DNA of 64,000 nucleotides, taken from Nitrospirales bacterium (GTDB lineage: Bacteria; Nitrospirota; Nitrospiria; Nitrospirales; UBA8639). Within the stretch, counting starts at the first letter, position 1. Every line of letters begins with the position of its first letter. The stretch spans positions 62,001 through 126,000 of the forward strand of contig JAJDBP010000012.1 in NCBI GenBank assembly GCA_029261295.1, given 5' to 3'. The notes beneath the pieces are model-generated. The model was not told where the DNA came from. It saw only the letters and a program-made list of their open reading frames with translations, and ran no database searches. The translations under genes were made by a program, and so were the position numbers. This document shows, one piece after another, positions 1-64,000 of this stretch.

Positions 1-1486
1 AAAGCCCAAAAGTGAGACGCCTCAAATTCTATTGGGGGAATTTTATACCTTCCTCGGAGGCGGAGAAAAGGCATTAGAACATTTCCAGAAAGCCGAGGCC
101 CTGAATTCTACTTCAATACCCGCCCGCAATGCCCTGATCAATTTTTATTTGGATAATCGAAAATGGGATGATGCGGAAAAGATAATTTCTGTGGCCAATC
201 AAAAAACCCCCAAAGATTCATTCGTTCGAGTTTTTCAGGGGCGGTTGCTTCTGGGAAAAGGAAAAGCTGACGAAGCGATTCCTCTTTTTCAAAAGGTGAT
301 CAAGGATGACCCAAATCAAGCCATGGCTCATCAATATTTGGGTGTGGCCTTTGCTACAAAAAAGGATATTGCTCAAGCGCTTCAGTCTCTCAATGATGCC
401 GTGAAGCTGGCTCCACAGGATCGAGGCATTCGTAAAGCCTTATCGTTGGTCCGCCTGGCAGAAGGCTCCTATAGTTTGGCAATTGAAGAAGCGCAAATGG
501 CTATTAGGCTTAACCCTAGAGATGTACAGGCGGTTCATTTGCTGGGTCAGGCCTACTTAAGGCAAAAGGATATTTCTAAAGCAAAAAAGGTCTATGAGGC
601 TATTGTGAAACAAATTCCACAAGACCCAGTGGCGCATTATCAATTGGGTCTCATTGATCGTCAAGATAAAAAATATGACGAGGCTATTACTCATTTTGAA
701 GAGGCACTCACAAGAAATCCAAATTTGGCTCAAGCCCTAGGGCAAATAGCCAGTATTCGAGTGAGTCGCGGTGAAGCGAAACAAGCTCGTGAGCGAGTAC
801 AAAAGCACATTGATGGAAACCCAGATAATCCCTTCTTGTATAACTTACTTGGTGGATTGTGGATGAAAGCGAATCAAGCTGACAAAGCTGAGACAGCCTT
901 TAAGAAATCCCTAGAGCTCAATGATCAATTGCAAGTCTCCTATATGAATCTTGCGGAGCTGTATCGGAGAACGAAAAGAACTGCGCAAGCGGTGAAGGAA
1001 TATGAAAAACTATTAGAAAAAAATCCTAAGGCTGCTTCTGCCCACATGATTTTAGGGATGATTGCTGAACAGCGTAAGGAAGTCGAAGCTGCTCAATTGC
1101 ATTATCGAAAAACATTAGCCATAGAGCCAAAATTTTCTCCAGCTGCTAATAATCTTGCGTGGCTCATTTCGGAGCATGGGGGCAACTTGGATGAGGCACT
1201 GACGTTTGCAGAAAATGCGAGAGTTCAGCAAAGAGATAACCCTCATATTGCTGATACACTTGGATGGATTTATTACAAAAAAAAGGCCTATTTGAAAGCG
1301 ATTTCGTTACTTGAGGAAGCGGCGGAAAAACTTCCTGAAAATCCAGAGGTCTTGTACCACCTGGGAATGACACAATTTAAAAATGGAGATCGCTTGAAAG
1401 GGAAAAAAACGTTGGAGGCCGCCTTTCAGTTAAGTCCATCATTTCCTGGGGCAGAAGACGCTCGGGCCACACTGGAAATGTTATAG
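1..1486 (+). CDS. TPR-repeat protein, 5' end outside the window
   Basis: The reading frame is open from base 2 and no stop occurs before the window edge, so the TTG at 32 is probably internal and the gene is truncated by the window. About 13 tetratricopeptide repeats can be followed through the whole visible protein; they recur every 34 residues with the usual small/aromatic pattern (for example LGVAFATKKDIAQAL, LAWLISEHGGNLDEAL, LGWIYYKKKAYLKAI). Such arrays are protein-protein interaction scaffolds. Long TPR proteins of this shape are common in exosortase/PEP-CTERM exopolysaccharide loci, but nothing visible here proves that link. No signal peptide can be judged because the N-terminus is missing. 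Confidence 0.85.
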   Translation, partial: KPKSETPQILLGEFYTFLGGGEKALEHFQKAEALNSTSIPARNALINFYLDNRKWDDAEKIISVANQKTPKDSFVRVFQGRLLLGKGKADEAIPLFQKVIKDDPNQAMAHQYLGVAFATKKDIAQALQSLNDAVKLAPQDRGIRKALSLVRLAEGSYSLAIEEAQMAIRLNPRDVQAVHLLGQAYLRQKDISKAKKVYEAIVKQIPQDPVAHYQLGLIDRQDKKYDEAITHFEEALTRNPNLAQALGQIASIRVSRGEAKQARERVQKHIDGNPDNPFLYNLLGGLWMKANQADKAETAFKKSLELNDQLQVSYMNLAELYRRTKRTAQAVKEYEKLLEKNPKAASAHMILGMIAEQRKEVEAAQLHYRKTLAIEPKFSPAANNLAWLISEHGGNLDEALTFAENARVQQRDNPHIADTLGWIYYKKKAYLKAISLLEEAAEKLPENPEVLYHLGMTQFKNGDRLKGKKTLEAAFQLSPSFPGAEDARATLEML

Positions 1487-1774
1487 CATAGGTTTGAGGG
1501 GGAGAGCCTTTTCATCTCTCTTGTGACAGCTTGATGGTGGCTGAGGTCGGGCTTGCTTTCTTCCTTTCTCGGTCTGATTCCTTTCGGCGTACAACCGTAG
1601 TTTCGTTAAGAAATTCTGATGTTCCCCTTATTTTGCCGGAATCTTTAACTCTAGACCCTGCTAGAAGAGTTCATTAGGGAATATTGCCAGGGAGTATGCA
1701 TCTCATGTAAAATACCCCGTCATCTATTTTGAGGAAAAATTGGTGGCCTTTTCACCAAGAAAGGACATATTCAT

Positions 1775-2272
1775 ATGGAACGGCGAGTGACTTCCCATAC
1801 GGAAGAAGAAGAAATGAATCAACGCCGCCGTCTTCTTACCCTTGCTCGCAAGGGGGACCAAAAATCTATTGAACTCTTGTTTGAACTCTATCAAGTCAAA
1901 GTTTTTTCCGGGGATGCCTTAAAAAAGAAAAAATTGCCTTCGTTTCCTATTCCTAAAGCTTCAAATGGTTCGGGGAAGACTGGAGGAAAGGGAGCCAAAA
2001 ATAAAGAGAAAGTCGCAAAAGTTTCAATTGTTGATGCAAAAGCTAGAAAAGTGCAGGCTGATAAAGCACAATCTACCGCTAAAGGGCCATCAAAAATAAA
2101 AGTAAAAACTGGAACGGCTAAATCTTCATCAACAAAATCTACCAAACCCATTCTTCCGAAAAAATCCGGGAAAAAGAAGGCAATCTCCCCAAAGAAAAAA
2201 TCTACCGGGAAGCTGTCAAAGTCTCCAAAACCAAGTGCTGGTAAGAAACCGCGAATTGCGAAAAAGAAATGA
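1775..2272 (+). CDS. Lys/Ser/Ala-rich basic protein, unknown function
   Basis: A 165-residue protein with an AAGGA ribosome-binding site at 1761-1765 in front of ATG 1775. The first ~45 residues look folded (acidic patch, then RRRLLTLARKGDQKSIELLF). The rest is low-complexity and very basic, rich in KK, SK and PK pairs, like histone-H1-type tails. A nucleic-acid-binding or nucleoid-associated role is an inference from composition only. The N-terminal segment could resemble the beginning of a sigma-70 region 2 helix, but it is too short to claim. It converges with clpS. Confidence 0.6.
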   Translation: MERRVTSHTEEEEMNQRRRLLTLARKGDQKSIELLFELYQVKVFSGDALKKKKLPSFPIPKASNGSGKTGGKGAKNKEKVAKVSIVDAKARKVQADKAQSTAKGPSKIKVKTGTAKSSSTKSTKPILPKKSGKKKAISPKKKSTGKLSKSPKPSAGKKPRIAKKK

Positions 2273-2284
2273 TGGGGCCTGATT

Positions 2285-2308
2285 TTGAAGTTCAGTGACG
2301 AACTTCAA
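2285..2308. terminator. Hairpin between convergent genes, possible terminator
   Basis: A 9-bp perfect stem (TTGAAGTTC / GAACTTCAA, loop AGTGAC) lies at the junction of the convergent basic-protein gene and clpS, overlapping the last clpS codons. There is no long T-tract on either side, so a terminator role is plausible but weak. Confidence 0.35.
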
Positions 2309-2612
2309 TTCGCAAACCACCTGTTGCGAGTTTTTTGCCTATATCATTTGCCTGTTTAATCGTACCTTGGAAGACGACAGCACTTCCTTGGTGATCAATC
2401 TGCCAAGCTAATTCAAAGGCTTTGGGGGGTGTCATGGCAGGAATAATTTGACAAAAGAGTGTGATGACTTCTTGGTAGGTATGGCAATCACAATTGAAGA
2501 CGATAACCTCAGCCTCAAAATCTCTACCTGTTCCGACATCGGTGGTTTCTTGCGTATCGGGAACATCAATTGTCTTTCCTGCCATTTGATTCACCATAGA
2601 ACATTGTAGCAA
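2292..2612 (-). CDS. clpS: ATP-dependent Clp protease adaptor ClpS
   Basis: 106 residues with the ClpS fold signature: VIVFNCDCHTYQEVI (the position of the family VILLNDDYTTMEFVV strand-turn), then IIPAMTPPKAFELAWQIDH, then GSAVVFQGT and the C-terminal strand GLRIEV. ClpS binds the N-domain of ClpA/ClpC and delivers N-degron substrates. The usual acidic N-degron pocket residues NDD are replaced by NCD, a modest deviation. The start may be the internal Met at residue 6 or 11, because the family normally has a short unstructured N-terminus. It stands alone, with no clpA neighbour. Confidence 0.85.
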   Translation of the reverse strand: MLQCSMVNQMAGKTIDVPDTQETTDVGTGRDFEAEVIVFNCDCHTYQEVITLFCQIIPAMTPPKAFELAWQIDHQGSAVVFQGTIKQANDIGKKLATGGLRIEVRH

Positions 2613-2761
2613 TGGAATGATTCTCTCTCAATGTATCCTGGATTTGTTAAACTCGGTGCCAGGCGGTAATTAAGCTTCGCTCAGAACTAACCGAAACAAC
2701 AACCTGAGCATCAATCGCTTGAGCAAAAAGCGCTTGCATTAATCTTTCTAAGGAGTGGAGT

Positions 2762-3778
2762 GTGGCTAAAACTGTTTTAGTAACTGGGGCGGCTGGTTTT
2801 ATTGGAAGTCATGCTGTCGAGCGGCTCGTCAAGCGAGGCGATCGAGTTATTGGGTTGGATAACTTGAATGATTATTATGATCCCTCTCGAAAAGAGGCGA
2901 ATCTTCGTGAAGTGTCAAGCAAGGCATCGGCGCAGAAATGGCCTGGTGCGTTCGAGTTTTTAAAAGGAGATATTCGAGATAGGCAATTAGTTGCAGATCT
3001 TTTTTCTGACCATCACATTGATGCCATTATACATCTGGCTGCGATGGCAGGAGTGCGTATTTCCATTGATGACCCGGGTTTGTATTACGATGTTAATGTC
3101 ATGGGGACCCTGGCCTTACTCGATGCGGCAGTTGGGCGTCTCGGCACCAAACGCACAGAAAAGTTGCCTACCTTTATTTTTGCTTCGACATCCTCGGTCT
3201 ATGGAAATACCCAAACAGTCCCATTTGTTCCAGAGGATACATGTGATCGACCATTGGCCCCCTACGCTGCCAGTAAGCGAGCGAGCGAAATGCTAGGCCA
3301 TACCTATCATCATCTTTATGGTTTGGACTGTACCGTTTTTCGTTTTTTTACCGTCTATGGCCCCCGTGGTCGACCAGATATGATGGCGTATAAAGTGTTA
3401 GATAATATATTTACGGGATGTGATGTCCCGCTTTATAACAATGGCAATATGTATCGTGATTGGACGTATGTTGAGGATATTGTGAGTGGATTGGTTTCTG
3501 CTGTCGATCACCCCTTGGGCTATGAAATTTTGAACTTGGGCCGTGGGGAACCTGTTCTCTTGACCGATTTCGTCACGGGTATTGAACAATTGGCGGGACG
3601 TTCTGCAAAATTAACGTCTACCCCCATGATGGATGCCGATATTGCCTATACCTTTGCGGATATTTCAAAAACACGATCACTCCTTCAGTATGAGCCACAG
3701 ACCTCTGTCCCTGAAGGAGTTGCCAAATTTTGGGAATGGTATCAGCAGGTTGTGCTTCCCTCTTCTTTGACCAGCTAA
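2762..3778 (+). CDS. NAD-dependent sugar-nucleotide epimerase (UDP-glucuronate 4-epimerase type)
   Basis: A 338-residue extended short-chain dehydrogenase. It starts at GTG 2762 behind an AAGGAG site. The Rossmann NAD motif TGAAGFIGSH is at residues 8-17, and LAAMAGVR follows strand 4. The catalytic triad is in STSSVYGN and the YxxxK of PYAASK. The C-terminal motif FFTVYGPRGRPDMM is characteristic of UDP-glucuronate/UDP-galacturonate 4-epimerases. It probably supplies an activated sugar for surface polysaccharide or LPS. The exact substrate cannot be read from sequence. Single gene, no glycosyltransferase neighbours. Confidence 0.88.
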   Translation: MAKTVLVTGAAGFIGSHAVERLVKRGDRVIGLDNLNDYYDPSRKEANLREVSSKASAQKWPGAFEFLKGDIRDRQLVADLFSDHHIDAIIHLAAMAGVRISIDDPGLYYDVNVMGTLALLDAAVGRLGTKRTEKLPTFIFASTSSVYGNTQTVPFVPEDTCDRPLAPYAASKRASEMLGHTYHHLYGLDCTVFRFFTVYGPRGRPDMMAYKVLDNIFTGCDVPLYNNGNMYRDWTYVEDIVSGLVSAVDHPLGYEILNLGRGEPVLLTDFVTGIEQLAGRSAKLTSTPMMDADIAYTFADISKTRSLLQYEPQTSVPEGVAKFWEWYQQVVLPSSLTS

Positions 3779-4103
3779 CCACCATGTCATTCGGTCAGTC
3801 ATTGTCTCTGGAGTATCATCTTCACGACTTCCCCCGCCTTTCGTAGATTCTCTCCGTCGCTTCATCTGAGTTTACCAAGTGTAGGTTCTTTGTTCTTTCA
3901 GGATATCTGTGTGTTTTTTGTGATTTTGTAGTCTGTCCTTAAGTTCTTGTTGAATCGACCGACAAGTACTATGAGGGAGTCCTTTTTAAGGCAGACAAAC
4001 AAAAAATTGGCTGAGATTCCCTAAGAGAATAGGTCAACAGAATTGCGAAATGAAGATTATCAGAAACCCATAAAGCCGCCCATCATTATACCAGGAGGAC
4101 GTT
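3779..4103. other. Intergenic region, nothing recognised
   Basis: 325 bases between the epimerase and the Pal-like lipoprotein. I see no credible ORF, RNA gene or strong hairpin. An AGGAGG ribosome-binding site for the downstream gene sits at its right end. Confidence 0.5.
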
Positions 4104-5195
4104 ATGTGCTTGAGTCAAAACAACAATAAAGTTTTTATGGCCATTGTGTTGGGGATATTTTTGGCTTCAGGGTGTAGTGGACATTCGGTCAAATATGGAG
4201 CCAATTCAGAAGGCGAAGGTTATGCCACAGAAGAAGAGATGACGACTTCGGTAGATAGTATGTCGAATGGCACTCCACGTTATGCTGCAGATGGCTCCTT
4301 AATTGACGGTGGAGTGGTTGATGGTACCGATCCTTCTCTGAGCTCTGATCAAGGAAAATTGAGCACTAAGGCCGATATGGAATCAGACATGGCTCTAATG
4401 GATGGCACTTCATCAGTGCCTGGAGGTGGAGCCAATTACGGACAACAGTATGACGGGGTAGATGGAAGTGGGCCTAACCATGGAGGCGTCACCGGGTTTG
4501 GTAATGGGACAGCCAATGCGACCAATCCTGATCCGGAAACATGGGCCAATGCCTATCTCCAAGATAAACGAAGCAATCCGGAATTTTATGGGAATCCTTC
4601 AAACTTGGGAACATCCAGTAGCGAGGGCAATGGGACTTCCATGAATAATGGAGGCTCTGGGTCAGCGATGGAGGCAGATCCCGAAAAATGGGCGAGAGCG
4701 TATGTCGAGGAAAATGGTGGGCCTAACCCTGAATACGTGAATCCCGATATGGGAATTGCCCTGGCCAATGAGAATACGAACTCCCCCTCAATGGGTATTC
4801 GAGATTCAACCGAAGAATACCTCAATATGAGTAAGACAAGCCGCGGGGTAGATGGGCATGTGCAGGATATCTATTTTGAATTTGATAGCTGGAGCATTTC
4901 TGTAGAAGGTGCGAAGCTGTTGGAAGAAGATGCTAAGTGGTTACATGCGAATCCTGGTAAAGCGTTGACGATAGAAGGACATTGTGACCAACGAGGGACG
5001 CAGGATTATAATCTCGTGCTCGGGAAAAAACGAGCAGAAGCCGCCAGAGAATATTTGGTGAATCTGGGAGTGCAGTCCCATCGACTCAAGATTGTGTCCT
5101 ACGGGAAAGAACGTCCTTTTTGTCAAAATAATAATGAAAATTGTTTTAAAGAAAATCGGCGGAACCATATGGTTATTCGGATGAACCAATCATAA
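4104..5195 (+). CDS. Pal/OmpA-family peptidoglycan-associated lipoprotein with long linker
   Basis: 363 residues. A lipoprotein signal peptide ends in the lipobox LASGC with Cys24. The C-terminal ~110 residues are an OmpA-like peptidoglycan-binding domain (IYFEFDSWSI, IEGHCDQRGTQDYNLVLGKKRA, RRNHMVIR). This would anchor the outer membrane to peptidoglycan. The ~220-residue Gly/Asn/Asp-rich linker is far longer than in a standard Pal (~170 aa in total) and contains two related units, DPETWANAYLQ and DPEKWARAYVE, each followed by NPE(F/Y). No tolB/tolA/ybgF genes adjoin it, so it may be a specialised paralogue and not the Tol-Pal protein itself. An AGGAGG site precedes ATG 4104. Confidence 0.85.
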   Translation: MCLSQNNNKVFMAIVLGIFLASGCSGHSVKYGANSEGEGYATEEEMTTSVDSMSNGTPRYAADGSLIDGGVVDGTDPSLSSDQGKLSTKADMESDMALMDGTSSVPGGGANYGQQYDGVDGSGPNHGGVTGFGNGTANATNPDPETWANAYLQDKRSNPEFYGNPSNLGTSSSEGNGTSMNNGGSGSAMEADPEKWARAYVEENGGPNPEYVNPDMGIALANENTNSPSMGIRDSTEEYLNMSKTSRGVDGHVQDIYFEFDSWSISVEGAKLLEEDAKWLHANPGKALTIEGHCDQRGTQDYNLVLGKKRAEAAREYLVNLGVQSHRLKIVSYGKERPFCQNNNENCFKENRRNHMVIRMNQS

Positions 5196-5208
5196 ACGCC
5201 GCCTCACC

Positions 5209-5228
5209 CTCAGTGGAATTCCACTGAG
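5209..5228. repeat. Perfect 20-bp palindrome downstream of the Pal-like gene
   Basis: CTCAGTGGAATTCCACTGAG is a perfect inverted repeat 13 bases after the stop codon, just in front of the intrinsic terminator. It may be part of a compound terminator or a protein-binding site. Confidence 0.6.
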
Positions 5229-5242
5229 AGTTTGGGAGAGAC

Positions 5243-5280
5243 AAGGAGGACGCGAATTTTCGTGTCCTCCTTTTTTTTTG
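5243..5280 (+). terminator. Rho-independent terminator of the Pal-like gene
   Basis: A 12-bp stem (AAGGAGGACGCG / CGTGTCCTCCTT, one mismatch) with an AATTTT loop runs into an uninterrupted T-tract ending at 5279. This is a classical intrinsic terminator. Confidence 0.9.
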
Positions 5281-5416
5281 AAATTGATGATTTATCGGTG
5301 AGAGAAATTCGAAACGAGGACCTGCTGATAGATCCAGCCAAGACTTTCAAAAGTATGCCACAAATCTTGCACCGATTTAGAGAGAGTGGTACAGTCAGCG
5401 CACTTACCTGAACCTT

Positions 5417-5505
5417 GCCGGAGTGGCGGAACAGGCAGACGCAAGGGACTTAAAATCCCTCGGGCTTAACGGCCCGTGCCGGTTCAAGTCCGGCCTCCGG
5501 CACCA
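5417..5505 (+). tRNA. tRNA-Leu (anticodon UAA)
   Basis: A complete class II tRNA. The acceptor stem is GCCGGAG / CTCCGGC. The anticodon stem-loop is AGGGA-CTTAAAA-TCCCT with anticodon TAA. It has a long variable arm (CGGGCTTAACGGCCCG), a T-loop with GGTTCAAGTCC, and an encoded 3' CCA. Its 3' 62 bases (from the anticodon stem to CCA) are the left attachment site of the adjacent integrated element. The gene remains intact after integration. Confidence 0.97.
5444..5505 (+). repeat. attL: 62-bp direct repeat in the tRNA-Leu 3' half
   Basis: This segment runs from AGGGACTTAAAATCCCT through the encoded CCA. It is identical to 18102-18163, and the flanks diverge immediately on both sides (A/T before, A/T after). 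It is the expected footprint of a tyrosine-recombinase crossover within a tRNA gene. Confidence 0.95.
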
Positions 5506-5534
5506 ATCAATTCAACATGTTATGAATTTCAAGG

Positions 5535-6641
5535 TCACAAGGAATTTACGTTTTTCTTTGTAGGGTTTCCTACGTTAGTCACACTTTTAGTCACACCTTC
5601 TACCTGAAAATTCCCTTTTACCTCTCTCACAACTAGTGATCCTCGATTGATGGCTGAGGCCATATGGTCTTGCACGAGATGCAGGTAGCGCATCGTGGTT
5701 TGAATGGAACGATGCCCAAGAATTTTGCTCACGCTGACCAAATCCACGCCAGCGAGTAATCGACGGGAGGCTCCCGTATGTCGGAGGGTGTGCCAGGTCG
5801 CATTCAAGATCCCGGCTTGCCGTAAGATGCCATCAAAGTGTTCTCCTGCCGAATAGGGATTCTTATGTTTCATGGCATTGGAGGAGTGAGGAAAGACCCA
5901 TGGGCTTTCCAGGGCAGAGTCGAACGAGCGCAGAAGGGTCAGAGCTTGATCACTGATTGGGACGCGCCGGGTTTGATTACTTTTGCTCAACGGAATGGTC
6001 AACGTCTTAGTTTCAAAGTTGACGTTTTCCCATCGTAAGAGAAATTGTTCGCTGGCTCGCAAGCAGGTTTCAATGGCGAAGTGAACTTCTTGCCATGCCT
6101 TCGGGGTCATGAGTTGGTGAATGGTTAAAAACTCATCCTCGCTATAGAATCGATCCTGTTGGGCTTCTGGAAAGAATTTGATCCCTTTCATGGGATGACG
6201 GAGCAGCTTTCCATCATTTACCGCCAAGGTCAGCATGCGACGTAAGGCAGAGAGGTACCGGTTAATGGTGGCCGGTTTCCATTCACCAGCGGCTACCATT
6301 TTGGCTTGATGCCGGCGAATATCTTCATTGGATATTTCAGAAAGCAATCGATCACCCAATATAGTTGCCCAATATTTTGAACGTTGCTCTTCGTGCTGTT
6401 TGTCCCGATTCGTAGTGCCATCCAAGCAGCGATCAATCCAGGTTTTTAAGGTAATGGGTCGGACCCGCTCAGGCTGATAGCGTCCTTCGAGAATTTCAGC
6501 ACGGAGCCGCGTATAGAGGGCTTTCCCTTGTGCCTTACCAGTCACGCGAATAAGGCGTTCCTTTCCATGGTGCTTAATGCGAACATACCACTTACCGGAC
6601 TCTTTTGGTCGTTCTAGAAGGCCCTGGTTTTTTCCTGGCAT
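5535..6641 (-). CDS. Tyrosine recombinase / phage-type integrase
   Basis: 368 residues. An N-terminal arm-binding region is followed by a SAM-like core-binding domain (about 60-155) and a catalytic domain (about 165-330). The catalytic residues can be read as R195 (CLRASE), K220 (LSKSNQTRR), H284 and R287 (HTLRH), H310 (LGHRS) and nucleophile Y319 (MRYLHL). It integrates and excises the surrounding element at tRNA-Leu and is transcribed toward attL. Its 5' end overlaps the zinc-finger gene by 50 bases, so the two are probably co-transcribed. CLR replaces the usual GLR next to the first Arg. The core is otherwise complete. Confidence 0.95.
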   Translation of the reverse strand: MPGKNQGLLERPKESGKWYVRIKHHGKERLIRVTGKAQGKALYTRLRAEILEGRYQPERVRPITLKTWIDRCLDGTTNRDKQHEEQRSKYWATILGDRLLSEISNEDIRRHQAKMVAAGEWKPATINRYLSALRRMLTLAVNDGKLLRHPMKGIKFFPEAQQDRFYSEDEFLTIHQLMTPKAWQEVHFAIETCLRASEQFLLRWENVNFETKTLTIPLSKSNQTRRVPISDQALTLLRSFDSALESPWVFPHSSNAMKHKNPYSAGEHFDGILRQAGILNATWHTLRHTGASRRLLAGVDLVSVSKILGHRSIQTTMRYLHLVQDHMASAINRGSLVVREVKGNFQVEGVTKSVTNVGNPTKKNVNSL

Positions 6642-7350
6642 GTGCTTCCCCCTTTATTTTGGTAGATGCCACTTTAGGTTTGTTTTTCGAGCCCTTAGGT
6701 CGGCCGCGCTTTTCGATTCGGTCTGGAGGGGTCTTGCGATGGCGACGAGCCATTTCACGATTGGTGCAGCGTCTCGTGTGGAAAAATTTGTTAGTACGTT
6801 TGGCAAGGAACCATTTTTGGCACGTTACAGCAGAACATTGACGGAGTTTTGAAGAAAATTTTGCAGCAAGGAGATGGAGCAGAGTCAGGAAAAGCTCATA
6901 TGGCGATGGAACGGTGATTTGTACTAAAGCTTTTTGCGGACCAAAGGATAACTTCAAATTACCGCCGTAAGACGGAGGTTGCAGCATAGGTTCTATGCTC
7001 AGAGTTGAAGATGTTCTTGATGCCTCTAGGGTTTCAAAAAATGACTTAACATATTCTTGATAGAGCCTGACTTTTGACTTGGTTACAAGGTCTATAGGAA
7101 TCCGTAACTCTTTGTTTGATGCTCTAAATTCTATCGTCCCGGAATCAAATGATATTCCAAGCCCACCATAAACAAAGATGGCTACTTCCTCCTGTAAATA
7201 TTTCCAATCTCGCTCTCTTAGAGAATCTAATGCCGTATCTTGCCAGAAATCGAGAACCCAATTAAGAGGTCTTTCAGGGTTCCCGGCCACTCGGTTTAGT
7301 GCCCTGGCAATATTGGGTGGTGCTCCCTTCTTTTTAACGATCATATTCAT
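6592..7350 (-). CDS. CGNR-like zinc-finger protein with AT-hook tail
   Basis: 252 residues of unknown function. The N-terminal ~165 residues have no motif I recognise. A treble-clef-like cluster follows: C172-x4-C177, aromatic residues, then C195 in RRCTNREMARRHR. This resembles CGNR-type zinc fingers, but with CTNR instead of CGNR and only three evident cysteines (H191 could be the fourth ligand). The tail is very basic and contains RGRPKGSKNK, an AT-hook motif. It is probably a DNA-binding regulator of the element or a recombination accessory factor. It overlaps the integrase start by 50 bases and is transcribed divergently from the excisionase-like gene. Confidence 0.75.
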   Translation of the reverse strand: MNMIVKKKGAPPNIARALNRVAGNPERPLNWVLDFWQDTALDSLRERDWKYLQEEVAIFVYGGLGISFDSGTIEFRASNKELRIPIDLVTKSKVRLYQEYVKSFFETLEASRTSSTLSIEPMLQPPSYGGNLKLSFGPQKALVQITVPSPYELFLTLLHLLAAKFSSKLRQCSAVTCQKWFLAKRTNKFFHTRRCTNREMARRHRKTPPDRIEKRGRPKGSKNKPKVASTKIKGEAHARKKPGPSRTTKRVR

Positions 7351-7409
7351 ATATTCATCATCTGTTTGTTTGGTAATTTTACGAAATCACCAATTAATAA
7401 ATAATATGA

Positions 7410-7438
7410 TTGATTATGTAACTAATTAGCATTATAAG
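7410..7438 (+). promoter_or_regulatory. Sigma-70-type promoter for the excisionase-like gene
   Basis: A TTGATT -35 box (7410-7415) is separated by exactly 17 bases from a TATAAG -10 box (7433-7438), about 50 bases upstream of ATG 7487. It lies in the AT-rich divergent region 7351-7486 between the integrase operon and the rightward genes, the expected place for a lysogeny-like control switch. Confidence 0.55.
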
Positions 7439-7486
7439 GTAGCCATGAGTGATCAATCAATACAGGGAACAAATTAGGAGGATTAC

Positions 7487-7675
7487 ATGACTGGAAGAAA
7501 TTTACGAATTCAAGAGTTTTGTGAACGCGTCGGGTATAAAGTTTCGACGGTTAGGAAGAAAATATTTTTAAAGGAGATTGATAGCATTAAAGTTGGTCGA
7601 ATCATTCTTATTCCAGAGGCTGAGGTGGCTCGACTACTGAAAGATTTTCGGCCACGGGTTGGGGCGAACTCATAA
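7487..7675 (+). CDS. Excisionase-like / MerR-type HTH small protein
   Basis: 62 residues with a strong AGGAGG site (7476-7481). The sequence reads as a winged helix-turn-helix of the excisionase/HTH_17 type: LRIQEFCERVGYKVSTVRKKI (HTH), then a wing VGRIILIPEAEVARLL. Proteins of this size next to tyrosine integrases act as recombination directionality factors or as transcription regulators. Which of the two applies cannot be decided from sequence. Confidence 0.7.
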   Translation: MTGRNLRIQEFCERVGYKVSTVRKKIFLKEIDSIKVGRIILIPEAEVARLLKDFRPRVGANS

Positions 7676-7701
7676 TGATTGAAGGGCTCTTGGTTTAAGT
7701 T

Positions 7702-8145
7702 GTGTCCGTTAAGACAGAAATATCTGCTGACGATGGAGCAGACATATCTTTTCCCTCAGATTTTGAAATTCCCCCACTTCTTCCACCTGGAGATTATGAA
7801 GTGCAATTTTTGAAGGCTTCCAAAAAATGGCTGTTTAAACGGGAAGTTCTCTTTCTGTGGTTCACCATAATAAGCGTTGGGCATTGCTTTGGTAAGAAGC
7901 TGTATATGCCCTGCAACATTAAGAGAAATGTTAAATGGACACCTTCTTCTAAGTTTTTCAGAGCATGGACTGTGGCGAATGGAGGGAGGCCTATGCGCCA
8001 TGACCGTATGTCTTGCAAAGTTTTCAAGGAGACATTGCTACTTGCAAAGGTGACTACGGTCAAAAAAACTGCAAATAACACGGAACGTCCACCGGACCTT
8101 CAATATTCGGTTGTACAGGAAATATTGAAAAAGCTTCATCCCTGA
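7702..8145 (+). CDS. Mobile-element protein of unknown function
   Basis: 147 residues, starting at GTG 7702, 26 bases after the excisionase-like gene. It has the layout I associate with uncharacterised island proteins: PPGDYEVQFLKA strand, LFLWFTI strand, then a basic middle with W and F positions (KWTPSSKFFRAW) and a closing Y-S-V-V-Q-E-I-L helix. The mix of beta strands and basic residues would fit a nucleic-acid-binding OB-like fold, but this is inference. Probably in one operon with the preceding gene. Confidence 0.6.
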   Translation: MSVKTEISADDGADISFPSDFEIPPLLPPGDYEVQFLKASKKWLFKREVLFLWFTIISVGHCFGKKLYMPCNIKRNVKWTPSSKFFRAWTVANGGRPMRHDRMSCKVFKETLLLAKVTTVKKTANNTERPPDLQYSVVQEILKKLHP

Positions 8146-8166
8146 ATGGGAGCTCTAAACAATTTA

Positions 8167-8316
8167 CTATCGAATCGACTCTTCATCGGAATCCTGATCT
8201 TTAGCAACATCTGTATCGTTATCGGTATCACAGAGGGATTGAGAAACAAGCCATGAATAAAGAAGAATAGGATCTCTTTTGGCAGAGTTTGTGATCCAAT
8301 AAAAACGGAGGGTCAC
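8167..8316 (-). CDS. Possible small protein, 49 residues
   Basis: A GTG start (8316-8314) is preceded by GAGG at 4-bases spacing on the minus strand, and the frame is open for 49 codons. The first half is hydrophobic/aromatic (LRFYWITNSAKRDPILLYSW) and the second half is acidic (DTDNDTDVAKDQDSDEES). The composition looks protein-like, but there is no homology support. It lies between two rightward genes, so it could instead be untranslated. Confidence 0.35.
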   Translation of the reverse strand: MTLRFYWITNSAKRDPILLYSWLVSQSLCDTDNDTDVAKDQDSDEESIR

Positions 8317-8319
8317 AAA

Positions 8320-8341
8320 ACCTCAAGGAAATACTTGAGGG
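8320..8341. repeat. Small hairpin CCTCAAG...CTTGAGG
   Basis: CCTCAAGgaaataCTTGAGG (8321-8340) forms a 7-bp perfect stem with a 6-base loop immediately upstream of the minus-strand 49-codon ORF and upstream of a second hairpin. No T-tract follows. Confidence 0.5.
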
Positions 8342-8365
8342 ATTACAACCTGGCTAAGGAAACGA

Positions 8366-8394
8366 CCCCGACTGGACCTAAGTCCAGCCGGGGG
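8366..8394. repeat. GC-rich hairpin
   Basis: CCCCGACTGGAC cta AGTCCAGCCGGGG forms an ~11-12-bp stem with one mismatch in otherwise AT-rich DNA. It precedes the small gene at 8454. No T-run follows on the plus strand, so it is a structured leader or protein-binding site and not an obvious terminator. Confidence 0.5.
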
Positions 8395-8453
8395 CCAGGG
8401 AAAGGAGGGGCTTTATTAACGGTAGTTTATCATGGGAAATTGAACGGCCAAGA

Positions 8454-8675
8454 ATGAGCTCAATGTTTCCGATTTGTAATCGTCCTACTAGGGTGGTTTA
8501 TCTTTTGACCATTCTCCAAATCGAAACCCTACGTTGTTTATTGCATAGATCTGCGATTGGTGCGAGCCAGGTGAACTCTTATATCCGTGAATTCTTCAAG
8601 AAGGCGTTTGAGGATAAGGGGGATGTGGCCGTGTTAAGCTCCACCGCGCTGGGGGAGGAAGAAATTATTAGTTAA
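8454..8675 (+). CDS. Small hypothetical protein
   Basis: 73 residues. The middle part (VYLLTILQIETLRCLLHRS, then VNSYIREFFKKAFEDK) looks like two amphipathic helices. No family is recognised and no strong ribosome-binding site lies before ATG 8454. Its stop overlaps the stop of the convergent membrane-protein gene by four bases, a compact arrangement that favours both being real. Confidence 0.4.
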   Translation: MSSMFPICNRPTRVVYLLTILQIETLRCLLHRSAIGASQVNSYIREFFKKAFEDKGDVAVLSSTALGEEEIIS

Positions 8676-9244
8676 AAAAGGGAAATTATGAAAATAATAA
8701 TGGAAAGCACGCTAAAAATTACTGGCCAAAAATATTCAACATCAGAGTACCACCATACCCAGGGGTAAATTTTTGAAGTGTTATTAAGGGTTACTATAAC
8801 CTTAGTGCCATCGCCTTTAGTGTGATTTCTTTTTGGTCTTATAAATGGATCTATCCTTTCATTCTCAATAGAAAATATTCGAATGTTATGATCTGGTAAA
8901 TGAGGGAAAAAAGACCGTGTCTTGTTGAAAATTTCATAAGGAGAAAGGAAGGCTTTGTCGTCCCAAAAAGACTCGGGAATATTGCCACCTAAAAGTATCC
9001 TTCTATTAAAGAACGGTAATTCTGGTTGGATAAGAGAATAATAAAGGTATCTTAAGCAAGCAATAAGACAAAGAACAGGAAGTGAAAAATCAAGTAGTGA
9101 CTGAGGAATTTGGAGTGTAAGGCCTATGATGGAAAGCTTGGTCTGAGCCTCTTCAGGATTTCTTGAGAAAGAATAAATAAGTAGCGCGAATGCGGTTACT
9201 ATGGTGGTTCGTCGTATAGAAAGAATATTTGGTAGGTAGGGCAT
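8672..9244 (-). CDS. Membrane protein of unknown function (element cargo)
   Basis: 190 residues with about three hydrophobic segments. One is near the N-terminus (TTIVTAFALLIYSF), one is near residues 50-70 (LLDFSLPVLCLIACLRYLYYSL), and one is at the extreme C-terminus (FWPVIFSVLSIIIFIISLF). A ~90-residue soluble domain lies between the second and third. No family is recognised. It is divergent from the HEPN-like gene (145 bases to its ATG), so the two could share a control region. Confidence 0.6.
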   Translation of the reverse strand: MPYLPNILSIRRTTIVTAFALLIYSFSRNPEEAQTKLSIIGLTLQIPQSLLDFSLPVLCLIACLRYLYYSLIQPELPFFNRRILLGGNIPESFWDDKAFLSPYEIFNKTRSFFPHLPDHNIRIFSIENERIDPFIRPKRNHTKGDGTKVIVTLNNTSKIYPWVWWYSDVEYFWPVIFSVLSIIIFIISLF

Positions 9245-9433
9245 ACTTCAATTGATCTTGATGAGATGGGCTAAAAAAGTCAATGATAATGATATGTTAT
9301 GATCCAACTTGGTTTCCATTTTCATCTCGACGTCATGTATCCCCTGAGTGTGACGGGCGGCAACCCCTGAAGTGTGTGAATTCCAATAATGGGGTCTTAC
9401 ATATTCAGGCCCCTTAGTGTGGAGGTAACAACG

Positions 9434-9874
9434 ATGATTCAAGATTCGACGGTGTTGAAGGAATTAAGGAAAGACTGGAACGGCGTTGAAGTCCTTAGAG
9501 GGAAGTTTGTGCGTGACGGATTTGCCAGAACAGCAGGGAGTAGCGGTGCCCATTTTCCATTTAGCCTAGTTAATGCGGCACATACTCTGAGGTTTATCCA
9601 TGCATGTTCAGTATTAAATGATGCACTTGAGCAATTAAGGGACGAGGGTCACTTTAAGTGCCATGGGAGGACTTTGGGTCTACTAGTTGGGGCAAGCAAG
9701 GACCTTTCTTGGAAGAACTATAGCCTCATCAAAGATAAGGTTGTTAAGTCTCGGAATGGCATTGCACATGATGGGAATATATTGGGTCGCGTGGATTGCT
9801 ATAAATATATTGAGGCTGTGGAGAAGGAGCTTATTAGCTGGGAAGTTTTGCCACCTTCAATTGTTGAAAGATGA
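9434..9874 (+). CDS. HEPN-like protein, candidate ribonuclease
   Basis: 146 residues counted from ATG 9434, chosen because GGAGG lies at 9421-9425; an upstream in-frame start at 9389 has no such site. The protein is largely helical. It ends with the signature VKSRNGIAHDGN, in which R107 and H112 make the Rx4H motif of HEPN domains, followed by an EAVEKEL helix. Catalytic HEPN proteins cleave RNA in toxin-antitoxin and phage-defence systems, whereas other HEPN proteins are inactive scaffolds. The polar residue after Arg (Asn) matches active members. No antitoxin such as an MNT nucleotidyltransferase is adjacent, so assignment to a known pair fails. Confidence 0.6.
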   Translation: MIQDSTVLKELRKDWNGVEVLRGKFVRDGFARTAGSSGAHFPFSLVNAAHTLRFIHACSVLNDALEQLRDEGHFKCHGRTLGLLVGASKDLSWKNYSLIKDKVVKSRNGIAHDGNILGRVDCYKYIEAVEKELISWEVLPPSIVER

Positions 9875-9956
9875 ATTCTTGGGTCCTTCTAGCCTTATCG
9901 GGAAGGCGGGGTCCCGGACGCGCATTAGTGGACTGATTTTAATTTTTCAAAAATCA

Positions 9957-10475
9957 ATGGCACAGAAAAAAGTCTTCGTCAAGAATATTCCGGCATTATC
10001 GCAAGCTCTGGGACGCAGTCATCCTCGATTATACCGACTAGAACAAGAGGGGAAATTTCATTGTGGCGCTAAGGGATACGATGTTGAGGAAATACGTGAG
10101 AGCTTGGCCACGAACCCGGACCCAAGCCCAGAAAAACTAGAAGCCCAAAAATGGGACGACTGCTATCGAAAATTCAAAGCCCTCAGGATGCAGATGGAGT
10201 TTGCGGTCGCGAAGGGTATTTTGATCAATAAGGCGGACGTCATCAAAGCCCAAGTTCGAAAGGAGTCGGATTTTGTTCGGGCACTCCGCCGGCTTCGATT
10301 TGACTTGCCGCCAAAGCTCCATCAGATGCTCTACGAAGAATGGCCGGGCATCGTGGACCAAGCCTCACGGGAGATTCTCGCCACCCTTGGTAAACGCCTG
10401 TACCAAGGCTCAGGGGAACAAATTCCCAAAAGGAGCCTATCCCATTCGAAAAGTCGTAGTGCATCGAGACATTAG
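9957..10475 (+). CDS. Nu1/terminase-small-subunit-like DNA-binding protein
   Basis: 172 residues from ATG 9957; the frame is open further upstream but that part overlaps the HEPN gene and reads as noise. The N-terminal winged-HTH-like region (VKNIPALSQALGRSHPRLYRL, then a YDVEEIRESL helix) is followed by a coiled-coil segment (RKFKALRMQMEFAVAKGILINKADVIKAQ) and a helical tail rich in Leu (LRRLRFDLPPKLHQML). This order resembles phage DNA-packaging Nu1/DUF1441-type small terminase subunits. In satellites such a protein can redirect helper packaging. There is no large-subunit gene nearby. Confidence in the fold is moderate and in the role low. Confidence 0.5.
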   Translation: MAQKKVFVKNIPALSQALGRSHPRLYRLEQEGKFHCGAKGYDVEEIRESLATNPDPSPEKLEAQKWDDCYRKFKALRMQMEFAVAKGILINKADVIKAQVRKESDFVRALRRLRFDLPPKLHQMLYEEWPGIVDQASREILATLGKRLYQGSGEQIPKRSLSHSKSRSASRH

Positions 10476-10483
10476 GGAGAGTC

Positions 10484-11209
10484 TCAAGAGAAGCAGATTT
10501 TAAACAGATGAAAAAGAAAGGGAAAAATAAGCCACAAATATGCAATCGCAAAAGGAAGTAGCGGAAGAAAATATATAAAGTCTTCTAGAATTATGGAACC
10601 CCAAATTTTATAGTTCAAATTTTTAATCTTTACATGGCCATAATTTAACAACAAGGTGTGTCTTGGAATCTCTAAGTTTTCGCCTGATATAAAAGGGAAA
10701 AATCCTCCCAATATTCTGTCAATTATTTCCTGGGACATAGCCGAATGATGAGTTGAATACCTCTCAATGAAAGAAATCATAAAATATTTCAGATAGGGGG
10801 CTGGAATAGTCCGATAGATCTCGTTGAGGACTTCAGGGGGCTCCTCGCTATCGCTGAGAGTCGAAAAAATATAGGGCCGTTCGGCGTCACGAGCTTTACA
10901 TCGCTCGATATCTGAATCAAGAAATTCGATAATGACTCCAAAGCGTTTCAACCACCGCCTCAATACAAAGCCAGGTTTCTTTAGATAACACTGGCGGTAG
11001 GCAAAGAGGCTACAGGCATAAAGGGCTACTCCGTGTACCAACCATGTGACCACGCTAAAATTTTCGAGTTTCAAATCTCCCAGAAATCCTAGCTTTATTG
11101 TATTGGCCACAAAACTTGCTTCACCACAGATTACAATAAAATATACAGCTCCAACCCCCAAAGTGAACCGACGTAGCCTCAGGATATCAGGATCGTTTTC
11201 AGTAACCAT
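10484..11209 (-). CDS. Membrane protein of unknown function (element cargo)
   Basis: 241 residues. Hydrophobic segments lie near residues 16-37 and 53-71 (a hairpin) and near 208-235. A ~130-residue soluble domain sits between, with DSDIERCKARDAERPYIFS, an acidic stretch DSEEPPEVLNEIYR and STHHSAMSQEIIDRIL. No family is recognised. The architecture (soluble domain flanked by membrane segments) resembles that of the 190-residue protein at 8672, but I see no sequence similarity. It is convergent with the Nu1-like gene (8 bases between stops). Confidence 0.6.
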   Translation of the reverse strand: MVTENDPDILRLRRFTLGVGAVYFIVICGEASFVANTIKLGFLGDLKLENFSVVTWLVHGVALYACSLFAYRQCYLKKPGFVLRRWLKRFGVIIEFLDSDIERCKARDAERPYIFSTLSDSEEPPEVLNEIYRTIPAPYLKYFMISFIERYSTHHSAMSQEIIDRILGGFFPFISGENLEIPRHTLLLNYGHVKIKNLNYKIWGSIILEDFIYFLPLLPFAIAYLWLIFPFLFHLFKICFS

Positions 11210-11305
11210 TATTCAGAAAAAACCATAGAGAAAAATTTGTGCTGCTGTTGGTAATAACCTGTGATGATTTTCTAGCTTACAATTTTACGGACAACAGCGG
11301 GAAGG

Positions 11306-11554
11306 TTAATACCGATATGGCAATTCCCATTCCTCATACCCTCCACCTCCGCCATCTAGGAAAAATAGGCCAATCAGGGCAACCCCAATGATAACAACCC
11401 AATAGAAGATGGCCCACCAGTCCCATTCATCACCTTTGAAGGGGTTCAAGGAGACTCCAATTAACTCTGGATCTTTCGGGCTCCGCTGATTACACCACCA
11501 ACATATAGGAAAATAGACCGCAAAAAAAATAATCGCAAGCTTCCAAAGCTCCAT
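11306..11554 (-). CDS. Small two-helix membrane protein
   Basis: 82 residues: a hydrophobic helix at the N-terminus (LWKLAIIFFAVYFPICWW), a short polar loop (NQRSPKDPELIGVSLNPFKGDE), a second helix (FYWVVIIGVALIGLFFL), then GGGGG and an acidic/aromatic tail. No family is recognised. It is probably a genuine short membrane protein of the element. Confidence 0.5.
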   Translation of the reverse strand: MELWKLAIIFFAVYFPICWWCNQRSPKDPELIGVSLNPFKGDEWDWWAIFYWVVIIGVALIGLFFLDGGGGGYEEWELPYRY

Positions 11555-11945
11555 AGCTTACTTCACCACCTGTAATAGGCCTTTCGGCTTTTGTCTTTTA
11601 CTTTTCAATTTATCCCCTTTGGCGTATATTTTCTGTCTTCGTGAAGTCTTGTTGTTTTGGTTTGACTAGTGTAGCTTTCTGTTTGAATTGTGTGGTGGGA
11701 CTCAAGAATTCTTGTTCTTTCCTATCTTGTTCTGAGGATTGTTAAATTTTTTCTGGAAAAGCTATTTTTCAATTTTGGTAATGATTTTGGATCGGAAGCC
11801 ATAGCGATCATCCTAATCAATGAAAATCTAGGTAAAATCCCTTGTCGTTTCGTTTTTTTATATTTGCTATTAATTTTTTCCCCCGTTCCATCAAGCTTTG
11901 GTCTTTGGGGAGAAAAATTTGAATGTATAAAAATGAGAGAATAGC
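11555..11945 (+). other. AT-rich upstream region of the TIR-MBL gene
   Basis: 391 bases that are unusually T-rich. A frame at 11690-11944 is open but has no ribosome-binding site and a composition like random AT-rich DNA. This region probably holds the promoter of the TIR-MBL gene. I cannot single out a convincing -35/-10 pair. Confidence 0.4.
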
Positions 11946-14081
11946 GTGAATTCAAAGCTACAACTGTGGCCGATCTTTATCTGTTACCGACGTGTTGATG
12001 GTGCTGCTGTTGCACGTCGTCTCCACGAAATGTTGGACAAATTGCGAATAGTTGAGCCTGAAAACCAACCAATCCAACTCGACGTCTATCTTGATGAAAC
12101 AATGCCTGGCGTTGAAAATTGGAAGGAACTGCACCGACCGTATCTGGAAAAAGCTCGGGCAATAATCGTTATCTGTACTCCGGGTTCTAAGCTTAACGAG
12201 GGAGAAAATGATTGGGTTCACCTCGAGATTGAGTGGTGGCTAAGACAAAGGGATGTCGCTCCAATTCTAATCGATCCTTTGATGGAGGGTCTCCGTTACG
12301 TACCGTCTCAGATCATACGTCGTTGGCCGGATATTCAACGCATAGCCTTAGTTGAGGAGGAATGGAAAGGGCTATCTGGAGCAGAGCTCGATGAGAAGGT
12401 GTCTGCGGTCCGTCGACAAATTCTGGGAGTGATTCTCCCTAGCGGTGCGGAGATCTATGCCCAAGAACTTGAGCAGGAACGTCGACGCACTAGACGATTA
12501 AAACAGACCTTAACCATGTCCCTGGTATTACTTATTGTAGCAGGAATTCTAGGTGGATATGCCTTTTATAAAGGGCAGGTGGCGAAGGCATCAGGGATTG
12601 ACTCACATGCAGCAAGGTTGTTTGCACAAGCACGCCTACTAGAAATGCGAAAAGAAACGGAAGTAATCCGGCGCGATGATCTTATAAGGCGACTAAGTAC
12701 TAGCCAGGAAACGAGTATACGTTGGAAAAACTTGTCCTACGAACTCCAGCAAATCAAAGAAGAGTTGCGCTTATTAAAAACCAAGGAGGCTGCAGTTCTT
12801 GCTGAGGGACGAGATAGGCTTCGGAAGGCTGATAACACATGGAACATGATCGATGCCTTTGGGTTCAATTTTTTTGCTTTTTCACGAGACAAACCAAAGC
12901 CGCCACATATTTTCTCCATCGAACTAGTCAACGCAGGCTATGGAGAAAGTATTCTTGTCCATTACGGCACGCCCGATGGGATTAAGCTAGTAATGATTAA
13001 CGGCGGTCCACGAGGAAAATTTAAGAATTTTGTTGAGCCGAGACTTCGCCAACTCGGCCTCAATCGATTTGAGGGAGCCCCAGTTCCAATCGAGTTATTC
13101 ATTGTTAGTGATCGAGATGAAGAGAAAACTGGAGGTCTGCTGAGCCTGCTTCAGCGTCTAGTTGAGAGCAACACCGTTGAGGAAAGGTTGGTCGATATCA
13201 GGGGCATATGGGCCAACATCTTTCAAGTTGTTGGCGGGCGGGAATTAATGAGACCACGAATTCGGAGGTTAATAAATGAACTCGGAATTCCGTTGAATAA
13301 ACCATTTGATTACTTCGTTATGCGTCCAGACCAAGGTCAAGTTGTAGTTGCACTCCCGGGTGGTCTAGAAATAATTGTATTGGGTCCAATACAGGGTTCT
13401 ATTGATAAATTACATGCCCATGCGGAACGAGATGCCAGGCGGAGTAGGGGCACGATTGAACGATTAGATAGGGAAGCCTTCTCCGCTGTTGATATCAATC
13501 TCGATCCAGCAAGATTCTCGATTACTCCGCAAGCTAACAACTCAGGCGACGGTTGCATTCCTAGTGTGAACGCACAAAATCTCGTAGGGGGGAGTTACAC
13601 GGACGAATCGGTACCGAATCTTGCTAGCACAATCCTGCTCTTTCGTTATAGAGGAAAAAGCTTTCTTTATACTGGCGATGCGCGGGGGGATCTTATTTTA
13701 GAGGGGCTAAACGCGGCGGGTTTGCTTGATTCTGATGGGAACGGATATTTTGATCTCCTAACCATCCCACATCTTGGAAGCAAGCGTAATATTACCTTCG
13801 ATTTTTTTAAGCGCGTAAAAGCTTCAGGTTATCTGTTTTCGGGAGATGGTCGGCATGGGAACCCTGACATCGCTACCGTTGCTTCCCTGATCTCGGCTCG
13901 AGGCTGTGATTTCTACCGAATGTATTTTGTGAACCGTGATGGGAAACAGGAGGTTCATGGCAAGAAATTTGATGACTTTTTTGAGAAAGAGGAGTCTTAT
14001 AACCCGAGTTATAGAAGGGTATTTCGATCCTTGGAACGAGGCTCTGTTATCATAGATCTACTTAACCCAATACGTCATTAA
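11946..14081 (+). CDS. TIR - transmembrane - metallo-beta-lactamase-fold fusion protein
   Basis: 711 residues from GTG 11946. Residues 8-~165 form a TIR domain: PIFICYRR strand and box 1, then a DVYLDE turn, RAIIVICTPG, and W90 followed by E94 in NDWVHLEIEWWL, the position of the catalytic Glu in NADase TIRs. Basic residues and one membrane helix (about 190-209) follow, then a coiled coil (about 225-290). Residues ~320-655 match the ComEC-type metallo-beta-lactamase fold: LVNAGYGESILVHY, SDRDEEKTGGL (388-398), FLYTGDA (573-579), IPHLGSK (607-613) and FSGDGRHGNPD (631-641). The canonical SHxDxDHxGGL is altered to SDRDEEKTGGL and HHGS to HLGS, so metal binding is doubtful. It is probably a defence or conflict protein with TIR effector and MBL-like sensor. 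This is an inference. Confidence 0.85.
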   Translation: MNSKLQLWPIFICYRRVDGAAVARRLHEMLDKLRIVEPENQPIQLDVYLDETMPGVENWKELHRPYLEKARAIIVICTPGSKLNEGENDWVHLEIEWWLRQRDVAPILIDPLMEGLRYVPSQIIRRWPDIQRIALVEEEWKGLSGAELDEKVSAVRRQILGVILPSGAEIYAQELEQERRRTRRLKQTLTMSLVLLIVAGILGGYAFYKGQVAKASGIDSHAARLFAQARLLEMRKETEVIRRDDLIRRLSTSQETSIRWKNLSYELQQIKEELRLLKTKEAAVLAEGRDRLRKADNTWNMIDAFGFNFFAFSRDKPKPPHIFSIELVNAGYGESILVHYGTPDGIKLVMINGGPRGKFKNFVEPRLRQLGLNRFEGAPVPIELFIVSDRDEEKTGGLLSLLQRLVESNTVEERLVDIRGIWANIFQVVGGRELMRPRIRRLINELGIPLNKPFDYFVMRPDQGQVVVALPGGLEIIVLGPIQGSIDKLHAHAERDARRSRGTIERLDREAFSAVDINLDPARFSITPQANNSGDGCIPSVNAQNLVGGSYTDESVPNLASTILLFRYRGKSFLYTGDARGDLILEGLNAAGLLDSDGNGYFDLLTIPHLGSKRNITFDFFKRVKASGYLFSGDGRHGNPDIATVASLISARGCDFYRMYFVNRDGKQEVHGKKFDDFFEKEESYNPSYRRVFRSLERGSVIIDLLNPIRH

Positions 14082-14426
14082 CTATGATGTCGTTGGAAGG
14101 TATCCGTGTCCTTGGCGAATTGCTAATTCTTCCTTCCAATACAACTGTCTATTCTAATAATTCATTTTCTTTGAAATACTCGAATTATTTCATCTTCCCA
14201 TGCACCCTTTTACCCATGATGACTTTACTTCACTAGGATGGATTCTGTGGAGGAGTGATATTGGCAAAAATTTTTTCAAATACCAATTAGCCGCATGATC
14301 GGTAATTCGCCAAGCACAACCAGTAGATCTATTCAATTCGCTATCATTTCACCCACGATGACCACAATTCTTCTAAGAATTTGCCCTTTAATTAAATCGT
14401 TCGGCTTTTTCCTTTAGCGCATAGAT
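14082..14426. other. AT-rich intergenic region in the element
   Basis: 345 bases between the TIR-MBL gene and the interrupted membrane-protein gene, both ending here. I see no ORF of note, no RNA gene and no strong terminator hairpin. Confidence 0.4.
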
Positions 14427-15041
14427 TCATATAGCGCGTTTTTCTTCAATAAGGCCTCGCATTTTGTTTGGACACCATTTTGATGCGAATATGGCTAGCA
14501 TAATAGAGACCCCAAGACTCACAACTGTAGCTCCAAAGGAAATGAAACTTCCCGTGGAATAGGAGATAGTAGCCGATATACCAAGACTTGCAAGAATTGC
14601 AATTATGTGTAGATAATAAATCGGTGGATAAAACCAAAGTGCATCTGGAATTTTCTCTTTGTCGATAGCCTTTTCAATCTCTATGTCGGTGTTTTCGGTA
14701 ACATTCAATCATTGGCGATAGTGCCGCAAAGAAGTTTCCCAGCCTTGCCAAGTAACTACTTTTTCTTCAAGAACGCATTGGATGTAAGCAACAATTCGAG
14801 TTGCGCTCCTTAGACGATTTACAGAAAACCACAAATTGAATAGAAAAACCATGGCGACAAGGCTTGGAATCACGAATAGGACCGGTTTCTCTAGAAATTT
14901 AGTAGAGGCAACTGCAAGTGCTGCGATCACTATAGGGCGTTCGAAGACATAGCCTTTGGCCTGAATAAGTTCATCTCTTAGCGCCTTGTATTCTGCTTCT
15001 GGGGATATGAGCGCCCTCTGTCCTGTCTCTGAATTAGTCAT
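14427..15041 (-). pseudogene. Four-helix membrane protein interrupted by an in-frame TGA
   Basis: Two frames (15041-14709, 110 aa; 14708-14427, 93 aa) are in the same reading frame, separated only by one TGA at 14711-14709. Together they give a 204-residue-long protein. The first part has EYKALRDELIQAKGYVFERP, two membrane helices and RIVAYIQCVLEEKVVTWQGWE. The second part has two more helices (YYLHIIAILASLGISATISY and FGATVVSLGVSIMLAIFASK). Paired-helix membrane proteins of this kind (SLATT-like and relatives) serve as pore-forming effectors in conflict systems. That relation is inferred from architecture only. It is either a nonsense-mutated pseudogene, a sequencing error, or two genes fused end to end (the second from TTG 14708). 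Confidence 0.6.
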
Positions 15042-15164
15042 CTAAATCCTGGATGTCAATCAAGGGATGAAGCTTGATTGACGGCTAAAACTAGTTAACA
15101 ACTAACATGCTCATAACATACGAAATCTATTGAAAAAGTGAAATAGGGTATTGTGTGGAAAAGG

Positions 15165-15389
15165 CTAGGCATTCGCCTTAGGCATCTGATTCACAGCTCG
15201 CTTGCCCCAGTCCAAGAGCTGGAAGGTTCGACCTAAGAGGACATTGGCGTGGCCAGCAGAGAGGTTTTGCTGTTCGATCACTTCCATGATTTGTTCAATA
15301 ACCGCATTCTCTTTTAGGGTGAAGTGTTTTTGTGATGTGTCATTTGGGTTGGATTGGTCGGCCAAAGTTAAAATTGAAAAACTGCACAT
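15165..15389 (-). CDS. Small hypothetical protein
   Basis: 74 residues. The C-terminal 50 residues look helical and well formed (KENAVIEQIMEVIEQQNLSAGHANVLLGRTFQLLDW). The N-terminal 20 may be untranslated if a later start is used. No family is recognised. It sits in a leftward cluster with the lipoprotein and the single-helix protein. Confidence 0.45.
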   Translation of the reverse strand: MCSFSILTLADQSNPNDTSQKHFTLKENAVIEQIMEVIEQQNLSAGHANVLLGRTFQLLDWGKRAVNQMPKANA

Positions 15390-15421
15390 AGGTCTCCTTC
15401 AGGGACTGGATGGGAATCTGG

Positions 15422-15736
15422 TTACGGACAAGGAGGGCCTTCTGGACATCCGCCACCAATAGAAGTCGTACGTCTATACTGATATTCATATTCAAAATCC
15501 CAATATCTTTTAGTACGTTCATTCCAAACCGACGATGAGTAATCTTTTTTAATAATCACCTCATTGGAATTATTATAGAAAACACAAAAGTTATTTCTTT
15601 CACTTGAACCCGGCATTTCAACATTGCGGCTACATACTATCCTTTGTATATGAGGTTCTAGGAATATTCGATCCTTCACCGAAGAACAGCCACAGATTAA
15701 AAAACTAATAATCAAAATCGGCAATCGTATAAGCAT
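15422..15736 (-). CDS. Small lipoprotein of the element
   Basis: 104 residues with a signal peptide and lipobox FLICGC (Cys17) followed by SS, so it is predicted to be lipidated. The mature part is short with several Cys, Tyr and Asn residues and ends in a GGGCPEGPPCP tail. No family is recognised. It begins two bases from the stop of the upstream 183-residue gene, so the two are one operon. A surface lipoprotein on a satellite-like element could act in superinfection exclusion. This is speculative. Confidence 0.6.
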   Translation of the reverse strand: MLIRLPILIISFLICGCSSVKDRIFLEPHIQRIVCSRNVEMPGSSERNNFCVFYNNSNEVIIKKDYSSSVWNERTKRYWDFEYEYQYRRTTSIGGGCPEGPPCP

Positions 15737-15738
15737 GT

Positions 15739-16290
15739 TTAATTGCCTAGAGCTATCTTACAGGCCGTCTCAAATCTCATCCCTAATTCTATCCTACCAG
15801 TGTTAGAATCATTAATCGTTTGAGCCAATTTCTGAAACTCCGTAAAGGCATCGCTTTGACCATTCGCTTGGAAGTTCTCAATATATTTAAAGATACCAGG
15901 GTGCCTGTATGCTTCGATAAGATAGGACCCAAAGAAAAAGTCAATGTCTTTTAGGCTGAGATAACCCTGTTTTTGTAGATAACCTAGTTCTTCATAAAAG
16001 TTCAGATACTGATTAACTTCGTCATGATGAAACCGTCCACCATAACTCTTGTAGATAGGTTTACAGGATTCAATTTCTGAGCGAATTTCACGAAAAAGTT
16101 TAACTGAATTAAAATCTCGGTGAAGATTCGTAATCATTTCTGTAGTGGCAATAGTTTTTGTTATTTCCAAGGCTAAATGTGAATTCCATAGCGCAATAAT
16201 ACTAACCATGAGCCCGAGGACTCCGGTAATCGAACCAAGCACACCGAGCAAACTACCGATTTTTTTTCTTTCTGCCGGCATTGTGTCCAA
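15739..16290 (-). CDS. Single-pass membrane protein, DUF4760-like
   Basis: 183 residues. One N-terminal membrane helix (about 12-33, LLGVLGSITGVLGLMVSIIALW) is followed by a helical soluble domain with TEMITNLHRDFNSVKLFREIR, YLNFYEELGYLQKQGYLSLKDI and a FFGSYLIEAYRHPGI helix. This layout (membrane anchor, acidic/aromatic helices, repeated F/L-xx-Y) is that of DUF4760-type proteins often found on mobile elements, with unknown function. It is the first gene of the leftward operon with the lipoprotein. Confidence 0.6.
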   Translation of the reverse strand: MDTMPAERKKIGSLLGVLGSITGVLGLMVSIIALWNSHLALEITKTIATTEMITNLHRDFNSVKLFREIRSEIESCKPIYKSYGGRFHHDEVNQYLNFYEELGYLQKQGYLSLKDIDFFFGSYLIEAYRHPGIFKYIENFQANGQSDAFTEFQKLAQTINDSNTGRIELGMRFETACKIALGN

Positions 16291-16397
16291 TTATAGCCAT
16301 CTAGTGGATTAAAATGAACTCTATAATCCCAAATACTTTCGTTTTGCCTACGGCCCATAAGGATAGGATCCATATCCTTGCTCCAAACGGTTAAGCG

Positions 16398-16604
16398 ATG
16401 CCTCCTGGCACCCCCAAAACCGGCCGCTTTCTTCGCCTTCATGCTGTGATGGATGTCGTGGGGCTCAAATCGAGTGCGTTGAATTTGCGAATACGGGAGG
16501 GGACATTCCCAAAGTCTATCAGTATCGGCAAGGGACAAGTGCGGTGGAGCGAGCAGCAAATTTTGGCCTGGCAAGAAGCCCTAGGACGGGCAACCCGTGT
16601 ATAG
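16398..16604 (+). CDS. AlpA-family regulator
   Basis: 68 residues. The AlpA-type winged HTH is clear: FLRLHAVMDVVGLKSSALNLRI, then EGTFPKSISIGKGQVRWSEQQILAWQ. AlpA proteins control integrase expression or excision in satellites and prophages. It lies 1.5 kb inside the right end, far from the integrase, and divergent from the membrane-protein operon. A second HTH protein of excisionase type is at 7487, so the division of labour between the two is open. Confidence 0.8.
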   Translation: MPPGTPKTGRFLRLHAVMDVVGLKSSALNLRIREGTFPKSISIGKGQVRWSEQQILAWQEALGRATRV

Positions 16605-16934
16605 GGTTTCTCCTAACCCCATGTGTGAAATTATGGACCAGGCGGTCTGGCTTGTGGAATGGACGAAAGTATCAGTCTCGCTCGGAAATCAAAGTGGACG
16701 CGTTTTAGATCGTGCGTTGTGACTTACAGCACTTGAAGGGTATTTGAAGGTTTTTCTTTAGCATGCCGATGACATATTGGAGCAATTCTGGCGATAGGGG
16801 TGGACCAATCATTCACAAAAAAAAAGGGTAGTGGATGATCCTGAGATGGAGAAAAACCATTGTGAAATATTCCTTACAAAAGTGGGCCATTTTAAAGTAG
16901 AAAAATAACAAGAATTTCTGTAATCTCCAGTCCC
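16605..16934. other. Intergenic region upstream of the TIR-like gene
   Basis: 330 bases. There is a short open stretch of about 29 codons from ATG 16632, too short to call. No strong hairpin is seen. It probably contains the promoter of the gene at 16935. Confidence 0.4.
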
Positions 16935-17828
16935 ATGTATCCTGGTTACCATTTCCTTCTGTTCCCTCCTTTCCCTCGGAATAATAATGTTTTTGTGGCC
17001 ATGAGTTTCGATGATGCATTTCAAGAGAGGTGGAGGTCGATACTCAAGCCGGCCATCGAGGAAGTTGGGTTGGAGCCATACCGCATTGATGCGGGAAAAA
17101 TAAGTAACTCCATTATGCATGAAATTCTTGATGGAATCGGGCAAGCAAAGCTCTTTTTGGCGGATATTTCTTCTGTAGCTCATATTCGAAATGGCAATGT
17201 GATGTATGAAGTAGGGATAGCACATGCCACGAGATTACCTGAAGAAGTTATTCTATTTCGCAATGATCATGATTCATTACCCTTTGATGTTCAAGGAATT
17301 AACATTAACTCTTATGATCCCTACACTAACCCCACTGTTGCCAAAGGAGCTGTTAAGCAAGCGTTACGAGAGGCAATGGCTGAAGTAAATCTTGGTAAGA
17401 ATAGGGCGGTAGAAAGGGCTATCCAATCCTTAGATGCTGGAACATACTATACACTTTTTTTTCTTCTTGCTTCTATGGAAGAAAAGAAAGAGTACAAAGG
17501 AAAAGATTTTCTCCCAAAAGGAGTCTCTTATTATTCAACGATAACCAGACTTCAAGAGCTAGGGTTAATTTCGACTAAATTCCTATCAATGGAAGAAATA
17601 GGAGAAGTAATGGGCGAATCAGATGAAGTACCGGAGGAAATAGCACAATATTCCCTTACATATTTTGGTAAAGTGGTATTTATCAAAATATTAAAGAGCC
17701 AGGCTGATTTTAGATGGCTTAATACCGATGAATTTCCTTCACAAAGACGAAAATTTTTGAAAGAGAAGACCCAGTCTTTAGTCTTGAGTGAGGATGAAGT
17801 GCTTCGCCTCTTTTTGTATTCGGATTAA
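16935..17828 (+). CDS. TIR-like / nucleoside-deoxyribosyltransferase-like effector with C-terminal helical domain
   Basis: 297 residues. Residues 19-~130 form a Rossmann-like domain of the TIR/deoxyribosyltransferase class: FVAMSFDDAF (20-29), IDAGKISNSI (51-60), LFLADISS (73-80) and NVMYEVGIAHA (88-98) with E92 at the place of a catalytic acid. Such domains act as NAD- or nucleotide-hydrolysing effectors or as sensors. The C-terminal ~150 residues (YYTLFFLLASMEEKKEY, then YYSTITRLQELGLIST) look like a winged-helix module. It is the last gene before attR. The first ~17 residues may be untranslated. A defence role is inferred from family and position. The enzymatic activity is not proven by sequence. 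Confidence 0.75.
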   Translation: MYPGYHFLLFPPFPRNNNVFVAMSFDDAFQERWRSILKPAIEEVGLEPYRIDAGKISNSIMHEILDGIGQAKLFLADISSVAHIRNGNVMYEVGIAHATRLPEEVILFRNDHDSLPFDVQGININSYDPYTNPTVAKGAVKQALREAMAEVNLGKNRAVERAIQSLDAGTYYTLFFLLASMEEKKEYKGKDFLPKGVSYYSTITRLQELGLISTKFLSMEEIGEVMGESDEVPEEIAQYSLTYFGKVVFIKILKSQADFRWLNTDEFPSQRRKFLKEKTQSLVLSEDEVLRLFLYSD

Positions 17829-18101
17829 CAATGCCCAGAAAATTTAATGCCAAATTTCTGAAAATGGCCGTCTTTTCCTTTTTGTTTAGGAAAGCCGGTA
17901 GAAATACAAAGTGGCTTGGAGTCTTTTCTCGTAATTCAATTTTTTATTTCTAGGTATTTAACCTAGTCCCACATTTTGTCCCCCTTTAGTCCCCCAATTA
18001 ATCCAAATTGGAAGGAATGGCATTAGTTGATATTTATAGATATTCTCCTTTTAAAACAATGGTTTAAGTCTTATTAGATCTTACCTAATCGCACTCATTT
18101 T

Positions 18102-18163
18102 AGGGACTTAAAATCCCTCGGGCTTAACGGCCCGTGCCGGTTCAAGTCCGGCCTCCGGCACCA
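18102..18163 (+). repeat. attR: 62-bp copy of the tRNA-Leu 3' end
   Basis: Identical to 5444-5505 over 62 bases, from the anticodon stem to CCA. It lacks the acceptor and D-arm 5' part, so it is not a functional tRNA gene. It marks the right boundary of the integrated element. Confidence 0.95.
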
Positions 18164-18527
18164 TAGGGTTTTCTTCTCTTTTCGTTTTACCTTTTCAACT
18201 TTCCAAAGTGAATCAACGTACTTAATCTTGTCCATTTCCAGCCATGTTGTCTGAGTGTGTGGATTATTTTTCGTCAAGGAATCTTTTTTCCTATGGGGTA
18301 AGGTTTGCATCGTAAGATGGTCTATCTGGTCATCTCCAAATCTTTCCTCTTACCTGCCTGCTAACGTTCCCCATGTTTTCATTACATATCTCTCTGCCAC
18401 TTCAGACTAGTTGTGGCTCATCTCTCTGGCACGTAGGTTGCTCAAGTTTTCCTAGAAGGGGATTCATTGTACCTAGGTAGTTGCCAAATTAAAGTGTTGG
18501 TCAATCATGAATGGGGAGGGGCTGTCT
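18164..18527. other. Intergenic region outside attR
   Basis: 364 bases of host sequence following the right attachment site. I see no gene or RNA. It should correspond to the original downstream neighbour of tRNA-Leu. A GGGGAGGGG ribosome-binding site for the STAS gene lies at its right end. Confidence 0.4.
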
Positions 18528-18860
18528 ATGTTAGTCATGACGCATTGGGATATGGAAACTCGTATATTATTCTTGTCGGGGCGTTTTGATAAAACCGCCC
18601 GTGTTCCTGTAGAAACCGCATTAGCCGAAAGTGAAGGACGAAGCTGCAATCAAGTGATTCTTGATTTTTCAAAAGTGTCCTCTCTGGATAGTGCTGGCAT
18701 TGGGAAATTACTGCTTTTGTATCATTCATTGAGAAAAAAGGGGGTTGCGCTCATCGTAAGAAATCCTCGGCCTTCGGTTGAAGGATTATTGCATTTAGTG
18801 AATATGGCCACGCTCTTTCCCATCGTCCATCATCATCCTGAGGTTCGATCAGTTGCGTAG
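18528..18860 (+). CDS. STAS-domain anti-sigma-factor-antagonist-like protein
   Basis: 110 residues from ATG 18528, chosen because GGGGAGGGG lies seven bases upstream; another in-frame ATG is at 18507. The whole protein is one STAS domain: ILFLSGRFD strand, VILDFSKVSSLDSAGIGKLL with the phosphorylatable Ser of the DSAG loop, then a LLLLYHSLRKKGVALIV helix-strand. Such proteins are the switch in partner-switching regulation. No kinase or phosphatase gene is next to it. It is followed by a second STAS gene. Confidence 0.85.
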   Translation: MLVMTHWDMETRILFLSGRFDKTARVPVETALAESEGRSCNQVILDFSKVSSLDSAGIGKLLLLYHSLRKKGVALIVRNPRPSVEGLLHLVNMATLFPIVHHHPEVRSVA

Positions 18861-18929
18861 GTATTTTATTTTTCACATCAAGCCATGTATTAAGTTGATC
18901 CCTGAGACGGCCGAAAAGATTCCTCAGTT

Positions 18930-19316
18930 ATGAGTCACTTGCCTCATCAGTCTCAACATCATTCTTCTATGCATATTATTACCCTTGGATCCTGTTTAGA
19001 TACTCAAGCAGAGCATCTCTTAGAGTCAGCGGTATATCAGGCACAAGAGGCACAAGGTCGACATATTCTACTCAATTTACAAGACTTAACGAAGATTGAT
19101 AGTCGGGGATTAGGAAAACTGTTTTTAACCTATCATCATCTCAATCGTCAGAAAATTCGGTTGAGTATTGTGAATCCTCGACCCATGGTCCGAGAAATGT
19201 TGGAGTTTGTGAATTTCCCAAAACTTGTTCGTATCTATGACTCCATTGATGAAATCGATGGTGTGGCGCCTGAACTCTTAGAAACGTCCGGGGTTCATTC
19301 ACCTGCTTTACATTAG
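18930..19316 (+). CDS. Second STAS-domain protein
   Basis: 128 residues. After ~12 His/Ser-rich residues there is a STAS core: IITLGSCLD, ILLNLQDLTKIDSRGLGKLFL with the DSRG phosphoacceptor loop, and LSIVNPRPMVREMLEF. It is related to the preceding gene (both have the NPRP motif followed by a helix), so the pair looks like a tandem duplication. It ends with a ~25-residue tail. Its function is assumed to be partner switching, and it may pair with the previous protein as antagonist or decoy. Confidence 0.85.
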   Translation: MSHLPHQSQHHSSMHIITLGSCLDTQAEHLLESAVYQAQEAQGRHILLNLQDLTKIDSRGLGKLFLTYHHLNRQKIRLSIVNPRPMVREMLEFVNFPKLVRIYDSIDEIDGVAPELLETSGVHSPALH

Positions 19317-19545
19317 TTTCATTCCAGTATTCTCTTGCCTCTCCTCCCAACCCTCTTTCACCCATAGTAAACAGAATATTTCTTCGATTTAGACAAAAGT
19401 GGATGGTCTAAATGAAAAGGTATGGAATGAGCTTTTCCAGTGCTTTCTTTGAACGTCTATTAACCTACACAATTCGCTCAAGAAACCAAGGAACCAAGCC
19501 GATACTTACCGTTGTAAGACGTTATTTCAGTAAAGGAGAAGTGCA

Positions 19546-19779
19546 ATGTATATAAAAACCGGATCAAATTCTGACGCAAGACCATCTCGAACTCTGTTGT
19601 TTCATCAGGATCCCGATATTCGTTTAGACGCGGCCATTCAACTCGGTGGGGGTTCTGTTGGAGTTTCGGATCAACGACTTGCGCTTGAAGCTTTGACAAC
19701 TGCACTTGAAGATCCCTGCTCGACGGTTCAGGAAGCAGTATTACAATCCTTGATGCGAATGAGTGCCAAAAATGGATAA
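19546..19779 (+). CDS. Small HEAT-repeat-like protein
   Basis: 77 residues behind a good AAGGAG site. It contains helical repeats like HEAT/PBS-lyase units: DPDIRLDAAIQLGG, then LALEALTTALEDPCSTVQEAVLQSLMRMS. One and a half repeats is the least that could fold. It is probably an interaction module. It precedes potABCD by 140 bases, but no functional link is evident. Confidence 0.65.
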   Translation: MYIKTGSNSDARPSRTLLFHQDPDIRLDAAIQLGGGSVGVSDQRLALEALTTALEDPCSTVQEAVLQSLMRMSAKNG

Positions 19780-19920
19780 CGGTTTCTTTGCCTATTTTTC
19801 ATGGTGGCATAAGATGTCAATTTTGTTTCGTCTCATTCATTGACTTCCTTTTTCCTCGCCTCCTAAAATCCCGACCAGCTTAGAACCGTTCTTTGCCCTT
19901 TAACAGAGAGATCCCTTCCT

Positions 19921-21003
19921 GTGTCGCCCATCGTTGAGCTCAAGGATGTTGTCAAAACTCATGGCCAGGTGGTGGCCGTTGATAAGGTTTCTCTCAGTAT
20001 TGGGACAGGGGAGTTTTTTTTCATATTGGGGCCAAGTGGGTCTGGGAAATCAACCCTATTACGATTAATCGCCGGCTTGGAAACCCTAGATTCCGGAACG
20101 ATTGCCATCCAACAACACGTCGTTAACTCAGATCCTCCCCATACCCGTCCTGTAAATATGGTGTTTCAGCAGTATGCCTTGTTTCCTCATATGACGGTGT
20201 TTGACAATATCGCTTTTGGGTTGAAAATGCGCCAACAGGAAAAAAATGATATTCAGGAGGCAGTTGAACGCATGGCGGTTCTGGTGAGGTTAGAAGGGAA
20301 AATGGAACGGTTTCCGACAGAACTTTCTGGAGGGGAACAGCAGCGAGTTGCTCTCGCCAGAGCTCTTGTCAATCGCCCGGTTGTCCTCCTGCTGGATGAG
20401 CCTTTGGCTGCGTTGGATCAACAGTTGCGACAAGAAATGCAAGCGGAACTCAAACGGGTGCAACAAGAAGTGAATGCCACGTTTATTTGTGTGACACATC
20501 AACAGGATGAAGCGCTTATGCTTTCAGATCGTATTGGGGTCATGCATGGTGGAAAAATCTTACAAGTGGGGACGCCGAAAGAAATTTATGATCAGCCACT
20601 ATCCTCAACCGTGGCCAAGTTTATCGGCCTTTCCAATACTGTTTTGGGCACGATTATTCGGATGGAGAATGATGTATGTTGGGTCAAGCCCGATCATTTC
20701 CCTGTATTGATGGCGCGTTGTCCCGCAGATTTACATCACGGACAAGCGATGGTGATGATTCGACCTGAGCATGTGCACATTTCGATTGATGAGCCTACCC
20801 ACACATATGAAAATTCTCTTCCAGCGGTAGTGCATCATGTTGGATTTCATGGTCATGAAGTATTCTATCAATGTCGATTGGGCAATGAATCCCTATGGAC
20901 CGTTCGTGTCCCAATAAGAGAAAGCCACGCAACAGCATTGACCGTCGGTCAAACGTTGTACCTTCAGTGGGCGGCCCATCATAGTTTTGCTCTCTCTCAC
21001 TAA
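19921..21003 (+). CDS. potA: Spermidine/putrescine ABC transporter ATPase (PotA-like)
   Basis: 360 residues from GTG 19921. Walker A GPSGSGKST is at 37-45, Q-loop VFQQYALFPH, signature LSGGEQQRVALARAL and Walker B VLLLDEPLAALD, followed by the C-terminal TOBE-type domain (about 270-355) with IRPEHVHI. The ATPase would energise import of polyamines or a related substrate, together with the three following genes. The closest alternative within the same subfamily is a ferric or other small-molecule importer. Order and spacing with B, C and D genes favour polyamines. Confidence 0.88.
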   Translation: MSPIVELKDVVKTHGQVVAVDKVSLSIGTGEFFFILGPSGSGKSTLLRLIAGLETLDSGTIAIQQHVVNSDPPHTRPVNMVFQQYALFPHMTVFDNIAFGLKMRQQEKNDIQEAVERMAVLVRLEGKMERFPTELSGGEQQRVALARALVNRPVVLLLDEPLAALDQQLRQEMQAELKRVQQEVNATFICVTHQQDEALMLSDRIGVMHGGKILQVGTPKEIYDQPLSSTVAKFIGLSNTVLGTIIRMENDVCWVKPDHFPVLMARCPADLHHGQAMVMIRPEHVHISIDEPTHTYENSLPAVVHHVGFHGHEVFYQCRLGNESLWTVRVPIRESHATALTVGQTLYLQWAAHHSFALSH

Positions 21004-21024
21004 TTTCACAGATCGTTCATCCTC

Positions 21025-21885
21025 GTGATCCATTTTTCTTCGTATGCGCTCCCATTGCCGATTCGGTATTTATTTTGGGCTGCAGGAATCTTTTTGCTGC
21101 TGTTCTTCTTTTTGCCATTACTGATGGTGTTGGGAGTGAGTTTTGCGAGTAGAGGACTATATGGAGGTGTTGAATGGATAGCGACCATTGGGAACTATAG
21201 TCGGTTGGCCGACCCTTTAGTGGGTGTCATTTTTCTTCGATCCTTGATTTTTGCAAGTATGACGACGATTGTGTGTGCCATCGTAGGATTTCCTCTGGCC
21301 TATATGGTGGCTCGAGCTTCTCCTCGATGGCAATTAATTTGGCTGACGTTGGTGATGATCCCCTTTTGGACGAATTTTCTTGTTCGAACCTATGCATGGA
21401 CCGTTATTTTACGGGTCGACGGATTGGTCAATACCTTTTTGCAAAGTATAGGAATGCAGGAAGAGCCCATATCCCTATTATTTACGGATTTTGCGGTGGC
21501 GATTGGGTTGATGTATGGCTATCTTCCGTTCATGGTCTTGCCGTTAATTGTGGCGATCGAACGCATCTCACCACAATTAGAAGAAGCCGCGTACGACTTG
21601 TATGCGTCGATGGGTGCCACGTTTCGACATGTGGTTGTTCCGTTGAGTAAACCAGGCTTTATTGCTGGAGGCATTCTAGTATTTATTCCTTCGTTAGGAG
21701 CCTTTATCACCCCCTATTTATTAGGTGGGGGACAAAAGATGATGATCGGAACCCTCATTCAACAGGAATTTCTGGTGTCACGAGATTGGCCTTTTGGATC
21801 GGCTCTTTCTCTAGGCTTGATGGGAACAGTCCTAATTCTGTGGGTTCTGCTCAGTCGAAGTTCTTTCGGGAAACAGGTGCAATGA
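21025..21885 (+). CDS. potB: Spermidine/putrescine ABC permease (PotB-like)
   Basis: 286 residues from GTG 21025, 21 bases after potA. It has six membrane segments; the N-terminal one is LFWAAGIFLLLFFFLPLLMVLG. The EAA loop EEAAYDLYASMGA is the contact site for the ATPase. The stop overlaps the potC start as ATGA, so the two are translationally coupled. Confidence 0.88.
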   Translation: MIHFSSYALPLPIRYLFWAAGIFLLLFFFLPLLMVLGVSFASRGLYGGVEWIATIGNYSRLADPLVGVIFLRSLIFASMTTIVCAIVGFPLAYMVARASPRWQLIWLTLVMIPFWTNFLVRTYAWTVILRVDGLVNTFLQSIGMQEEPISLLFTDFAVAIGLMYGYLPFMVLPLIVAIERISPQLEEAAYDLYASMGATFRHVVVPLSKPGFIAGGILVFIPSLGAFITPYLLGGGQKMMIGTLIQQEFLVSRDWPFGSALSLGLMGTVLILWVLLSRSSFGKQVQ

Positions 21886-22685
21886 GAGCAATGCCAAAAT
21901 TTATGACCATTTCGGGATTGATGGTCATGGGGTTTTTATATGTACCAGTCATTGTGTTGATTGGGTTTTCCTTTAATGCCTCGGCCGTGGGGTTAGCATG
22001 GGGAGGGTTTTCTCTTCAATGGTATGAGAAATTATTAACTGATCCTTCAATTATAGATGCGATGATGAATAGCTTGATCATCGCAGTCGTCTCTACTGTA
22101 TGTTCCCTCTTGTTCGGGCTTGGCGCAGCCATTGGGTTGGAGCAGTGGCGAGATGGGGATTCTTCATGGGTCAGTACTCTGATACTCTTGCCCCTGGTCA
22201 TTCCGGAAATTTTAATGGGGGTAGCCCTATTAATGATATTTGTGATGGTGCAAGCCCCCTTGGGGTTTGGGTCGATTATTATCGGGCATATGGTTTTTAA
22301 TCTTCCCTTGACTGTCGTCATTCTCCGAGCTCGTTTGCGCAAATTTGACCCTGCTTGGGAGGAAGCTGCGCGGGATTTAGGTGCGACCTCATGGGATGTT
22401 CTGACCAACATTACCTTGCCTATGTTGCGTCCAGCCATCGTGGGAGCTGCCCTTCTCAGTTTTACTGTCTCCTTGGATGATTTCGTGGTGACCTTTTTTG
22501 TTGCCGGTCCAGGATCCACGACATTGCCGCTTAAAGTGTTTTCCATGATCAAAACTGGGATTACGCCAGAAGTAAATGCCTTATCCGCTATTATGGTGAT
22601 GATTTCAATGGCTTGCGTCGGATTGTCGTGGTTATTTCAGCAACAGGCGAATTCCTCATTGAGAAAAAAGGACTCAAGGTCCTAA
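21882..22685 (+). CDS. potC: Spermidine/putrescine ABC permease (PotC-like)
   Basis: 267 residues from ATG 21882, which overlaps the potB stop (ATGA). An earlier start at 21786 would lie inside potB and is rejected. It has six membrane segments and the EAA loop EEAARDLGATS, followed by SLDDFVVTFFVAGPGSTTLP, a region conserved in PotC/PotH-type permeases. Confidence 0.9.
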   Translation: MRAMPKFMTISGLMVMGFLYVPVIVLIGFSFNASAVGLAWGGFSLQWYEKLLTDPSIIDAMMNSLIIAVVSTVCSLLFGLGAAIGLEQWRDGDSSWVSTLILLPLVIPEILMGVALLMIFVMVQAPLGFGSIIIGHMVFNLPLTVVILRARLRKFDPAWEEAARDLGATSWDVLTNITLPMLRPAIVGAALLSFTVSLDDFVVTFFVAGPGSTTLPLKVFSMIKTGITPEVNALSAIMVMISMACVGLSWLFQQQANSSLRKKDSRS

Positions 22686-22692
22686 TCCCACC

Positions 22693-23751
22693 ATGACAAT
22701 CTGTCTCTTTCTCTTGTTCTTAGGGCTTGGATCTTTGCTTGGGGGATGCTCAGATTCCTCCTCTTCGTCTCAACAAGAGCAAGCTGATAGGGCAACGCTT
22801 TATTATTTTACATGGTCGGATTATGTGGACCAGAAGATCATGGCTGCTTTTGAAGCGAGTCGTGGCGTCCGTGTAGTCGTTGATACGTTTAGTAGCAATG
22901 AAGAGTTATTAGCAAAAGTTCAAACGGGCATGATTGGCTATGATGTTGTCGTGCCTTCAGATTTTATGGCCGGTATTATGGGGCGGTTGGGACTGTTGGC
23001 GAAGTTAGATTTAGCCAAGATTCCCAACGTTCAAGATTTAGAACAACATTTGGCTCATTTGCCTTTTGATCCCACACAACAATTTGCCATCCCGTATTTA
23101 TGGGGGACTGTCGGTATTGGGTATAATGCGGATGTCGTGTCTGAAGTCCCAACCAGTTGGGCGATTTTGTGGGATCCGCGATATTCAGGTCGCATTAGTA
23201 TGTTGAATGATCAGCGAGAGGTCTTTGGCTTGGCATTGCGGGCTTTGGGTCATTCGTTAAATAGTCGTAATCCAGAAATCATTCAACAAGCCAAAGACCG
23301 GCTCATTCTTCAAAAGCCGTTGGTGAAGGCGTATACGAGCGAGCAATTCGATCAGCTCTTAGTGTCCGGAGAGGTGGTGTTAGCACATGCGTGGGGTGGC
23401 CCGGTGGCTCGAGCGATGCGAGAAGATCCTTCCATCCGATACGCCATCCCGCAGGAAGGTGGGACGATCTGGACGGACTGTTTAACTGTACTAGCCAGTT
23501 CCCAAAATAAATTGCTAGCCATGGATTTTATTAATTATCTCATCAGTGAGCAGGTGGCCCTTCAGACCTCACGACGATTGTTATTTGCGTCGGCAAATCG
23601 CCATGTCCGGAATCAGTTGCCACCGGAAATTCGAAACAATATTGCGGTGTATCCACCTGATGAAATTCTTTCTAGAATGGAATGGATGGAAGATGTTCAA
23701 GAAGCCATTCGAGTCTATGATCGCGCCTGGACAGAGCTAAAAGTTCATTAG
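22693..23751 (+). CDS. potD: Polyamine-binding lipoprotein (PotD-like)
   Basis: 352 residues with lipobox LLGGC (Cys19), then a Ser-rich linker and a periplasmic-binding fold. The mature N-terminus LYYFTWSDYVDQKIMAAFE and GYDVVVPSDFMAGIM are typical of PotD/PotF; acidic and aromatic residues expected to hold the amines are present (W, Y, D). It would bind the substrate and deliver it to PotBC. It begins 7 bases after potC. Confidence 0.9.
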   Translation: MTICLFLLFLGLGSLLGGCSDSSSSSQQEQADRATLYYFTWSDYVDQKIMAAFEASRGVRVVVDTFSSNEELLAKVQTGMIGYDVVVPSDFMAGIMGRLGLLAKLDLAKIPNVQDLEQHLAHLPFDPTQQFAIPYLWGTVGIGYNADVVSEVPTSWAILWDPRYSGRISMLNDQREVFGLALRALGHSLNSRNPEIIQQAKDRLILQKPLVKAYTSEQFDQLLVSGEVVLAHAWGGPVARAMREDPSIRYAIPQEGGTIWTDCLTVLASSQNKLLAMDFINYLISEQVALQTSRRLLFASANRHVRNQLPPEIRNNIAVYPPDEILSRMEWMEDVQEAIRVYDRAWTELKVH

Positions 23752-23858
23752 TGGACCTAGCAAGAATTATGGCTGGATTCCATTGTGCCCATCGTTGGCT
23801 TGACCCTTTTAGGCATCTGCTACTAGACTAAATCAATCATCATATTTTCGATTCGGGA

Positions 23859-24668
23859 ATGACGAAAGGCCTTTTCATGATTCAGCAATTGACACGACAA
23901 ATTCAATTTTTCTTCTGCTTGGCACTGATGCTTTTCCTGGGGAATGGGTTGGTGCTGGCGCAAATGCCTTTTGAGCCACCACAACAACCGGACTTTATTC
24001 CTGGAGAGGAGGCGACGCCAGCTCCCGAGCAGTTAACTGAAGAAGAGCAAAAGCGGTTGGAGTCGTTGGTGCCTTTATTAGCAGGCAATCAAGAGTTGTG
24101 GGCTATCGGAGAATTTGTGCATTTTGGTTCACATTCGGTTCCACATTTAATTAAAGCCCTAAAAATGCCTGGTTCTCGAATTCGGTTTAACGCGGCAGAA
24201 ACGTTGTCGATGATTAAGGATCCATCCGCTGTTCCAGCCTTGGTCGAAGTGGCGCTACAGACTGATGAAGAGTCTAAAGTCCGTTCCCATGCTCTTCGAG
24301 TGGCGACTCGATTGGATCCGAATCAGGTCATTCCGGCTATTAAAGGTATGGCAACAGACCCCAATTCCACTATTCGCAACACGGCAGTATTTGAAGCGCG
24401 GTATGTTCATCGAAAAGAAGTCCTGCCGATTATCATTGGGGTAATTCCTGACCCAGAGCAATATGTATCTATTACCGCGCGTGATTCGTTTTGGATCCTC
24501 ACTCGGTTTAGTGGTCCCATTCATAATTGGGAAATCTCGACACCAGAGAAACGAAAAGAGTGGGCGAAGGAATGGTGGGCTTGGTGGGAGAAAAATAAAG
24601 ACCGTTTTGATAGCCGACCTGCCCCAGCTGCGTCGCCTGAACCTCCGGCAAACTTGGATGTAAGTTAA
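23859..24668 (+). CDS. Secreted HEAT-repeat protein
   Basis: 269 residues (the start may be ATG 23877). The signal peptide is about 20-35 (FFFCLALMLFLGNGLVLAQ), then a Pro/Gln/Glu-rich segment. HEAT-like repeats follow from about residue 80 to 200 (PHLIKALKMPGSRIRFNAAETLSMI, ALVEVALQTDEESKVRSHALRV, AIKGMATDPNSTIRNTAVFEA). It ends with a Trp-rich region (EWAKEWWAWWEKNKDRF). It probably acts as a periplasmic interaction scaffold. Function unknown. Confidence 0.75.
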   Translation: MTKGLFMIQQLTRQIQFFFCLALMLFLGNGLVLAQMPFEPPQQPDFIPGEEATPAPEQLTEEEQKRLESLVPLLAGNQELWAIGEFVHFGSHSVPHLIKALKMPGSRIRFNAAETLSMIKDPSAVPALVEVALQTDEESKVRSHALRVATRLDPNQVIPAIKGMATDPNSTIRNTAVFEARYVHRKEVLPIIIGVIPDPEQYVSITARDSFWILTRFSGPIHNWEISTPEKRKEWAKEWWAWWEKNKDRFDSRPAPAASPEPPANLDVS

Positions 24669-24759
24669 GCAATGAGGATAAATTTGGTAAGGTATTTGAA
24701 TTCTCTTTCCGAAAAGATTTATTGTGGGACTTGAACACCAAAGGTAGGAGAGACGTGGT

Positions 24760-25290
24760 ATGGCAGTGCTGTCAATTGCAAAAGTCGGTAATCCCATTCT
24801 TCGACGAATCGCCAATCCGGTTGATCCCGATTTGATAGGGAGTCGACGCTTCCAAGAATTTCTTGATGATATGTTTGAAACGATGGTCCATTACGAAGGA
24901 ATTGGGTTAGCCGCTCCCCAGGTGGCCCAATCTGAGCAGGTTGTGGTCATGGAATGTGAAGGATCCGATGGGATTCCCAAAACCGTCCTCATTAATCCGA
25001 AAATTGTCTTTTACGGACCGACTCAAAGTGAAATGTGGGAAGGATGTTTGAGTATTGATAATATGCGTGGGAAGGTCATTCGGCCATCTATGGTCCGTGT
25101 GCAAGCCTATGATCGGCAAGGAGTGCTCCAAGACATCGAAGCGAATGGCTTGTATGCTGTGTGTATCCAGCATGAGATGGATCATTTACTTGGGAAACTG
25201 TTCATTGATCGTATGACTGACATGTCTACTTTGACCCAATTGGAAGAGTTTGATGCCTATTGGAAGGAAGACTCTGCCACAGTGGTTTAG
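24760..25290 (+). CDS. def: Peptide deformylase
   Basis: 176 residues. All three deformylase motifs are intact: GIGLAAPQV (47-55), EGCLS (94-98) and the metal site HEMDH (138-142). It removes the N-formyl group from nascent polypeptides in the cytoplasm. The usual partner fmt is not adjacent. Confidence 0.95.
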   Translation: MAVLSIAKVGNPILRRIANPVDPDLIGSRRFQEFLDDMFETMVHYEGIGLAAPQVAQSEQVVVMECEGSDGIPKTVLINPKIVFYGPTQSEMWEGCLSIDNMRGKVIRPSMVRVQAYDRQGVLQDIEANGLYAVCIQHEMDHLLGKLFIDRMTDMSTLTQLEEFDAYWKEDSATVV

Positions 25291-25420
25291 CGATTTATCC
25301 GTTGTTCCATCCACATATTTTCTTCCGTTATTCACTTCCACTTATCACGTGTCATGAATTCTGGGATTGTTCTTTCCAGGTTCAGTGATTTAAAAAAAAC
25401 TGTAATTTTTTTAACTCCTT

Positions 25421-27145
25421 GTGAAATCACTATTTCGTTTTATTACCTACCTGCGGCCTTACCGAGCACTAGTTGGGTTGACATTTTTCTTTGCTGCGTT
25501 GACCACGGCATTGGAACTTCTCCCCCCTTGGCTGGTGAAAATTGTGATTGATGACGTTCTGCCTACAGAAAATACCAATTTGTTGTTTTGGGTGTTGATC
25601 GGGCTGGTGCTGGCCTATGGCTTGAAAAATCTTTGCAATTCGCTTCGTATTCGATTCAATAATATGCTGGAACAACGAGTGGTGCATCGTCTTCGTCAAG
25701 AAGTATTTGAGGCATTGCAACGATTATCGTTGAACTACTATGAGAATCGATCAACTGGAGAAATCATGTCTCGTGTGGTGAATGATACGGAGCCCGTGCA
25801 GCGTATTTTTATCGATGGGTTTGAGGGCATGCTCACGGCCACATTAACATTGGTGGGAATAACAACGATCTTATTTGTCCTGAATTGGAAATTAGCGATG
25901 TTGGTTTTGCTCCCCATCCCGATTTTGGTAATTGGGGGGGTGTATTTTACTCGTCGGGTTCATGGTTATTATGGTGAAATTCGGCAACATGCCGCCGATC
26001 TCAATGGGTATCTCCAAGATGCCTTGTCGGGAATTCGCGAAACCATGGGGTTTAATAGGCAACCCTATGAGCGGTCTCGTTTTCAAGAGATGTCGCAGCA
26101 ATATAGCCAAGCCAATTTAAAAGCCATGTACCTGTGGGCCGTGTATTCTCCTGGAATGATTTTTATCGGAAGCCTGGGTACCGTGCTGATCGTCTGGTTC
26201 GGTGCAGGCGAAGTCATGGCCGGACGACTCACCACTGGAGAGTTGGTCATGTTTTTGTCTTATCTGGTGTTATTCTATACCCCGGTGAATCAAATTCATT
26301 CAGTTAATCATCTCTTACAGCATGCATTGGCTGCAGGAGAGCGAGTTTTTGATGTGTTGGATGCCAAGCCAGCCGTTCCTGATGAGGGGATGGCTCAACC
26401 TCCCACTTCTCGGTTAACGGGGAAGGTGGAATGGAAAAAAGTCAGTTTTTCATATCGGGAAGAGACGGCCATTTTTACCGATTTATCTTTACGCGTTGAG
26501 CCTGGCGAACATGTGGCGTTGGTGGGGCCGAGTGGCGTGGGCAAAAGTACGCTCATGAAGTTACTCTTTCGTTTTTATGATGTCGGAGCCGGAGCGATTG
26601 AAGTGGCCGGCTATGATATACGTGACCTGTCACTTTCCACCTTGCGAGAACAAATTGGTTTTGTTCAGCAAGAGCCCTTTCTTTTCAACGGAACCGTACG
26701 AGCTAATATAGCCTATGGAGATGTTGCAGCCTCCAATGAAAAAATTGAGGCCGTGGCTCAGGCGGCTCAAGCCCATGAATTTATCCTAGCTCTTCCTGAA
26801 GGGTATGATACCTGGATAGGCGAACGAGGAGTGAAGTTGTCCGTTGGTCAAAAGCAACGGATGGCTATTGCCCGTGTCTTGTTAAAGGACCCACCTATTG
26901 TGGTGATGGATGAAGCGACGTCGAATATTGATACTGAGACAGAAGTTGATATTCGCGGGGCTATGGATGAATTAATGCGGGGACGTACGACATTTATTAT
27001 TGCGCACCGCTTATCTACCTTACAATCTGTTGATCGAATTATTGTCTTAAATGGAGGAAGGATCATTGAAGAAGGTGATCATACAACCCTGATGTCGGCG
27101 GGAGGGCTCTATGCGAGTTTGTATGAGGCACAATTTCATGTATAA
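25421..27145 (+). CDS. ABC-type exporter, MsbA/lipid-multidrug family
   Basis: 574 residues from GTG 25421, a complete half-transporter. The N-terminal ~310 residues have six membrane helices (the first is LVGLTFFFAALTTALELLPPWLV) with the coupling-region motif NYYENRSTGEIMSRVVNDTEP. The C-terminal ATPase has Walker A GPSGVGKST, signature LSVGQKQRMAIARVL (SVGQ in place of SGGQ), Walker B PPIVVMDEATSNID and the H-loop IIAHRL. The substrate is unknown; it could be lipid or drug. It works as a homodimer. Confidence 0.9.
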   Translation: MKSLFRFITYLRPYRALVGLTFFFAALTTALELLPPWLVKIVIDDVLPTENTNLLFWVLIGLVLAYGLKNLCNSLRIRFNNMLEQRVVHRLRQEVFEALQRLSLNYYENRSTGEIMSRVVNDTEPVQRIFIDGFEGMLTATLTLVGITTILFVLNWKLAMLVLLPIPILVIGGVYFTRRVHGYYGEIRQHAADLNGYLQDALSGIRETMGFNRQPYERSRFQEMSQQYSQANLKAMYLWAVYSPGMIFIGSLGTVLIVWFGAGEVMAGRLTTGELVMFLSYLVLFYTPVNQIHSVNHLLQHALAAGERVFDVLDAKPAVPDEGMAQPPTSRLTGKVEWKKVSFSYREETAIFTDLSLRVEPGEHVALVGPSGVGKSTLMKLLFRFYDVGAGAIEVAGYDIRDLSLSTLREQIGFVQQEPFLFNGTVRANIAYGDVAASNEKIEAVAQAAQAHEFILALPEGYDTWIGERGVKLSVGQKQRMAIARVLLKDPPIVVMDEATSNIDTETEVDIRGAMDELMRGRTTFIIAHRLSTLQSVDRIIVLNGGRIIEEGDHTTLMSAGGLYASLYEAQFHV

Positions 27146-27171
27146 AGTTATGAGAAAAGAATGAGGCAAGA

Positions 27172-27375
27172 ATGGGAAGGAGCAGACATACCTGTCCAAC
27201 GTGTCATAGGGAGATATCCTGGGAAGGAAATGCCTTCCGCCCATTTTGTTCTGATCGATGTCGGTTAGTTGATTTGCAGGGATGGTTTGGAGAGCGGTAT
27301 CGTATCCCTCAAGATGAATTTCCTGATTCGGATAACCCTGAGGAAATGAATGGTGACCACACTTCTGATACTTGA
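27172..27375 (+). CDS. yacG: DNA gyrase inhibitor YacG-type zinc protein
   Basis: 67 residues with four cysteine ligands in the YacG spacing (C8, C11, C26, C30) followed by the conserved RLVDLQGWFGERYRIP. In E. coli the protein binds GyrB and inhibits gyrase. It lies 26 bases after the ABC exporter, which suggests co-transcription with it. Confidence 0.9.
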   Translation: MGRSRHTCPTCHREISWEGNAFRPFCSDRCRLVDLQGWFGERYRIPQDEFPDSDNPEEMNGDHTSDT

Positions 27376-27398
27376 TACCTATAATTTGAACGGAAATT

Positions 27399-27932
27399 AT
27401 GCCTAAAGTTATTACCGCCAGACGTCATGGAGATGAGACGGAAAAAGCCCAAGAGTTTATCCGCACGTATATTTTATTTCCTGCCAGCCTGTTAGGGCTT
27501 CTGGCTATTCTCGTGGGCGTGGTCGCCTTGGGGTATCAATTATTCCAAGGTCAGTATGGATGGGAAACATTTACGTATAGTTCCGCGTTGTTAATTGCGG
27601 GCGTCTTGTTGGGGCTTGCACAAACGAAATATCAACAATACCTCTTGCGAGAATTTCCAGGATATTTTGCCAACCGGATGAAGGCCTTTACGCAACGTTC
27701 GGTGCGAAAGGCAAAGAAAACCGTTTCCGAGGTGACCATTGAACATCGGGGGCGTGGGCTCGTGTTTTTGTGGTATTTCTTAGGCTTTGTCTTTTTGTTA
27801 ACTCTTGCCGGAATTTGCGTGTGGACGGGATTCTTGCACCCAGTGGCAGCCTTTGCCTTACCTTGGGCAGGCTATTTTTGGGCGAAAATGTTTTTTTGGA
27901 AAGGGCTGGTTTTGCCGCCCACAAAAAAGTGA
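27399..27932 (+). CDS. Inner-membrane protein of unknown function
   Basis: 177 residues with about four hydrophobic segments (LFPASLLGLLAILVGVVALG, WETFTYSSALLIAGVLLGLA, VFLWYFLGFVFLLTLAGICV and a last one around PVAAFALPWAGYFWAKMFF) and a basic loop (KAFTQRSVRKAKKTV). No family is recognised. It follows yacG by 23 bases, probably in the same operon. It is convergent with lpxD. Confidence 0.7.
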   Translation: MPKVITARRHGDETEKAQEFIRTYILFPASLLGLLAILVGVVALGYQLFQGQYGWETFTYSSALLIAGVLLGLAQTKYQQYLLREFPGYFANRMKAFTQRSVRKAKKTVSEVTIEHRGRGLVFLWYFLGFVFLLTLAGICVWTGFLHPVAAFALPWAGYFWAKMFFWKGLVLPPTKK

Positions 27933-27990
27933 GGCTACCAGTTTCAATCGGTATCTGAAGGGCTCGTTCGATTCAAGTCGATGCAAGAGA

Positions 27991-29055
27991 TCAGGAAGTT
28001 TTGGGAAGCTGTTGTTTCAGGCTTTCTATTTCTTTTCGAAGCGCTCGTAATTCATTCCGCATTTCTGGCAGTTGGTATTGAAGGACTTGAGCCTTCCGCC
28101 AGGTATTATGTGCTACTGCCGGTCTTCCGCCAACGGTATGATTTGATTCCACATGATTCGTGACTCCAGCTCCTGACGCAATTTTCACCTGATCTCCAAT
28201 GGTGAGATGGTCTACCAACCCTGCCTGTCCTCCGATCATCACATGGTGCCCAAGACGAGTACTTCCCGCAATCCCAACCTGCGCCACAATAATGCAATGT
28301 TCCCCAATGGCCACGTTATGGGCAATCTGTACCTGGTTGTCAATTTTGGTTCCTTCTTTAATAATGGTGCTTCCAAAGGTTGCGCGGTCTACTGTCACGT
28401 TCGCCCCTATTTCCACATCATCTTCAATGACCACATTCCCTAATTGAGGAATTTTATGATGACGTCCTTCATGTTGCGCGTATCCAAATCCATCGCTTCC
28501 AATGACGGTCCCACTGTGCAGAATGACACGATGTCCAAGAATGCAATTCGTCAAAAGGGAAACCTGTGGATACAGAATACAATCGTCCCCAATCACCGAA
28601 TTTTCTCCGATGTGAGCGCCTGCATAGATGGTGACTCCAGAGCCAATTTGAGCGCGATCGCCGATTGTCACTAATGGACCAATCGATACATCAGGTCCAA
28701 TTCGCACATCATGTCCAGTCACGGCAGTTGGATGAATGCCTCGTTCAGGGAAAGGAGGGACAAAAAATTTTTGCGCGAGCGTGACGAGAGCCAGCATGGG
28801 ATTGGGACAAATGAGTTGAGGGCGAGGATCATCGGGAATAGGTTGAGCGGTGAGAAAGGCTGCAGCGGCTGAACTTTTTGCGACTTCATGAAATTTCGGT
28901 TTTAAGACAAAAGAGAGATCGCTACACGTCGCTCCCTCCAAATGGGATAACCCGGATATCAAGACATCAGACGACCCTTGAAGAGTAGCCTGAACGCACT
29001 GCGCGAGCTCTTCAATAGGAATGGGAGCAGGGTGCGCCTGGGTTGAGCTAGTCAT
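27991..29055 (-). CDS. lpxD: UDP-3-O-acylglucosamine N-acyltransferase
   Basis: 354 residues. An N-terminal ~110-residue uridine-binding domain (with HLEGATCSDLSFVLKPKF) is followed by a left-handed parallel beta-helix of hexapeptide repeats (VRIGPDVSIGPLVTIGDRA onward) with the catalytic-His motif IAHNVAIGEH, and ends with a helical segment. It transfers the second acyl chain from acyl-ACP to UDP-3-O-acylglucosamine in lipid A synthesis. Its start overlaps the end of the ACP gene by four bases. Confidence 0.95.
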   Translation of the reverse strand: MTSSTQAHPAPIPIEELAQCVQATLQGSSDVLISGLSHLEGATCSDLSFVLKPKFHEVAKSSAAAAFLTAQPIPDDPRPQLICPNPMLALVTLAQKFFVPPFPERGIHPTAVTGHDVRIGPDVSIGPLVTIGDRAQIGSGVTIYAGAHIGENSVIGDDCILYPQVSLLTNCILGHRVILHSGTVIGSDGFGYAQHEGRHHKIPQLGNVVIEDDVEIGANVTVDRATFGSTIIKEGTKIDNQVQIAHNVAIGEHCIIVAQVGIAGSTRLGHHVMIGGQAGLVDHLTIGDQVKIASGAGVTNHVESNHTVGGRPAVAHNTWRKAQVLQYQLPEMRNELRALRKEIESLKQQLPKTS

Positions 29056-29420
29056 TGAGGGCCATTCTTCGAGCGAGTTTGTGCTTTTGATTTGGTGGTT
29101 GAATGGGTGTTGGGCTTTTTCGCGTTGGTGGACGCATCGGTTGGTGGGAAATGCGTATGATTTGAGCCTGTCCGTTCATCCAGGTAGGCCGCAACATCAC
29201 CAATTGTTTGCAGGCGTCCAAAGTCTTCATCAGGAATTTGTATATCAAATGTCGATTCAACTTGATACACCAACTCAATGGTCTGGAGCGAATCTAACCC
29301 TAAATCATCTCTGAGGGAATCCTCAGGATGAAGTGTTTCAGGATTGCGCCGAAGGTAATCCCCTAAGGTGGAGTACACTCGCTGGTGCAGCCCGTTAGAG
29401 GAGGGTTGTGACATAGTCAT
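29052..29420 (-). CDS. Acyl carrier protein with long Ser/Thr/Lys tail
   Basis: 122 residues. Residues ~11-85 are an acyl carrier protein. The phosphopantetheine site is LGLDSLQTIEL with S44, and helix 4 is IGDVAAYLDE. A ~35-residue disordered tail (NAKKPNTHSTTKSKAQ...) extends it beyond the usual 75-80 residues. Four-base overlaps with both fabF (29417-29420) and lpxD (29052-29055) suggest a dedicated carrier for lipid A acyl transfer rather than the main fatty-acid ACP. Confidence 0.9.
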   Translation of the reverse strand: MTMSQPSSNGLHQRVYSTLGDYLRRNPETLHPEDSLRDDLGLDSLQTIELVYQVESTFDIQIPDEDFGRLQTIGDVAAYLDERTGSNHTHFPPTDASTNAKKPNTHSTTKSKAQTRSKNGPQ

Positions 29421-30673
29421 GAATATTTCTTGAGCACAAGTACCGCATTATTGCTACCAAATCCAAAAGCGTTGACCAAGGCAGTCTTCAGAGATTTCTT
29501 TTGGGATTTGACAGAGATACCCGGTAAGGCACAGTTAGGATCGGGGTCTGTGTAATTGATTGTCGGGTGAATGATGCTGTGATTCAGTGATAAGGTTGAC
29601 GCAATAGTGGCAATGGCTCCTGAGGCCCCGAGGGTGTGACCAATTAAAGATTTCGTGGCATTCACGAGAATTTTTTCCATCCGTTTTCCAAATACGGTTC
29701 GTAAACCCTTCACCTCTACTTCATCCCCCACAACGGTGGACGTCGCATGGGCATTAATATAGTCAATCTGTTTAGCTTCGATCTTCGCATCTTGAAGGGC
29801 GAGCGACATGGTTCGAGCAATATCCAACCCATCTTGCTTGGGGATGACCATGTGATAGGCCTCACTTGTGGCAGCATACCCGGCGACTTCAGCATAAATA
29901 CGGGCTTTGCGGCGGGTGGCATGTTGTAGCGATTCCAAAATTAACGCCCCAGCCCCTTCGCCCATGACAAACCCATCTCTTCCGCGATCAAATGGACGAG
30001 AGGCTTGACTCGGTTGGTCCTGATACTTGGTGGAAAGGGCGCGTAACGAACAAAAGCCAGCAAACACCAAAGGCGTAATGGTCGCATCGGCCCCAACGGC
30101 GACCATCATATCAGCTTGCCCCTGTCGAATACACTGCATGGCTTGTCCGATAGCATGAATGCTGGAAGAGCAGGCGGTCGAAACAGTGAGGTTTGGGCCC
30201 TTGGCGCCAACGGCTAACGCAACAATGCCGGAGGCAGAGTTCAAGGTGATCGTGGGAATAAAATTAGGATGGACGCGGTGAGGTTTTTGGGAATCATACA
30301 AATTGGTGAGTTCCCGTTCACCCATCATCATGCCGCCCATACCGACTCCCGCCATCACACCCAGGCGCTCGGCCCGTTCATACTCTAAGCATAAGCCACT
30401 ATCGTGAATCGCCTCTTTGGTTGCCATCAAGGCCATTTGAGCGTAACGATCGACGCGAGAGGAAAACTTATCTTCCTCCGGGTCTGGGGGCTGGAAAGAG
30501 GGGATGAGTCCAGCTATCCGTGATCGATAACCTTCCATAGGTAGATCGCCAAAGGATTTTATGGATGAAATCCCAGATTGTCCTCGAAGGGCGGATTCCC
30601 AAAATTGAGTAATCCCAATCCCTATGGGGGAAACAATTCCCATGCCTGTAATCACTACACGTGCTGCCATCAA
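29417..30673 (-). CDS. fabF: Beta-ketoacyl-ACP synthase II (FabF-like)
   Basis: 418 residues, with a complete thiolase-fold condensing enzyme: nucleophile Cys in VSTACSSSIHAIG, first His in INAHATSTVVGD, second His in SLIGHTLGASGA, and the C-terminal NAFGFGSNNA. It elongates acyl chains on ACP using malonyl-ACP. It is the first gene of the fabF-acp-lpxD operon, whose four-base overlaps imply coupled synthesis. It could serve the usual fatty acids or a special acyl chain for lipid A. Confidence 0.92.
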   Translation of the reverse strand: MMAARVVITGMGIVSPIGIGITQFWESALRGQSGISSIKSFGDLPMEGYRSRIAGLIPSFQPPDPEEDKFSSRVDRYAQMALMATKEAIHDSGLCLEYERAERLGVMAGVGMGGMMMGERELTNLYDSQKPHRVHPNFIPTITLNSASGIVALAVGAKGPNLTVSTACSSSIHAIGQAMQCIRQGQADMMVAVGADATITPLVFAGFCSLRALSTKYQDQPSQASRPFDRGRDGFVMGEGAGALILESLQHATRRKARIYAEVAGYAATSEAYHMVIPKQDGLDIARTMSLALQDAKIEAKQIDYINAHATSTVVGDEVEVKGLRTVFGKRMEKILVNATKSLIGHTLGASGAIATIASTLSLNHSIIHPTINYTDPDPNCALPGISVKSQKKSLKTALVNAFGFGSNNAVLVLKKYS

Positions 30674-30949
30674 TCTCCTTAAGACACGGGAGGTAACCTA
30701 ACAAAATAAGAAGGGAATTGGGAGAAAAAAATTAGTGGGCGTAATTTTTTTGTGTTGGTAAAATCTAATGTGATGAATTAATTATACGTTTTCTTCAATA
30801 ATGCCAAATTTTTATGTTAAATCTAGGAGATTTTTGGGAAATTCACCAAATAAAATTTTAAACAAGAAGTAAAAGGGGAGTAGATAAAGATGAGGGAAAA
30901 AATAGGGGAAATAGAGGTGCAATCGAAATACCTAGAAAACCTCTAGGCT
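30674..30949. other. AT-rich intergenic region between fabF and ychF
   Basis: 276 bases, very AT-rich. It is expected to contain the fabF promoter and any terminator of ychF. No clear hairpin or ORF is seen. Confidence 0.4.
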
Positions 30950-32020
30950 TTATACATTGAACTTGAAGTGGCAAACATCTCCGTCTTTAACGACATACTC
31001 TTTACCTTCAGAGCGGATAAGACCTTTTTCGCGTAAGATCGGTTCCGTTCGGAACTCGTCGATATCGGTCCAACTATAAATGTCCGCTTTAATAAAGCCC
31101 TTTTCGAAATCGGTATGAATCACGCCAGCCGCTTGGGGGGCTTTGGCAGCAATGGGGATGGTCCACGCTCGGACCTCTTGAGGGCCGCAGGTAAAGTAGG
31201 AGCATAATCCAAGTGTGGCATACGCGCCAACAATCACTTTTTCAAGTCCGCTCTGCTCCATCCCCAAGTCTTTCATGAACATGTCACGATCTTCCCCGGA
31301 AAGTTCAGCAATTTCGCTTTCTAACTTTCCGCAAATGACCACACACTCGGATCCGCGAGCCTTGGTAAAGGCCTGAAAGTCGGCTAGAACGGTTGAATTG
31401 GGACTTTCATCAGTGTTGCCCACGTAAAAGATGGGTTTGGCTGTCAACAAAAAGTACTCTTTCAAAATAGCTGGCTCAATTCCGAGACTTCGTGCAGGTT
31501 TGCCTTCTTCGAGACCAGTCTTGAGAATTTCTAAGGTTGCGAGTGTTTCTTTTGAAGCCTTATCACCTGATCGTGCCTTGCTCGAGACTTTTTCGAATTG
31601 CCGTGTCAGGCTATCGAGGTCAGCCAACATCAGCTCCATTTCAATGATTTCAATATCACGCTGAGGATCGACGCTGCCCATGGTATGGACCACATCAGGA
31701 TCATCAAATAAACGAACCATGTGAAGAATGGCATCCACTTCACGAATATTGGCCAAAAATTTGTTGCCGAGTCCCTCTCCCTGAGCCGCTCCTTTGACCA
31801 AACCGGCAATATCTACGAAACGACAGGATGCAGGTATAGTTTTTTTTGGTTGAAAAAGTTCTGTCAGTCGGCTGAGGCGCACATCAGGTACAGCCACCAT
31901 TCCGACATTGGGCTCAATGGTTGTAAAAGGGTAGTTCGAGGCGGTGGCGCCACCAGAGGTTAGAGCATTGAAAATAGTTGATTTGCCTACATTAGGAAGG
32001 CCGACGATACCAATTTCCAT
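30950..32020 (-). CDS. ychF: Ribosome-binding GTPase/ATPase YchF
   Basis: 356 residues. Walker A-like G1 is GLPNVGKST (6-14), and the Obg-type G3 is DIAGLVKGAAQGEGLGNKFL. The helical insertion is followed by the C-terminal TGS domain (VRAWTIPIAAKAPQAAGVIH ... EGKEYVVKDGDVCHFKFNV). YchF binds the ribosome and hydrolyses ATP; it is associated with translation and the oxidative-stress response. It is of standard length and complete. Confidence 0.95.
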   Translation of the reverse strand: MEIGIVGLPNVGKSTIFNALTSGGATASNYPFTTIEPNVGMVAVPDVRLSRLTELFQPKKTIPASCRFVDIAGLVKGAAQGEGLGNKFLANIREVDAILHMVRLFDDPDVVHTMGSVDPQRDIEIIEMELMLADLDSLTRQFEKVSSKARSGDKASKETLATLEILKTGLEEGKPARSLGIEPAILKEYFLLTAKPIFYVGNTDESPNSTVLADFQAFTKARGSECVVICGKLESEIAELSGEDRDMFMKDLGMEQSGLEKVIVGAYATLGLCSYFTCGPQEVRAWTIPIAAKAPQAAGVIHTDFEKGFIKADIYSWTDIDEFRTEPILREKGLIRSEGKEYVVKDGDVCHFKFNV

Positions 32021-32091
32021 GGGGGACGAACGGTATCAAATCGTGGCCGGGTAGGTCTCTAAGGCAAAAGCCCTATGGAAAGGGAAAATGT

Positions 32092-32850
32092 CTATTCTGG
32101 GGGGAGGGCTGCCAACTCCAAAAAGGTCGCAAGGTTGGAAGTACTACTAAACCGATGGTTTCCGGATTTAAACAAGAGTTCAATCGGAAATTGAGGATTA
32201 GCTGACAAGAGGTCTTTGGTAAATTCCCAGCTTCCGACTGGAAAAATGACATCATCTTGTAGTCCATGAAGAATTGTGGTGGTGACTGGACGAATTGGCT
32301 GAAACCGGTGTTCCCACAACGCTTCGCTTTCTTTGACCCATTTCCAGGAAATGGGAAAATCTCGATGGACAGCATCATCGTCCCAGGGCATCCATCCAGT
32401 CGTTTCCCATTGTTCTCTTCGAGAAGGAGAAATCGCCTTGGCGCGTTTCCCCATCATGTTAAAGGCCGGAGCAAGTAGAGCAAGTTTGTGCACAGAGGCG
32501 GATTCCTGCCCCAGGCTCCAGGCAAGCCACCCACCTAAGGAAGACCCGATAATTGTGACGGGAGGGCCATCGGCCAACATCTGTAAGACTCGGCGGGCAT
32601 CATCAAGCCAGTTATAGAGTGTATAGTCGGCAAATTGACCTTCGGAATCGCCACTGCCACGAAAATCAAAACAACAAAACCCCCATCCGCGCTCTTCACA
32701 TAATTTTGCCAGAGCCTTACTTTTTGCGCCCCATCGTTTAGACAGAAAGCCTGTAATAAAGAGCAATTGGCGATCATGCCCGGATAGGTGATCACCGACA
32801 ATCCTTTTGGAATCCGAACCTGGAATTTCAAATCGAGTGATATTGGGCAT
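32092..32850 (-). CDS. Alpha/beta hydrolase
   Basis: 252 residues. The nucleophile elbow GSSLGGWLAWSL is at about residue 102, and the oxyanion region LLFITGFLSKRWGAKS comes earlier. A D-x-x-x-P segment (LQDDVIFPVGSWEF) holds the likely acid, and the catalytic His is in KSGNHRFSS. It resembles serine-aminopeptidase-type and YqiA/RBBP9-type esterases. The substrate is unknown. Confidence 0.75.
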   Translation of the reverse strand: MPNITRFEIPGSDSKRIVGDHLSGHDRQLLFITGFLSKRWGAKSKALAKLCEERGWGFCCFDFRGSGDSEGQFADYTLYNWLDDARRVLQMLADGPPVTIIGSSLGGWLAWSLGQESASVHKLALLAPAFNMMGKRAKAISPSRREQWETTGWMPWDDDAVHRDFPISWKWVKESEALWEHRFQPIRPVTTTILHGLQDDVIFPVGSWEFTKDLLSANPQFPIELLFKSGNHRFSSTSNLATFLELAALPPE

Positions 32851-33324
32851 GAAGTTTAGGCTAAATGTCTGGAAAGACTAAAGGTCCCTATGCGAAGTAG
32901 TCTGCCAAATTGATGGGTTCTTCGGCTACATAGGAGAACCCTAACCCACAATAATATTCGTTCTACTCGATCGAAGGCTTATGTCTGGTGAGAGAAAGCC
33001 ATCAAGATTTATTTGAATTACAGAAAAACGGCACGGTATCACTTTTGCTGTACTAGCAATGTTAGCGAGTCATTTCACCAATAATTGAGGGAAAAATTTC
33101 GTTCATCACTAGACCATCATGAGAAAGACAACGATTCAAATTCAGAATATTTTCACCTTGGGTTCTCATGGTTTTTCTGTTTGTTTTTATGGGTAATTAG
33201 CCGATGGGTGTGATTAGACACAGGATGAATTGGAAAGAGAAGACCTGGCATAAAGACCGCCCATTGCCATGCCGAAGTACAACATCAGGGTATACATCTT
33301 AAAGCTAAGGAAGAAGCCAATATT
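32851..33324. other. Intergenic region, nothing recognised
   Basis: 474 bases between divergent genes. A few very short frames (11-25 codons) have no support. No RNA gene or strong hairpin is seen. It should contain the promoters of both flanking genes. Confidence 0.4.
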
Positions 33325-33891
33325 GTGAAGGATAAAACATTCAGGGTAATTCACCAGAACCAAGGGTCTTGCCCGTTATCGAGTCAAAAACAGGAGAACG
33401 ATTTGGCAGGCTTCGTGTGGTATTGGCTTCCTTTACTGCTCTATGCCATGGCCATTATAGGTATCTCGTCGATTTCGGCGCCCGAACAGCAATTGGGGGC
33501 TATGCTCAATTCCATGAATTCGCTCTTCCCGGCTGATGGCGAAATTTTTAAGATGATCAATGACAAATTCTATCATGTGGCTGTATATGCCATCTTAGGA
33601 GTTTTGATCTATCGGGCATTCCGGTATTCCTGGAGAGAGCAATCAGAGGTATTTCTCGGCATTTTGACCTTCGTAGGCGTAATTGTGTTTGGTTGTGCGG
33701 ATGAACTGTATCAATACTTTACTCCACTCCGATATTCTGGTGGGTGGGATCTGATGGCTGATGCCCTCGGTGGGGTATTGGGCGTGTGTCTCTGGGAGGT
33801 TGCCCTCAGCACTTCGATGATTCGTCTTCTAGAAGAACGGATTCCCCTCAAGCTTCAAGTCGCATTGGGCATTCAGGCCCTGAAGTTGTAA
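33325..33891 (+). CDS. VanZ-like membrane protein
   Basis: 188 residues from GTG 33325 with an AAGGAAG site upstream. VanZ-family signature: YWLPLLLYAMAIIGISSIS (first helix), NDKFYHVAVYAILGVLIYRA, then FGCADELYQYFTPLRYSGGWDLMADALGGVLGVCLW. Four membrane segments. VanZ itself confers low-level teicoplanin resistance. The function of chromosomal relatives like this one is not established. Confidence 0.85.
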   Translation: MKDKTFRVIHQNQGSCPLSSQKQENDLAGFVWYWLPLLLYAMAIIGISSISAPEQQLGAMLNSMNSLFPADGEIFKMINDKFYHVAVYAILGVLIYRAFRYSWREQSEVFLGILTFVGVIVFGCADELYQYFTPLRYSGGWDLMADALGGVLGVCLWEVALSTSMIRLLEERIPLKLQVALGIQALKL

Positions 33892-33947
33892 TCCTTCCCT
33901 CCTGCGTTTTCTTCTCCCAATATTAATGAAATGATGTGAATCTGTTG

Positions 33948-34859
33948 TTAGGTCGCCATCTGTGCTTTGGCCCATATGGCAAAGGGCGTGAAACCTTCAG
34001 GGTACAATTCTCGGGCAAGGGCTAGCATATGATCGGCCTCTGGACCAAAGTAGGTGTAGTCTTCAAAGTAGTTCATCATCTCTCGCAATTCGGCTGCCCC
34101 TGGGAAGGGAAAGGCATCAAACACTTCATTCGGAACTTGTTTGAATTGAAAGTGATGGCCCTGAACATTTAGGGTATCGATCATCTCCTGCCAACTGCTG
34201 AGTTCGGATGCTTGTGCTAAGTACTTCCCAGTGCCCACCGTGGTAGGATGTTCAAAGACCCGTGCAGCAAGTTTCCCCATTTCAACGGGATCGCCAATAT
34301 GAAGGACTTTGGCTGCGGGGTTCATAGGCATGGTCCACCCTTTGCCGCCATCTTCCATGGGTTGTGGAGCCATCATTCCCAAAAAATTCTGGAAATACAT
34401 GGGTGCTTCCACAAAGGTGTAATACGGGAAGGAAGCGGCTTTCACCTCAGCATCCACAAGAGCCTTCCCGGTAAAGTGAATTACCTCGTATTTGCCCTTG
34501 GATATTTCTTTGCAATTGGGGAGCGTGGACCACACCAAATGCTGCACCCCTGCGGCCTTTGCGGCTTTCACCGCCAGCGTGCCTTGGGCTGTTTCGCTCG
34601 CCATAGTGCCGGGATCCCAAAAATTGGTGACCACAAAAGCCCCATATGCGTTTTTGAAGGCCGGTTCTAAAGTTTCCGGCTTGGTGAAGTCGGCCTGCAC
34701 TACTTCGCATCCCTTAGCTTGAAGGGCTTTGGCTTTATCGCTTTCGGGGTTGCGCGTTAAGACTCGCACCCCAAATTGTTGCCGGGCGAGGAGTTCCTCA
34801 ATCACCCCACCGCCTTGCGTGCCCGTCGCTCCCATAACTGCAATCAGTTGTTTAGCCAT
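33948..34859 (-). CDS. NmrA-like NAD(P)-binding protein
   Basis: 303 residues. The Rossmann motif VMGATGTQGGGVIEELL is at the N-terminus, with an R/K-rich VRVLTRNPES after strand 2 (NADP preference) and the NmrA-type insertions PYYTFVEAPMYFQNFLG. Family members act as redox-sensing regulators or as NAD(P)-dependent reductases. The catalytic YxxxK of classical SDRs is absent, as usual in this group. The substrate is unknown. Confidence 0.85.
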   Translation of the reverse strand: MAKQLIAVMGATGTQGGGVIEELLARQQFGVRVLTRNPESDKAKALQAKGCEVVQADFTKPETLEPAFKNAYGAFVVTNFWDPGTMASETAQGTLAVKAAKAAGVQHLVWSTLPNCKEISKGKYEVIHFTGKALVDAEVKAASFPYYTFVEAPMYFQNFLGMMAPQPMEDGGKGWTMPMNPAAKVLHIGDPVEMGKLAARVFEHPTTVGTGKYLAQASELSSWQEMIDTLNVQGHHFQFKQVPNEVFDAFPFPGAAELREMMNYFEDYTYFGPEADHMLALARELYPEGFTPFAIWAKAQMAT

Positions 34860-35049
34860 TAGTGTCTCCTCAATCAGGTGGTAGTATTATACGTTTTTTG
34901 ACTGGCGTAGGAATTATGATGAATTCGATCGCTTTTCCCAAAGGTGTGAAGTCGTTTTCAAATGCTTTGAAGAGACATAGTTAGCATTCATATTCTTTCT
35001 CCAGCAACAGAAAATGGTGCTGGGGAATGCCATTATATTTGCTCAAATA

Positions 35050-35440
35050 CTATTTGGTGTGCATGAAAAAGTTTTCGATTTCATGATTGTGGTCATGCGA
35101 ATTCCAAAAAGAATTTTCTATGGTTCATGCGATTGCACTTGAATCCCCCCACATCTCACGCGTTATAGGAACGATAATAGTCACCATCGATAATACTATA
35201 GGATACGACCTTCTCGCGAATGCTAGACAGAAGCGCTTGGAATTTGGCCTCCGGAATCGCGGTTGTATCGACAGGGTTTCCACGTTGCCTATGCCGAAGC
35301 CTGGTATATTGCGCGTGGCTCCACGCCCTCGGTTCCCTTTTCCTCGGCTACCAAAATAGGACTTATCGACCTCATGATTCACCAGATAGGAGTTAGGCTT
35401 AAAGTGGGTTGCTACTTGGTCATTGTCGAAGTGTCTGTTT
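35050..35440 (-). pseudogene. Degraded IS1595-family transposase
   Basis: On the minus strand the reading EVDKSYFGSRGKGNRGRGA followed by a hydrophobic strand (IPGFGI) matches the DDE domain of IS1595 (ISXO2-like) transposases. Homology continues in another frame (PEAKFQALLSSIREKVV, then a D-rich SIIDGDYYRSYNA), is interrupted by a TGA, and finally shifts to NHEIENFF (35050-35100). Upstream VATHFKPNSYLV is also in frame. At least two frameshifts and one stop make it non-functional. The terminal repeats are not identified. Confidence 0.75.
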
Positions 35441-35810
35441 CACCCAATTGCGAGGGCCTTCGCACTTGTTGTCGCGAATCAATCTCGGGACGATCAGCCG
35501 TTGGTAGGCGGATGATTGATAGATCATGGGGGACTTTGAGTCTGAGACGAAATGTTAATCAGAATAATCAGCCGGCTATAAACCTTCGTTGAGAATGTTG
35601 GAGTTTGGGGATTTGGTCCTGAATCTTAAGTATTTAGCCATTGACTTTTACTATGGAGTTTATGAATGATGTAAGGCCTGGTAGGCAATCCATTGTTTTA
35701 ATAGAGATTTTACACCCTTCGGCCAAGTCGCTACGTTTATGGAACATTCTGGAAGTTGTCAAGTCAGGTTAAGAAAACGAACTCAAGACCATGGCAATTG
35801 GTAGAAAAGA

Positions 35811-36641
35811 ATGGAGAAATGTATGCATAATCAAACCTGGAATAATGTCTTCACTCGAGTTCATCTAGGTCTCTTGTCTGTTTCATTTGTCTTGCCAGTG
35901 AGTGTATTTTTCGCCCCAGCCGAGGCTTTTTCTTCTGATTTATACAAGGGAAAATCTGGCATCGAAAAGATCGATAATCGAGTAGGAAAAGACGCGGTTT
36001 CTAAGAGCACCTTGAAAAGGCATAGTCGACAAAATCGAAATGCTGAATTTTCTGAAGAAACTGCAGTATGGAATCAACGAATGCGGCGGAATTGGAGTGC
36101 CGGTGGCTCTGCAGTGTCTGGGCAAGCCTGTTCAAAAAAGTCACCATGCTCATCGATAGCGATAGGGAAGGGGGCCACGGCCAATACGGGCACGGTTACG
36201 GTCGATGGTACAAAGGGCAAGGGCTCGGTTGATACTAAATCCAATATCAAGCAGTCGTCTAATATGGCCATTGGCAACAGGGCCACAGCAAATATGGGCT
36301 CTGTCAATGTGCAGGGATCGAACATCAAAGGTGCGATAAACAACCAATCTAATGTCAAACAATCAGTCAACAAGGCCATTGGAAAAGGGGCCACGGCCAA
36401 TATGGGGTCTGTTAGTGTGCAGGGATCAAACATCAAAGGTGTGATAAACAACCAATCGGATGTCCAACAGTCAGTTAATGAGGCCATTGGCAAAGGGGCC
36501 ACGGCCAATATGGGGTCTGTCAGTGTGCAGGGATCAAAGGTGAAAGGTGCGGTTGCCAACGAATCCCAGGTCAAACAGTCAAGCAGCAAGGCCCGTGGTG
36601 ATGGGGCTTCAGCCAACATGGGCTCTATCACGATAGAGTAA
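35811..36641 (+). CDS. Secreted protein with 36-residue repeats
   Basis: 276 residues; the start may be ATG 35823, which has GGAG at 35813. The signal peptide is about 17-40 (VHLGLLSVSFVLPVSVFFAPAEA). A basic/polar segment follows to residue 116. Then come four 36-residue repeats (117-260) plus a partial fifth (261-276), each of the form AIGKGATANMGSVSVQGS followed by xxKGxxxNxSxVxQSxN. Regular Gly, Asn and small beta-branched residues at fixed spacing suggest stacked beta-arcs or a beta-helix, or an amyloid-like surface fibre. Repeats two to four are nearly identical in DNA too. No known adhesin or curli accessory genes adjoin. Confidence 0.75.
   Translation: MEKCMHNQTWNNVFTRVHLGLLSVSFVLPVSVFFAPAEAFSSDLYKGKSGIEKIDNRVGKDAVSKSTLKRHSRQNRNAEFSEETAVWNQRMRRNWSAGGSAVSGQACSKKSPCSSIAIGKGATANTGTVTVDGTKGKGSVDTKSNIKQSSNMAIGNRATANMGSVNVQGSNIKGAINNQSNVKQSVNKAIGKGATANMGSVSVQGSNIKGVINNQSDVQQSVNEAIGKGATANMGSVSVQGSKVKGAVANESQVKQSSSKARGDGASANMGSITIE
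36159..36638 (+). repeat. Tandem 108-bp repeats within the secreted protein gene
   Basis: Four direct repeats of 108 bases, from 36159 to 36590, and a partial fifth. Units two to four share long identical stretches (for example the segment encoding ATANMGSVSVQGS), so slippage and copy-number variation are likely. Confidence 0.85.
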
Positions 36642-36857
36642 GCCTGGATCGACCTAAAAAACCCTTTGTATATAACACCCGTCTGGGAGATAAAAGTTCT
36701 GGTTAGGTAGGGGCCTATGCTACTCGGAAATGCCCTTCTCAATTTAACGGGCCCATTGGGTATAATATTCTTAGGCCAGACATTTTTTAAGAACATTCTA
36801 GTAAAATTCCTAGGCAAGATTGGAATGAGGGAGCGGTGTATAAGTAGAAGCCGTGTG

Positions 36858-36998
36858 AACCTCACTGGGATTTCTGGACATTTAATTAATCCGCAATAGC
36901 CATTTCCCCAAACTCCGTTGGCGGTAGATAGCCAAGAACGGAATAGTCTCCTCTCCCGTTGTAATAGACTTTAATCTAGTCAAATATCTCGCATCTGA
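36858..36998 (-). pseudogene. C-terminal remnant of an IS3-family transposase
   Basis: The minus strand reads IKVYYNGRGDYSVLGYLPPT, then EFG and a stop at 36886-36888. This is the hallmark C-terminus of IS3 OrfB proteins (YIEVFYNRxRRHSALGYLSPxEF). A TAG interrupts the frame before the Ile (CEIFD stop IKVYY), so it is dead. Just beyond the stop, TGTCCAGAAATCCCAGTGAG resembles an IS3-type terminal inverted repeat. Confidence 0.7.
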
Positions 36999-37083
36999 AT
37001 TTCTAGTGTGTGTGATAAAATCGAGCATAAACGAGTGTCATCTAGGCGTGGGCCTCTTCTTTATCGAACGGGGAAACCCCTGA

Positions 37084-37260
37084 TAGAACAGCTTCGATGA
37101 GAGTTTCAATGGCAAACTGCCAGATGAATTTTTGAATGGGAAAATCTTCTCTGCTCTACTCGAAGTCGACGTGCTGCTCGAAGAGCGGAGAAACTACGAT
37201 AACCAGGTATGCCAAAATAGGGTTTTAGGTTACAAGACGCTAGCGCGAGATGTGTCTATC
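37084..37260 (+). pseudogene. C-terminal fragment of a second IS3-family transposase
   Basis: The plus strand reads ESFNGKLPDEFLNGKIF, then a helix LLEVDVLLEERRNY and a diverged RVLGYKTLA. This corresponds to ESFNGKLRDELLNGEIF...YN..RPHSSLGYRPPAP in IS3-family OrfB (a different subgroup from the fragment at 36858). The upstream part carries a stop and no intact frame exists. It is only a fragment, in opposite orientation to the other remnant. Confidence 0.65.
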
Positions 37261-37368
37261 TCCAAATGGGCATTCGATATATTCTCAATGGAAGTATTCC
37301 TGGGGTCGGGTCAATAGCAGGATCGAAAAAATGCATTCCATCATTATCAAGAAATATTATTTAGGGAA

Positions 37369-39429
37369 GTGGGGACCATTTTCAAAAGTAATCTTATAAA
37401 AATTTTGAGAAGCCTCGTTCCAAGGGCGGGTCTTCTTGGCCGCCTTAGTGTAAACGGTGGTTCAGGTTTCCCTTCCATCTACATGCCATATAAATGGCTC
37501 TTTGGAAGTTTCATGACTTGCACATACATTGTATGTGGTGTTGTTTTTGCCTTACTTTGTTTTTCTCCCCTTACGCTTCTGGCAACAGTCCAAACAAGCA
37601 GTACTGATAGACCTACTCAATCAGAAAAACCTTCCAAGTTAACTGACCCCTATTCAATTTTATCCGCTCATTATACAGCAGTTGGTGGGCTTGAGCGGCT
37701 TAAGAGTGAAAAAAGTTCTTACATGCATGGAACAATTCGATTTGCTGAAATGGATGGGAAACTTAAGCTTTGGGTCGATGGAATCCGGTATCGTCGAGAG
37801 GCGCGTTACTCGGCCTTTTCTCAAATTGAAGGTGATAATGGTTCCTACATGTGGTCCGTGGATTTGAATAACAAACACTTAATTCTTAAAGATCCTGAGA
37901 CTCTAAAAAGAAGAAAAATCAGAGGATTGCTTGATGATTTTGAAAATTTTAATCCCAAAAGTAAATTCTTTCACTTGAGTTTTCTAGGGATCCAAGAAGT
38001 CAAAAGTGAACCGTGCTACGTGATTGAGACTCGCAATACAATTAATCGCGACATCTATTATGATTACTTCAGTGTCAATACGCTCCTGTTATTGAAAGAG
38101 ACTATTAAGGAGCCCTATTTGGAAATTGCGACTTTTCACTCTGATTTTAGGAAACAGAATGGGATGACGTATGCCTTTCGGAGTGAAAATGAAATTTCCC
38201 CAACCGGAAAGAAAATAGTGATTCAAGCAGAGGAACTATTCACCAATATACCGATAGACAATGAAAAATTTGCACTTCCAGAACAAGACGTTCGGGATTT
38301 TACATTTACTAACCATCTCAATGCCGAAGCCATCCCCTTTGTCTTTGTTGAAAATAATATTTTTCTACCTGTCGTCCTTCACGGAGCAACACATTATTGG
38401 GTGCTTGATAGTGGGGCGGATATGTCTGTCATTGATGCTGATTATGCAGATGCGCTTGGTCTCTTGCCTAAGGGAGTATTATTAGGAAATGCGACAAGTA
38501 GCCTGGCTACGTTTAACTTTGTGACCCTAAGCTCATACCGGGTTAAGGGGCTGGAGCTTACCGATCAAACGATTTTATCATACAGAGGACTGGCTTCTCA
38601 CTTTCAGGAACCCGAAATTGTGGGTATTTTAGGGTATGATTTTTTGTCACGCTTTATTACGAAAGTTGATTATTCTAACCGGCACGTCTCCTTCTACGAT
38701 CCTGAAACATTTGGGTATACAGGCGATGGACATCGAATCGATGCTCCTTTGCAAAATAGGCTTTTTCTACTTCCTATGCGAGTGAATGAAATATTTAGCG
38801 GTCGCTTCGGGTTGGATCTGGGTTCATTCGATGTCTCGATGAACTACCTTTTTGCGCAAAGAAATAATTTTTTGCATCATAAGGGGGTCAAGCGATTAAG
38901 CTCAGATATTTCTGGTGTGTTTTATGAACATCAGATAAAGACGCAATCAATGGAAATAGCCGGTTATCATGTAAGCGGTGAGTTGATAAGTTTTCCTATC
39001 ACGCAAGGAATTGGGATGAATTCCAATGAAGAACTGGATGGTTTGATTGGGAATACACTCTTGCGACATTTTACATTGTATCTAGATTATAAAAATCAAC
39101 AATTGATTTTTGAAAAAGGTGACGAATTTAATCATGAATTTCCCGTTGATAAGAGTGGAATGATTGTAGGATGGTCCCAAAATAATTTACCAGAAATTTT
39201 TTTAGTTAACGACAATAGCCCCGCTCATCAGGCGGGCATATTAACGGGAGATATTATCATTGGGATAAATGGCCTTGAGGGTGAGACGCTGCCCAGTATT
39301 GTGGAAATTAAAAACATGTTACGAGCCGAATCCGGCACGCAATATACTCTGAAGCTTTTGAGGGAGAATGAGGATATGACGATTCAATTGGAACTCAATG
39401 ATCTTTTTGAAGGAGGAAAGGTTAAATGA
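37369..39429 (+). CDS. Aspartyl-protease-like protein with LolA-like N-domain and PDZ domain
   Basis: 686 residues from GTG 37369; ATG 37483 (residue 39) is a plausible later start because it precedes the signal sequence (about 41-72). Mature part: a beta-rich N-domain like the outer-membrane-lipoprotein carrier fold (HYTAVGGLERLKSEKSSYMHGTIRF, residues ~98-300). Then comes a retropepsin-type aspartyl domain with the active motif VLDSGADMSVID. A second half follows with FGLDLGSFDVSM, in which DSG is replaced by DLG. The C-terminal PDZ-like domain runs from about 590 to 680 (NDNSPAHQAGILTGDIIIGING). Predicted periplasmic or secreted peptidase. Whether the degenerate second half is active is open. 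Confidence 0.8.
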   Translation: MGTIFKSNLIKILRSLVPRAGLLGRLSVNGGSGFPSIYMPYKWLFGSFMTCTYIVCGVVFALLCFSPLTLLATVQTSSTDRPTQSEKPSKLTDPYSILSAHYTAVGGLERLKSEKSSYMHGTIRFAEMDGKLKLWVDGIRYRREARYSAFSQIEGDNGSYMWSVDLNNKHLILKDPETLKRRKIRGLLDDFENFNPKSKFFHLSFLGIQEVKSEPCYVIETRNTINRDIYYDYFSVNTLLLLKETIKEPYLEIATFHSDFRKQNGMTYAFRSENEISPTGKKIVIQAEELFTNIPIDNEKFALPEQDVRDFTFTNHLNAEAIPFVFVENNIFLPVVLHGATHYWVLDSGADMSVIDADYADALGLLPKGVLLGNATSSLATFNFVTLSSYRVKGLELTDQTILSYRGLASHFQEPEIVGILGYDFLSRFITKVDYSNRHVSFYDPETFGYTGDGHRIDAPLQNRLFLLPMRVNEIFSGRFGLDLGSFDVSMNYLFAQRNNFLHHKGVKRLSSDISGVFYEHQIKTQSMEIAGYHVSGELISFPITQGIGMNSNEELDGLIGNTLLRHFTLYLDYKNQQLIFEKGDEFNHEFPVDKSGMIVGWSQNNLPEIFLVNDNSPAHQAGILTGDIIIGINGLEGETLPSIVEIKNMLRAESGTQYTLKLLRENEDMTIQLELNDLFEGGKVK

Positions 39430-39743
39430 ATTGCCTACCTTACATTGTCCTTCAAGATATGGCGGGATTAAATCTTGAAAAATTTCCATTCCTGGAAATT
39501 GAATAATACGCTATGCACCTTCGCTGGGCGGGTTCACAAGAATTGTTATAATTTGGCTGTTACAAACATTACCCTCAGGTGGTGGCCTGACCTATTCTCG
39601 ATACTTTCCAACTGAATCACTCTTCCTCAAAATGTACTTTTGTCTCAGACTTTGTCCTGGTATTTCCCTAAACTTAATCCGGACCGACTCGAAGGTCCTA
39701 TTAAAACCAGATTCTTTTGGATGGCGTGGTCGAGGTCCTGAAT
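39430..39743. other. Intergenic region with a small hairpin
   Basis: 314 bases. A 7-bp hairpin AATTTCC-ATTCCT-GGAAATT (39481-39500) lies 50 bases after the protease stop. It has no T-tract, so it is a weak terminator candidate. No gene is seen. Confidence 0.4.
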
Positions 39744-40115
39744 CTAGGTGCTATAGTGATCTTTTATGGTTTCTGTGTTGTTTACCGAAGCAAGTCTAAA
39801 ACGTACGTTCTGGCTTCCGACATATTTTATGCTATAGGAATCCACCAAGTATTTGATGTCGACCCAGGCCTTATGTTTCATTTTGAAAGCCATGTCGCAA
39901 CGAATGAGTCCTGGTTCCACATCCTTCTTGTTATAGTGAACGCAATATGGCCCTTGTCTCATCATGATGGTCTTTTTCACTTTTTTTAGAGAGAGGGTGT
40001 GGTTGGCTATTTTGGGTGCCGAGGAAGTTTCTACGGTATAGAGGGTCCTAATACAACCGGAGAAAATCAATCCTACTCATAATAAGAAAACTGGAACGGT
40101 CACTCTTATGTTAGT
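39744..40115 (-). pseudogene. Lipoprotein gene broken by an in-frame TGA in its signal peptide
   Basis: Minus strand. The ~108-residue frame ending at 39744 begins abruptly with LIFSGC, a lipobox. Two codons upstream there is a TGA, and further upstream the same frame continues as VTVPVFLL preceded by AGGAGG (about 40125). Read through, VTVPVFLL-stop-VGLIFSGC is a normal lipoprotein signal peptide, with TGA where a TGG (Trp) would fit. The mature part (KKVKKTIMMRQGPYC, DMAFKMKHKAWVDI) is not a known family. Single-base decay is the simplest reading; sequencing error is possible. Confidence 0.55.
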
Positions 40116-40316
40116 CAGAATTCCTCCTAAGGTTAATACTTCCGAGAAAAATCTTACAATACGAAACACCAGCAGAGAAAATTCAGGCCTGTGTTGCAGC
40201 GACCAGTTGAACTCACCGCCGAATCCAGGCATGTTGGTCACCAACTCATTGCGGACGTTCAATGAAAAGGCCGCTGGGATTCATTGGGGCGGCTGGCGAA
40301 CCGTCTTCTGCTCTGC

Positions 40317-40679
40317 TTAAAGCTCATGCTCCTTAACAAGGAACGCTGAGGATTGAGAGTGGTCGATAAAGTTTCCTTCATCTTCTAGTAGCGCGGCACT
40401 TAATTTCTGCCCTTCAGAAGAACTCATGGCTTTGACCAGATCTTCTTCCGATTCAAACCACACCTCTGCGACGCCATCATATTCTGGCAACATGCCTCTC
40501 GAATTCCTTAACCCTTCGTTTAAAGGGGTATCTATTGTAAGCGATTGAACATATTTTTTGGCCCTCATCGTGTCAGCATTTTTCATAAAGAAAGGGCCAT
40601 GTTTATTCATCCAATAATCTTGAAACTGCTCGCGAGTCATATCTGAACGACGACGTAAACACATCACAAATTTGATCAT
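40317..40679 (-). CDS. EthD-domain protein
   Basis: 120 residues. EthD / dimeric alpha-beta-barrel signature: IKFVMCLRRRSDMTREQFQDYW, HGPFF, then PEYDGVAEVWFESEEDLVKAM and a C-terminal DHSQSSAFLVKEHEL. Such small proteins form dimeric ferredoxin-like barrels and are found in degradation or monooxygenase pathways. No catalytic partner is adjacent, so the function is unknown. Confidence 0.88.
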   Translation of the reverse strand: MIKFVMCLRRRSDMTREQFQDYWMNKHGPFFMKNADTMRAKKYVQSLTIDTPLNEGLRNSRGMLPEYDGVAEVWFESEEDLVKAMSSSEGQKLSAALLEDEGNFIDHSQSSAFLVKEHEL

Positions 40680-41147
40680 GTCTATACACTCCTTTTATGA
40701 GGGCCAACATTTGATTATGTGGTTGGCGTGTTAAGCGTGATATTCTGCTGACACGAATATAAAGATATGTTGCCGAAATTTCTAGGTATGTTCTCAATAT
40801 TCTTTGAGCCATTCAATGAGTGCTATTGGCCGAATGCGGCATATTCAACTCGACCCAACCTGCCACTGTTTTTGTAAGATCCCATCGCGACTTTTTTAAT
40901 CAATCTTTTCCAATCACCAAAACGAAAAAGCTCCTAAAGCCGGTTTTTGTAATCCGGCTCATACTGCAAAGCGTTCACCAAAAAGAACTGTTCTCCTGCA
41001 GGCCCATTGATGGTGAATTATCTGCTCAATTCCGTATTAATCGGAGGTATTTTCCCTAGAAAATGGTTTGACCATTTGCATGAAATGGCCCTATTTTCTT
41101 ACAGTTGTCTTCGAGTAAAGTTGTAACTCTCTCAGAAGCATTATTGA
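40680..41147. other. Intergenic region, nothing supported
   Basis: 468 bases. Two frames of 69 and 79 codons are open here, but neither has a ribosome-binding site or protein-like composition. No RNA gene or strong hairpin is seen. Confidence 0.4.
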
Positions 41148-42074
41148 ATGAAAATTTTCCCAGGATTTCTCATGAAAACCCTGTGTTTCCTTCCAATGTG
41201 GTTGTTGTGGGCATTGGTTGTGGGATTTTCCCCCTCTGGAAGTCAAGCCGGAATCTCTGAAGAGAAGCCCCGGTTGCCGCTAGCGATGGAGGTATATTTA
41301 AAAAAGCCCCAGCTTGAGGTCTATGCACTTGAAATTCATTTAACCAATATCAGTCCGGATGCGGTCACGGTGAATATTCGAGATCTGCCGTGGAATCCGC
41401 CAAATGATTCGAAATGGTTCTCAGCTTATCGAATAGATGAGCAAGAGAGTCCGGTGAAACAGCGTGTTCAGGATTGGCAATTGGGATCACGCGTGATTCG
41501 CCTGGTCCCTGGTGAATCGATTCAAGATACGATGGTGCTGAACCCTCGGATACCGTCGTTGTTGGATGATGTCGCCAAATTTGGGGTACAAATTCGTTGG
41601 GACTGTCCTCCGATTTCTTTGAAATTCATTTGCCCCAAGGGTTTGCCGCAAGTTGTGACGATTCCGAAGGGTGATGCCGGAAACCCTGCTGCATATTCAG
41701 TTGATTCCGTTGTGTGCATGAAGTTGGGCCACATGATTGGTCTTATTAAAATTCCAGAGGATCACGATGTCTTATTTCTTCTGACTCCTGAATCGAAGAT
41801 GGTCGATATCCTGAAAATACGAGCGCTTCTTTATCAAGTAGATGACTATGTGCAGCAATGCCAACCGTCGTGGACCAATAGTTGGGCGGTGAGTTTTTTT
41901 ACCGAAGAACGGTTTGCTGGATTTTTGAGCGATGAAGGAAACCGCAAATATTTCAAGCAAGGGGTTTGGCAACAGGTGAATATTGGCCAATACTCTAGCC
42001 AAATCCGCACCTTGTTCCGATTCCCCTGGATTAAGAACAGAGCCGATGATGTGTATATTTCCGTGTATCGGTGA
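41148..42074 (+). CDS. Secreted protein of unknown function
   Basis: 308 residues. Signal peptide about 9-35 (MKTLCFLPMWLLWALVVGFSPSGSQA). The mature N-domain is beta-rich (LEVYALEIHLTNISPDAVTVNI), typical of a small immunoglobulin-like domain with the LPWNPPND turn. The rest has four cysteines (CPPISLKFIC, CMKLGH, CQPSW) that could form disulfides. No family is recognised. It is probably exported to the periplasm. Confidence 0.7.
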   Translation: MKIFPGFLMKTLCFLPMWLLWALVVGFSPSGSQAGISEEKPRLPLAMEVYLKKPQLEVYALEIHLTNISPDAVTVNIRDLPWNPPNDSKWFSAYRIDEQESPVKQRVQDWQLGSRVIRLVPGESIQDTMVLNPRIPSLLDDVAKFGVQIRWDCPPISLKFICPKGLPQVVTIPKGDAGNPAAYSVDSVVCMKLGHMIGLIKIPEDHDVLFLLTPESKMVDILKIRALLYQVDDYVQQCQPSWTNSWAVSFFTEERFAGFLSDEGNRKYFKQGVWQQVNIGQYSSQIRTLFRFPWIKNRADDVYISVYR

Positions 42075-42119
42075 AATAAATTTATAAGGCCCAAGTTAGG
42101 CTAGAACTCTACCTCCCCT

Positions 42120-42145
42120 TACCCCTCCTTACAAAGGAGGGGGAT
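42120..42145. repeat. REP-like inverted repeat (CCCCTCCTT/AAAGGAGGGG)
   Basis: CCCCTCCTT-ac-AAAGGAGGGG followed by ATTTT lies downstream of the secreted protein gene. Similar C-rich/G-rich palindromes occur at 45422 (inside the Lhr gene) and at 47130, and together they look like a family of dispersed elements. It may also terminate transcription. Confidence 0.6.
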
Positions 42146-42244
42146 TTTGAAGATGGATCCTTGCTAACAACTTGGAATTTATAGCAGTTAGATGGATTTC
42201 TTCTTCAGACTTGCTACAATCCTGACGTTGGTCTCCTAGCCAGA

Positions 42245-45200
42245 ATGAGGCACCCATTCATGCCGCTTCAATCATTTCATCCGGTGATTCAAGAGTGGTT
42301 CTCGACGACCTTAGGCGAACCGACTGATGTACAGCGAGCCAGTTGGCCGGCAATTCAATCGGGGAAGCATGCGCTTATTTCTGCTCCTACCGGCTCTGGA
42401 AAAACTCTCTCCGCTTTTTTGACCTGCATTGATCAATTATTGCATCAGGCCATTCAGGGTGAATTGCTTGATGGCATTCAAGTGGTCTATGTGTCCCCCC
42501 TCCGTGCGCTGAGTCATGATATCCATAAAAATTTACAACAACCGTTAGATGAGATTAGTCAACGGGCCTTGTCGGCCGGTTTGTTGAGTCCCAATATTCG
42601 AGTGGAGGTTCGAACAGGCGATACTCCTCCGGCGCAGCGGCAGCGAATGCTTAAGCATCCCCCTCATATTCTGGTGACGACTCCCGAAACACTTTTCCTG
42701 ATGGTGACAGCCAAGCGGAGTCGGGAACTCTTGACTGGTGTACATACCGTGATTGTCGACGAAATTCATGCGTTGGCACCAAATAAACGCGGTTCACACC
42801 TGGCCCTTTCTTTGGAACGGTTGGATGCGGTGACTAACAAACGGTTAGTTCGTATTGGGTTGTCGGCTACCCAACGGCCCTTGGAGCAAGTGGCGCAATT
42901 TCTTGTGGGCGAAAACTCACATCGAAAAAAGGAACAACAAGGGACACTCTTTGAGTCTTCGGATTGTCACATCGTCGATATCGGGCATCGGCGGACATTG
43001 GACCTGCAAGTGGAAATTCCTAAGGACGAGTTAGGGGCTATTGCCACAAATGCTATTTGGTCCGAAGTCTATGATCGTATTGCAGCCATTGCCGAACAAC
43101 ATCGTTCGACCCTGGTATTTGTGAATACGCGGCGTTTAGCCGAACGGATTGCCCATCACTTGAGTGAGCGATTGGGTGAAGATCAAGTGGCCTCTCATCA
43201 TGGGAGTTTGTCTCGCAAACTTCGGCTTGTCGCTGAGGAACGCTTGAAAGCTGGAAAAATTAAGGTGATGGTCGCGACGGCCTCATTAGAGCTAGGGATC
43301 GATATTGGATTTATTGATGTGGTGTGTCAGATAGGGTCGCCTCGGGCCATTGCGACCTGCTTGCAACGTGTAGGACGGGCTGGACACTGGATTGGGGCGA
43401 TTCCTAAGGGACGGGTGTTTTGTACGACACGTGATGAGTTGATGGAATGTGCGGCCGTCGTGCGAGCTATTCGACAAGGCCAATTGGAAACTATTGAAAT
43501 TCCTACCGCTCCAATAGATATTTTGATTCAACATCTCATAGCCGAAGTGGCTACGCAGGAATGGGGTATTCGTGCCTTGTTTGATTTGTGCCGGTCGGCC
43601 CATCCATATCGAAACGTTTCTTGGGAAGAATTTGAGTCTTTGGTAGAACTCATTGCCGAAGGATTTGTGCCTGGCCAGAGGCGGTTGTATGCCTATCTGA
43701 GTTATGACCGGCGAGAAGGGCGTCTCAGGCCTCGACGCGGCGGTCGCTTGGCGGCTCTCACTTCGGGTGGAGCAATTCCTGAAACTGCCACCTATTCCGT
43801 CGTGGCTGAACCTGACGGGATCGTTGTGGGTACGGTCGATGAAGATTTTGCTATTGAGAGTTTAGCTGGCGACATCATGCTACTTGGGACCACCTCGTGG
43901 CGCATCAGAGCCATTGAGACTGGAAAAGTCCGGGTGGAAGATGCGCAGGGCCAGCCACCAAATATTCCCTTCTGGAGAGGAGAGGCTCCTTCTCGTTCAC
44001 GAGAGCTTTCGCAGGCCGTAGCCAAAGTGCGGGAAGCCATTCAACAATTAATAAGGAATGGAGCCACGGTTGGAGATGTTTCAGCCCGTCAGTGGTTTCT
44101 TGAGGAATGCGGCCTAAATGCGGCAGGAGCTGATCAACTGTTGGCGTATGTTGCGGGAGGTATTCAAATTTTAGGGGAAGTGCCGACTCAGGATTGTATC
44201 ATCGCTGAACGCTTTTTTGATGAGGCGGGAGGAATGCAGCTGGTGGTTCATGCGCCATTTGGTGGGCGATTGAATCGTGCGTGGGGACTTGCCTTGCGTA
44301 AACGATTTTGCCTGAATTTTGATTTTGAATTGCAAGCTGCAGCCACCGATGATGGTCTGGTCCTTTCTCTAGGCCAACAGCATAGCTTTCCTTTGGATAC
44401 CATCTTTCAATTTCTTCAACCTCAGACTGTGCGTGCTGTCTTGATTCAAGCCACACTGGCCACGCCGCTTTTTATGACACGCTGGCGTTGGAATATCAGC
44501 CGATCATTGGCTCTGTTACGGTTTCAGAGTGGCAAACGAGTTCCTGTTCATCTGCAACGAATGCGTGCGGAAGATTTACTTGCCGCCGCGTTTCCAATGG
44601 CGGCTGCTTGTGGTGATAACCATGTCGGCGATATTTCTATACCAGAACATCCTCTCGTCCAGGAAACTCTTCGTGATTGTTTGACTGAAGCGATGGATGT
44701 TGAAGGGTTGCGGCAAGTTTTGGAACAGATCAACTTGCAATCAATTCAGGTGCGCGCGGTAGAATCTTCTGTGCCGTCGCCTTTTGCCAATGAAATTTTA
44801 AATGCGAATCCCTACGCGTTCTTGGATGATGCACCGTTGGAGGAGCGTCGAGCCCGGGCTGTTAACCTTCGACGTAGCTTACCTGCTTCGATTGATGGAG
44901 AAATTGGAACGTTGGATGTGATAGCCATTGAGACGGTATGTGAAGAAGCCTGGCCGACTGTGCGAGACGAGGACGAGGCCTTTGACGTGTTGCAGGTGAT
45001 GGGGTGGGTGCCAAAAAAAGATGGAATTTCGTGGAGTGAGGAATTAGATGCTCTTGTCGCGAAAGGGCGCGCTTTGGTTCTTGGCATTAAGCTTGACGAA
45101 CCTTTGTCCTCCAATACTTTTGAAGGATGGGTGACGCAAGAGCATTTGCCCAAAATCCAAGTCTTGTTTCCGCAGCCTAAGGTTCAGGCCGGTGTACCAG

Positions 45201-46657
45201 ATACGTGCGTTAGGCCTGAAGAAGAAGTCCTAACACCTGAACCAGCTGCCCTTTTTGTCGTTCAGGGTTGGATGCCCCATATCGGTCCGGTTACGGCGCA
45301 AGAACTTGCTAGTCGACTGGGAATGGCTCAGCCTATGATTCATAGGGCCTTGCTCCGGTTGGAAGGTCAGGGGCAAGTGCTACGTGGCCACTTCCGTCCG
45401 GTTTCTTCTCTCGCTCCATTTCCTTCTCCCTCTTTCTGTCAGGTAGAGGGGCGGGGTGAAGGTAACGTCGATCAACTACAAGAGGAAGAATGGTGTGACC
45501 GCAGTCTCCTTGCTCGTATTCATCGCCGAACGGTAACCGCCCTTCGTCGAGAAATCAAACCGGTAGCAGCATCGGATTTCATGCGTTTTCTCTTTCGATG
45601 GCAGCATTGTGCCTCAGGGTGTCAACTGCATGGTGAAGCCGGTCTTCGTGAAGTCATTTCCCAGCTAGCGGGGTATGAAGCTCCGGCTTCGGCGTGGGAA
45701 GGGTCTTTACTGAAAAGCCGGGTGGCTCATTACAAACAAGAATGGCTAGATAACCTTTGTCTACGAGGAGAAGTGGCATGGGGACGGTTGATGCCACCCG
45801 ATATGAAGCCGAATTTACATCCGGTTGTAGAAGGCAATGTGTTTCGTCGCATCACCCCGACTAGCCTGGCACCTATCAGTTTTGTTTCCCGCGATGATAT
45901 GGCTTGGATATTAGAGATGGCTCGACCAGAGAAATCATCTGGGCCACTTGGAGTACGGTTAAGCTTGAGTGGTGTGGCACAAGCCATCTATGAATATTTG
46001 GAGAATCGAGGTGCGTGTTTCTTTTCCGATCTCACGAGTCGGACTGGGCATCTAGCAGCTGAGGTAGAGCAAGCCTTGTGGGAATTAGTCACGGCAGGTT
46101 TAGTCACGGCTGATGGTTTTGATCCGTTACGGGCTTTGTTGGATCCTCGGCGCCGTCGGGCTGATGGGAAAGATCGTGCGCGGCGTCCGCGCCATAGTGT
46201 CGGCCGGTGGGCAACTTTTGAGTCGTATGGCGATGATCCAGAGAACAAGGAAACTTCTCGAATCCATCTTCATGAACAATGGGCTAAACAATTGGCTCGG
46301 CGCTATGGGGTGGTGTTCCGTGATCTATTGAAGCGTGAAGTGCTTCCTCTGACTTGGCGTGAGTTGCTTATCCAATATCGAAAGATGGAATGGCGTGGAG
46401 AGATGCGGGGAGGTCGATTCGTCGATGGTTTTACTGGCGAGCAATTTGCGCTTCCTGAAGCCATCGAAGCTTTACGAGCGGTTCGCCGGGATCCTCAATC
46501 TGGCGCACAAGACCTTCGTCTTTCTCCTGCTGACCCCCTCAATCTTTTAGGTATTATTCTTCCCGGTGATCGGATTTCGTCTCACACATCCCAACCCATT
46601 CTCTTTCGAGATGGTATTCCTGTCACAGATTCTCTGCACATCATGAGTTTAGCATAA
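42245..46657 (+). CDS. lhr: Lhr-family superfamily 2 DNA/RNA helicase
   Basis: 1470 residues (the start may be ATG 42260). Walker A APTGSGKT is at 47-54, the DEAH-type box VDEIHAL at about 174, and motif III LSATQRP. The second RecA domain has LVFVNTRRLAERIAHHL and VGRAGHW. It is followed by the winged-helix and Lhr-core extension and a ~700-residue C-terminal extension (containing FPSPSFCQVEGRGEG at ~1058-1073, which looks like an in-frame inserted repeat). Long Lhr proteins unwind DNA:RNA hybrids and take part in DNA repair. Complete and of typical length. Confidence 0.93.
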   Translation: MRHPFMPLQSFHPVIQEWFSTTLGEPTDVQRASWPAIQSGKHALISAPTGSGKTLSAFLTCIDQLLHQAIQGELLDGIQVVYVSPLRALSHDIHKNLQQPLDEISQRALSAGLLSPNIRVEVRTGDTPPAQRQRMLKHPPHILVTTPETLFLMVTAKRSRELLTGVHTVIVDEIHALAPNKRGSHLALSLERLDAVTNKRLVRIGLSATQRPLEQVAQFLVGENSHRKKEQQGTLFESSDCHIVDIGHRRTLDLQVEIPKDELGAIATNAIWSEVYDRIAAIAEQHRSTLVFVNTRRLAERIAHHLSERLGEDQVASHHGSLSRKLRLVAEERLKAGKIKVMVATASLELGIDIGFIDVVCQIGSPRAIATCLQRVGRAGHWIGAIPKGRVFCTTRDELMECAAVVRAIRQGQLETIEIPTAPIDILIQHLIAEVATQEWGIRALFDLCRSAHPYRNVSWEEFESLVELIAEGFVPGQRRLYAYLSYDRREGRLRPRRGGRLAALTSGGAIPETATYSVVAEPDGIVVGTVDEDFAIESLAGDIMLLGTTSWRIRAIETGKVRVEDAQGQPPNIPFWRGEAPSRSRELSQAVAKVREAIQQLIRNGATVGDVSARQWFLEECGLNAAGADQLLAYVAGGIQILGEVPTQDCIIAERFFDEAGGMQLVVHAPFGGRLNRAWGLALRKRFCLNFDFELQAAATDDGLVLSLGQQHSFPLDTIFQFLQPQTVRAVLIQATLATPLFMTRWRWNISRSLALLRFQSGKRVPVHLQRMRAEDLLAAAFPMAAACGDNHVGDISIPEHPLVQETLRDCLTEAMDVEGLRQVLEQINLQSIQVRAVESSVPSPFANEILNANPYAFLDDAPLEERRARAVNLRRSLPASIDGEIGTLDVIAIETVCEEAWPTVRDEDEAFDVLQVMGWVPKKDGISWSEELDALVAKGRALVLGIKLDEPLSSNTFEGWVTQEHLPKIQVLFPQPKVQAGVPDTCVRPEEEVLTPEPAALFVVQGWMPHIGPVTAQELASRLGMAQPMIHRALLRLEGQGQVLRGHFRPVSSLAPFPSPSFCQVEGRGEGNVDQLQEEEWCDRSLLARIHRRTVTALRREIKPVAASDFMRFLFRWQHCASGCQLHGEAGLREVISQLAGYEAPASAWEGSLLKSRVAHYKQEWLDNLCLRGEVAWGRLMPPDMKPNLHPVVEGNVFRRITPTSLAPISFVSRDDMAWILEMARPEKSSGPLGVRLSLSGVAQAIYEYLENRGACFFSDLTSRTGHLAAEVEQALWELVTAGLVTADGFDPLRALLDPRRRRADGKDRARRPRHSVGRWATFESYGDDPENKETSRIHLHEQWAKQLARRYGVVFRDLLKREVLPLTWRELLIQYRKMEWRGEMRGGRFVDGFTGEQFALPEAIEALRAVRRDPQSGAQDLRLSPADPLNLLGIILPGDRISSHTSQPILFRDGIPVTDSLHIMSLA
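45422..45462 (+). repeat. REP-like element inside the Lhr coding sequence
   Basis: The segment CCTTCTCCCTCTTTCTG...AGAGGGGCGGGGTGAAGG has the C-rich / G-rich palindromic architecture of dispersed intergenic elements (compare 42120 and 47130), yet it is translated in frame as PSPSFCQVEGRGEG. The element's length leaves the reading frame open. Neighbouring protein sequence looks like normal Lhr. Confidence 0.55.
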
Positions 46658-46803
46658 TCCCTGATGAGGAGAGGGGCGAAACCTAGGAATGTTCTGTCGT
46701 CCTTCGCTTATTAATAAATAGGCATTTTTCTTTCATCAATGAAGGGCTATTTAATGCCTTGAGATTTCTTGACCCGGAAACAGGGCTTGGCTAAGATCTC
46801 ATT

Positions 46804-47076
46804 ATGGCAATGCCACCGTTTCCCGGACGACCTCGTCCAACCCATGGAATGCGCCCCGAGCGCCAGCCTGTGCCTCAAGAAGATCAAAAACAATTTGAAT
46901 CACTTAGAGCGTCTTTGCTTTTTTGTCCCACCTGCCAGACTGCAACGCCAGCTCGTGAGCGGCTTCTTTTGGTACTGCCAACGGGAAATCTTTACGAATA
47001 TGTGTGTGCCCAATGTGGGACTTCCACCGGGTCTAAGACGGACCAAGCACAAGGTGGCGGGCTGGTAGCGCCGTAG
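46804..47076 (+). CDS. Small zinc-ribbon protein
   Basis: 90 residues. A C-x2-C ... C-x2-C zinc ribbon is clear: CPTCQTATPARERLLLVLPT and YEYVCAQCG. The rest is Pro/Arg/Gln-rich and probably disordered. Such single-ribbon proteins bind nucleic acid or other proteins. The precise role is unknown. An overlapping frame from 46769 is rejected as noise. Confidence 0.7.
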   Translation: MAMPPFPGRPRPTHGMRPERQPVPQEDQKQFESLRASLLFCPTCQTATPARERLLLVLPTGNLYEYVCAQCGTSTGSKTDQAQGGGLVAP

Positions 47077-47129
47077 GACGAATGAATTTCATACCATACA
47101 TGTTGTATCTCGCACATATGCCTTTACTC

Positions 47130-47172
47130 TTACCCCAACCCTCTCCCTGGAAGGGCGAGGGAGTTTCTGACA
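47130..47172. repeat. REP-like element
   Basis: ACCCCAACCCTCTCCCTGG followed by AAGGGCGAGGGAG is an imperfect palindrome (CCCTCTCCC / GGGCGAGGG) of the class that recurs in many bacterial genomes. It lies between the convergent zinc-ribbon and MutS-like genes, where it could also act as a terminator. Confidence 0.6.
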
Positions 47173-47278
47173 TCTTCTTTTGAACAACGAAATGCTCTAG
47201 AAACGAGAGCCACTAGGATAAGGTTTCTCCCTCCCTCGTATCCGCGTACCTTTCGTCTTACTTTAAACTCTGCCCGTT

Positions 47279-49132
47279 TCACAGCTCTTCAGGAACAGGG
47301 AGGCCTTCTTGAGCCATAATGCGGAGAGCATTGGTAGTGGGACATGGCCCTGGCCGAAGTTGGTAATCAAAATGTAGAGTGCCGTCAACTACGGATTCCT
47401 GGAAATGTGCATTCCGAATGTGTCCGTTAGTTTCTGCTAGTTGAGTCAGTTCTAAATCATGTGTAGATATCAAGCCCATTCCTCGGCTTTGTTGAAGGAC
47501 TTGGACAAACGCTTCACTGCCTGCAAGCCGTTCACGATTATTAGTCCCTCGATAGATTTCATCAATTAAAAACAGCACTGGGTAGGAAGTGATGGCGTTC
47601 ACCGCATCTAAAATAACCTTAAGACGTTTGACTTCGGCATAAAAATAGGAAAGCCCTTCGTCCAATGCATCCGTGACACGAATGCAACAATACAGGTGCA
47701 GCCATGACCAAGAAAATGCCGTAGCACAAACGGGTCCGCCGGCTTGAGCCAAGCAGATGTTAATGCCAATGGTTCGAAGAAAGGTACTCTTTCCAGACAT
47801 GTTAGAACCGGTGACTAAGACCATTTGGCCTTCTCCTCGGAGGTCGATATCATTGCGAATGCGCTGAGAAGGTTTAATGAGGGGATGTCCGAGCCCCTTT
47901 GCCATAAAACCGGGTTGGTGTTCGGGGGCATTTGGTCTTTCTAATTGAGGCCAATGATAGTCTGGATGGACATAAGCAAATCGTGCTAAGGCACTGGCGG
48001 CATCGAGGCGTCCAATGGTTTCTAGCCATTGGGGAAGTGTGTCATGCAAGGTTGTTGTGAGATGGTGCAATTTTCCTACATAGAATAAATCCCAAGGGAT
48101 CAAGGCATTCAAAGACAAGTGTATGAGTGGGTGGGCTTTTACACTGAGGCCTTGGCAAATGCGACTGAGTTGTTTGAGGCATACTGTGGGTCGAATATGG
48201 TGCGTCAGTACTGGTTCGCATTGTTCACGAATTGTTGGTTGATTGGAAAATGATGATCGTTCCAATGTGATGATAACGGTGACAAGTTTTTCGAGTTCAA
48301 CATGTAGGGCGAGGACTCGGCCGAATAGAGGAGCTATGGAGCCAGATAGTGTGAAGTAGAGCCCCACATATATCATCAACGAGAACACCCAATAATTTGA
48401 AAATCCCGTGAAAAGGGACCATAGCCCCAAGGTTATGGTGAGACCACAGAGTATAGAGGCGACAAGGATTAGCCAGGAAAGATTTGGAATAGTAATGGGT
48501 ACTTGTAAGAGCGAAAGAATCCGGGTGCCGTCGAGTGGATTGGGGCTAATTAGTCGGGTGGATAACAGACAACGATCCCGGAGCCTTGAGAGAGGTGTGA
48601 GTTCTTTGATGAATGCCTGTCGAGTCTCCCACGGTGGTCCGTCCGGTTGTGGATCATTCACTTGAAAAACCCAGTGCTGAAGTTGAGCGTGACCATTTGA
48701 AGAAAATGTCGTATCAAGTAAGGCTAAGAGTGAATGGGGGCCGGTGAGATCCAGGTCCAAGGCATAAGGATGATTTGGCGGAGAAAAATGGGTCTGGGCT
48801 TGAATATTTAGCCAATCCAGTTGCAGCCGTGCCAGCAGATCTTTTTTAATGGTCAGCCACAGGGCTAGGCGGCGCAATTGAGATTTGAGTCGTTGATGAA
48901 ACCATGTGGTGCTTAAAAAAATAACAAGAAAAAGGAGGAGAACGATATTGCCAGCGTGAAACCAGGCATGCTGATATAAGCCCACACAAATAGCCGCTCC
49001 TATGAGGAAGATAACCAGTCGCCACTGACTAAACCGATGACTCGTGGCGTTTCCCTGGGCCATGAGACGCTCTCCACGACTGAGTAAGCGGGTGAGTGCT
49101 TTTCGGCGTTTTTCGGTATTAGAAGATGTCAT
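47279..49132 (-). CDS. Membrane-anchored MutS-like ATPase
   Basis: 617 residues. Two hydrophobic segments lie near the N-terminus (WRLVIFLIGAAICVGLY and IVLLLFLVIFLST) and others around residues 220-270. The helical clamp-like middle is followed by a MutS-type ATPase: VTGSNMSGKST (Walker A), then VLFLIDEIYRGTNNRERL (Walker B) and LISTHDLELTQL. The mismatch-recognition domain I is absent. This class of membrane MutS homologues is known only by sequence. Mismatch repair is unlikely; binding of DNA or membrane remodelling is unproven. Confidence 0.85.
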   Translation of the reverse strand: MTSSNTEKRRKALTRLLSRGERLMAQGNATSHRFSQWRLVIFLIGAAICVGLYQHAWFHAGNIVLLLFLVIFLSTTWFHQRLKSQLRRLALWLTIKKDLLARLQLDWLNIQAQTHFSPPNHPYALDLDLTGPHSLLALLDTTFSSNGHAQLQHWVFQVNDPQPDGPPWETRQAFIKELTPLSRLRDRCLLSTRLISPNPLDGTRILSLLQVPITIPNLSWLILVASILCGLTITLGLWSLFTGFSNYWVFSLMIYVGLYFTLSGSIAPLFGRVLALHVELEKLVTVIITLERSSFSNQPTIREQCEPVLTHHIRPTVCLKQLSRICQGLSVKAHPLIHLSLNALIPWDLFYVGKLHHLTTTLHDTLPQWLETIGRLDAASALARFAYVHPDYHWPQLERPNAPEHQPGFMAKGLGHPLIKPSQRIRNDIDLRGEGQMVLVTGSNMSGKSTFLRTIGINICLAQAGGPVCATAFSWSWLHLYCCIRVTDALDEGLSYFYAEVKRLKVILDAVNAITSYPVLFLIDEIYRGTNNRERLAGSEAFVQVLQQSRGMGLISTHDLELTQLAETNGHIRNAHFQESVVDGTLHFDYQLRPGPCPTTNALRIMAQEGLPVPEEL

Positions 49133-49375
49133 ACAGCTTACGACCTTAGCCCCTCTTTATACTTCCGTCAATTATGGAAATGTTGAAAAAAGCTACCAGT
49201 GGCATTCTCGCTCTTCTGCCGTACTCACCTACTGGAAGTACGCTCCGCGCGTCAAAAGAGCTGCAGCCTTACTGGATGGACTTTTTTGAACATTTCCGAG
49301 GACAATCCATGAGGATTTTCATCTTGGGTGTCAGCGTTTTTCGTTTGAGCAGTCTTCAATAGACCGTTTATTACC

Positions 49376-50233
49376 ATGGACATGCTTCCTTCTATGTTAG
49401 AGGTCAGGATTCCTGCTTGTGTGGAGGGCGCCGAGCTCTCGGGTCTCCTGGCCTGCCAAGAATTTTTGGGGCTGTGGGAGCAAGGTGGAGCACTGACGAT
49501 ATATTGGCAGGGGAGCGAGGCTGTCATGCGGCAAAGCCTTCGTGAGGCTTTGGCTCAACTCAATGGCACGATTCCGAATGCAGCCATTCATGTTCAACTC
49601 GTCGAGCATCAAGATTGGAATGCTCAATGGGCTGCGTCGGTCAAGCCGATTCGTATTGGTGGCCGTATTGGTATTCGTCCAAGTTGGGCCACTATGGATA
49701 TGCCAGAGGATGGGATTGAAATTATTCTGGATCCCCGACAGGCATTTGGTACGGGGCATCATGCCACGACCCATCTGCTTCTTGAGTGGTTGGAAGAAAT
49801 GCCTGAGTTGAAAAAATCAAAAATTTTAGATGTTGGGACGGGGAGTGCTATTCTCAGTATGGTGGCATTGCGATTAGGGGCATTCTCTGCCTTAGGGATT
49901 GATCTTGATCCTATCGCGATTGAGTGTGCAATAGATTATGCCGTGATGAATGGGTTTTCCAAAGAACTAGATTTGCGGTGTTGCCAAATGGGCGATCTGG
50001 TTTCTCAGCCCTTTGATATTATTGTGGCGAATATTGATCGAAAGGCTCTTCTTGAAATCTCCTCTGACTTTCTAAGATTACGTTCCATTGATTCAAAGCT
50101 ATTCTTATCAGGACTTTTAGAAGAGGATGAGTGTGATGTGGTGGAGGAGTTCACCAGGCATGGTTGGGTGCGACAAGCTATTCGTGTTCGGGAAGGATGG
50201 ATTGCTCTTCAATTTGATGCAGTGTCTTCTTGA
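49376..50233 (+). CDS. prmA: Ribosomal protein L11 methyltransferase (PrmA-like)
   Basis: 285 residues. An N-terminal substrate-recognition domain (~100 residues) precedes a SAM-binding Rossmann domain with DPRQAFGTGHHATT (PrmA signature), LDVGTGSAILSM (motif I), GIDLDPIAIE (motif II) and IIVANIDRKAL (motif IV, ANI like ANIL in PrmA). PrmA trimethylates ribosomal protein L11. Its last codons overlap the next, opposite-strand gene by 25 bases. Confidence 0.9.
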   Translation: MDMLPSMLEVRIPACVEGAELSGLLACQEFLGLWEQGGALTIYWQGSEAVMRQSLREALAQLNGTIPNAAIHVQLVEHQDWNAQWAASVKPIRIGGRIGIRPSWATMDMPEDGIEIILDPRQAFGTGHHATTHLLLEWLEEMPELKKSKILDVGTGSAILSMVALRLGAFSALGIDLDPIAIECAIDYAVMNGFSKELDLRCCQMGDLVSQPFDIIVANIDRKALLEISSDFLRLRSIDSKLFLSGLLEEDECDVVEEFTRHGWVRQAIRVREGWIALQFDAVSS

Positions 50234-50604
50234 TCGCCGTCTTCGGGAAGGGATTCGAGAAATTGAATGAGAGCTTTGTAGGTCTGTTGACGCACTTCGG
50301 ATTTTGAGCCACTCCCTCCTTCAATATTTTTTTGCAGCCACACCGTCTCGGAAATTTGCGTGCTGGCCGAATTGCATAAGGTCCAAATTTGATGAAGGAA
50401 TTCAATTGGCAATCCAACCTGGACACCCTCTGACTCAATGCGGTCGTCTAAAATAGCGAGTAAATCGGAAATGGCTTGATCAGAGCGATAAGGCTGGGTA
50501 GCAAATCCAAACGTGGCATGAGAGCTTTCTTCTTGTTTGGCTTGTTCAACAAGGTCGTGCATATATTCCTTGAGAAGGCCAATGATTCGTCCAGAGAGAC
50601 GCAT
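50209..50604 (-). CDS. Hypothetical protein
   Basis: 131 residues, mostly helical: MRLSGRIIGLLKEYMHDLVE, AISDLLAILDDRIE, FLHQIWTLCNSA, then a disordered acidic C-terminus (LPEDGDQEDTASN). No family is recognised. It converges with prmA, overlapping by 25 bases. It is followed, on the same strand, by the small gene at 50701. Confidence 0.55.
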   Translation of the reverse strand: MRLSGRIIGLLKEYMHDLVEQAKQEESSHATFGFATQPYRSDQAISDLLAILDDRIESEGVQVGLPIEFLHQIWTLCNSASTQISETVWLQKNIEGGSGSKSEVRQQTYKALIQFLESLPEDGDQEDTASN

Positions 50605-50700
50605 TGATCAGAGTAGCTGGAACGATGTGGTGTTGTGAAGAGAGAGGGGTGGGGTGTGAATAGATTGAATTAGTAGGGTGCGAAATCTTTTCCAGAATAA

Positions 50701-50868
50701 TTATTCATCAAAAAGAGTGGCAACATCCATGGCAAAGACTCCAGGAGGAAGTCCTGGCTGCCAATCTCCATATTTTTGGTCCGGCCTATGAGAATATTGG
50801 TTGTGTTGGCGTTTGATTATCCAATCTTCTCCTTCTGCCCATAATTGACGAATTTCTTCCTGTTCCAT
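50701..50868 (-). CDS. Small conserved-looking protein, 55 residues
   Basis: Minus-strand ATG (50868-50866) with AAGGAG about eight bases upstream, and 55 codons ending at TAA 50703-50701. The sequence starts MEQEEIRQLWAEGEDW and ends GDWQPGLPPGVFAMD, with a charged, tryptophan-rich composition typical of a real small protein. No known family. Close in position and orientation to the gene at 50209, which might be in the same operon. Confidence 0.65.
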   Translation of the reverse strand: MEQEEIRQLWAEGEDWIIKRQHNQYSHRPDQKYGDWQPGLPPGVFAMDVATLFDE

Positions 50869-51252
50869 CTATGCTGCTCCTTTATATATGACTGATCGAA
50901 ATCGCGTTCTAACTTTATAATAGGGAGACGTAATTTTTGTTGCCGTAAAGTTGAAAATACTCACCCTCAGGAAATACTTCTATTTATCTATTATTTCGTC
51001 AAAATGGTGGGTAAACTGAAGAAATAGACACATTAATACGTGAAAGCGTTAACTTTTCGGGTATCAATGGAATCAAATTGATTCCAGGAAGTAGATGAAT
51101 TGCGGAAAAGAACTGGTATAATTAAACAATATTGGCAAGAAATTGTGAATATGCTATAGAAAAATGAGTATGCTATTGGTGCCCTCAGAATTTTAGGAAA
51201 TCTTCCGAAAAGGTTTACATTACCAACCGTTAGTCATTGTAAAGGGAGAGTC
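50869..51252. other. AT-rich intergenic region, probable promoter of the TPR protein
   Basis: 384 bases between divergent genes, quite AT-rich at 50,950-51,200. Promoters for both flanking genes should be here. No clear boxes or RNA gene are seen. AAAGGGAG precedes ATG 51253. Confidence 0.4.
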
Positions 51253-51894
51253 ATGGCACGAGGGAGAAGTCTTGCCTCGATAGGGGTACTGTGTTGTTTG
51301 TTCGTTGGAGCCAACGTGTGGGCTGGGGAATCGGTGCAATCACTAACCAACCAAGCGATGGAAGAATGCCAAAAGGGACGCCGTGCGAAAGATGCGGATA
51401 GCCGCAGTGTACATTTTGACCGAGGACGGGAATTAGCTGAAAAAGCCGTGGCCTTAGATAGTCAATCTGCTGATGCGCATTTTGCGTTATTCTGTAGTAT
51501 TGGAGAACGGATGCGTGCCAATGGGGAAGTGATGTTTTCCGTATTCGAATATGGCCGAATGATGGAGGCGTTGGATCAAACGCTGACTCTCAACCCTAAA
51601 CATCTTGATGCGTTATCTTCGAAAGGGACGATACTTATTGAGATTCCTGAATTTCTCGGAGGAGATGATGAGAAGGGCGAAGTGATGTTGAGGCAAGTCA
51701 TTAAAGATGAACCTGAATCGATCAATGCCCGTATGGTAGTGGCTCGTCAATGCGCAGAACGTGGGGACCATCAAGAAGCCTATGAACTGTCCAAGCAAGC
51801 GCTAGAACTCGCTAAACAACAACAACGGGATGATCTTCTTCCCGAGGCCGAAGAAACCTTTTCCGAGATTCAAACCCAACTCATGGCGCGTTAA
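51253..51894 (+). CDS. Periplasmic TPR-like protein
   Basis: 213 residues. Signal peptide about 5-23 (RSLASIGVLCCLFVGANVWA). The mature part shows TPR-like helix pairs (DSQSADAHFALFCSIGERM, LNPKHLDALSSKGTILI, INARMVVARQCAERGDHQEAYEL). It probably forms a small scaffold in the periplasm. No enzyme domain is seen. Confidence 0.7.
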   Translation: MARGRSLASIGVLCCLFVGANVWAGESVQSLTNQAMEECQKGRRAKDADSRSVHFDRGRELAEKAVALDSQSADAHFALFCSIGERMRANGEVMFSVFEYGRMMEALDQTLTLNPKHLDALSSKGTILIEIPEFLGGDDEKGEVMLRQVIKDEPESINARMVVARQCAERGDHQEAYELSKQALELAKQQQRDDLLPEAEETFSEIQTQLMAR

Positions 51895-51969
51895 ATTATC
51901 CCTCCGCTTTGTACATCTGGTCTGGTGTTCCTGGATTATCTGATTTCCATGCACTGTTCTTAGACCCTT

Positions 51970-52545
51970 ATGTCTCAAGCCAGTTTGCCCCTTTCTGATT
52001 ATCTTGCTCCAGGTCTCTCTATTCTTTTTGTCGGAATTAATCCAGGACTCCGTTCATCGGAAATTGGCCATCATTTTGCCGGGCCATCCAATCGATTTTG
52101 GAAATTGTTGTTTGAAGCAGGACTTGTTCCTTATCGAATGACCTGTCAAGATGATTCCCGGTTATTAGCCTATGGATTTGGGTTTACCAATCTTATTGCC
52201 AAACCCACAGCGGGTATTCAAGATTTAGTGATTCAGGATTTCCTTCAAGGACGTGATGTGTTACTTGAAAAAGTCAAGAAATATCAACCAATGATTGTTG
52301 CGATATTGGGAATCAGTGTGGCTCGAATCATTTTCTCCCCGAAGCCTGTACCCGATTCTCGGAAACGATTGGCTAACATTTCTATTCAAACTGGCCTACA
52401 AACGACGCTCTTTGCTGGAGTTCGTGTGTTTGTGCTGCCGAACCCCAGTGGGCGAAATGCCCATTATTCTTATCAGGTCATGAAAGATTTGTTTTGTGAG
52501 TTAAAAGACGTGTCTGCTCAGATGCAGAACTCAAGAATACAATAA
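51970..52545 (+). CDS. mug: Mismatch-specific uracil/thymine DNA glycosylase
   Basis: 191 residues. UDG-superfamily motif 1 GINPG (22-26) is followed by the family motif HFAGPSNRFWKLL; motif 2 is NPSGRNAHYSY near the C-terminus. This is the TDG/Mug subfamily, which removes uracil or thymine from G:U and G:T pairs. Complete. Confidence 0.92.
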   Translation: MSQASLPLSDYLAPGLSILFVGINPGLRSSEIGHHFAGPSNRFWKLLFEAGLVPYRMTCQDDSRLLAYGFGFTNLIAKPTAGIQDLVIQDFLQGRDVLLEKVKKYQPMIVAILGISVARIIFSPKPVPDSRKRLANISIQTGLQTTLFAGVRVFVLPNPSGRNAHYSYQVMKDLFCELKDVSAQMQNSRIQ

Positions 52546-52624
52546 TCTGCCTGAGTCGCGGTTGAGCGATCGGGTACATTTGTCGTAGTGATGTGTCCTT
52601 CTAAATGATTTTTTCGCGAAAACT

Positions 52625-53641
52625 ATGCTGCAAATTTTAACGATAGCCATGATCTTCGTTCTCACTCCGTATTTAGGAGAATGTGTTGCCCTTGCTGATG
52701 AAGCGTCATTCACTCAGGGTGCTCAGAAAATTGAAAAAGCGAAGCGGGCCACTGTCGGTATTCTCCAAGCCGATTCTTTTCAAGTTGATGATCTTGGGTA
52801 TGGGGTGCCTATAAAAATTCGGGGTTCAGGCATCCATGTAGGAAATGGATTTATTCTGACGGCCAAACATGCGGTAGAGCGTTCCAAGGGAGGAAAAATT
52901 GTCGTCCCAGAGGTTATTCAAGTGTTGACGGATGATCTTCGAGAGTTGTCAGGTATTCGACAGGGAGCAAATGCCTACATGGATGTAGCGGTGTATAAAC
53001 TACAAGGAGATGAAAATTCCTGGCCATCTACGAGTGTGCGGTTTTCAGAAGCGAATGTGACATATGGGGATCACGTTTTTACCGTGGGCTATCCTTTGGG
53101 CAGAGGCCCTGCTTTGTCGTTTGGAAGAGTGGGGAATCCCAATACATTTTTGGGGACGGTTCAAAGTCGGTTAGTCCAAGTCGATCTTTCTGCCTGTCGA
53201 GGAAATTCAGGTGGAGGGCTACTCAATGATGAAGGTCAATTGGTTGGCCTCGTTCATGCGATCATACAAACGGAAACTTCCCCGGCGGAACGAGGGTGTA
53301 GCCGGTTTGGGTTTGCTCTCCCCGGAACGCTAGTGCAGCGTGTCGTTGAGGCGGTGATAGCTGGAAGAACTCCAGGGTTTTCTGTACTCGGCATTCATCT
53401 CGAAACCCTGAAAGAGGGCAACCGATGGGTCTTAGGGGTGGCAAAAGCGATGGGCCCATCCCGCCATGCAGGATTTCGAAAAGGTGATGTGCTTGTGGCC
53501 ATTGATGAGTTAGCAATTACGACCCCGGCTCAATTAAAAAATTATCTCATAGAACGGACAAAACCTGGGCAAACAGTTGTTCTGCAAGTTCGGCGTGAGG
53601 GTAAGCCGCGCACCATATCAGTGAAATTGGGGAAATCGTGA
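52625..53641 (+). CDS. Trypsin-like serine protease with PDZ domain (HtrA-like)
   Basis: 338 residues. Signal peptide about 1-24 (LTIAMIFVLTPYLG). Catalytic triad: His in GNGFILTAKHAVERS, Asp in AYMDVAVYKL, Ser in CRGNSGGGLLND. One PDZ domain lies at the C-terminus (GPSRHAGFRKGDVLVAIDE). A periplasmic protease in quality control of envelope proteins. Its N-terminal part differs from classical DegP, so a specific paralogue is likely. Confidence 0.9.
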   Translation: MLQILTIAMIFVLTPYLGECVALADEASFTQGAQKIEKAKRATVGILQADSFQVDDLGYGVPIKIRGSGIHVGNGFILTAKHAVERSKGGKIVVPEVIQVLTDDLRELSGIRQGANAYMDVAVYKLQGDENSWPSTSVRFSEANVTYGDHVFTVGYPLGRGPALSFGRVGNPNTFLGTVQSRLVQVDLSACRGNSGGGLLNDEGQLVGLVHAIIQTETSPAERGCSRFGFALPGTLVQRVVEAVIAGRTPGFSVLGIHLETLKEGNRWVLGVAKAMGPSRHAGFRKGDVLVAIDELAITTPAQLKNYLIERTKPGQTVVLQVRREGKPRTISVKLGKS

Positions 53642-53953
53642 CTCTGAATTCTCCTGCATCGTTCCCAATAAACACTTCTCATCTGAAAGGTTCAATTTTA
53701 AATGAGAAACAATTATCTATGAAATCTTGGTATAAGAGTTTGACCGTCTTGAGTTGTTGATTGTTCTTATACAACCCTTGCATCCTATCTTCTTCAAGTA
53801 AGGGAAAGCGTTCCTTGGTAGTCCATTTATGAGATTTAGCCGGTGACTTTCTGTAAAGGTAGTCTGCAGAGTTTGGCCGATCTGAATGGCTTTAGTGTTC
53901 TGGACTTACATCAGTTCTAATTCATTTCTATCCCGCCGCTTGTTTTTCTAGGC
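53642..53953. other. Intergenic region, nothing recognised
   Basis: 312 bases after the protease gene, without a clear terminator hairpin, RNA gene or ORF of note. Confidence 0.4.
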
Positions 53954-55156
53954 ATGGCAATTTCTTCAGATAATTATGATGTGATTGTAGTGGGAATGGG
54001 ACCTGCCGGTTCGACTGCGGCGTTTGAGCTAAGCCGACGAGGATTTTCGGTTCTTGCTTTGGATAAACAGGTTCATCCTCGGTACAAAGTTTGTGGAGGA
54101 GGCCTTTCAGCACGAATCGCAAAGATTCTTTCTCCGGATTTTTTTAGCGTCGTAGAAGAAACGGTGCATCGAGTGCAATTTACCTATGGGGGCGATCAAT
54201 CTTTTCTGATTGAATCGCCTGACCCCATTGCCTATATGGTCATGCGTGACAAATTTGATCAATGGTTAGTGGAAAAATCTCGACAAGCTGGAACGATCAT
54301 TCATGAGCAGCAAATGGTGACGAAGATTCAAAATGGGGAAGCCGGCGTCGATGTTTTCACGGAACAGAGTTGTTATCATGCTCAAATAGTGATAGGAGCC
54401 GATGGAGTCATGAGTGTCGTGGCCCAGCAGTGCTTCTCTGGACGATCGTTTCAAAAAATTCCAGCGTTAGAAAGCGAAGTGCCAGGGGAGATCGATTCTG
54501 TTCACCCCTTCCAAGAAGTCCCGACAGCGCTCATAAGTTTGCAGGCCGCAAAAAAAGGATATGGTTGGATCTTTCCAAAAAAGGCAGGTCTTTCACTGGG
54601 AGTTGGAGAATTTGTGGAAGGCACGAAGCGACCAAAACAAAGTTTTCGAGGTTTTATTAATCAGGAGCCCATGTTGGCTGGTTTGAACGTCCCAAAACCG
54701 CTAGGTTTTCCAATACCAATTGCTTCGGCCAAAGCCTATGGGGATGCTCCCCCATGGGCAGGGCAATTGGTACGTGGTCGGGCTCTGTTGGTTGGTGATG
54801 CAGGGCATCTCGTGGATCCCTTGTTGGGCGAAGGTATTTATTATGCTATTCGATCGTCGCAATTAGCGGCCAAGGCCGTGTCCCATATGTTGAAACATTC
54901 GGATCTCTGCCTCTTGAGAAATTATGAAACGTTAGTCGCCAATGAGTTTGGCTCTGAATTTCGCGTCGCGGGAAAACTAGGAAAAATTATTTATGGGTTG
55001 CCTCGATCCGTTCACCGTTGGGCTGGTCGGTGGTTCCCTCATGCCTATCAACGGGTGCTCTTCCGATATTGTGAAGTGCTACAAGGAAAGGAAACCTACC
55101 AAAGTCTCTGGGATCGTATTCTGCAGCGTCTTCACTGGCCTTGTAGAAAAAAATGA
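53954..55156 (+). CDS. Geranylgeranyl-reductase-family FAD-dependent oxidoreductase
   Basis: 400 residues. The N-terminal Rossmann motif VVGMGPAGSTAAFELSRRG binds FAD, followed by the family motif YKVCGGGLS. The second FAD motif is LLVGDAGHLVDPLLGEGIYYA. This family includes geranylgeranyl reductases and FixC-like oxidoreductases. The natural substrate could be a prenyl lipid or quinone. No prenyl-synthesis neighbour supports a choice. Confidence 0.88.
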   Translation: MAISSDNYDVIVVGMGPAGSTAAFELSRRGFSVLALDKQVHPRYKVCGGGLSARIAKILSPDFFSVVEETVHRVQFTYGGDQSFLIESPDPIAYMVMRDKFDQWLVEKSRQAGTIIHEQQMVTKIQNGEAGVDVFTEQSCYHAQIVIGADGVMSVVAQQCFSGRSFQKIPALESEVPGEIDSVHPFQEVPTALISLQAAKKGYGWIFPKKAGLSLGVGEFVEGTKRPKQSFRGFINQEPMLAGLNVPKPLGFPIPIASAKAYGDAPPWAGQLVRGRALLVGDAGHLVDPLLGEGIYYAIRSSQLAAKAVSHMLKHSDLCLLRNYETLVANEFGSEFRVAGKLGKIIYGLPRSVHRWAGRWFPHAYQRVLFRYCEVLQGKETYQSLWDRILQRLHWPCRKK

Positions 55157-55207
55157 GTTGGTGAGAAAAGAAACGTAAGGAAGGACTTGTAGCGGGCACG
55201 AAAGGTT

Positions 55208-55831
55208 TTAGGTCTCTTGGGGTGAATAGGCCTTTATGCTATCAATAAGAGCATCGACCCCATACCCCCAGGTTCCTCGTACCTCATGAGGTTCTTTCCC
55301 AGAGGCAATTATCATAATGGTGAGACTCCATCCTTCAATGTGATGGTGATGGAAAAGAGTTGGTTGAATTTCTAGAATAATCTCTAGATCAAGTGTTTGA
55401 TCCAGCATTCTACTCGCCTCTTGAAGTATTTCGTCCATTTGTTGCTGAAGAGAGATAGCCAGATCTGATAGGAATCCTTTGGTATTGTGGGAAATTTCAG
55501 AAAAGCAGAGTGTGACGAATGAGGCTAAGATGACAGGTTTTTTGAGCTCTGATCCATTGGTATAACTTTGATCAGTTGCCAGAGTCATAAACGGAGAACA
55601 CGGTGCATTGATTTGAGCGAGGAGCTCTTGGGTTTCTGGCCAACCGACGCAGGGAGGCAAGACGGGAATCAATTCGGGATGCACTTTAAGGTCAATGAAT
55701 CGAGCATCTAGCGAACCATCGTTGATAGCTGGACCATAGGGAACATGAAAATGTGTGGAACCTTCAGAAAGGACAATGCCCATTTTTCCCCTCATTTCAT
55801 TCATAGAATGGGAGTATTGTACTCGAATCAT
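55208..55831 (-). CDS. Hypothetical protein
   Basis: 207 residues (an internal start at MGIVLSEGS, residue 17, is plausible). The sequence looks folded and soluble, with FHVPYGPAINDGSLD, PVLPPCVGWPETQELLAQI and a HHHH stretch at about 155-165 in LFHHHHIEGW. A possible metal-binding site could come from the His run. No family is recognised. Convergent with the oxidoreductase gene. Confidence 0.55.
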   Translation of the reverse strand: MIRVQYSHSMNEMRGKMGIVLSEGSTHFHVPYGPAINDGSLDARFIDLKVHPELIPVLPPCVGWPETQELLAQINAPCSPFMTLATDQSYTNGSELKKPVILASFVTLCFSEISHNTKGFLSDLAISLQQQMDEILQEASRMLDQTLDLEIILEIQPTLFHHHHIEGWSLTIMIIASGKEPHEVRGTWGYGVDALIDSIKAYSPQET

Positions 55832-55906
55832 GATAGAAAAAGGTAAGGGTCTTAGAAAAGGGGATTCTCCCTCTTTGGAGGGGTTGTTTAACAGGATGAA
55901 TCATTT

Positions 55907-57727
55907 ATGTCAGCGTTAATTTATTCACAAAAGATCCAAAAGTCCTTCGGGGCCAAACGGTTATTCCACCGAGTGACCTTTGGTATTGAGAATAACGATC
56001 GCGTGGGGATCATCGGTCCAAATGGCTCCGGGAAATCCACATTTTTGAAAATTTTGGCCGGGCTAGAGGACGTAGATGAAGGGACGGTGACTCGTCGTCA
56101 ACGTTTGCGAGTAGCCTATGTTCCTCAAGACACGCAATTTCTAGCGGACGGCACTGTTGGGGAGATGTTGCATGAGTCGGCGCGTCAGGCAGGATTACCT
56201 ATGGAGGAAGAACAAGTCCGGGTCTATGAGGTTTTAGGGAAGGTAGGATTCACCGATGGTTCTCAGCAAGTATCCGTACTTTCGGGTGGATGGAAAAAAC
56301 GGCTGGCTATCGCCTGTGCCCTGGTTCAAGACCCTGAGGTGATATTGCTTGATGAACCGACCAATCATATGGATGTTGAAGGATTGCGTTGGTTGGCGCA
56401 ATTCATGGTCCAGGCTCTATGGGCTTGGGTACTCGTGAGTCACGATCGCTGGTTTTTAGAGCAAACGACGAACAAGATGGCTGAATTACATAGTCGGTAT
56501 GCCGATGGAATTTTAGTCTTCCCAGGGAGTTACTCTCAGTTCCTGGAAAAACGAGAGGCTTTTCAGGACGTTCAAGATCAACAAGTTCAAGCGTTAGCAG
56601 GGAAGGTTAGACGGGAGGAGGCGTGGCTTCGCCGAGGACCCAAGGCTAGGACCACCAAAGCGAAATATCGAGTCGACACGGCTAAGGCCTTACAAGCGGA
56701 ATTAGCTGAAACGACGACCCGGTTACGGAGGCAAGATGTCTCAATTGATTTCGTAGGATCTGGGCGAAAAACAAAACAATTAATTGAAGTGACTGGTCTT
56801 TCCAAATCCTACGATTCTCGTCCAATCATTCATCAATTGGATATGATGGTTTCTCCTGGGAGAGCTGTCGGAATTATTGGGCACAATGGCTCAGGAAAAT
56901 CTACGCTTTTGAAACTTTTAGCGAAGGAATTAGTCTCTGATCAGGGAATGGTGAAGTATGCAGAAAATTTACAGCTGGTGTATTTTGATCAGAATCGCGC
57001 GCAATTAGACCCCAAGTTGACCTTGCGACAAACGTTGGCTGAATCAGGCGACTCAGTGGTCTATCGAGGGCAAGTGATTCATCTTGTCGGATGGGCCAAG
57101 CGATTTAATTTTCAGGCTGAACAACTTGATCTTCCAGTGGGTTTATTGTCCGGTGGAGAGCAAGCGCGAGCTGTGATGGCTCGATTCATGCTGCAGCCTG
57201 CTGACGTCCTTATTGTCGATGAGCCGACGAATGATCTGGATATTCCGACGAGGGAAACCTTAGAGGAAAGCTTTAAAGAATTTCCCGGTGCCTTACTTTT
57301 GGTGACTCACGATCGGTACATGTTAGAGCAGGTCTGTACGGAGTTTCTGGGATTGGATGGGCAGGGTAGCCACGGGCAGTTTGCTAGCTATGCCCAATGG
57401 GAATCCTGGCTCGGACGTCAACAAAAAGAATCCAATCCAGAAACAAATGCGACTCGAGGGGGAAAGGGCTCTCCTCAAGGAGGCAAGCCGAAAAAGCTCT
57501 CCTATAAAGAACAGCGAGAATATGATGGTATGGAACAAAAAATACTTGAAGCTGAAACGGTCCGAGATACGTGCCGTGGCAAGGTTGAAGAACGAACCGT
57601 GGCTTCGGACCATCTTCGTCTTCAAGAAGCGTATGAAGTACTGAAACAAGCTGAAAGAGACGTTGAGCGCCTTTATGCCAGATGGGCGGTTCTTGAAGAA
57701 AAACACCAGGCCAGTTCAAAGGGATAA
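55907..57727 (+). CDS. uup: ABC-F family ATPase, Uup-like
   Basis: 606 residues with two ABC cassettes. Cassette 1 has Walker A GPNGSGKST and signature LSGGWKKR (Uup-type); cassette 2 has GHNGSGKST and LSGGEQAR, each with LLDEPTNHMD- or VDEPTNDLD-type Walker B. The long C-terminal coiled-coil domain (YKEQREYDGMEQKILEAE) is typical of Uup. ABC-F proteins act on the ribosome or on DNA and have no membrane domains. Complete. Confidence 0.92.
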   Translation: MSALIYSQKIQKSFGAKRLFHRVTFGIENNDRVGIIGPNGSGKSTFLKILAGLEDVDEGTVTRRQRLRVAYVPQDTQFLADGTVGEMLHESARQAGLPMEEEQVRVYEVLGKVGFTDGSQQVSVLSGGWKKRLAIACALVQDPEVILLDEPTNHMDVEGLRWLAQFMVQALWAWVLVSHDRWFLEQTTNKMAELHSRYADGILVFPGSYSQFLEKREAFQDVQDQQVQALAGKVRREEAWLRRGPKARTTKAKYRVDTAKALQAELAETTTRLRRQDVSIDFVGSGRKTKQLIEVTGLSKSYDSRPIIHQLDMMVSPGRAVGIIGHNGSGKSTLLKLLAKELVSDQGMVKYAENLQLVYFDQNRAQLDPKLTLRQTLAESGDSVVYRGQVIHLVGWAKRFNFQAEQLDLPVGLLSGGEQARAVMARFMLQPADVLIVDEPTNDLDIPTRETLEESFKEFPGALLLVTHDRYMLEQVCTEFLGLDGQGSHGQFASYAQWESWLGRQQKESNPETNATRGGKGSPQGGKPKKLSYKEQREYDGMEQKILEAETVRDTCRGKVEERTVASDHLRLQEAYEVLKQAERDVERLYARWAVLEEKHQASSKG

Positions 57728-57927
57728 GGTCATCCTCTTTCTTTTTGAATCCACCAATGTGGTGGGATGGGGCGCGGGGACGAAATGGAAATATGATATG
57801 GTGTAAGGAGCATTGTCGAGTAGAATCAAAGGTCTTGTTCATTTTGTATACGGTAGGGGAATTGAGTGGAATGTTTCAGTGGACCAGAATATGAGTGGGA
57901 GAAAGTTGAAAGCCAAAGGGGGAATGA

Positions 57928-58527
57928 ATGAAAAAATATCTATTCTTGAAATTTGTCTTTCTTGTGTTAGTAATCGGTGGGACCCTTTCTTCTTGGGGAA
58001 ATTTCCTTGCTGGTGAAGATGCGTATTTACGCGAAGACTACGAAAAGGCCATGGAGGAATGGCAGCCATTAGCCAAGCGGGGAAATGCCGAGGCGCAAAA
58101 TATGCTGGGTTATATGTATCGGTATGGGCAGGGCATTCCCCAGGATTTTACCCTAGCGCAGAAATGGTATCGTCTCGCGGCAGATCAGGGGAATGCCAGA
58201 GCCCAAAACAACCTAGGCGCTATGTATCGGCAAGGCTTAGGTATGCCTCAAAATTTCCAAGAGGCCTTGAAGTGGTTTCGCCGTGCTGCGGAACAAGGAA
58301 ATGGTGGTGCACAGAATCATCTGGGGTTGATGTATTTTGAAGGGCAGGGTATCAGCAAAGATGTGATTCAAGCCTATAAATGGGCCTACCTTTCTGCGCA
58401 ACAAGGAGTAGAGCCAGCCCTGCTAGCTGTGGAGTTTCTGGAACGAGAATTAACTCCAAGTCAAATTAAAGAAGCCAAGCAATTGGCCAACGAGTGGACT
58501 CCGAAAGGCGAAGAAGTCACTCTTTGA
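57928..58527 (+). CDS. Sel1-repeat protein with signal peptide
   Basis: 199 residues. Signal peptide about 3-24 (KYLFLKFVFLVLVIGGTLSS). At least three Sel1 repeats: NMLGYMYRYGQGIPQDFTLA, NNLGAMYRQGLGMPQNFQEA, NHLGLMYFEGQGISKDVIQA, each followed by W-Y-R-x-A-A-type helices. Probably a periplasmic adaptor. The last ~40 residues are acidic. Confidence 0.85.
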   Translation: MKKYLFLKFVFLVLVIGGTLSSWGNFLAGEDAYLREDYEKAMEEWQPLAKRGNAEAQNMLGYMYRYGQGIPQDFTLAQKWYRLAADQGNARAQNNLGAMYRQGLGMPQNFQEALKWFRRAAEQGNGGAQNHLGLMYFEGQGISKDVIQAYKWAYLSAQQGVEPALLAVEFLERELTPSQIKEAKQLANEWTPKGEEVTL

Positions 58528-58755
58528 ATCGTAGGGAAATAGTGGGATATTTCACTAAAAAAGATATACATGAATGCCTTTTGCCTGTCTTCCATTCTCG
58601 AATTTGACTCCCTTCTGGTAGGGTGTTAGGCTGCTAGCCTCTTCTTGGGAAGATGGCGTTAAAGCCTTCCGTGCGAATTCATACAACTGTTATTTCTTTC
58701 GACGCAGAGAATCACTCTATTGTGGCAATAGAGGTGAGATGAAAGGAGGCATCAT

Positions 58756-58944
58756 ATGGGACGACCAGCCAAGGTTACTCAGGCAAAACGTAATCGTGAG
58801 ATGCAAAAACGTATGAAGCAACAGGATAAAGAAGCCAAACGAGAGCAACGTAAAACCGAAAATGAAGAACATCGGACTGTTTTAGATGGCGAAGACCCAG
58901 ATTTGATTGGGTTGCGACCCGGACCTCAAGCTCCTCTCTACTAG
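58756..58944 (+). CDS. Small basic hypothetical protein
   Basis: 62 residues with a strong AAAGGAGG site upstream of ATG 58756. Very basic first half (AKRNREMQKRMKQQDKEAKR) predicted as one long helix, then an acidic/Pro-rich tail (DGEDPDLIGLRPGPQAP). It could bind nucleic acids. No family is recognised. Confidence 0.65.
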   Translation: MGRPAKVTQAKRNREMQKRMKQQDKEAKREQRKTENEEHRTVLDGEDPDLIGLRPGPQAPLY

Positions 58945-59053
58945 ACCATTTTTAAGGTCTTCCTTTCTCCTTTCTTTACACGTTCCAACGGTTTCCTGGT
59001 TACATGTGCCTACAGGTTTTTCTCTACGGCTTCCGTAGGTTCAATTTGATAAA

Positions 59054-59626
59054 ATGAAGCGTATGTTTAGAATGAAATTCTTTGGAATGTTCTTGGTTCT
59101 CATCGTGTTGTGTGGTCATGGGTGTTTGGCTCGACCTGATATATTCCCTGAGGGCATCAAGACAAAAATTAATCCTTCCCTGACGTTTCCGATGATCCTT
59201 CAAGAACCAGATCAGCATCAAGGGGAGATGGTCCTCTTAGGTGGCGAAGTTCTTTCAGCGAGACGGTTGGCTCACGGTACCCGATTGGAAATTTTACAGC
59301 TACCATTGGATAGTTCGGAAGAACCGGTTGCGGATAAAACCTCCTCCCAAGGGAGATTCTTCGTTGTCGAGTCTTCTTTTCTAGATCCCGCCACACTTCC
59401 ACCAGATACCCGTGTGACGTTAGTTGGTGAAGTCACCGGTGCCACGAATGCGAGTCTTGATGATATGCAATATCGTTATCCGACCTTGGCAATGAAACAT
59501 TTGCATGTTTGGCCAGAATCTGAATTCACTCAACCAGAATCTTCAGGGCCTAGTTTTGGCATCTTTGGCGGAGGGGGCTCCGGAGGACGAGTGGGTGGTG
59601 GTGTAAGTATTGGGATAGGATTTTAA
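59054..59626 (+). CDS. slp: Slp-family outer-membrane lipoprotein
   Basis: 190 residues. The lipobox ends in Cys24 (LCGHGC). Slp family core: LTFPMILQEPDQHQGEMVLLGGEV, then RFFVVESSFLDPATLPPD and TLVGEVTGATNASL. The C-terminal ~35 residues are Gly-rich (FGIFGGGGSGGRVGGGVSIG). Slp proteins are starvation- and acid-stress-related lipoproteins in enterobacteria. The role here is unknown. Confidence 0.85.
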   Translation: MKRMFRMKFFGMFLVLIVLCGHGCLARPDIFPEGIKTKINPSLTFPMILQEPDQHQGEMVLLGGEVLSARRLAHGTRLEILQLPLDSSEEPVADKTSSQGRFFVVESSFLDPATLPPDTRVTLVGEVTGATNASLDDMQYRYPTLAMKHLHVWPESEFTQPESSGPSFGIFGGGGSGGRVGGGVSIGIGF

Positions 59627-59724
59627 GATTGGTGCGGATGAGCTTCCCGCATGAAAAAAAACTTTTAACAAAACAAGTTTTGGCATATCAGACAAATCGA
59701 TATTTCCAGACAAGCAAGTACAAT

Positions 59725-60363
59725 ATGAGCGATTCACCTATTCAAAAGTACAATGGTCCACTATTAGGATCGTCAGGAGAGCACCGGGCGCAATCACGAT
59801 TTGGGACCTCCCAACGTGCGTTGGCGTTTTATCGGCAACAAGTATTTTCTGAACTGAATGATGTCATGAAAAAATTTATTCAGGAGCAAGAATTTGTTTT
59901 TATTGCGACTGCTGATGTACAAGGAGCCGCTGACTCCTCATTTCGTGCGGGGCCTCCTGGATTTGTCCATATTCTTTCCCCAACATGCTTAGCATATCCT
60001 GAATTTCGGGGGAATGGAGTCATGGCAAGCGTTGGAAATATTTTAGAAAACCCTCAAGTAGGACTCATGTTCATTGATTTTTATAAAAGTACAATTGGGC
60101 TACATGTAAATGGGGAAGCAAAAGTGGTTGATCATAGCGATCTCGCTGAAATGTCTGGCATGACGGAATCTGTTTTGCAGGATTTTGCCGTACACGATGA
60201 ACGTCAGCCTGAATGTTGGATTTTGATTGATGTGAAAGAAGCCTATATTCACTGTTCTAAACATATCCCCTTAATGGAGAAAAAAGATAAACAGCGTCAT
60301 TGGGGGACTGATGATGAGCATGCTAAGCGTGGAGGATTTTTTCAGCAACGAAATCGTGGTTGA
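59725..60363 (+). CDS. Pyridoxamine-5'-phosphate-oxidase-fold flavoprotein
   Basis: 212 residues from ATG 59725; the frame is open upstream to 59629, but the preceding 32 codons look like non-protein sequence. PNPOx-like split barrel: FVFIATADVQGAADSSFRAG, VGNILENPQVGLMFIDFYKS and GLHVNGEAKVVDHSD. These proteins bind FMN or F420. The substrate is unknown, and a biosynthetic role in B6 metabolism is not implied. Confidence 0.8.
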   Translation: MSDSPIQKYNGPLLGSSGEHRAQSRFGTSQRALAFYRQQVFSELNDVMKKFIQEQEFVFIATADVQGAADSSFRAGPPGFVHILSPTCLAYPEFRGNGVMASVGNILENPQVGLMFIDFYKSTIGLHVNGEAKVVDHSDLAEMSGMTESVLQDFAVHDERQPECWILIDVKEAYIHCSKHIPLMEKKDKQRHWGTDDEHAKRGGFFQQRNRG

Positions 60364-60390
60364 AATCTCTTCCATAGATAATATGACCTT

Positions 60391-61185
60391 TTGAAGAAAG
60401 GTTCTCAATTGAAGACGATAGTTTATTGTTTACACCTTGTGGGAGTGGGAGTGTTATTGATGGTGCTCATGGAGCCGCCTGCTGCCCAGGCTACCGTGGG
60501 GTGGGAAGTTGGAGATATGGTGCTGGATTTTGGGTTGGATCTTGAGTCTGGGGAAGAACGAATATTAGTCGACAAATATGAAGTGGGCCATCCTTTTTTT
60601 GTGGAAATCACCTGGAAGCTGAATTCTCAAAATTGTCTCCTACAGGTTCAAGAAGCTACGAGTGACGATAGCCCCGTTATTTCAAGTATGGTGAAAGATG
60701 ATGGTCTGTTGGATGGCGTCGTGTCTCATGCGGTGTATCAAAAGGTAGAGGCTGTGTTGGTGACAGCGGCTGAAGGAAAACATTGTGAGATAGAAACAGC
60801 CAAGGATGAATTTTTGGTCATTGCTCGCGAGTCGCGCGCTCCGGCTTCTGTAGAAGAAGGCCTTGTCCCGGCACCCATTGGCGCCGTGGTCGTGGTGTTT
60901 CGCGCGACCACGTTTTTTCTGCCATCACAGGTCACCATTCAATCTGGCGAAAAAGTTGTGTGGGTGTATGCCGATGGAGCTCAAGAGCCACATAGTGTGA
61001 CAAGTGGGGGATGCCGAGTGAACGATTGTTCGGGAGGTGGACAACATTTCAATAGTGGATTAACCGTCAATAAACCAGGTCAGCGTTTTGAGCATGTTTT
61101 TGAAGATTCTGGAACCTTTCCCTATCACTGCGATCTGCATCTGGGGTCGATGCAAGGAACGGTAATTGTTCAAGATCCGCACTAG
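60391..61185 (+). CDS. Secreted protein with C-terminal cupredoxin domain
   Basis: 264 residues from TTG 60391. Signal peptide about 7-34. Residues ~40-160 form a beta-rich domain without a known family. Residues ~165-262 are a plastocyanin/azurin-type copper domain with the ligands in EPHSV (His), YHCDLH (Cys, His) and GSM (Met). Type-1 copper site intact. It is a periplasmic electron-transfer candidate. Confidence 0.85.
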   Translation: MKKGSQLKTIVYCLHLVGVGVLLMVLMEPPAAQATVGWEVGDMVLDFGLDLESGEERILVDKYEVGHPFFVEITWKLNSQNCLLQVQEATSDDSPVISSMVKDDGLLDGVVSHAVYQKVEAVLVTAAEGKHCEIETAKDEFLVIARESRAPASVEEGLVPAPIGAVVVVFRATTFFLPSQVTIQSGEKVVWVYADGAQEPHSVTSGGCRVNDCSGGGQHFNSGLTVNKPGQRFEHVFEDSGTFPYHCDLHLGSMQGTVIVQDPH

Positions 61186-61281
61186 GCTTTCAACCCGGTC
61201 TTCGTCTTTTGAGTCTTTAGTCTGAAATCGCCCGCCTATTGACTATTATCGAGCAGAGAAGATGACCGGACCTGGCCTTCA

Positions 61282-63090
61282 GTGGTATCATATCAGGTCC
61301 TTGGAATTGACTCTGTGAAATCCCCCATTCCCTCAACACCCTTTCATCTAATTCTAATTAAGCCTTCTCATTATGATGATGAGGGCTATGTCATTCAGTG
61401 GGTGCGTTCCTCTATTCCTTCAAATACCATGGCGGCCATTTATGGGCTCGCGCTGGACTGTGCTAAGCGACAGGTTCTAGGAAGCGATGTGGAGGTAACC
61501 ATCATCGCTTTGGATGAAACCAATACCCGTATTAATCCGCAGGAGCTAGTACGAAAGGTTCAAAATGCGGGCGGCCAGGTTCTTGTTGCTATGGTGGGGG
61601 CCCAAACCAATCAATTTCCTAGAGCTGTGGATCTTGCCAGAGAGTTTCGACGAGCTCATCTGCCTGTATGCATTGGTGGATTTCATGTGAGTGGATGTCT
61701 CGCGATGTTGCCAACGATTCCTCCGGACCTTCAAGAAGCGATGGATGAAGGTATTTCATTATTTGCTGGCGAACTAGAAGGGCATTTCGACAGGCTTTTG
61801 CAGGATGCCCAAGCTGGACGGTTACAGCTCCTCTATAATGTGATGAAAGATCCTCCTGGACTTGAAGGCCAACCGGTTCCTTATCTTCCCTCTCACTTAG
61901 TCCATCGAATGTCTGGTGCGCGTACGAGTTTTGATGCCGGACGGGGATGTCCATTCCTGTGTAGTTTTTGCACCATTATCAATGTGCAAGGTCGAAAATC
62001 TCGTTTTCGCTCTCCTGATGATATTGAGCAATTAGTTCGCACGAATCTTGCGCAGGGTATTCATAAGTTCTTCGTCACGGATGATAATTTTGCCAGGAAT
62101 CAAGCCTGGGAATCGATATTGGATCGTCTGATTCAACTCCGGGAGGAGGAAGGTCTTCAATTCAAGATCACCATCCAAGTCGATACCATGTGTCACAAAA
62201 TTCCTCGGTTTATTGGTAAAGCTGGTCGTGCCGGCGTGGATCGAGTGTTTATCGGGCTAGAGAGTATTAATCCCGATTCCCTGGAAGGCTCAAGAAAACA
62301 TCAAAATAAAATTACCGAATATCGGAGCATGCTCCAAGCCTGGCATGGTGTTGGTGCGCTCACGCTGGCAGGCTTAATTCTTGGATTCCCGTCTGATACC
62401 CCAGAAAGTATCACACGAGATATTCAGATTATTCAAAAGGAACTCCCTATTGATCTGTTGTACTTTTTTATTTTGACTCCTCTGCCAGGATCGCAGGATC
62501 ACAAGGAGTTCTGGGAACAGGGCGTGCCATTGGCCACGGACATGAATAGCTACGATTCTGTCCATGTCACAATGCCGCATACACGAATGTCGGCTGTAGA
62601 ATTGTTAGACGCCTATGCTCAGGCTTGGGACACCTATTATACTCCTGAACATGTGGAGACGGTCATTCGTCGAGCAAAGGCATGGAATTTCAGTATGAAT
62701 AAGGTGAAATGGATGATGCTCTCATTTTATGCTGCGGCAAAGGTGGAGGGTGTTCATCCCATGGATAGTGGTATTTTTCGACGCAAATACCGCACTGATC
62801 GACGAATGGGACTGCTACCAGAAAATCCTATAATCTTTTATGCTAGGTATGGTTGGGAGATTATTTCTAAACATTTTCACTATGTCAGACTGTATTGGAT
62901 GTTTCATCGAGCGTATCGGGTTGTGGTGAAGGGCGTGAAACCAGGGGCAAACGATATGGCCATGAAACCTGTTCAACTTGATGACCTAGATCGACTCGAA
63001 CTCTTTACCTCGACATCTTCCGCAAAAATCGTTGTAGAAAAATTGAAAAAGAAAGCCAGTAAACGTCCTCTAGCCACGCCTCGTTCATAA
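61282..63090 (+). CDS. Radical SAM enzyme with B12-binding domain
   Basis: 602 residues from GTG 61282; a later start near residue 12 is equally plausible. The N-terminal cobalamin-binding-like domain (VLVAMVGAQTNQFPRAVDLA, then VCIGGFHVSG) precedes the radical SAM core with the CxxxCxxC cluster CPFLCSFC in GRGCPFLCSFCTI. The C-terminal ~170 residues are helical and rich in Trp and Tyr. This class performs methylations and other difficult chemistry (hopanoid, bacteriochlorophyll, etc.). The reaction cannot be named from sequence alone. Confidence 0.88.
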   Translation: MVSYQVLGIDSVKSPIPSTPFHLILIKPSHYDDEGYVIQWVRSSIPSNTMAAIYGLALDCAKRQVLGSDVEVTIIALDETNTRINPQELVRKVQNAGGQVLVAMVGAQTNQFPRAVDLAREFRRAHLPVCIGGFHVSGCLAMLPTIPPDLQEAMDEGISLFAGELEGHFDRLLQDAQAGRLQLLYNVMKDPPGLEGQPVPYLPSHLVHRMSGARTSFDAGRGCPFLCSFCTIINVQGRKSRFRSPDDIEQLVRTNLAQGIHKFFVTDDNFARNQAWESILDRLIQLREEEGLQFKITIQVDTMCHKIPRFIGKAGRAGVDRVFIGLESINPDSLEGSRKHQNKITEYRSMLQAWHGVGALTLAGLILGFPSDTPESITRDIQIIQKELPIDLLYFFILTPLPGSQDHKEFWEQGVPLATDMNSYDSVHVTMPHTRMSAVELLDAYAQAWDTYYTPEHVETVIRRAKAWNFSMNKVKWMMLSFYAAAKVEGVHPMDSGIFRRKYRTDRRMGLLPENPIIFYARYGWEIISKHFHYVRLYWMFHRAYRVVVKGVKPGANDMAMKPVQLDDLDRLELFTSTSSAKIVVEKLKKKASKRPLATPRS

Positions 63091-63184
63091 TCACCTTAGT
63101 GAGGGAACAGCATTATCCTGGCTGTAAGGTGCCAATAATGAATGTGAGGTATTTTTTGATGACAGGACGTATATTTAATCGCCT

Positions 63185-64000
63185 ATGGTAATAGAATCCT
63201 CCGGTGTGTTAGGGCACCTTAAGGCCCTTTCTCCCAATCAGATATACTTTATTGCATCGAAGGCTTTTGTCCTTCGTGGGTACGAATATTACGCGCAGGG
63301 TCGACTAGAGTCGTATAGTTGGAATCACTCGCGAACGATTCTTGCCGCCTCGGTAAGAGGGTCCAAGTATTATGCCGTCACCTTTTCTCTTGAGAAAGGA
63401 CGCCTTGTCTATTCTTGCCGATGTCCATCTTGGACGGCTTCGACCCAGTGCAAGCATGTTATTTGTGCGTTATTAACGACAGTCAATATTTTAGTCCCTG
63501 ATACGTTTAAGGTTGCGGTGATACGAAAAGTCAGCCAAGCAGAGCTCGTCCAACAATTACTCCAAGGTTCTACTCTCTCTCCATCTGATCCGAAACCTCC
63601 TCCGATACTTCCACGATTTGAATTGAATTTGATCGATCGCCAGGGCTATGGGTCCATAGCCATTATGAATCATGGAAATGTGTGCCAGACATTCTTAGGA
63701 ATGCCGACGGAATTGGCGGTATTATTGCGAGCCACGCAGGATCCTGCCTGGTCAGTTCAAGATGCCCTTCGAGACTTTCTTAAGCATCATGGCTCGGCGT
63801 TCCCCATTTACTTTGAAAATATGGAAGGTCGAACGCGAGTAGAATGGGCTCCATCGATGGTCTATACCATTAAGACCGAGTTGGATGTACGTGGAGATCA
63901 GGTCATGGTGGCTGCCAGAAGTTTTCGCTTTGGGATGGCTCAGGAGCAGGCACGGTTATTTTTAGGAATGGTCGTTGATCTTGATGCAGGAAAACTTGCC
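63185..64000 (+). CDS. SWIM-domain protein, N-terminal part of an SNF2-type helicase, cut by window end
   Basis: 272 codons from ATG 63185, open to the last base of the window, so the gene continues. Zinc-binding SWIM motif CRCPSWTASTQCKHVICAL (C-x-C-x(n)-C-x-H) lies at about residues 79-97. Such N-terminal SWIM zinc fingers precede SNF2-type helicase domains, and the SNF2 part would lie outside. No helicase motif is visible yet, so the helicase call is an expectation. Confidence 0.7.
   Translation, partial: MVIESSGVLGHLKALSPNQIYFIASKAFVLRGYEYYAQGRLESYSWNHSRTILAASVRGSKYYAVTFSLEKGRLVYSCRCPSWTASTQCKHVICALLTTVNILVPDTFKVAVIRKVSQAELVQQLLQGSTLSPSDPKPPPILPRFELNLIDRQGYGSIAIMNHGNVCQTFLGMPTELAVLLRATQDPAWSVQDALRDFLKHHGSAFPIYFENMEGRTRVEWAPSMVYTIKTELDVRGDQVMVAARSFRFGMAQEQARLFLGMVVDLDAGKLA

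Follow-up and report, generated by a model that had tools for sequence, protein, structure and literature searches.

Within a 64-kb window (64,000 nt, the whole stretch of DNA that was analysed), we found a gene of tandem 36-residue repeats that we read, with somewhat better than even confidence, as the orphan client of a fibre system that is curli-like and of CsgG type but has subunits other than curlins. As its paralogs adjoin a distant relative of CsgG elsewhere in the genome, the window protein probably contributes to building or decorating a curli-like surface fibre of an environmental, Nitrospira-type bacterium.

The repeat gene and its tandem units

The sequence-only reading had placed an open reading frame at 35811..36641 on the + strand, and the ORF listing, the ortholog alignment and the dN/dS ratio all agree with this frame of 276 aa. 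The ATG at 35823 (+) is likely to be the true start, giving 272 aa, because a Shine-Dalgarno-like GGAG lies just 5' of it. A predicted Sec signal peptide occupies 35823..35927 (+; residues 5–39 of the 276-aa ORF), with its hydrophobic maximum at VSFVLPVSVFFA and the ending FFAPAEA. The secretion claimed earlier is consistent with this signal-peptide-like N-terminus closing in APAEA, as recognized by inspection of the sequence.

A non-repeat segment follows the signal peptide, and its second half (EETAVWNQRMRRNW ... C-x5-C; 36054..36158, +) is a linker strongly conserved in the ortholog of a congener (dN/dS 0.12). A lead-in half motif, AIGKGAT (36159..36179, +), precedes four full units of 36 aa, namely unit 1, the most divergent (36180..36287), unit 2 (36288..36395), unit 3 (36396..36503) and unit 4 (36504..36611), and the frame closes with a partial terminal unit, ANMGSITIE (36612..36638); all are on the + strand. 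Tandem Repeats Finder reported a 108-bp period over 36238–36630 (3.6 copies, 80% matches, score 441), and as this was the only tandem repeat that it reported in the 64-kb window, the array is not due to chance. The ANxG motif occurs five times, spaced by exactly 36 residues.

The units had been described as four and nearly identical. The count is right for the full units, to which the partial fifth has to be added, but pairwise identities of the full units are only 47–86% for protein and 62–87% for DNA, and units 2 and 3 form the only close pair (86% and 87%, respectively). Over 70 units of the family, A1, N2, G15, N19, N28 and G32 are near-invariant columns, and a spacing of 17 residues relates N2 to N19, S11 to N28 and G15 to G32. 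The N-x-S-x-V-x-Q string pointed out earlier is curlin-kernel-like, the first core position being Ser; the string is present in the two orphans and in locus L022, but is not conserved family-wide.

Pfam and NCBIfam offered no credible family for the window protein. Its AIGKGATA-type motifs bear a superficial likeness that could suggest the head of a trimeric autotransporter (YadA-like). Such a head is hardly credible, as no YadA head or anchor family was detected in Pfam/NCBIfam at E-values up to 10, and the protein ends in a repeat, the C-terminal anchor being absent.

Predicted solenoid and selection on the gene

In the AlphaFold model (eight sequences), residues 108–272 form a regular run of short strands, mostly at pLDDT 85–96 and with 90 residues at or above 90; residues 1–107 are of low confidence. 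With these regular coils of short strands the window protein is, by prediction, a beta-solenoid, and the stacked beta structure proposed earlier, for which structure prediction was the suggested check, is supported by the model. Five to six short strands are predicted per unit. One unit may correspond to two coils of ~18 residues or to a single layer of the FapC kind, with five to six strands. The solenoid ends in an uncapped partial repeat.

The repeats are rich in N, S and G, low in hydrophobicity and devoid of aromatics, which, together with the unconfident residues 1–107 of the model, would suit a disordered, low-complexity protein with no defined fold. We hold this to be very improbable, given the near-invariant columns of the 36-residue unit (N2, G15, N19, N28, G32 at 98%) over 70 units and the high pLDDT in the repeats.

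Foldseek against the PDB gave no significant match, curli and FapC fibrils included, and we count this against the orphan-client reading. The weak matches were mostly to other beta-solenoids or beta-helices, with MfpA at the top and the E. coli CsgA fibril and FapC among them. A Foldseek match in BFVD to a bracovirus protein (E 3e-4) was dismissed as meaningless (TM 0.29, rmsd 21). Searched by sequence against the PDB, the window protein matched no chain, FapC included, apart from weak hits to acetyltransferases (E up to 10).

Relatives of the orphan gene were found in two of the 21 genomes of the genus, its own (G000) and G020, and this sparse occurrence also weighs against the orphan-client reading. 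The G020 ortholog (L020, 8140–8979) is ~60% identical, has the same number of units with five ANxG-type motifs, and lies among neighbours that differ from those of the window gene. Between the two genes, dN/dS was 0.19 overall (repeats, 0.14; linker, 0.12), values that are approximate since dS (~1.5) is near saturation. The overall ratio indicates that the repeat gene is under purifying selection.

This ratio bears on the possibility that the gene is a relic, duplicated from an operon gene and relocated by mobile elements, with little or no expression. By eye, broken transposase remnants appear on both flanks, an IS1595-like one upstream (35255–35400, −) and an IS3-like C-terminus, VYYNGRGDYSVLGYLPPTEF, downstream (36886–36990, −); Pfam gave no confirmation and found nothing on the upstream-flank ORF. 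No promoter-like site above chance was found 5' of the gene either. However, the frame is intact and constrained relative to an ortholog whose genomic surroundings differ, and units 1 and 2 are each nearest, among the ortholog units, to the one of the same number. We therefore consider a relic quite improbable.

Downstream of the repeat gene, 37369–39429 (+) encodes a 686-aa secreted-looking aspartyl protease with a PDZ domain, which was rejected as a partner because no relative of it occurs in any repeat locus examined. In another part of the window, 11946–14081 (+) encodes a 711-aa protein that, by eye, seems to fuse a TIR-type and a metallo-beta-lactamase-type domain; a phage-type integrase-like ORF (5535–6641, −) is nearby, and the two may belong to a defence or mobile island.

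Paralog operon and CsgG-related putative exporter

Further repeat copies lie on contig C2 of the same genome, outside the window. These paralogs, of 732 and 302 aa, belong to an operon (locus L009), which also encodes small, presumably secreted proteins and has the order 732-aa repeat protein, 302-aa repeat protein, 107-aa protein, 491-aa lipoprotein, 113-aa protein, 245-aa protein (weak LPP20), 106-aa protein, DUF2807 protein and trypsin-PDZ protease. The order from the repeat proteins through the ~107-aa protein, the exporter (the lipoprotein), the ~113-aa, LPP20-like 245-aa and ~106-aa proteins to DUF2807 is conserved, and was seen, whole or in part, also in G020, G225, G274, G329 and G331 and on contigs labelled Nitrospirae, Deltaproteobacteria or Pseudomonadota (L022, L023, L024). 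The 302-aa paralog had no match in plasmid and phage records.

Adjoining the operon (L009, 1832–7121) are genes for an autotransporter beta-domain protein, a caspase-Sel1 protein and an FHA/sigma-54 activator. The neighbouring activator raised the idea of a sigma-54 promoter common to orphan and operon, which was rejected: no convincing site was seen 5' of the repeat genes, and the orphan had no site whatsoever in its upstream region.

In G000 the short operon paralog (302 aa) comprises 7 units, versus 3 in G020 (155 aa), and therefore unit number changes between relatives. The earlier expectation of a variable copy number, compared here between congener genomes, thus holds for the operon paralog, whereas the window gene and its congener ortholog have 5 motif copies each.

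The operon lipoprotein carries a lipobox Cys, is of the outer-membrane type and, as judged from profile comparisons, is a remote CsgG relative. With nine sequences, hhalign of the exporter family against CsgG gave P 65 and E 6e-5; with a larger set it gave P 89.6 and E 1.9e-6 over 241 columns, these E-values being for single comparisons. The alignment spans positions 3–271 of the 318 of CsgG, and is thus collinear over nearly all of it. CsgG was represented in the comparison by the E. coli protein plus two strong CsgG matches that came from a different genus within the same family, and unrelated families used as controls stayed at P ≤ 0.4. Two exporter members had sub-threshold hits to Pfam CsgG (PF03783), which coincided in position (E 0.010 and 0.0072). 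An extra C-terminal region of the exporter has weak similarity to peptidoglycan-binding proteins. A CsgG-homologous lipoprotein encoded together with the repeat subunits is thus a feature of the paralog operon and not of the window, and it is through this operon that the surface fibre proposed earlier becomes plausible.

Several results from this part of the analysis count against the orphan-client reading: the 64-kb window holds no exporter or operon genes, the AlphaFold model of the exporter (three sequences) has a pLDDT of 37.6, a profile search of the PDB with the exporter did not find CsgG, and the ~107- and ~113-aa operon proteins did not match CsgE/CsgF (hhalign P ≤ 8.5), so that an assignment of these small proteins as CsgE/CsgF is unsupported.

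Among other genomes, G329 has two exporter copies (L061, L062) in which C-terminal TPR repeats replace the Pro/Gln-rich tail. In G705 (L116, 453–1998), exporter-adjacent proteins have divergent N-rich repeats (GNNNTANAASV-like), perhaps intermediate between the 36-residue family and curlin-like repeats. G261 and G157 (L066, L067), of the same family and another genus, carry a genuine-looking csgG, with a csgE-like gene too in G261; true curli are therefore also nearby in the tree.

We observed the repeat protein in 7, the exporter in 7 and both in 6 of the 396 genomes of the window's phylum, and in 7, 10 and 7, respectively, of the 395 genomes of the phylum of G421 (Deltaproteobacteria-titled). 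The corresponding hypergeometric probabilities, which ignore kinship, are 9e-12 and 4e-13. The single repeat-only genome of the window's phylum is a weak match (E 5e-4), and in the exporter-only genome G195 the exporter copy is near a contig end. All five genomes reached via the repeat loci L022–L025 and L027 had the exporter. Repeats and exporter together are distributed sporadically over the two phyla. In G421, repeats are on C33, C85 and C100 and the exporter is on C33 only, and L025 is an orphan repeat locus whose genome has its exporter on another contig. As repeat genes lie apart from the single exporter gene in G000, G020, G421 and G423, the orphan client is a recurring arrangement.

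Such strong co-occurrence of repeat genes with the exporter speaks against a monomeric, non-polymerising beta-solenoid, i.e. a scaffold or adhesin, secreted or periplasmic, that resembles the operon proteins in its repeat unit alone and has abandoned the exporter; so does the uncapped end of the solenoid. This alternative would accommodate the orphan location, the unique conserved N-terminal segment with C-x5-C and the presence of only 4.5 units, all imperfect, and many known beta-solenoids are indeed scaffolds, not polymers (PMC10192328). We regard it as unlikely, though worth keeping in view.

Proposed role and comparison with known systems

In the preferred reading, that of an orphan client, the window protein would be exported by Sec via its N-terminal signal peptide and would then pass unfolded through the CsgG-like pore, in trans, the pore gene being on another contig. 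Outside the cell it may fold into an open-ended beta-solenoid held by Asn, Ser and Gly columns, and might be incorporated into, or cap, nucleate or decorate, a surface fibre composed chiefly of the larger operon paralogs. A special subunit role, e.g. as an anchor or cap, could stem from the conserved N-terminal TAVWNQRMRRNW/C-x5-C segment.

Nitrospira-type bacteria form dense flocs and biofilms, and to our knowledge few of their matrix proteins are known. There is a real chance, if slightly short of even, that the proteins described here represent a further class of solenoid fibre, possibly a functional amyloid, separate from curli and Fap and scattered across Nitrospirota and Deltaproteobacteria. 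Its subunits would consist of 36-residue repeats and reach ~1,700 aa, its exporter would be a divergent CsgG type whose tail is peptidoglycan-binding-like, and dispersed orphan subunits would be exported in trans. If this is true, CsgG-type exporters would serve unrelated repeat architectures, and the family would offer a novel modular scaffold of protein fibres that evolves in length through its repeat copy number. A partial literature search found no published description of such a system in these phyla, an absence that does not prove novelty.

Pentapeptide-repeat proteins (A(D/N)LXX) resemble the family in a weak 5-residue periodicity, in the rank of MfpA among the weak structural matches and in the score of the 732-aa paralog against PF00805 (25.9 bits). 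They differ from the family in its period of 36 and its signal-peptide-like N-termini, and the window protein itself has no match to PF00805.

On present evidence, the window protein works like curli or Fap subunits, yet it is not a curlin, because it lacks QxGxxN, a strict kernel, PF07012 and CsgE/CsgF. The curlin repeat is defined by QxGxxN and about 22 residues (PMC3521004). We found this motif 0 times in the window protein, as in the further family members checked, versus 5 times in E. coli CsgA, with one stray copy in G331; PF07012 gave no match for the window protein at E up to 10. What is shared with curli, the principles of whose solenoid have been described (PMC10192328), are tandem-repeat subunits predicted to form beta-solenoids with Asn columns, an outer-membrane lipoprotein, encoded in the paralog operon, that is related to CsgG, and a repeat number that varies between relatives. 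In contrast to curli, the repeat has 36 residues and no strict curlin kernel, the paralog operon has no CsgE/CsgF match, and the exporter has its extra C-terminal region.

FapC repeats form layers, each with five short strands and with conserved Asn/Gln as stabilising residues (PMC12392863), and for the window repeat, likewise, each unit is predicted to have five to six short strands. However, FapC repeats are joined by linkers whereas the window repeats are contiguous, the exporter neighbouring the 36-residue-repeat paralogs is CsgG-like, and the window protein shows neither a PDB sequence match to FapC nor a Pfam/NCBIfam hit. By description, the Pseudomonas FapC/FapB system is joined in its partial likeness by the Caulobacter holdfast anchor HfaA/HfaB/HfaD, which differs in operon gene content and similarly combines a CsgG-like component with surface proteins: HfaB is a CsgG-like translocon needed to place surface proteins, and HfaA is reported to be curlin-like and to form SDS-resistant multimers (PMC6707917).
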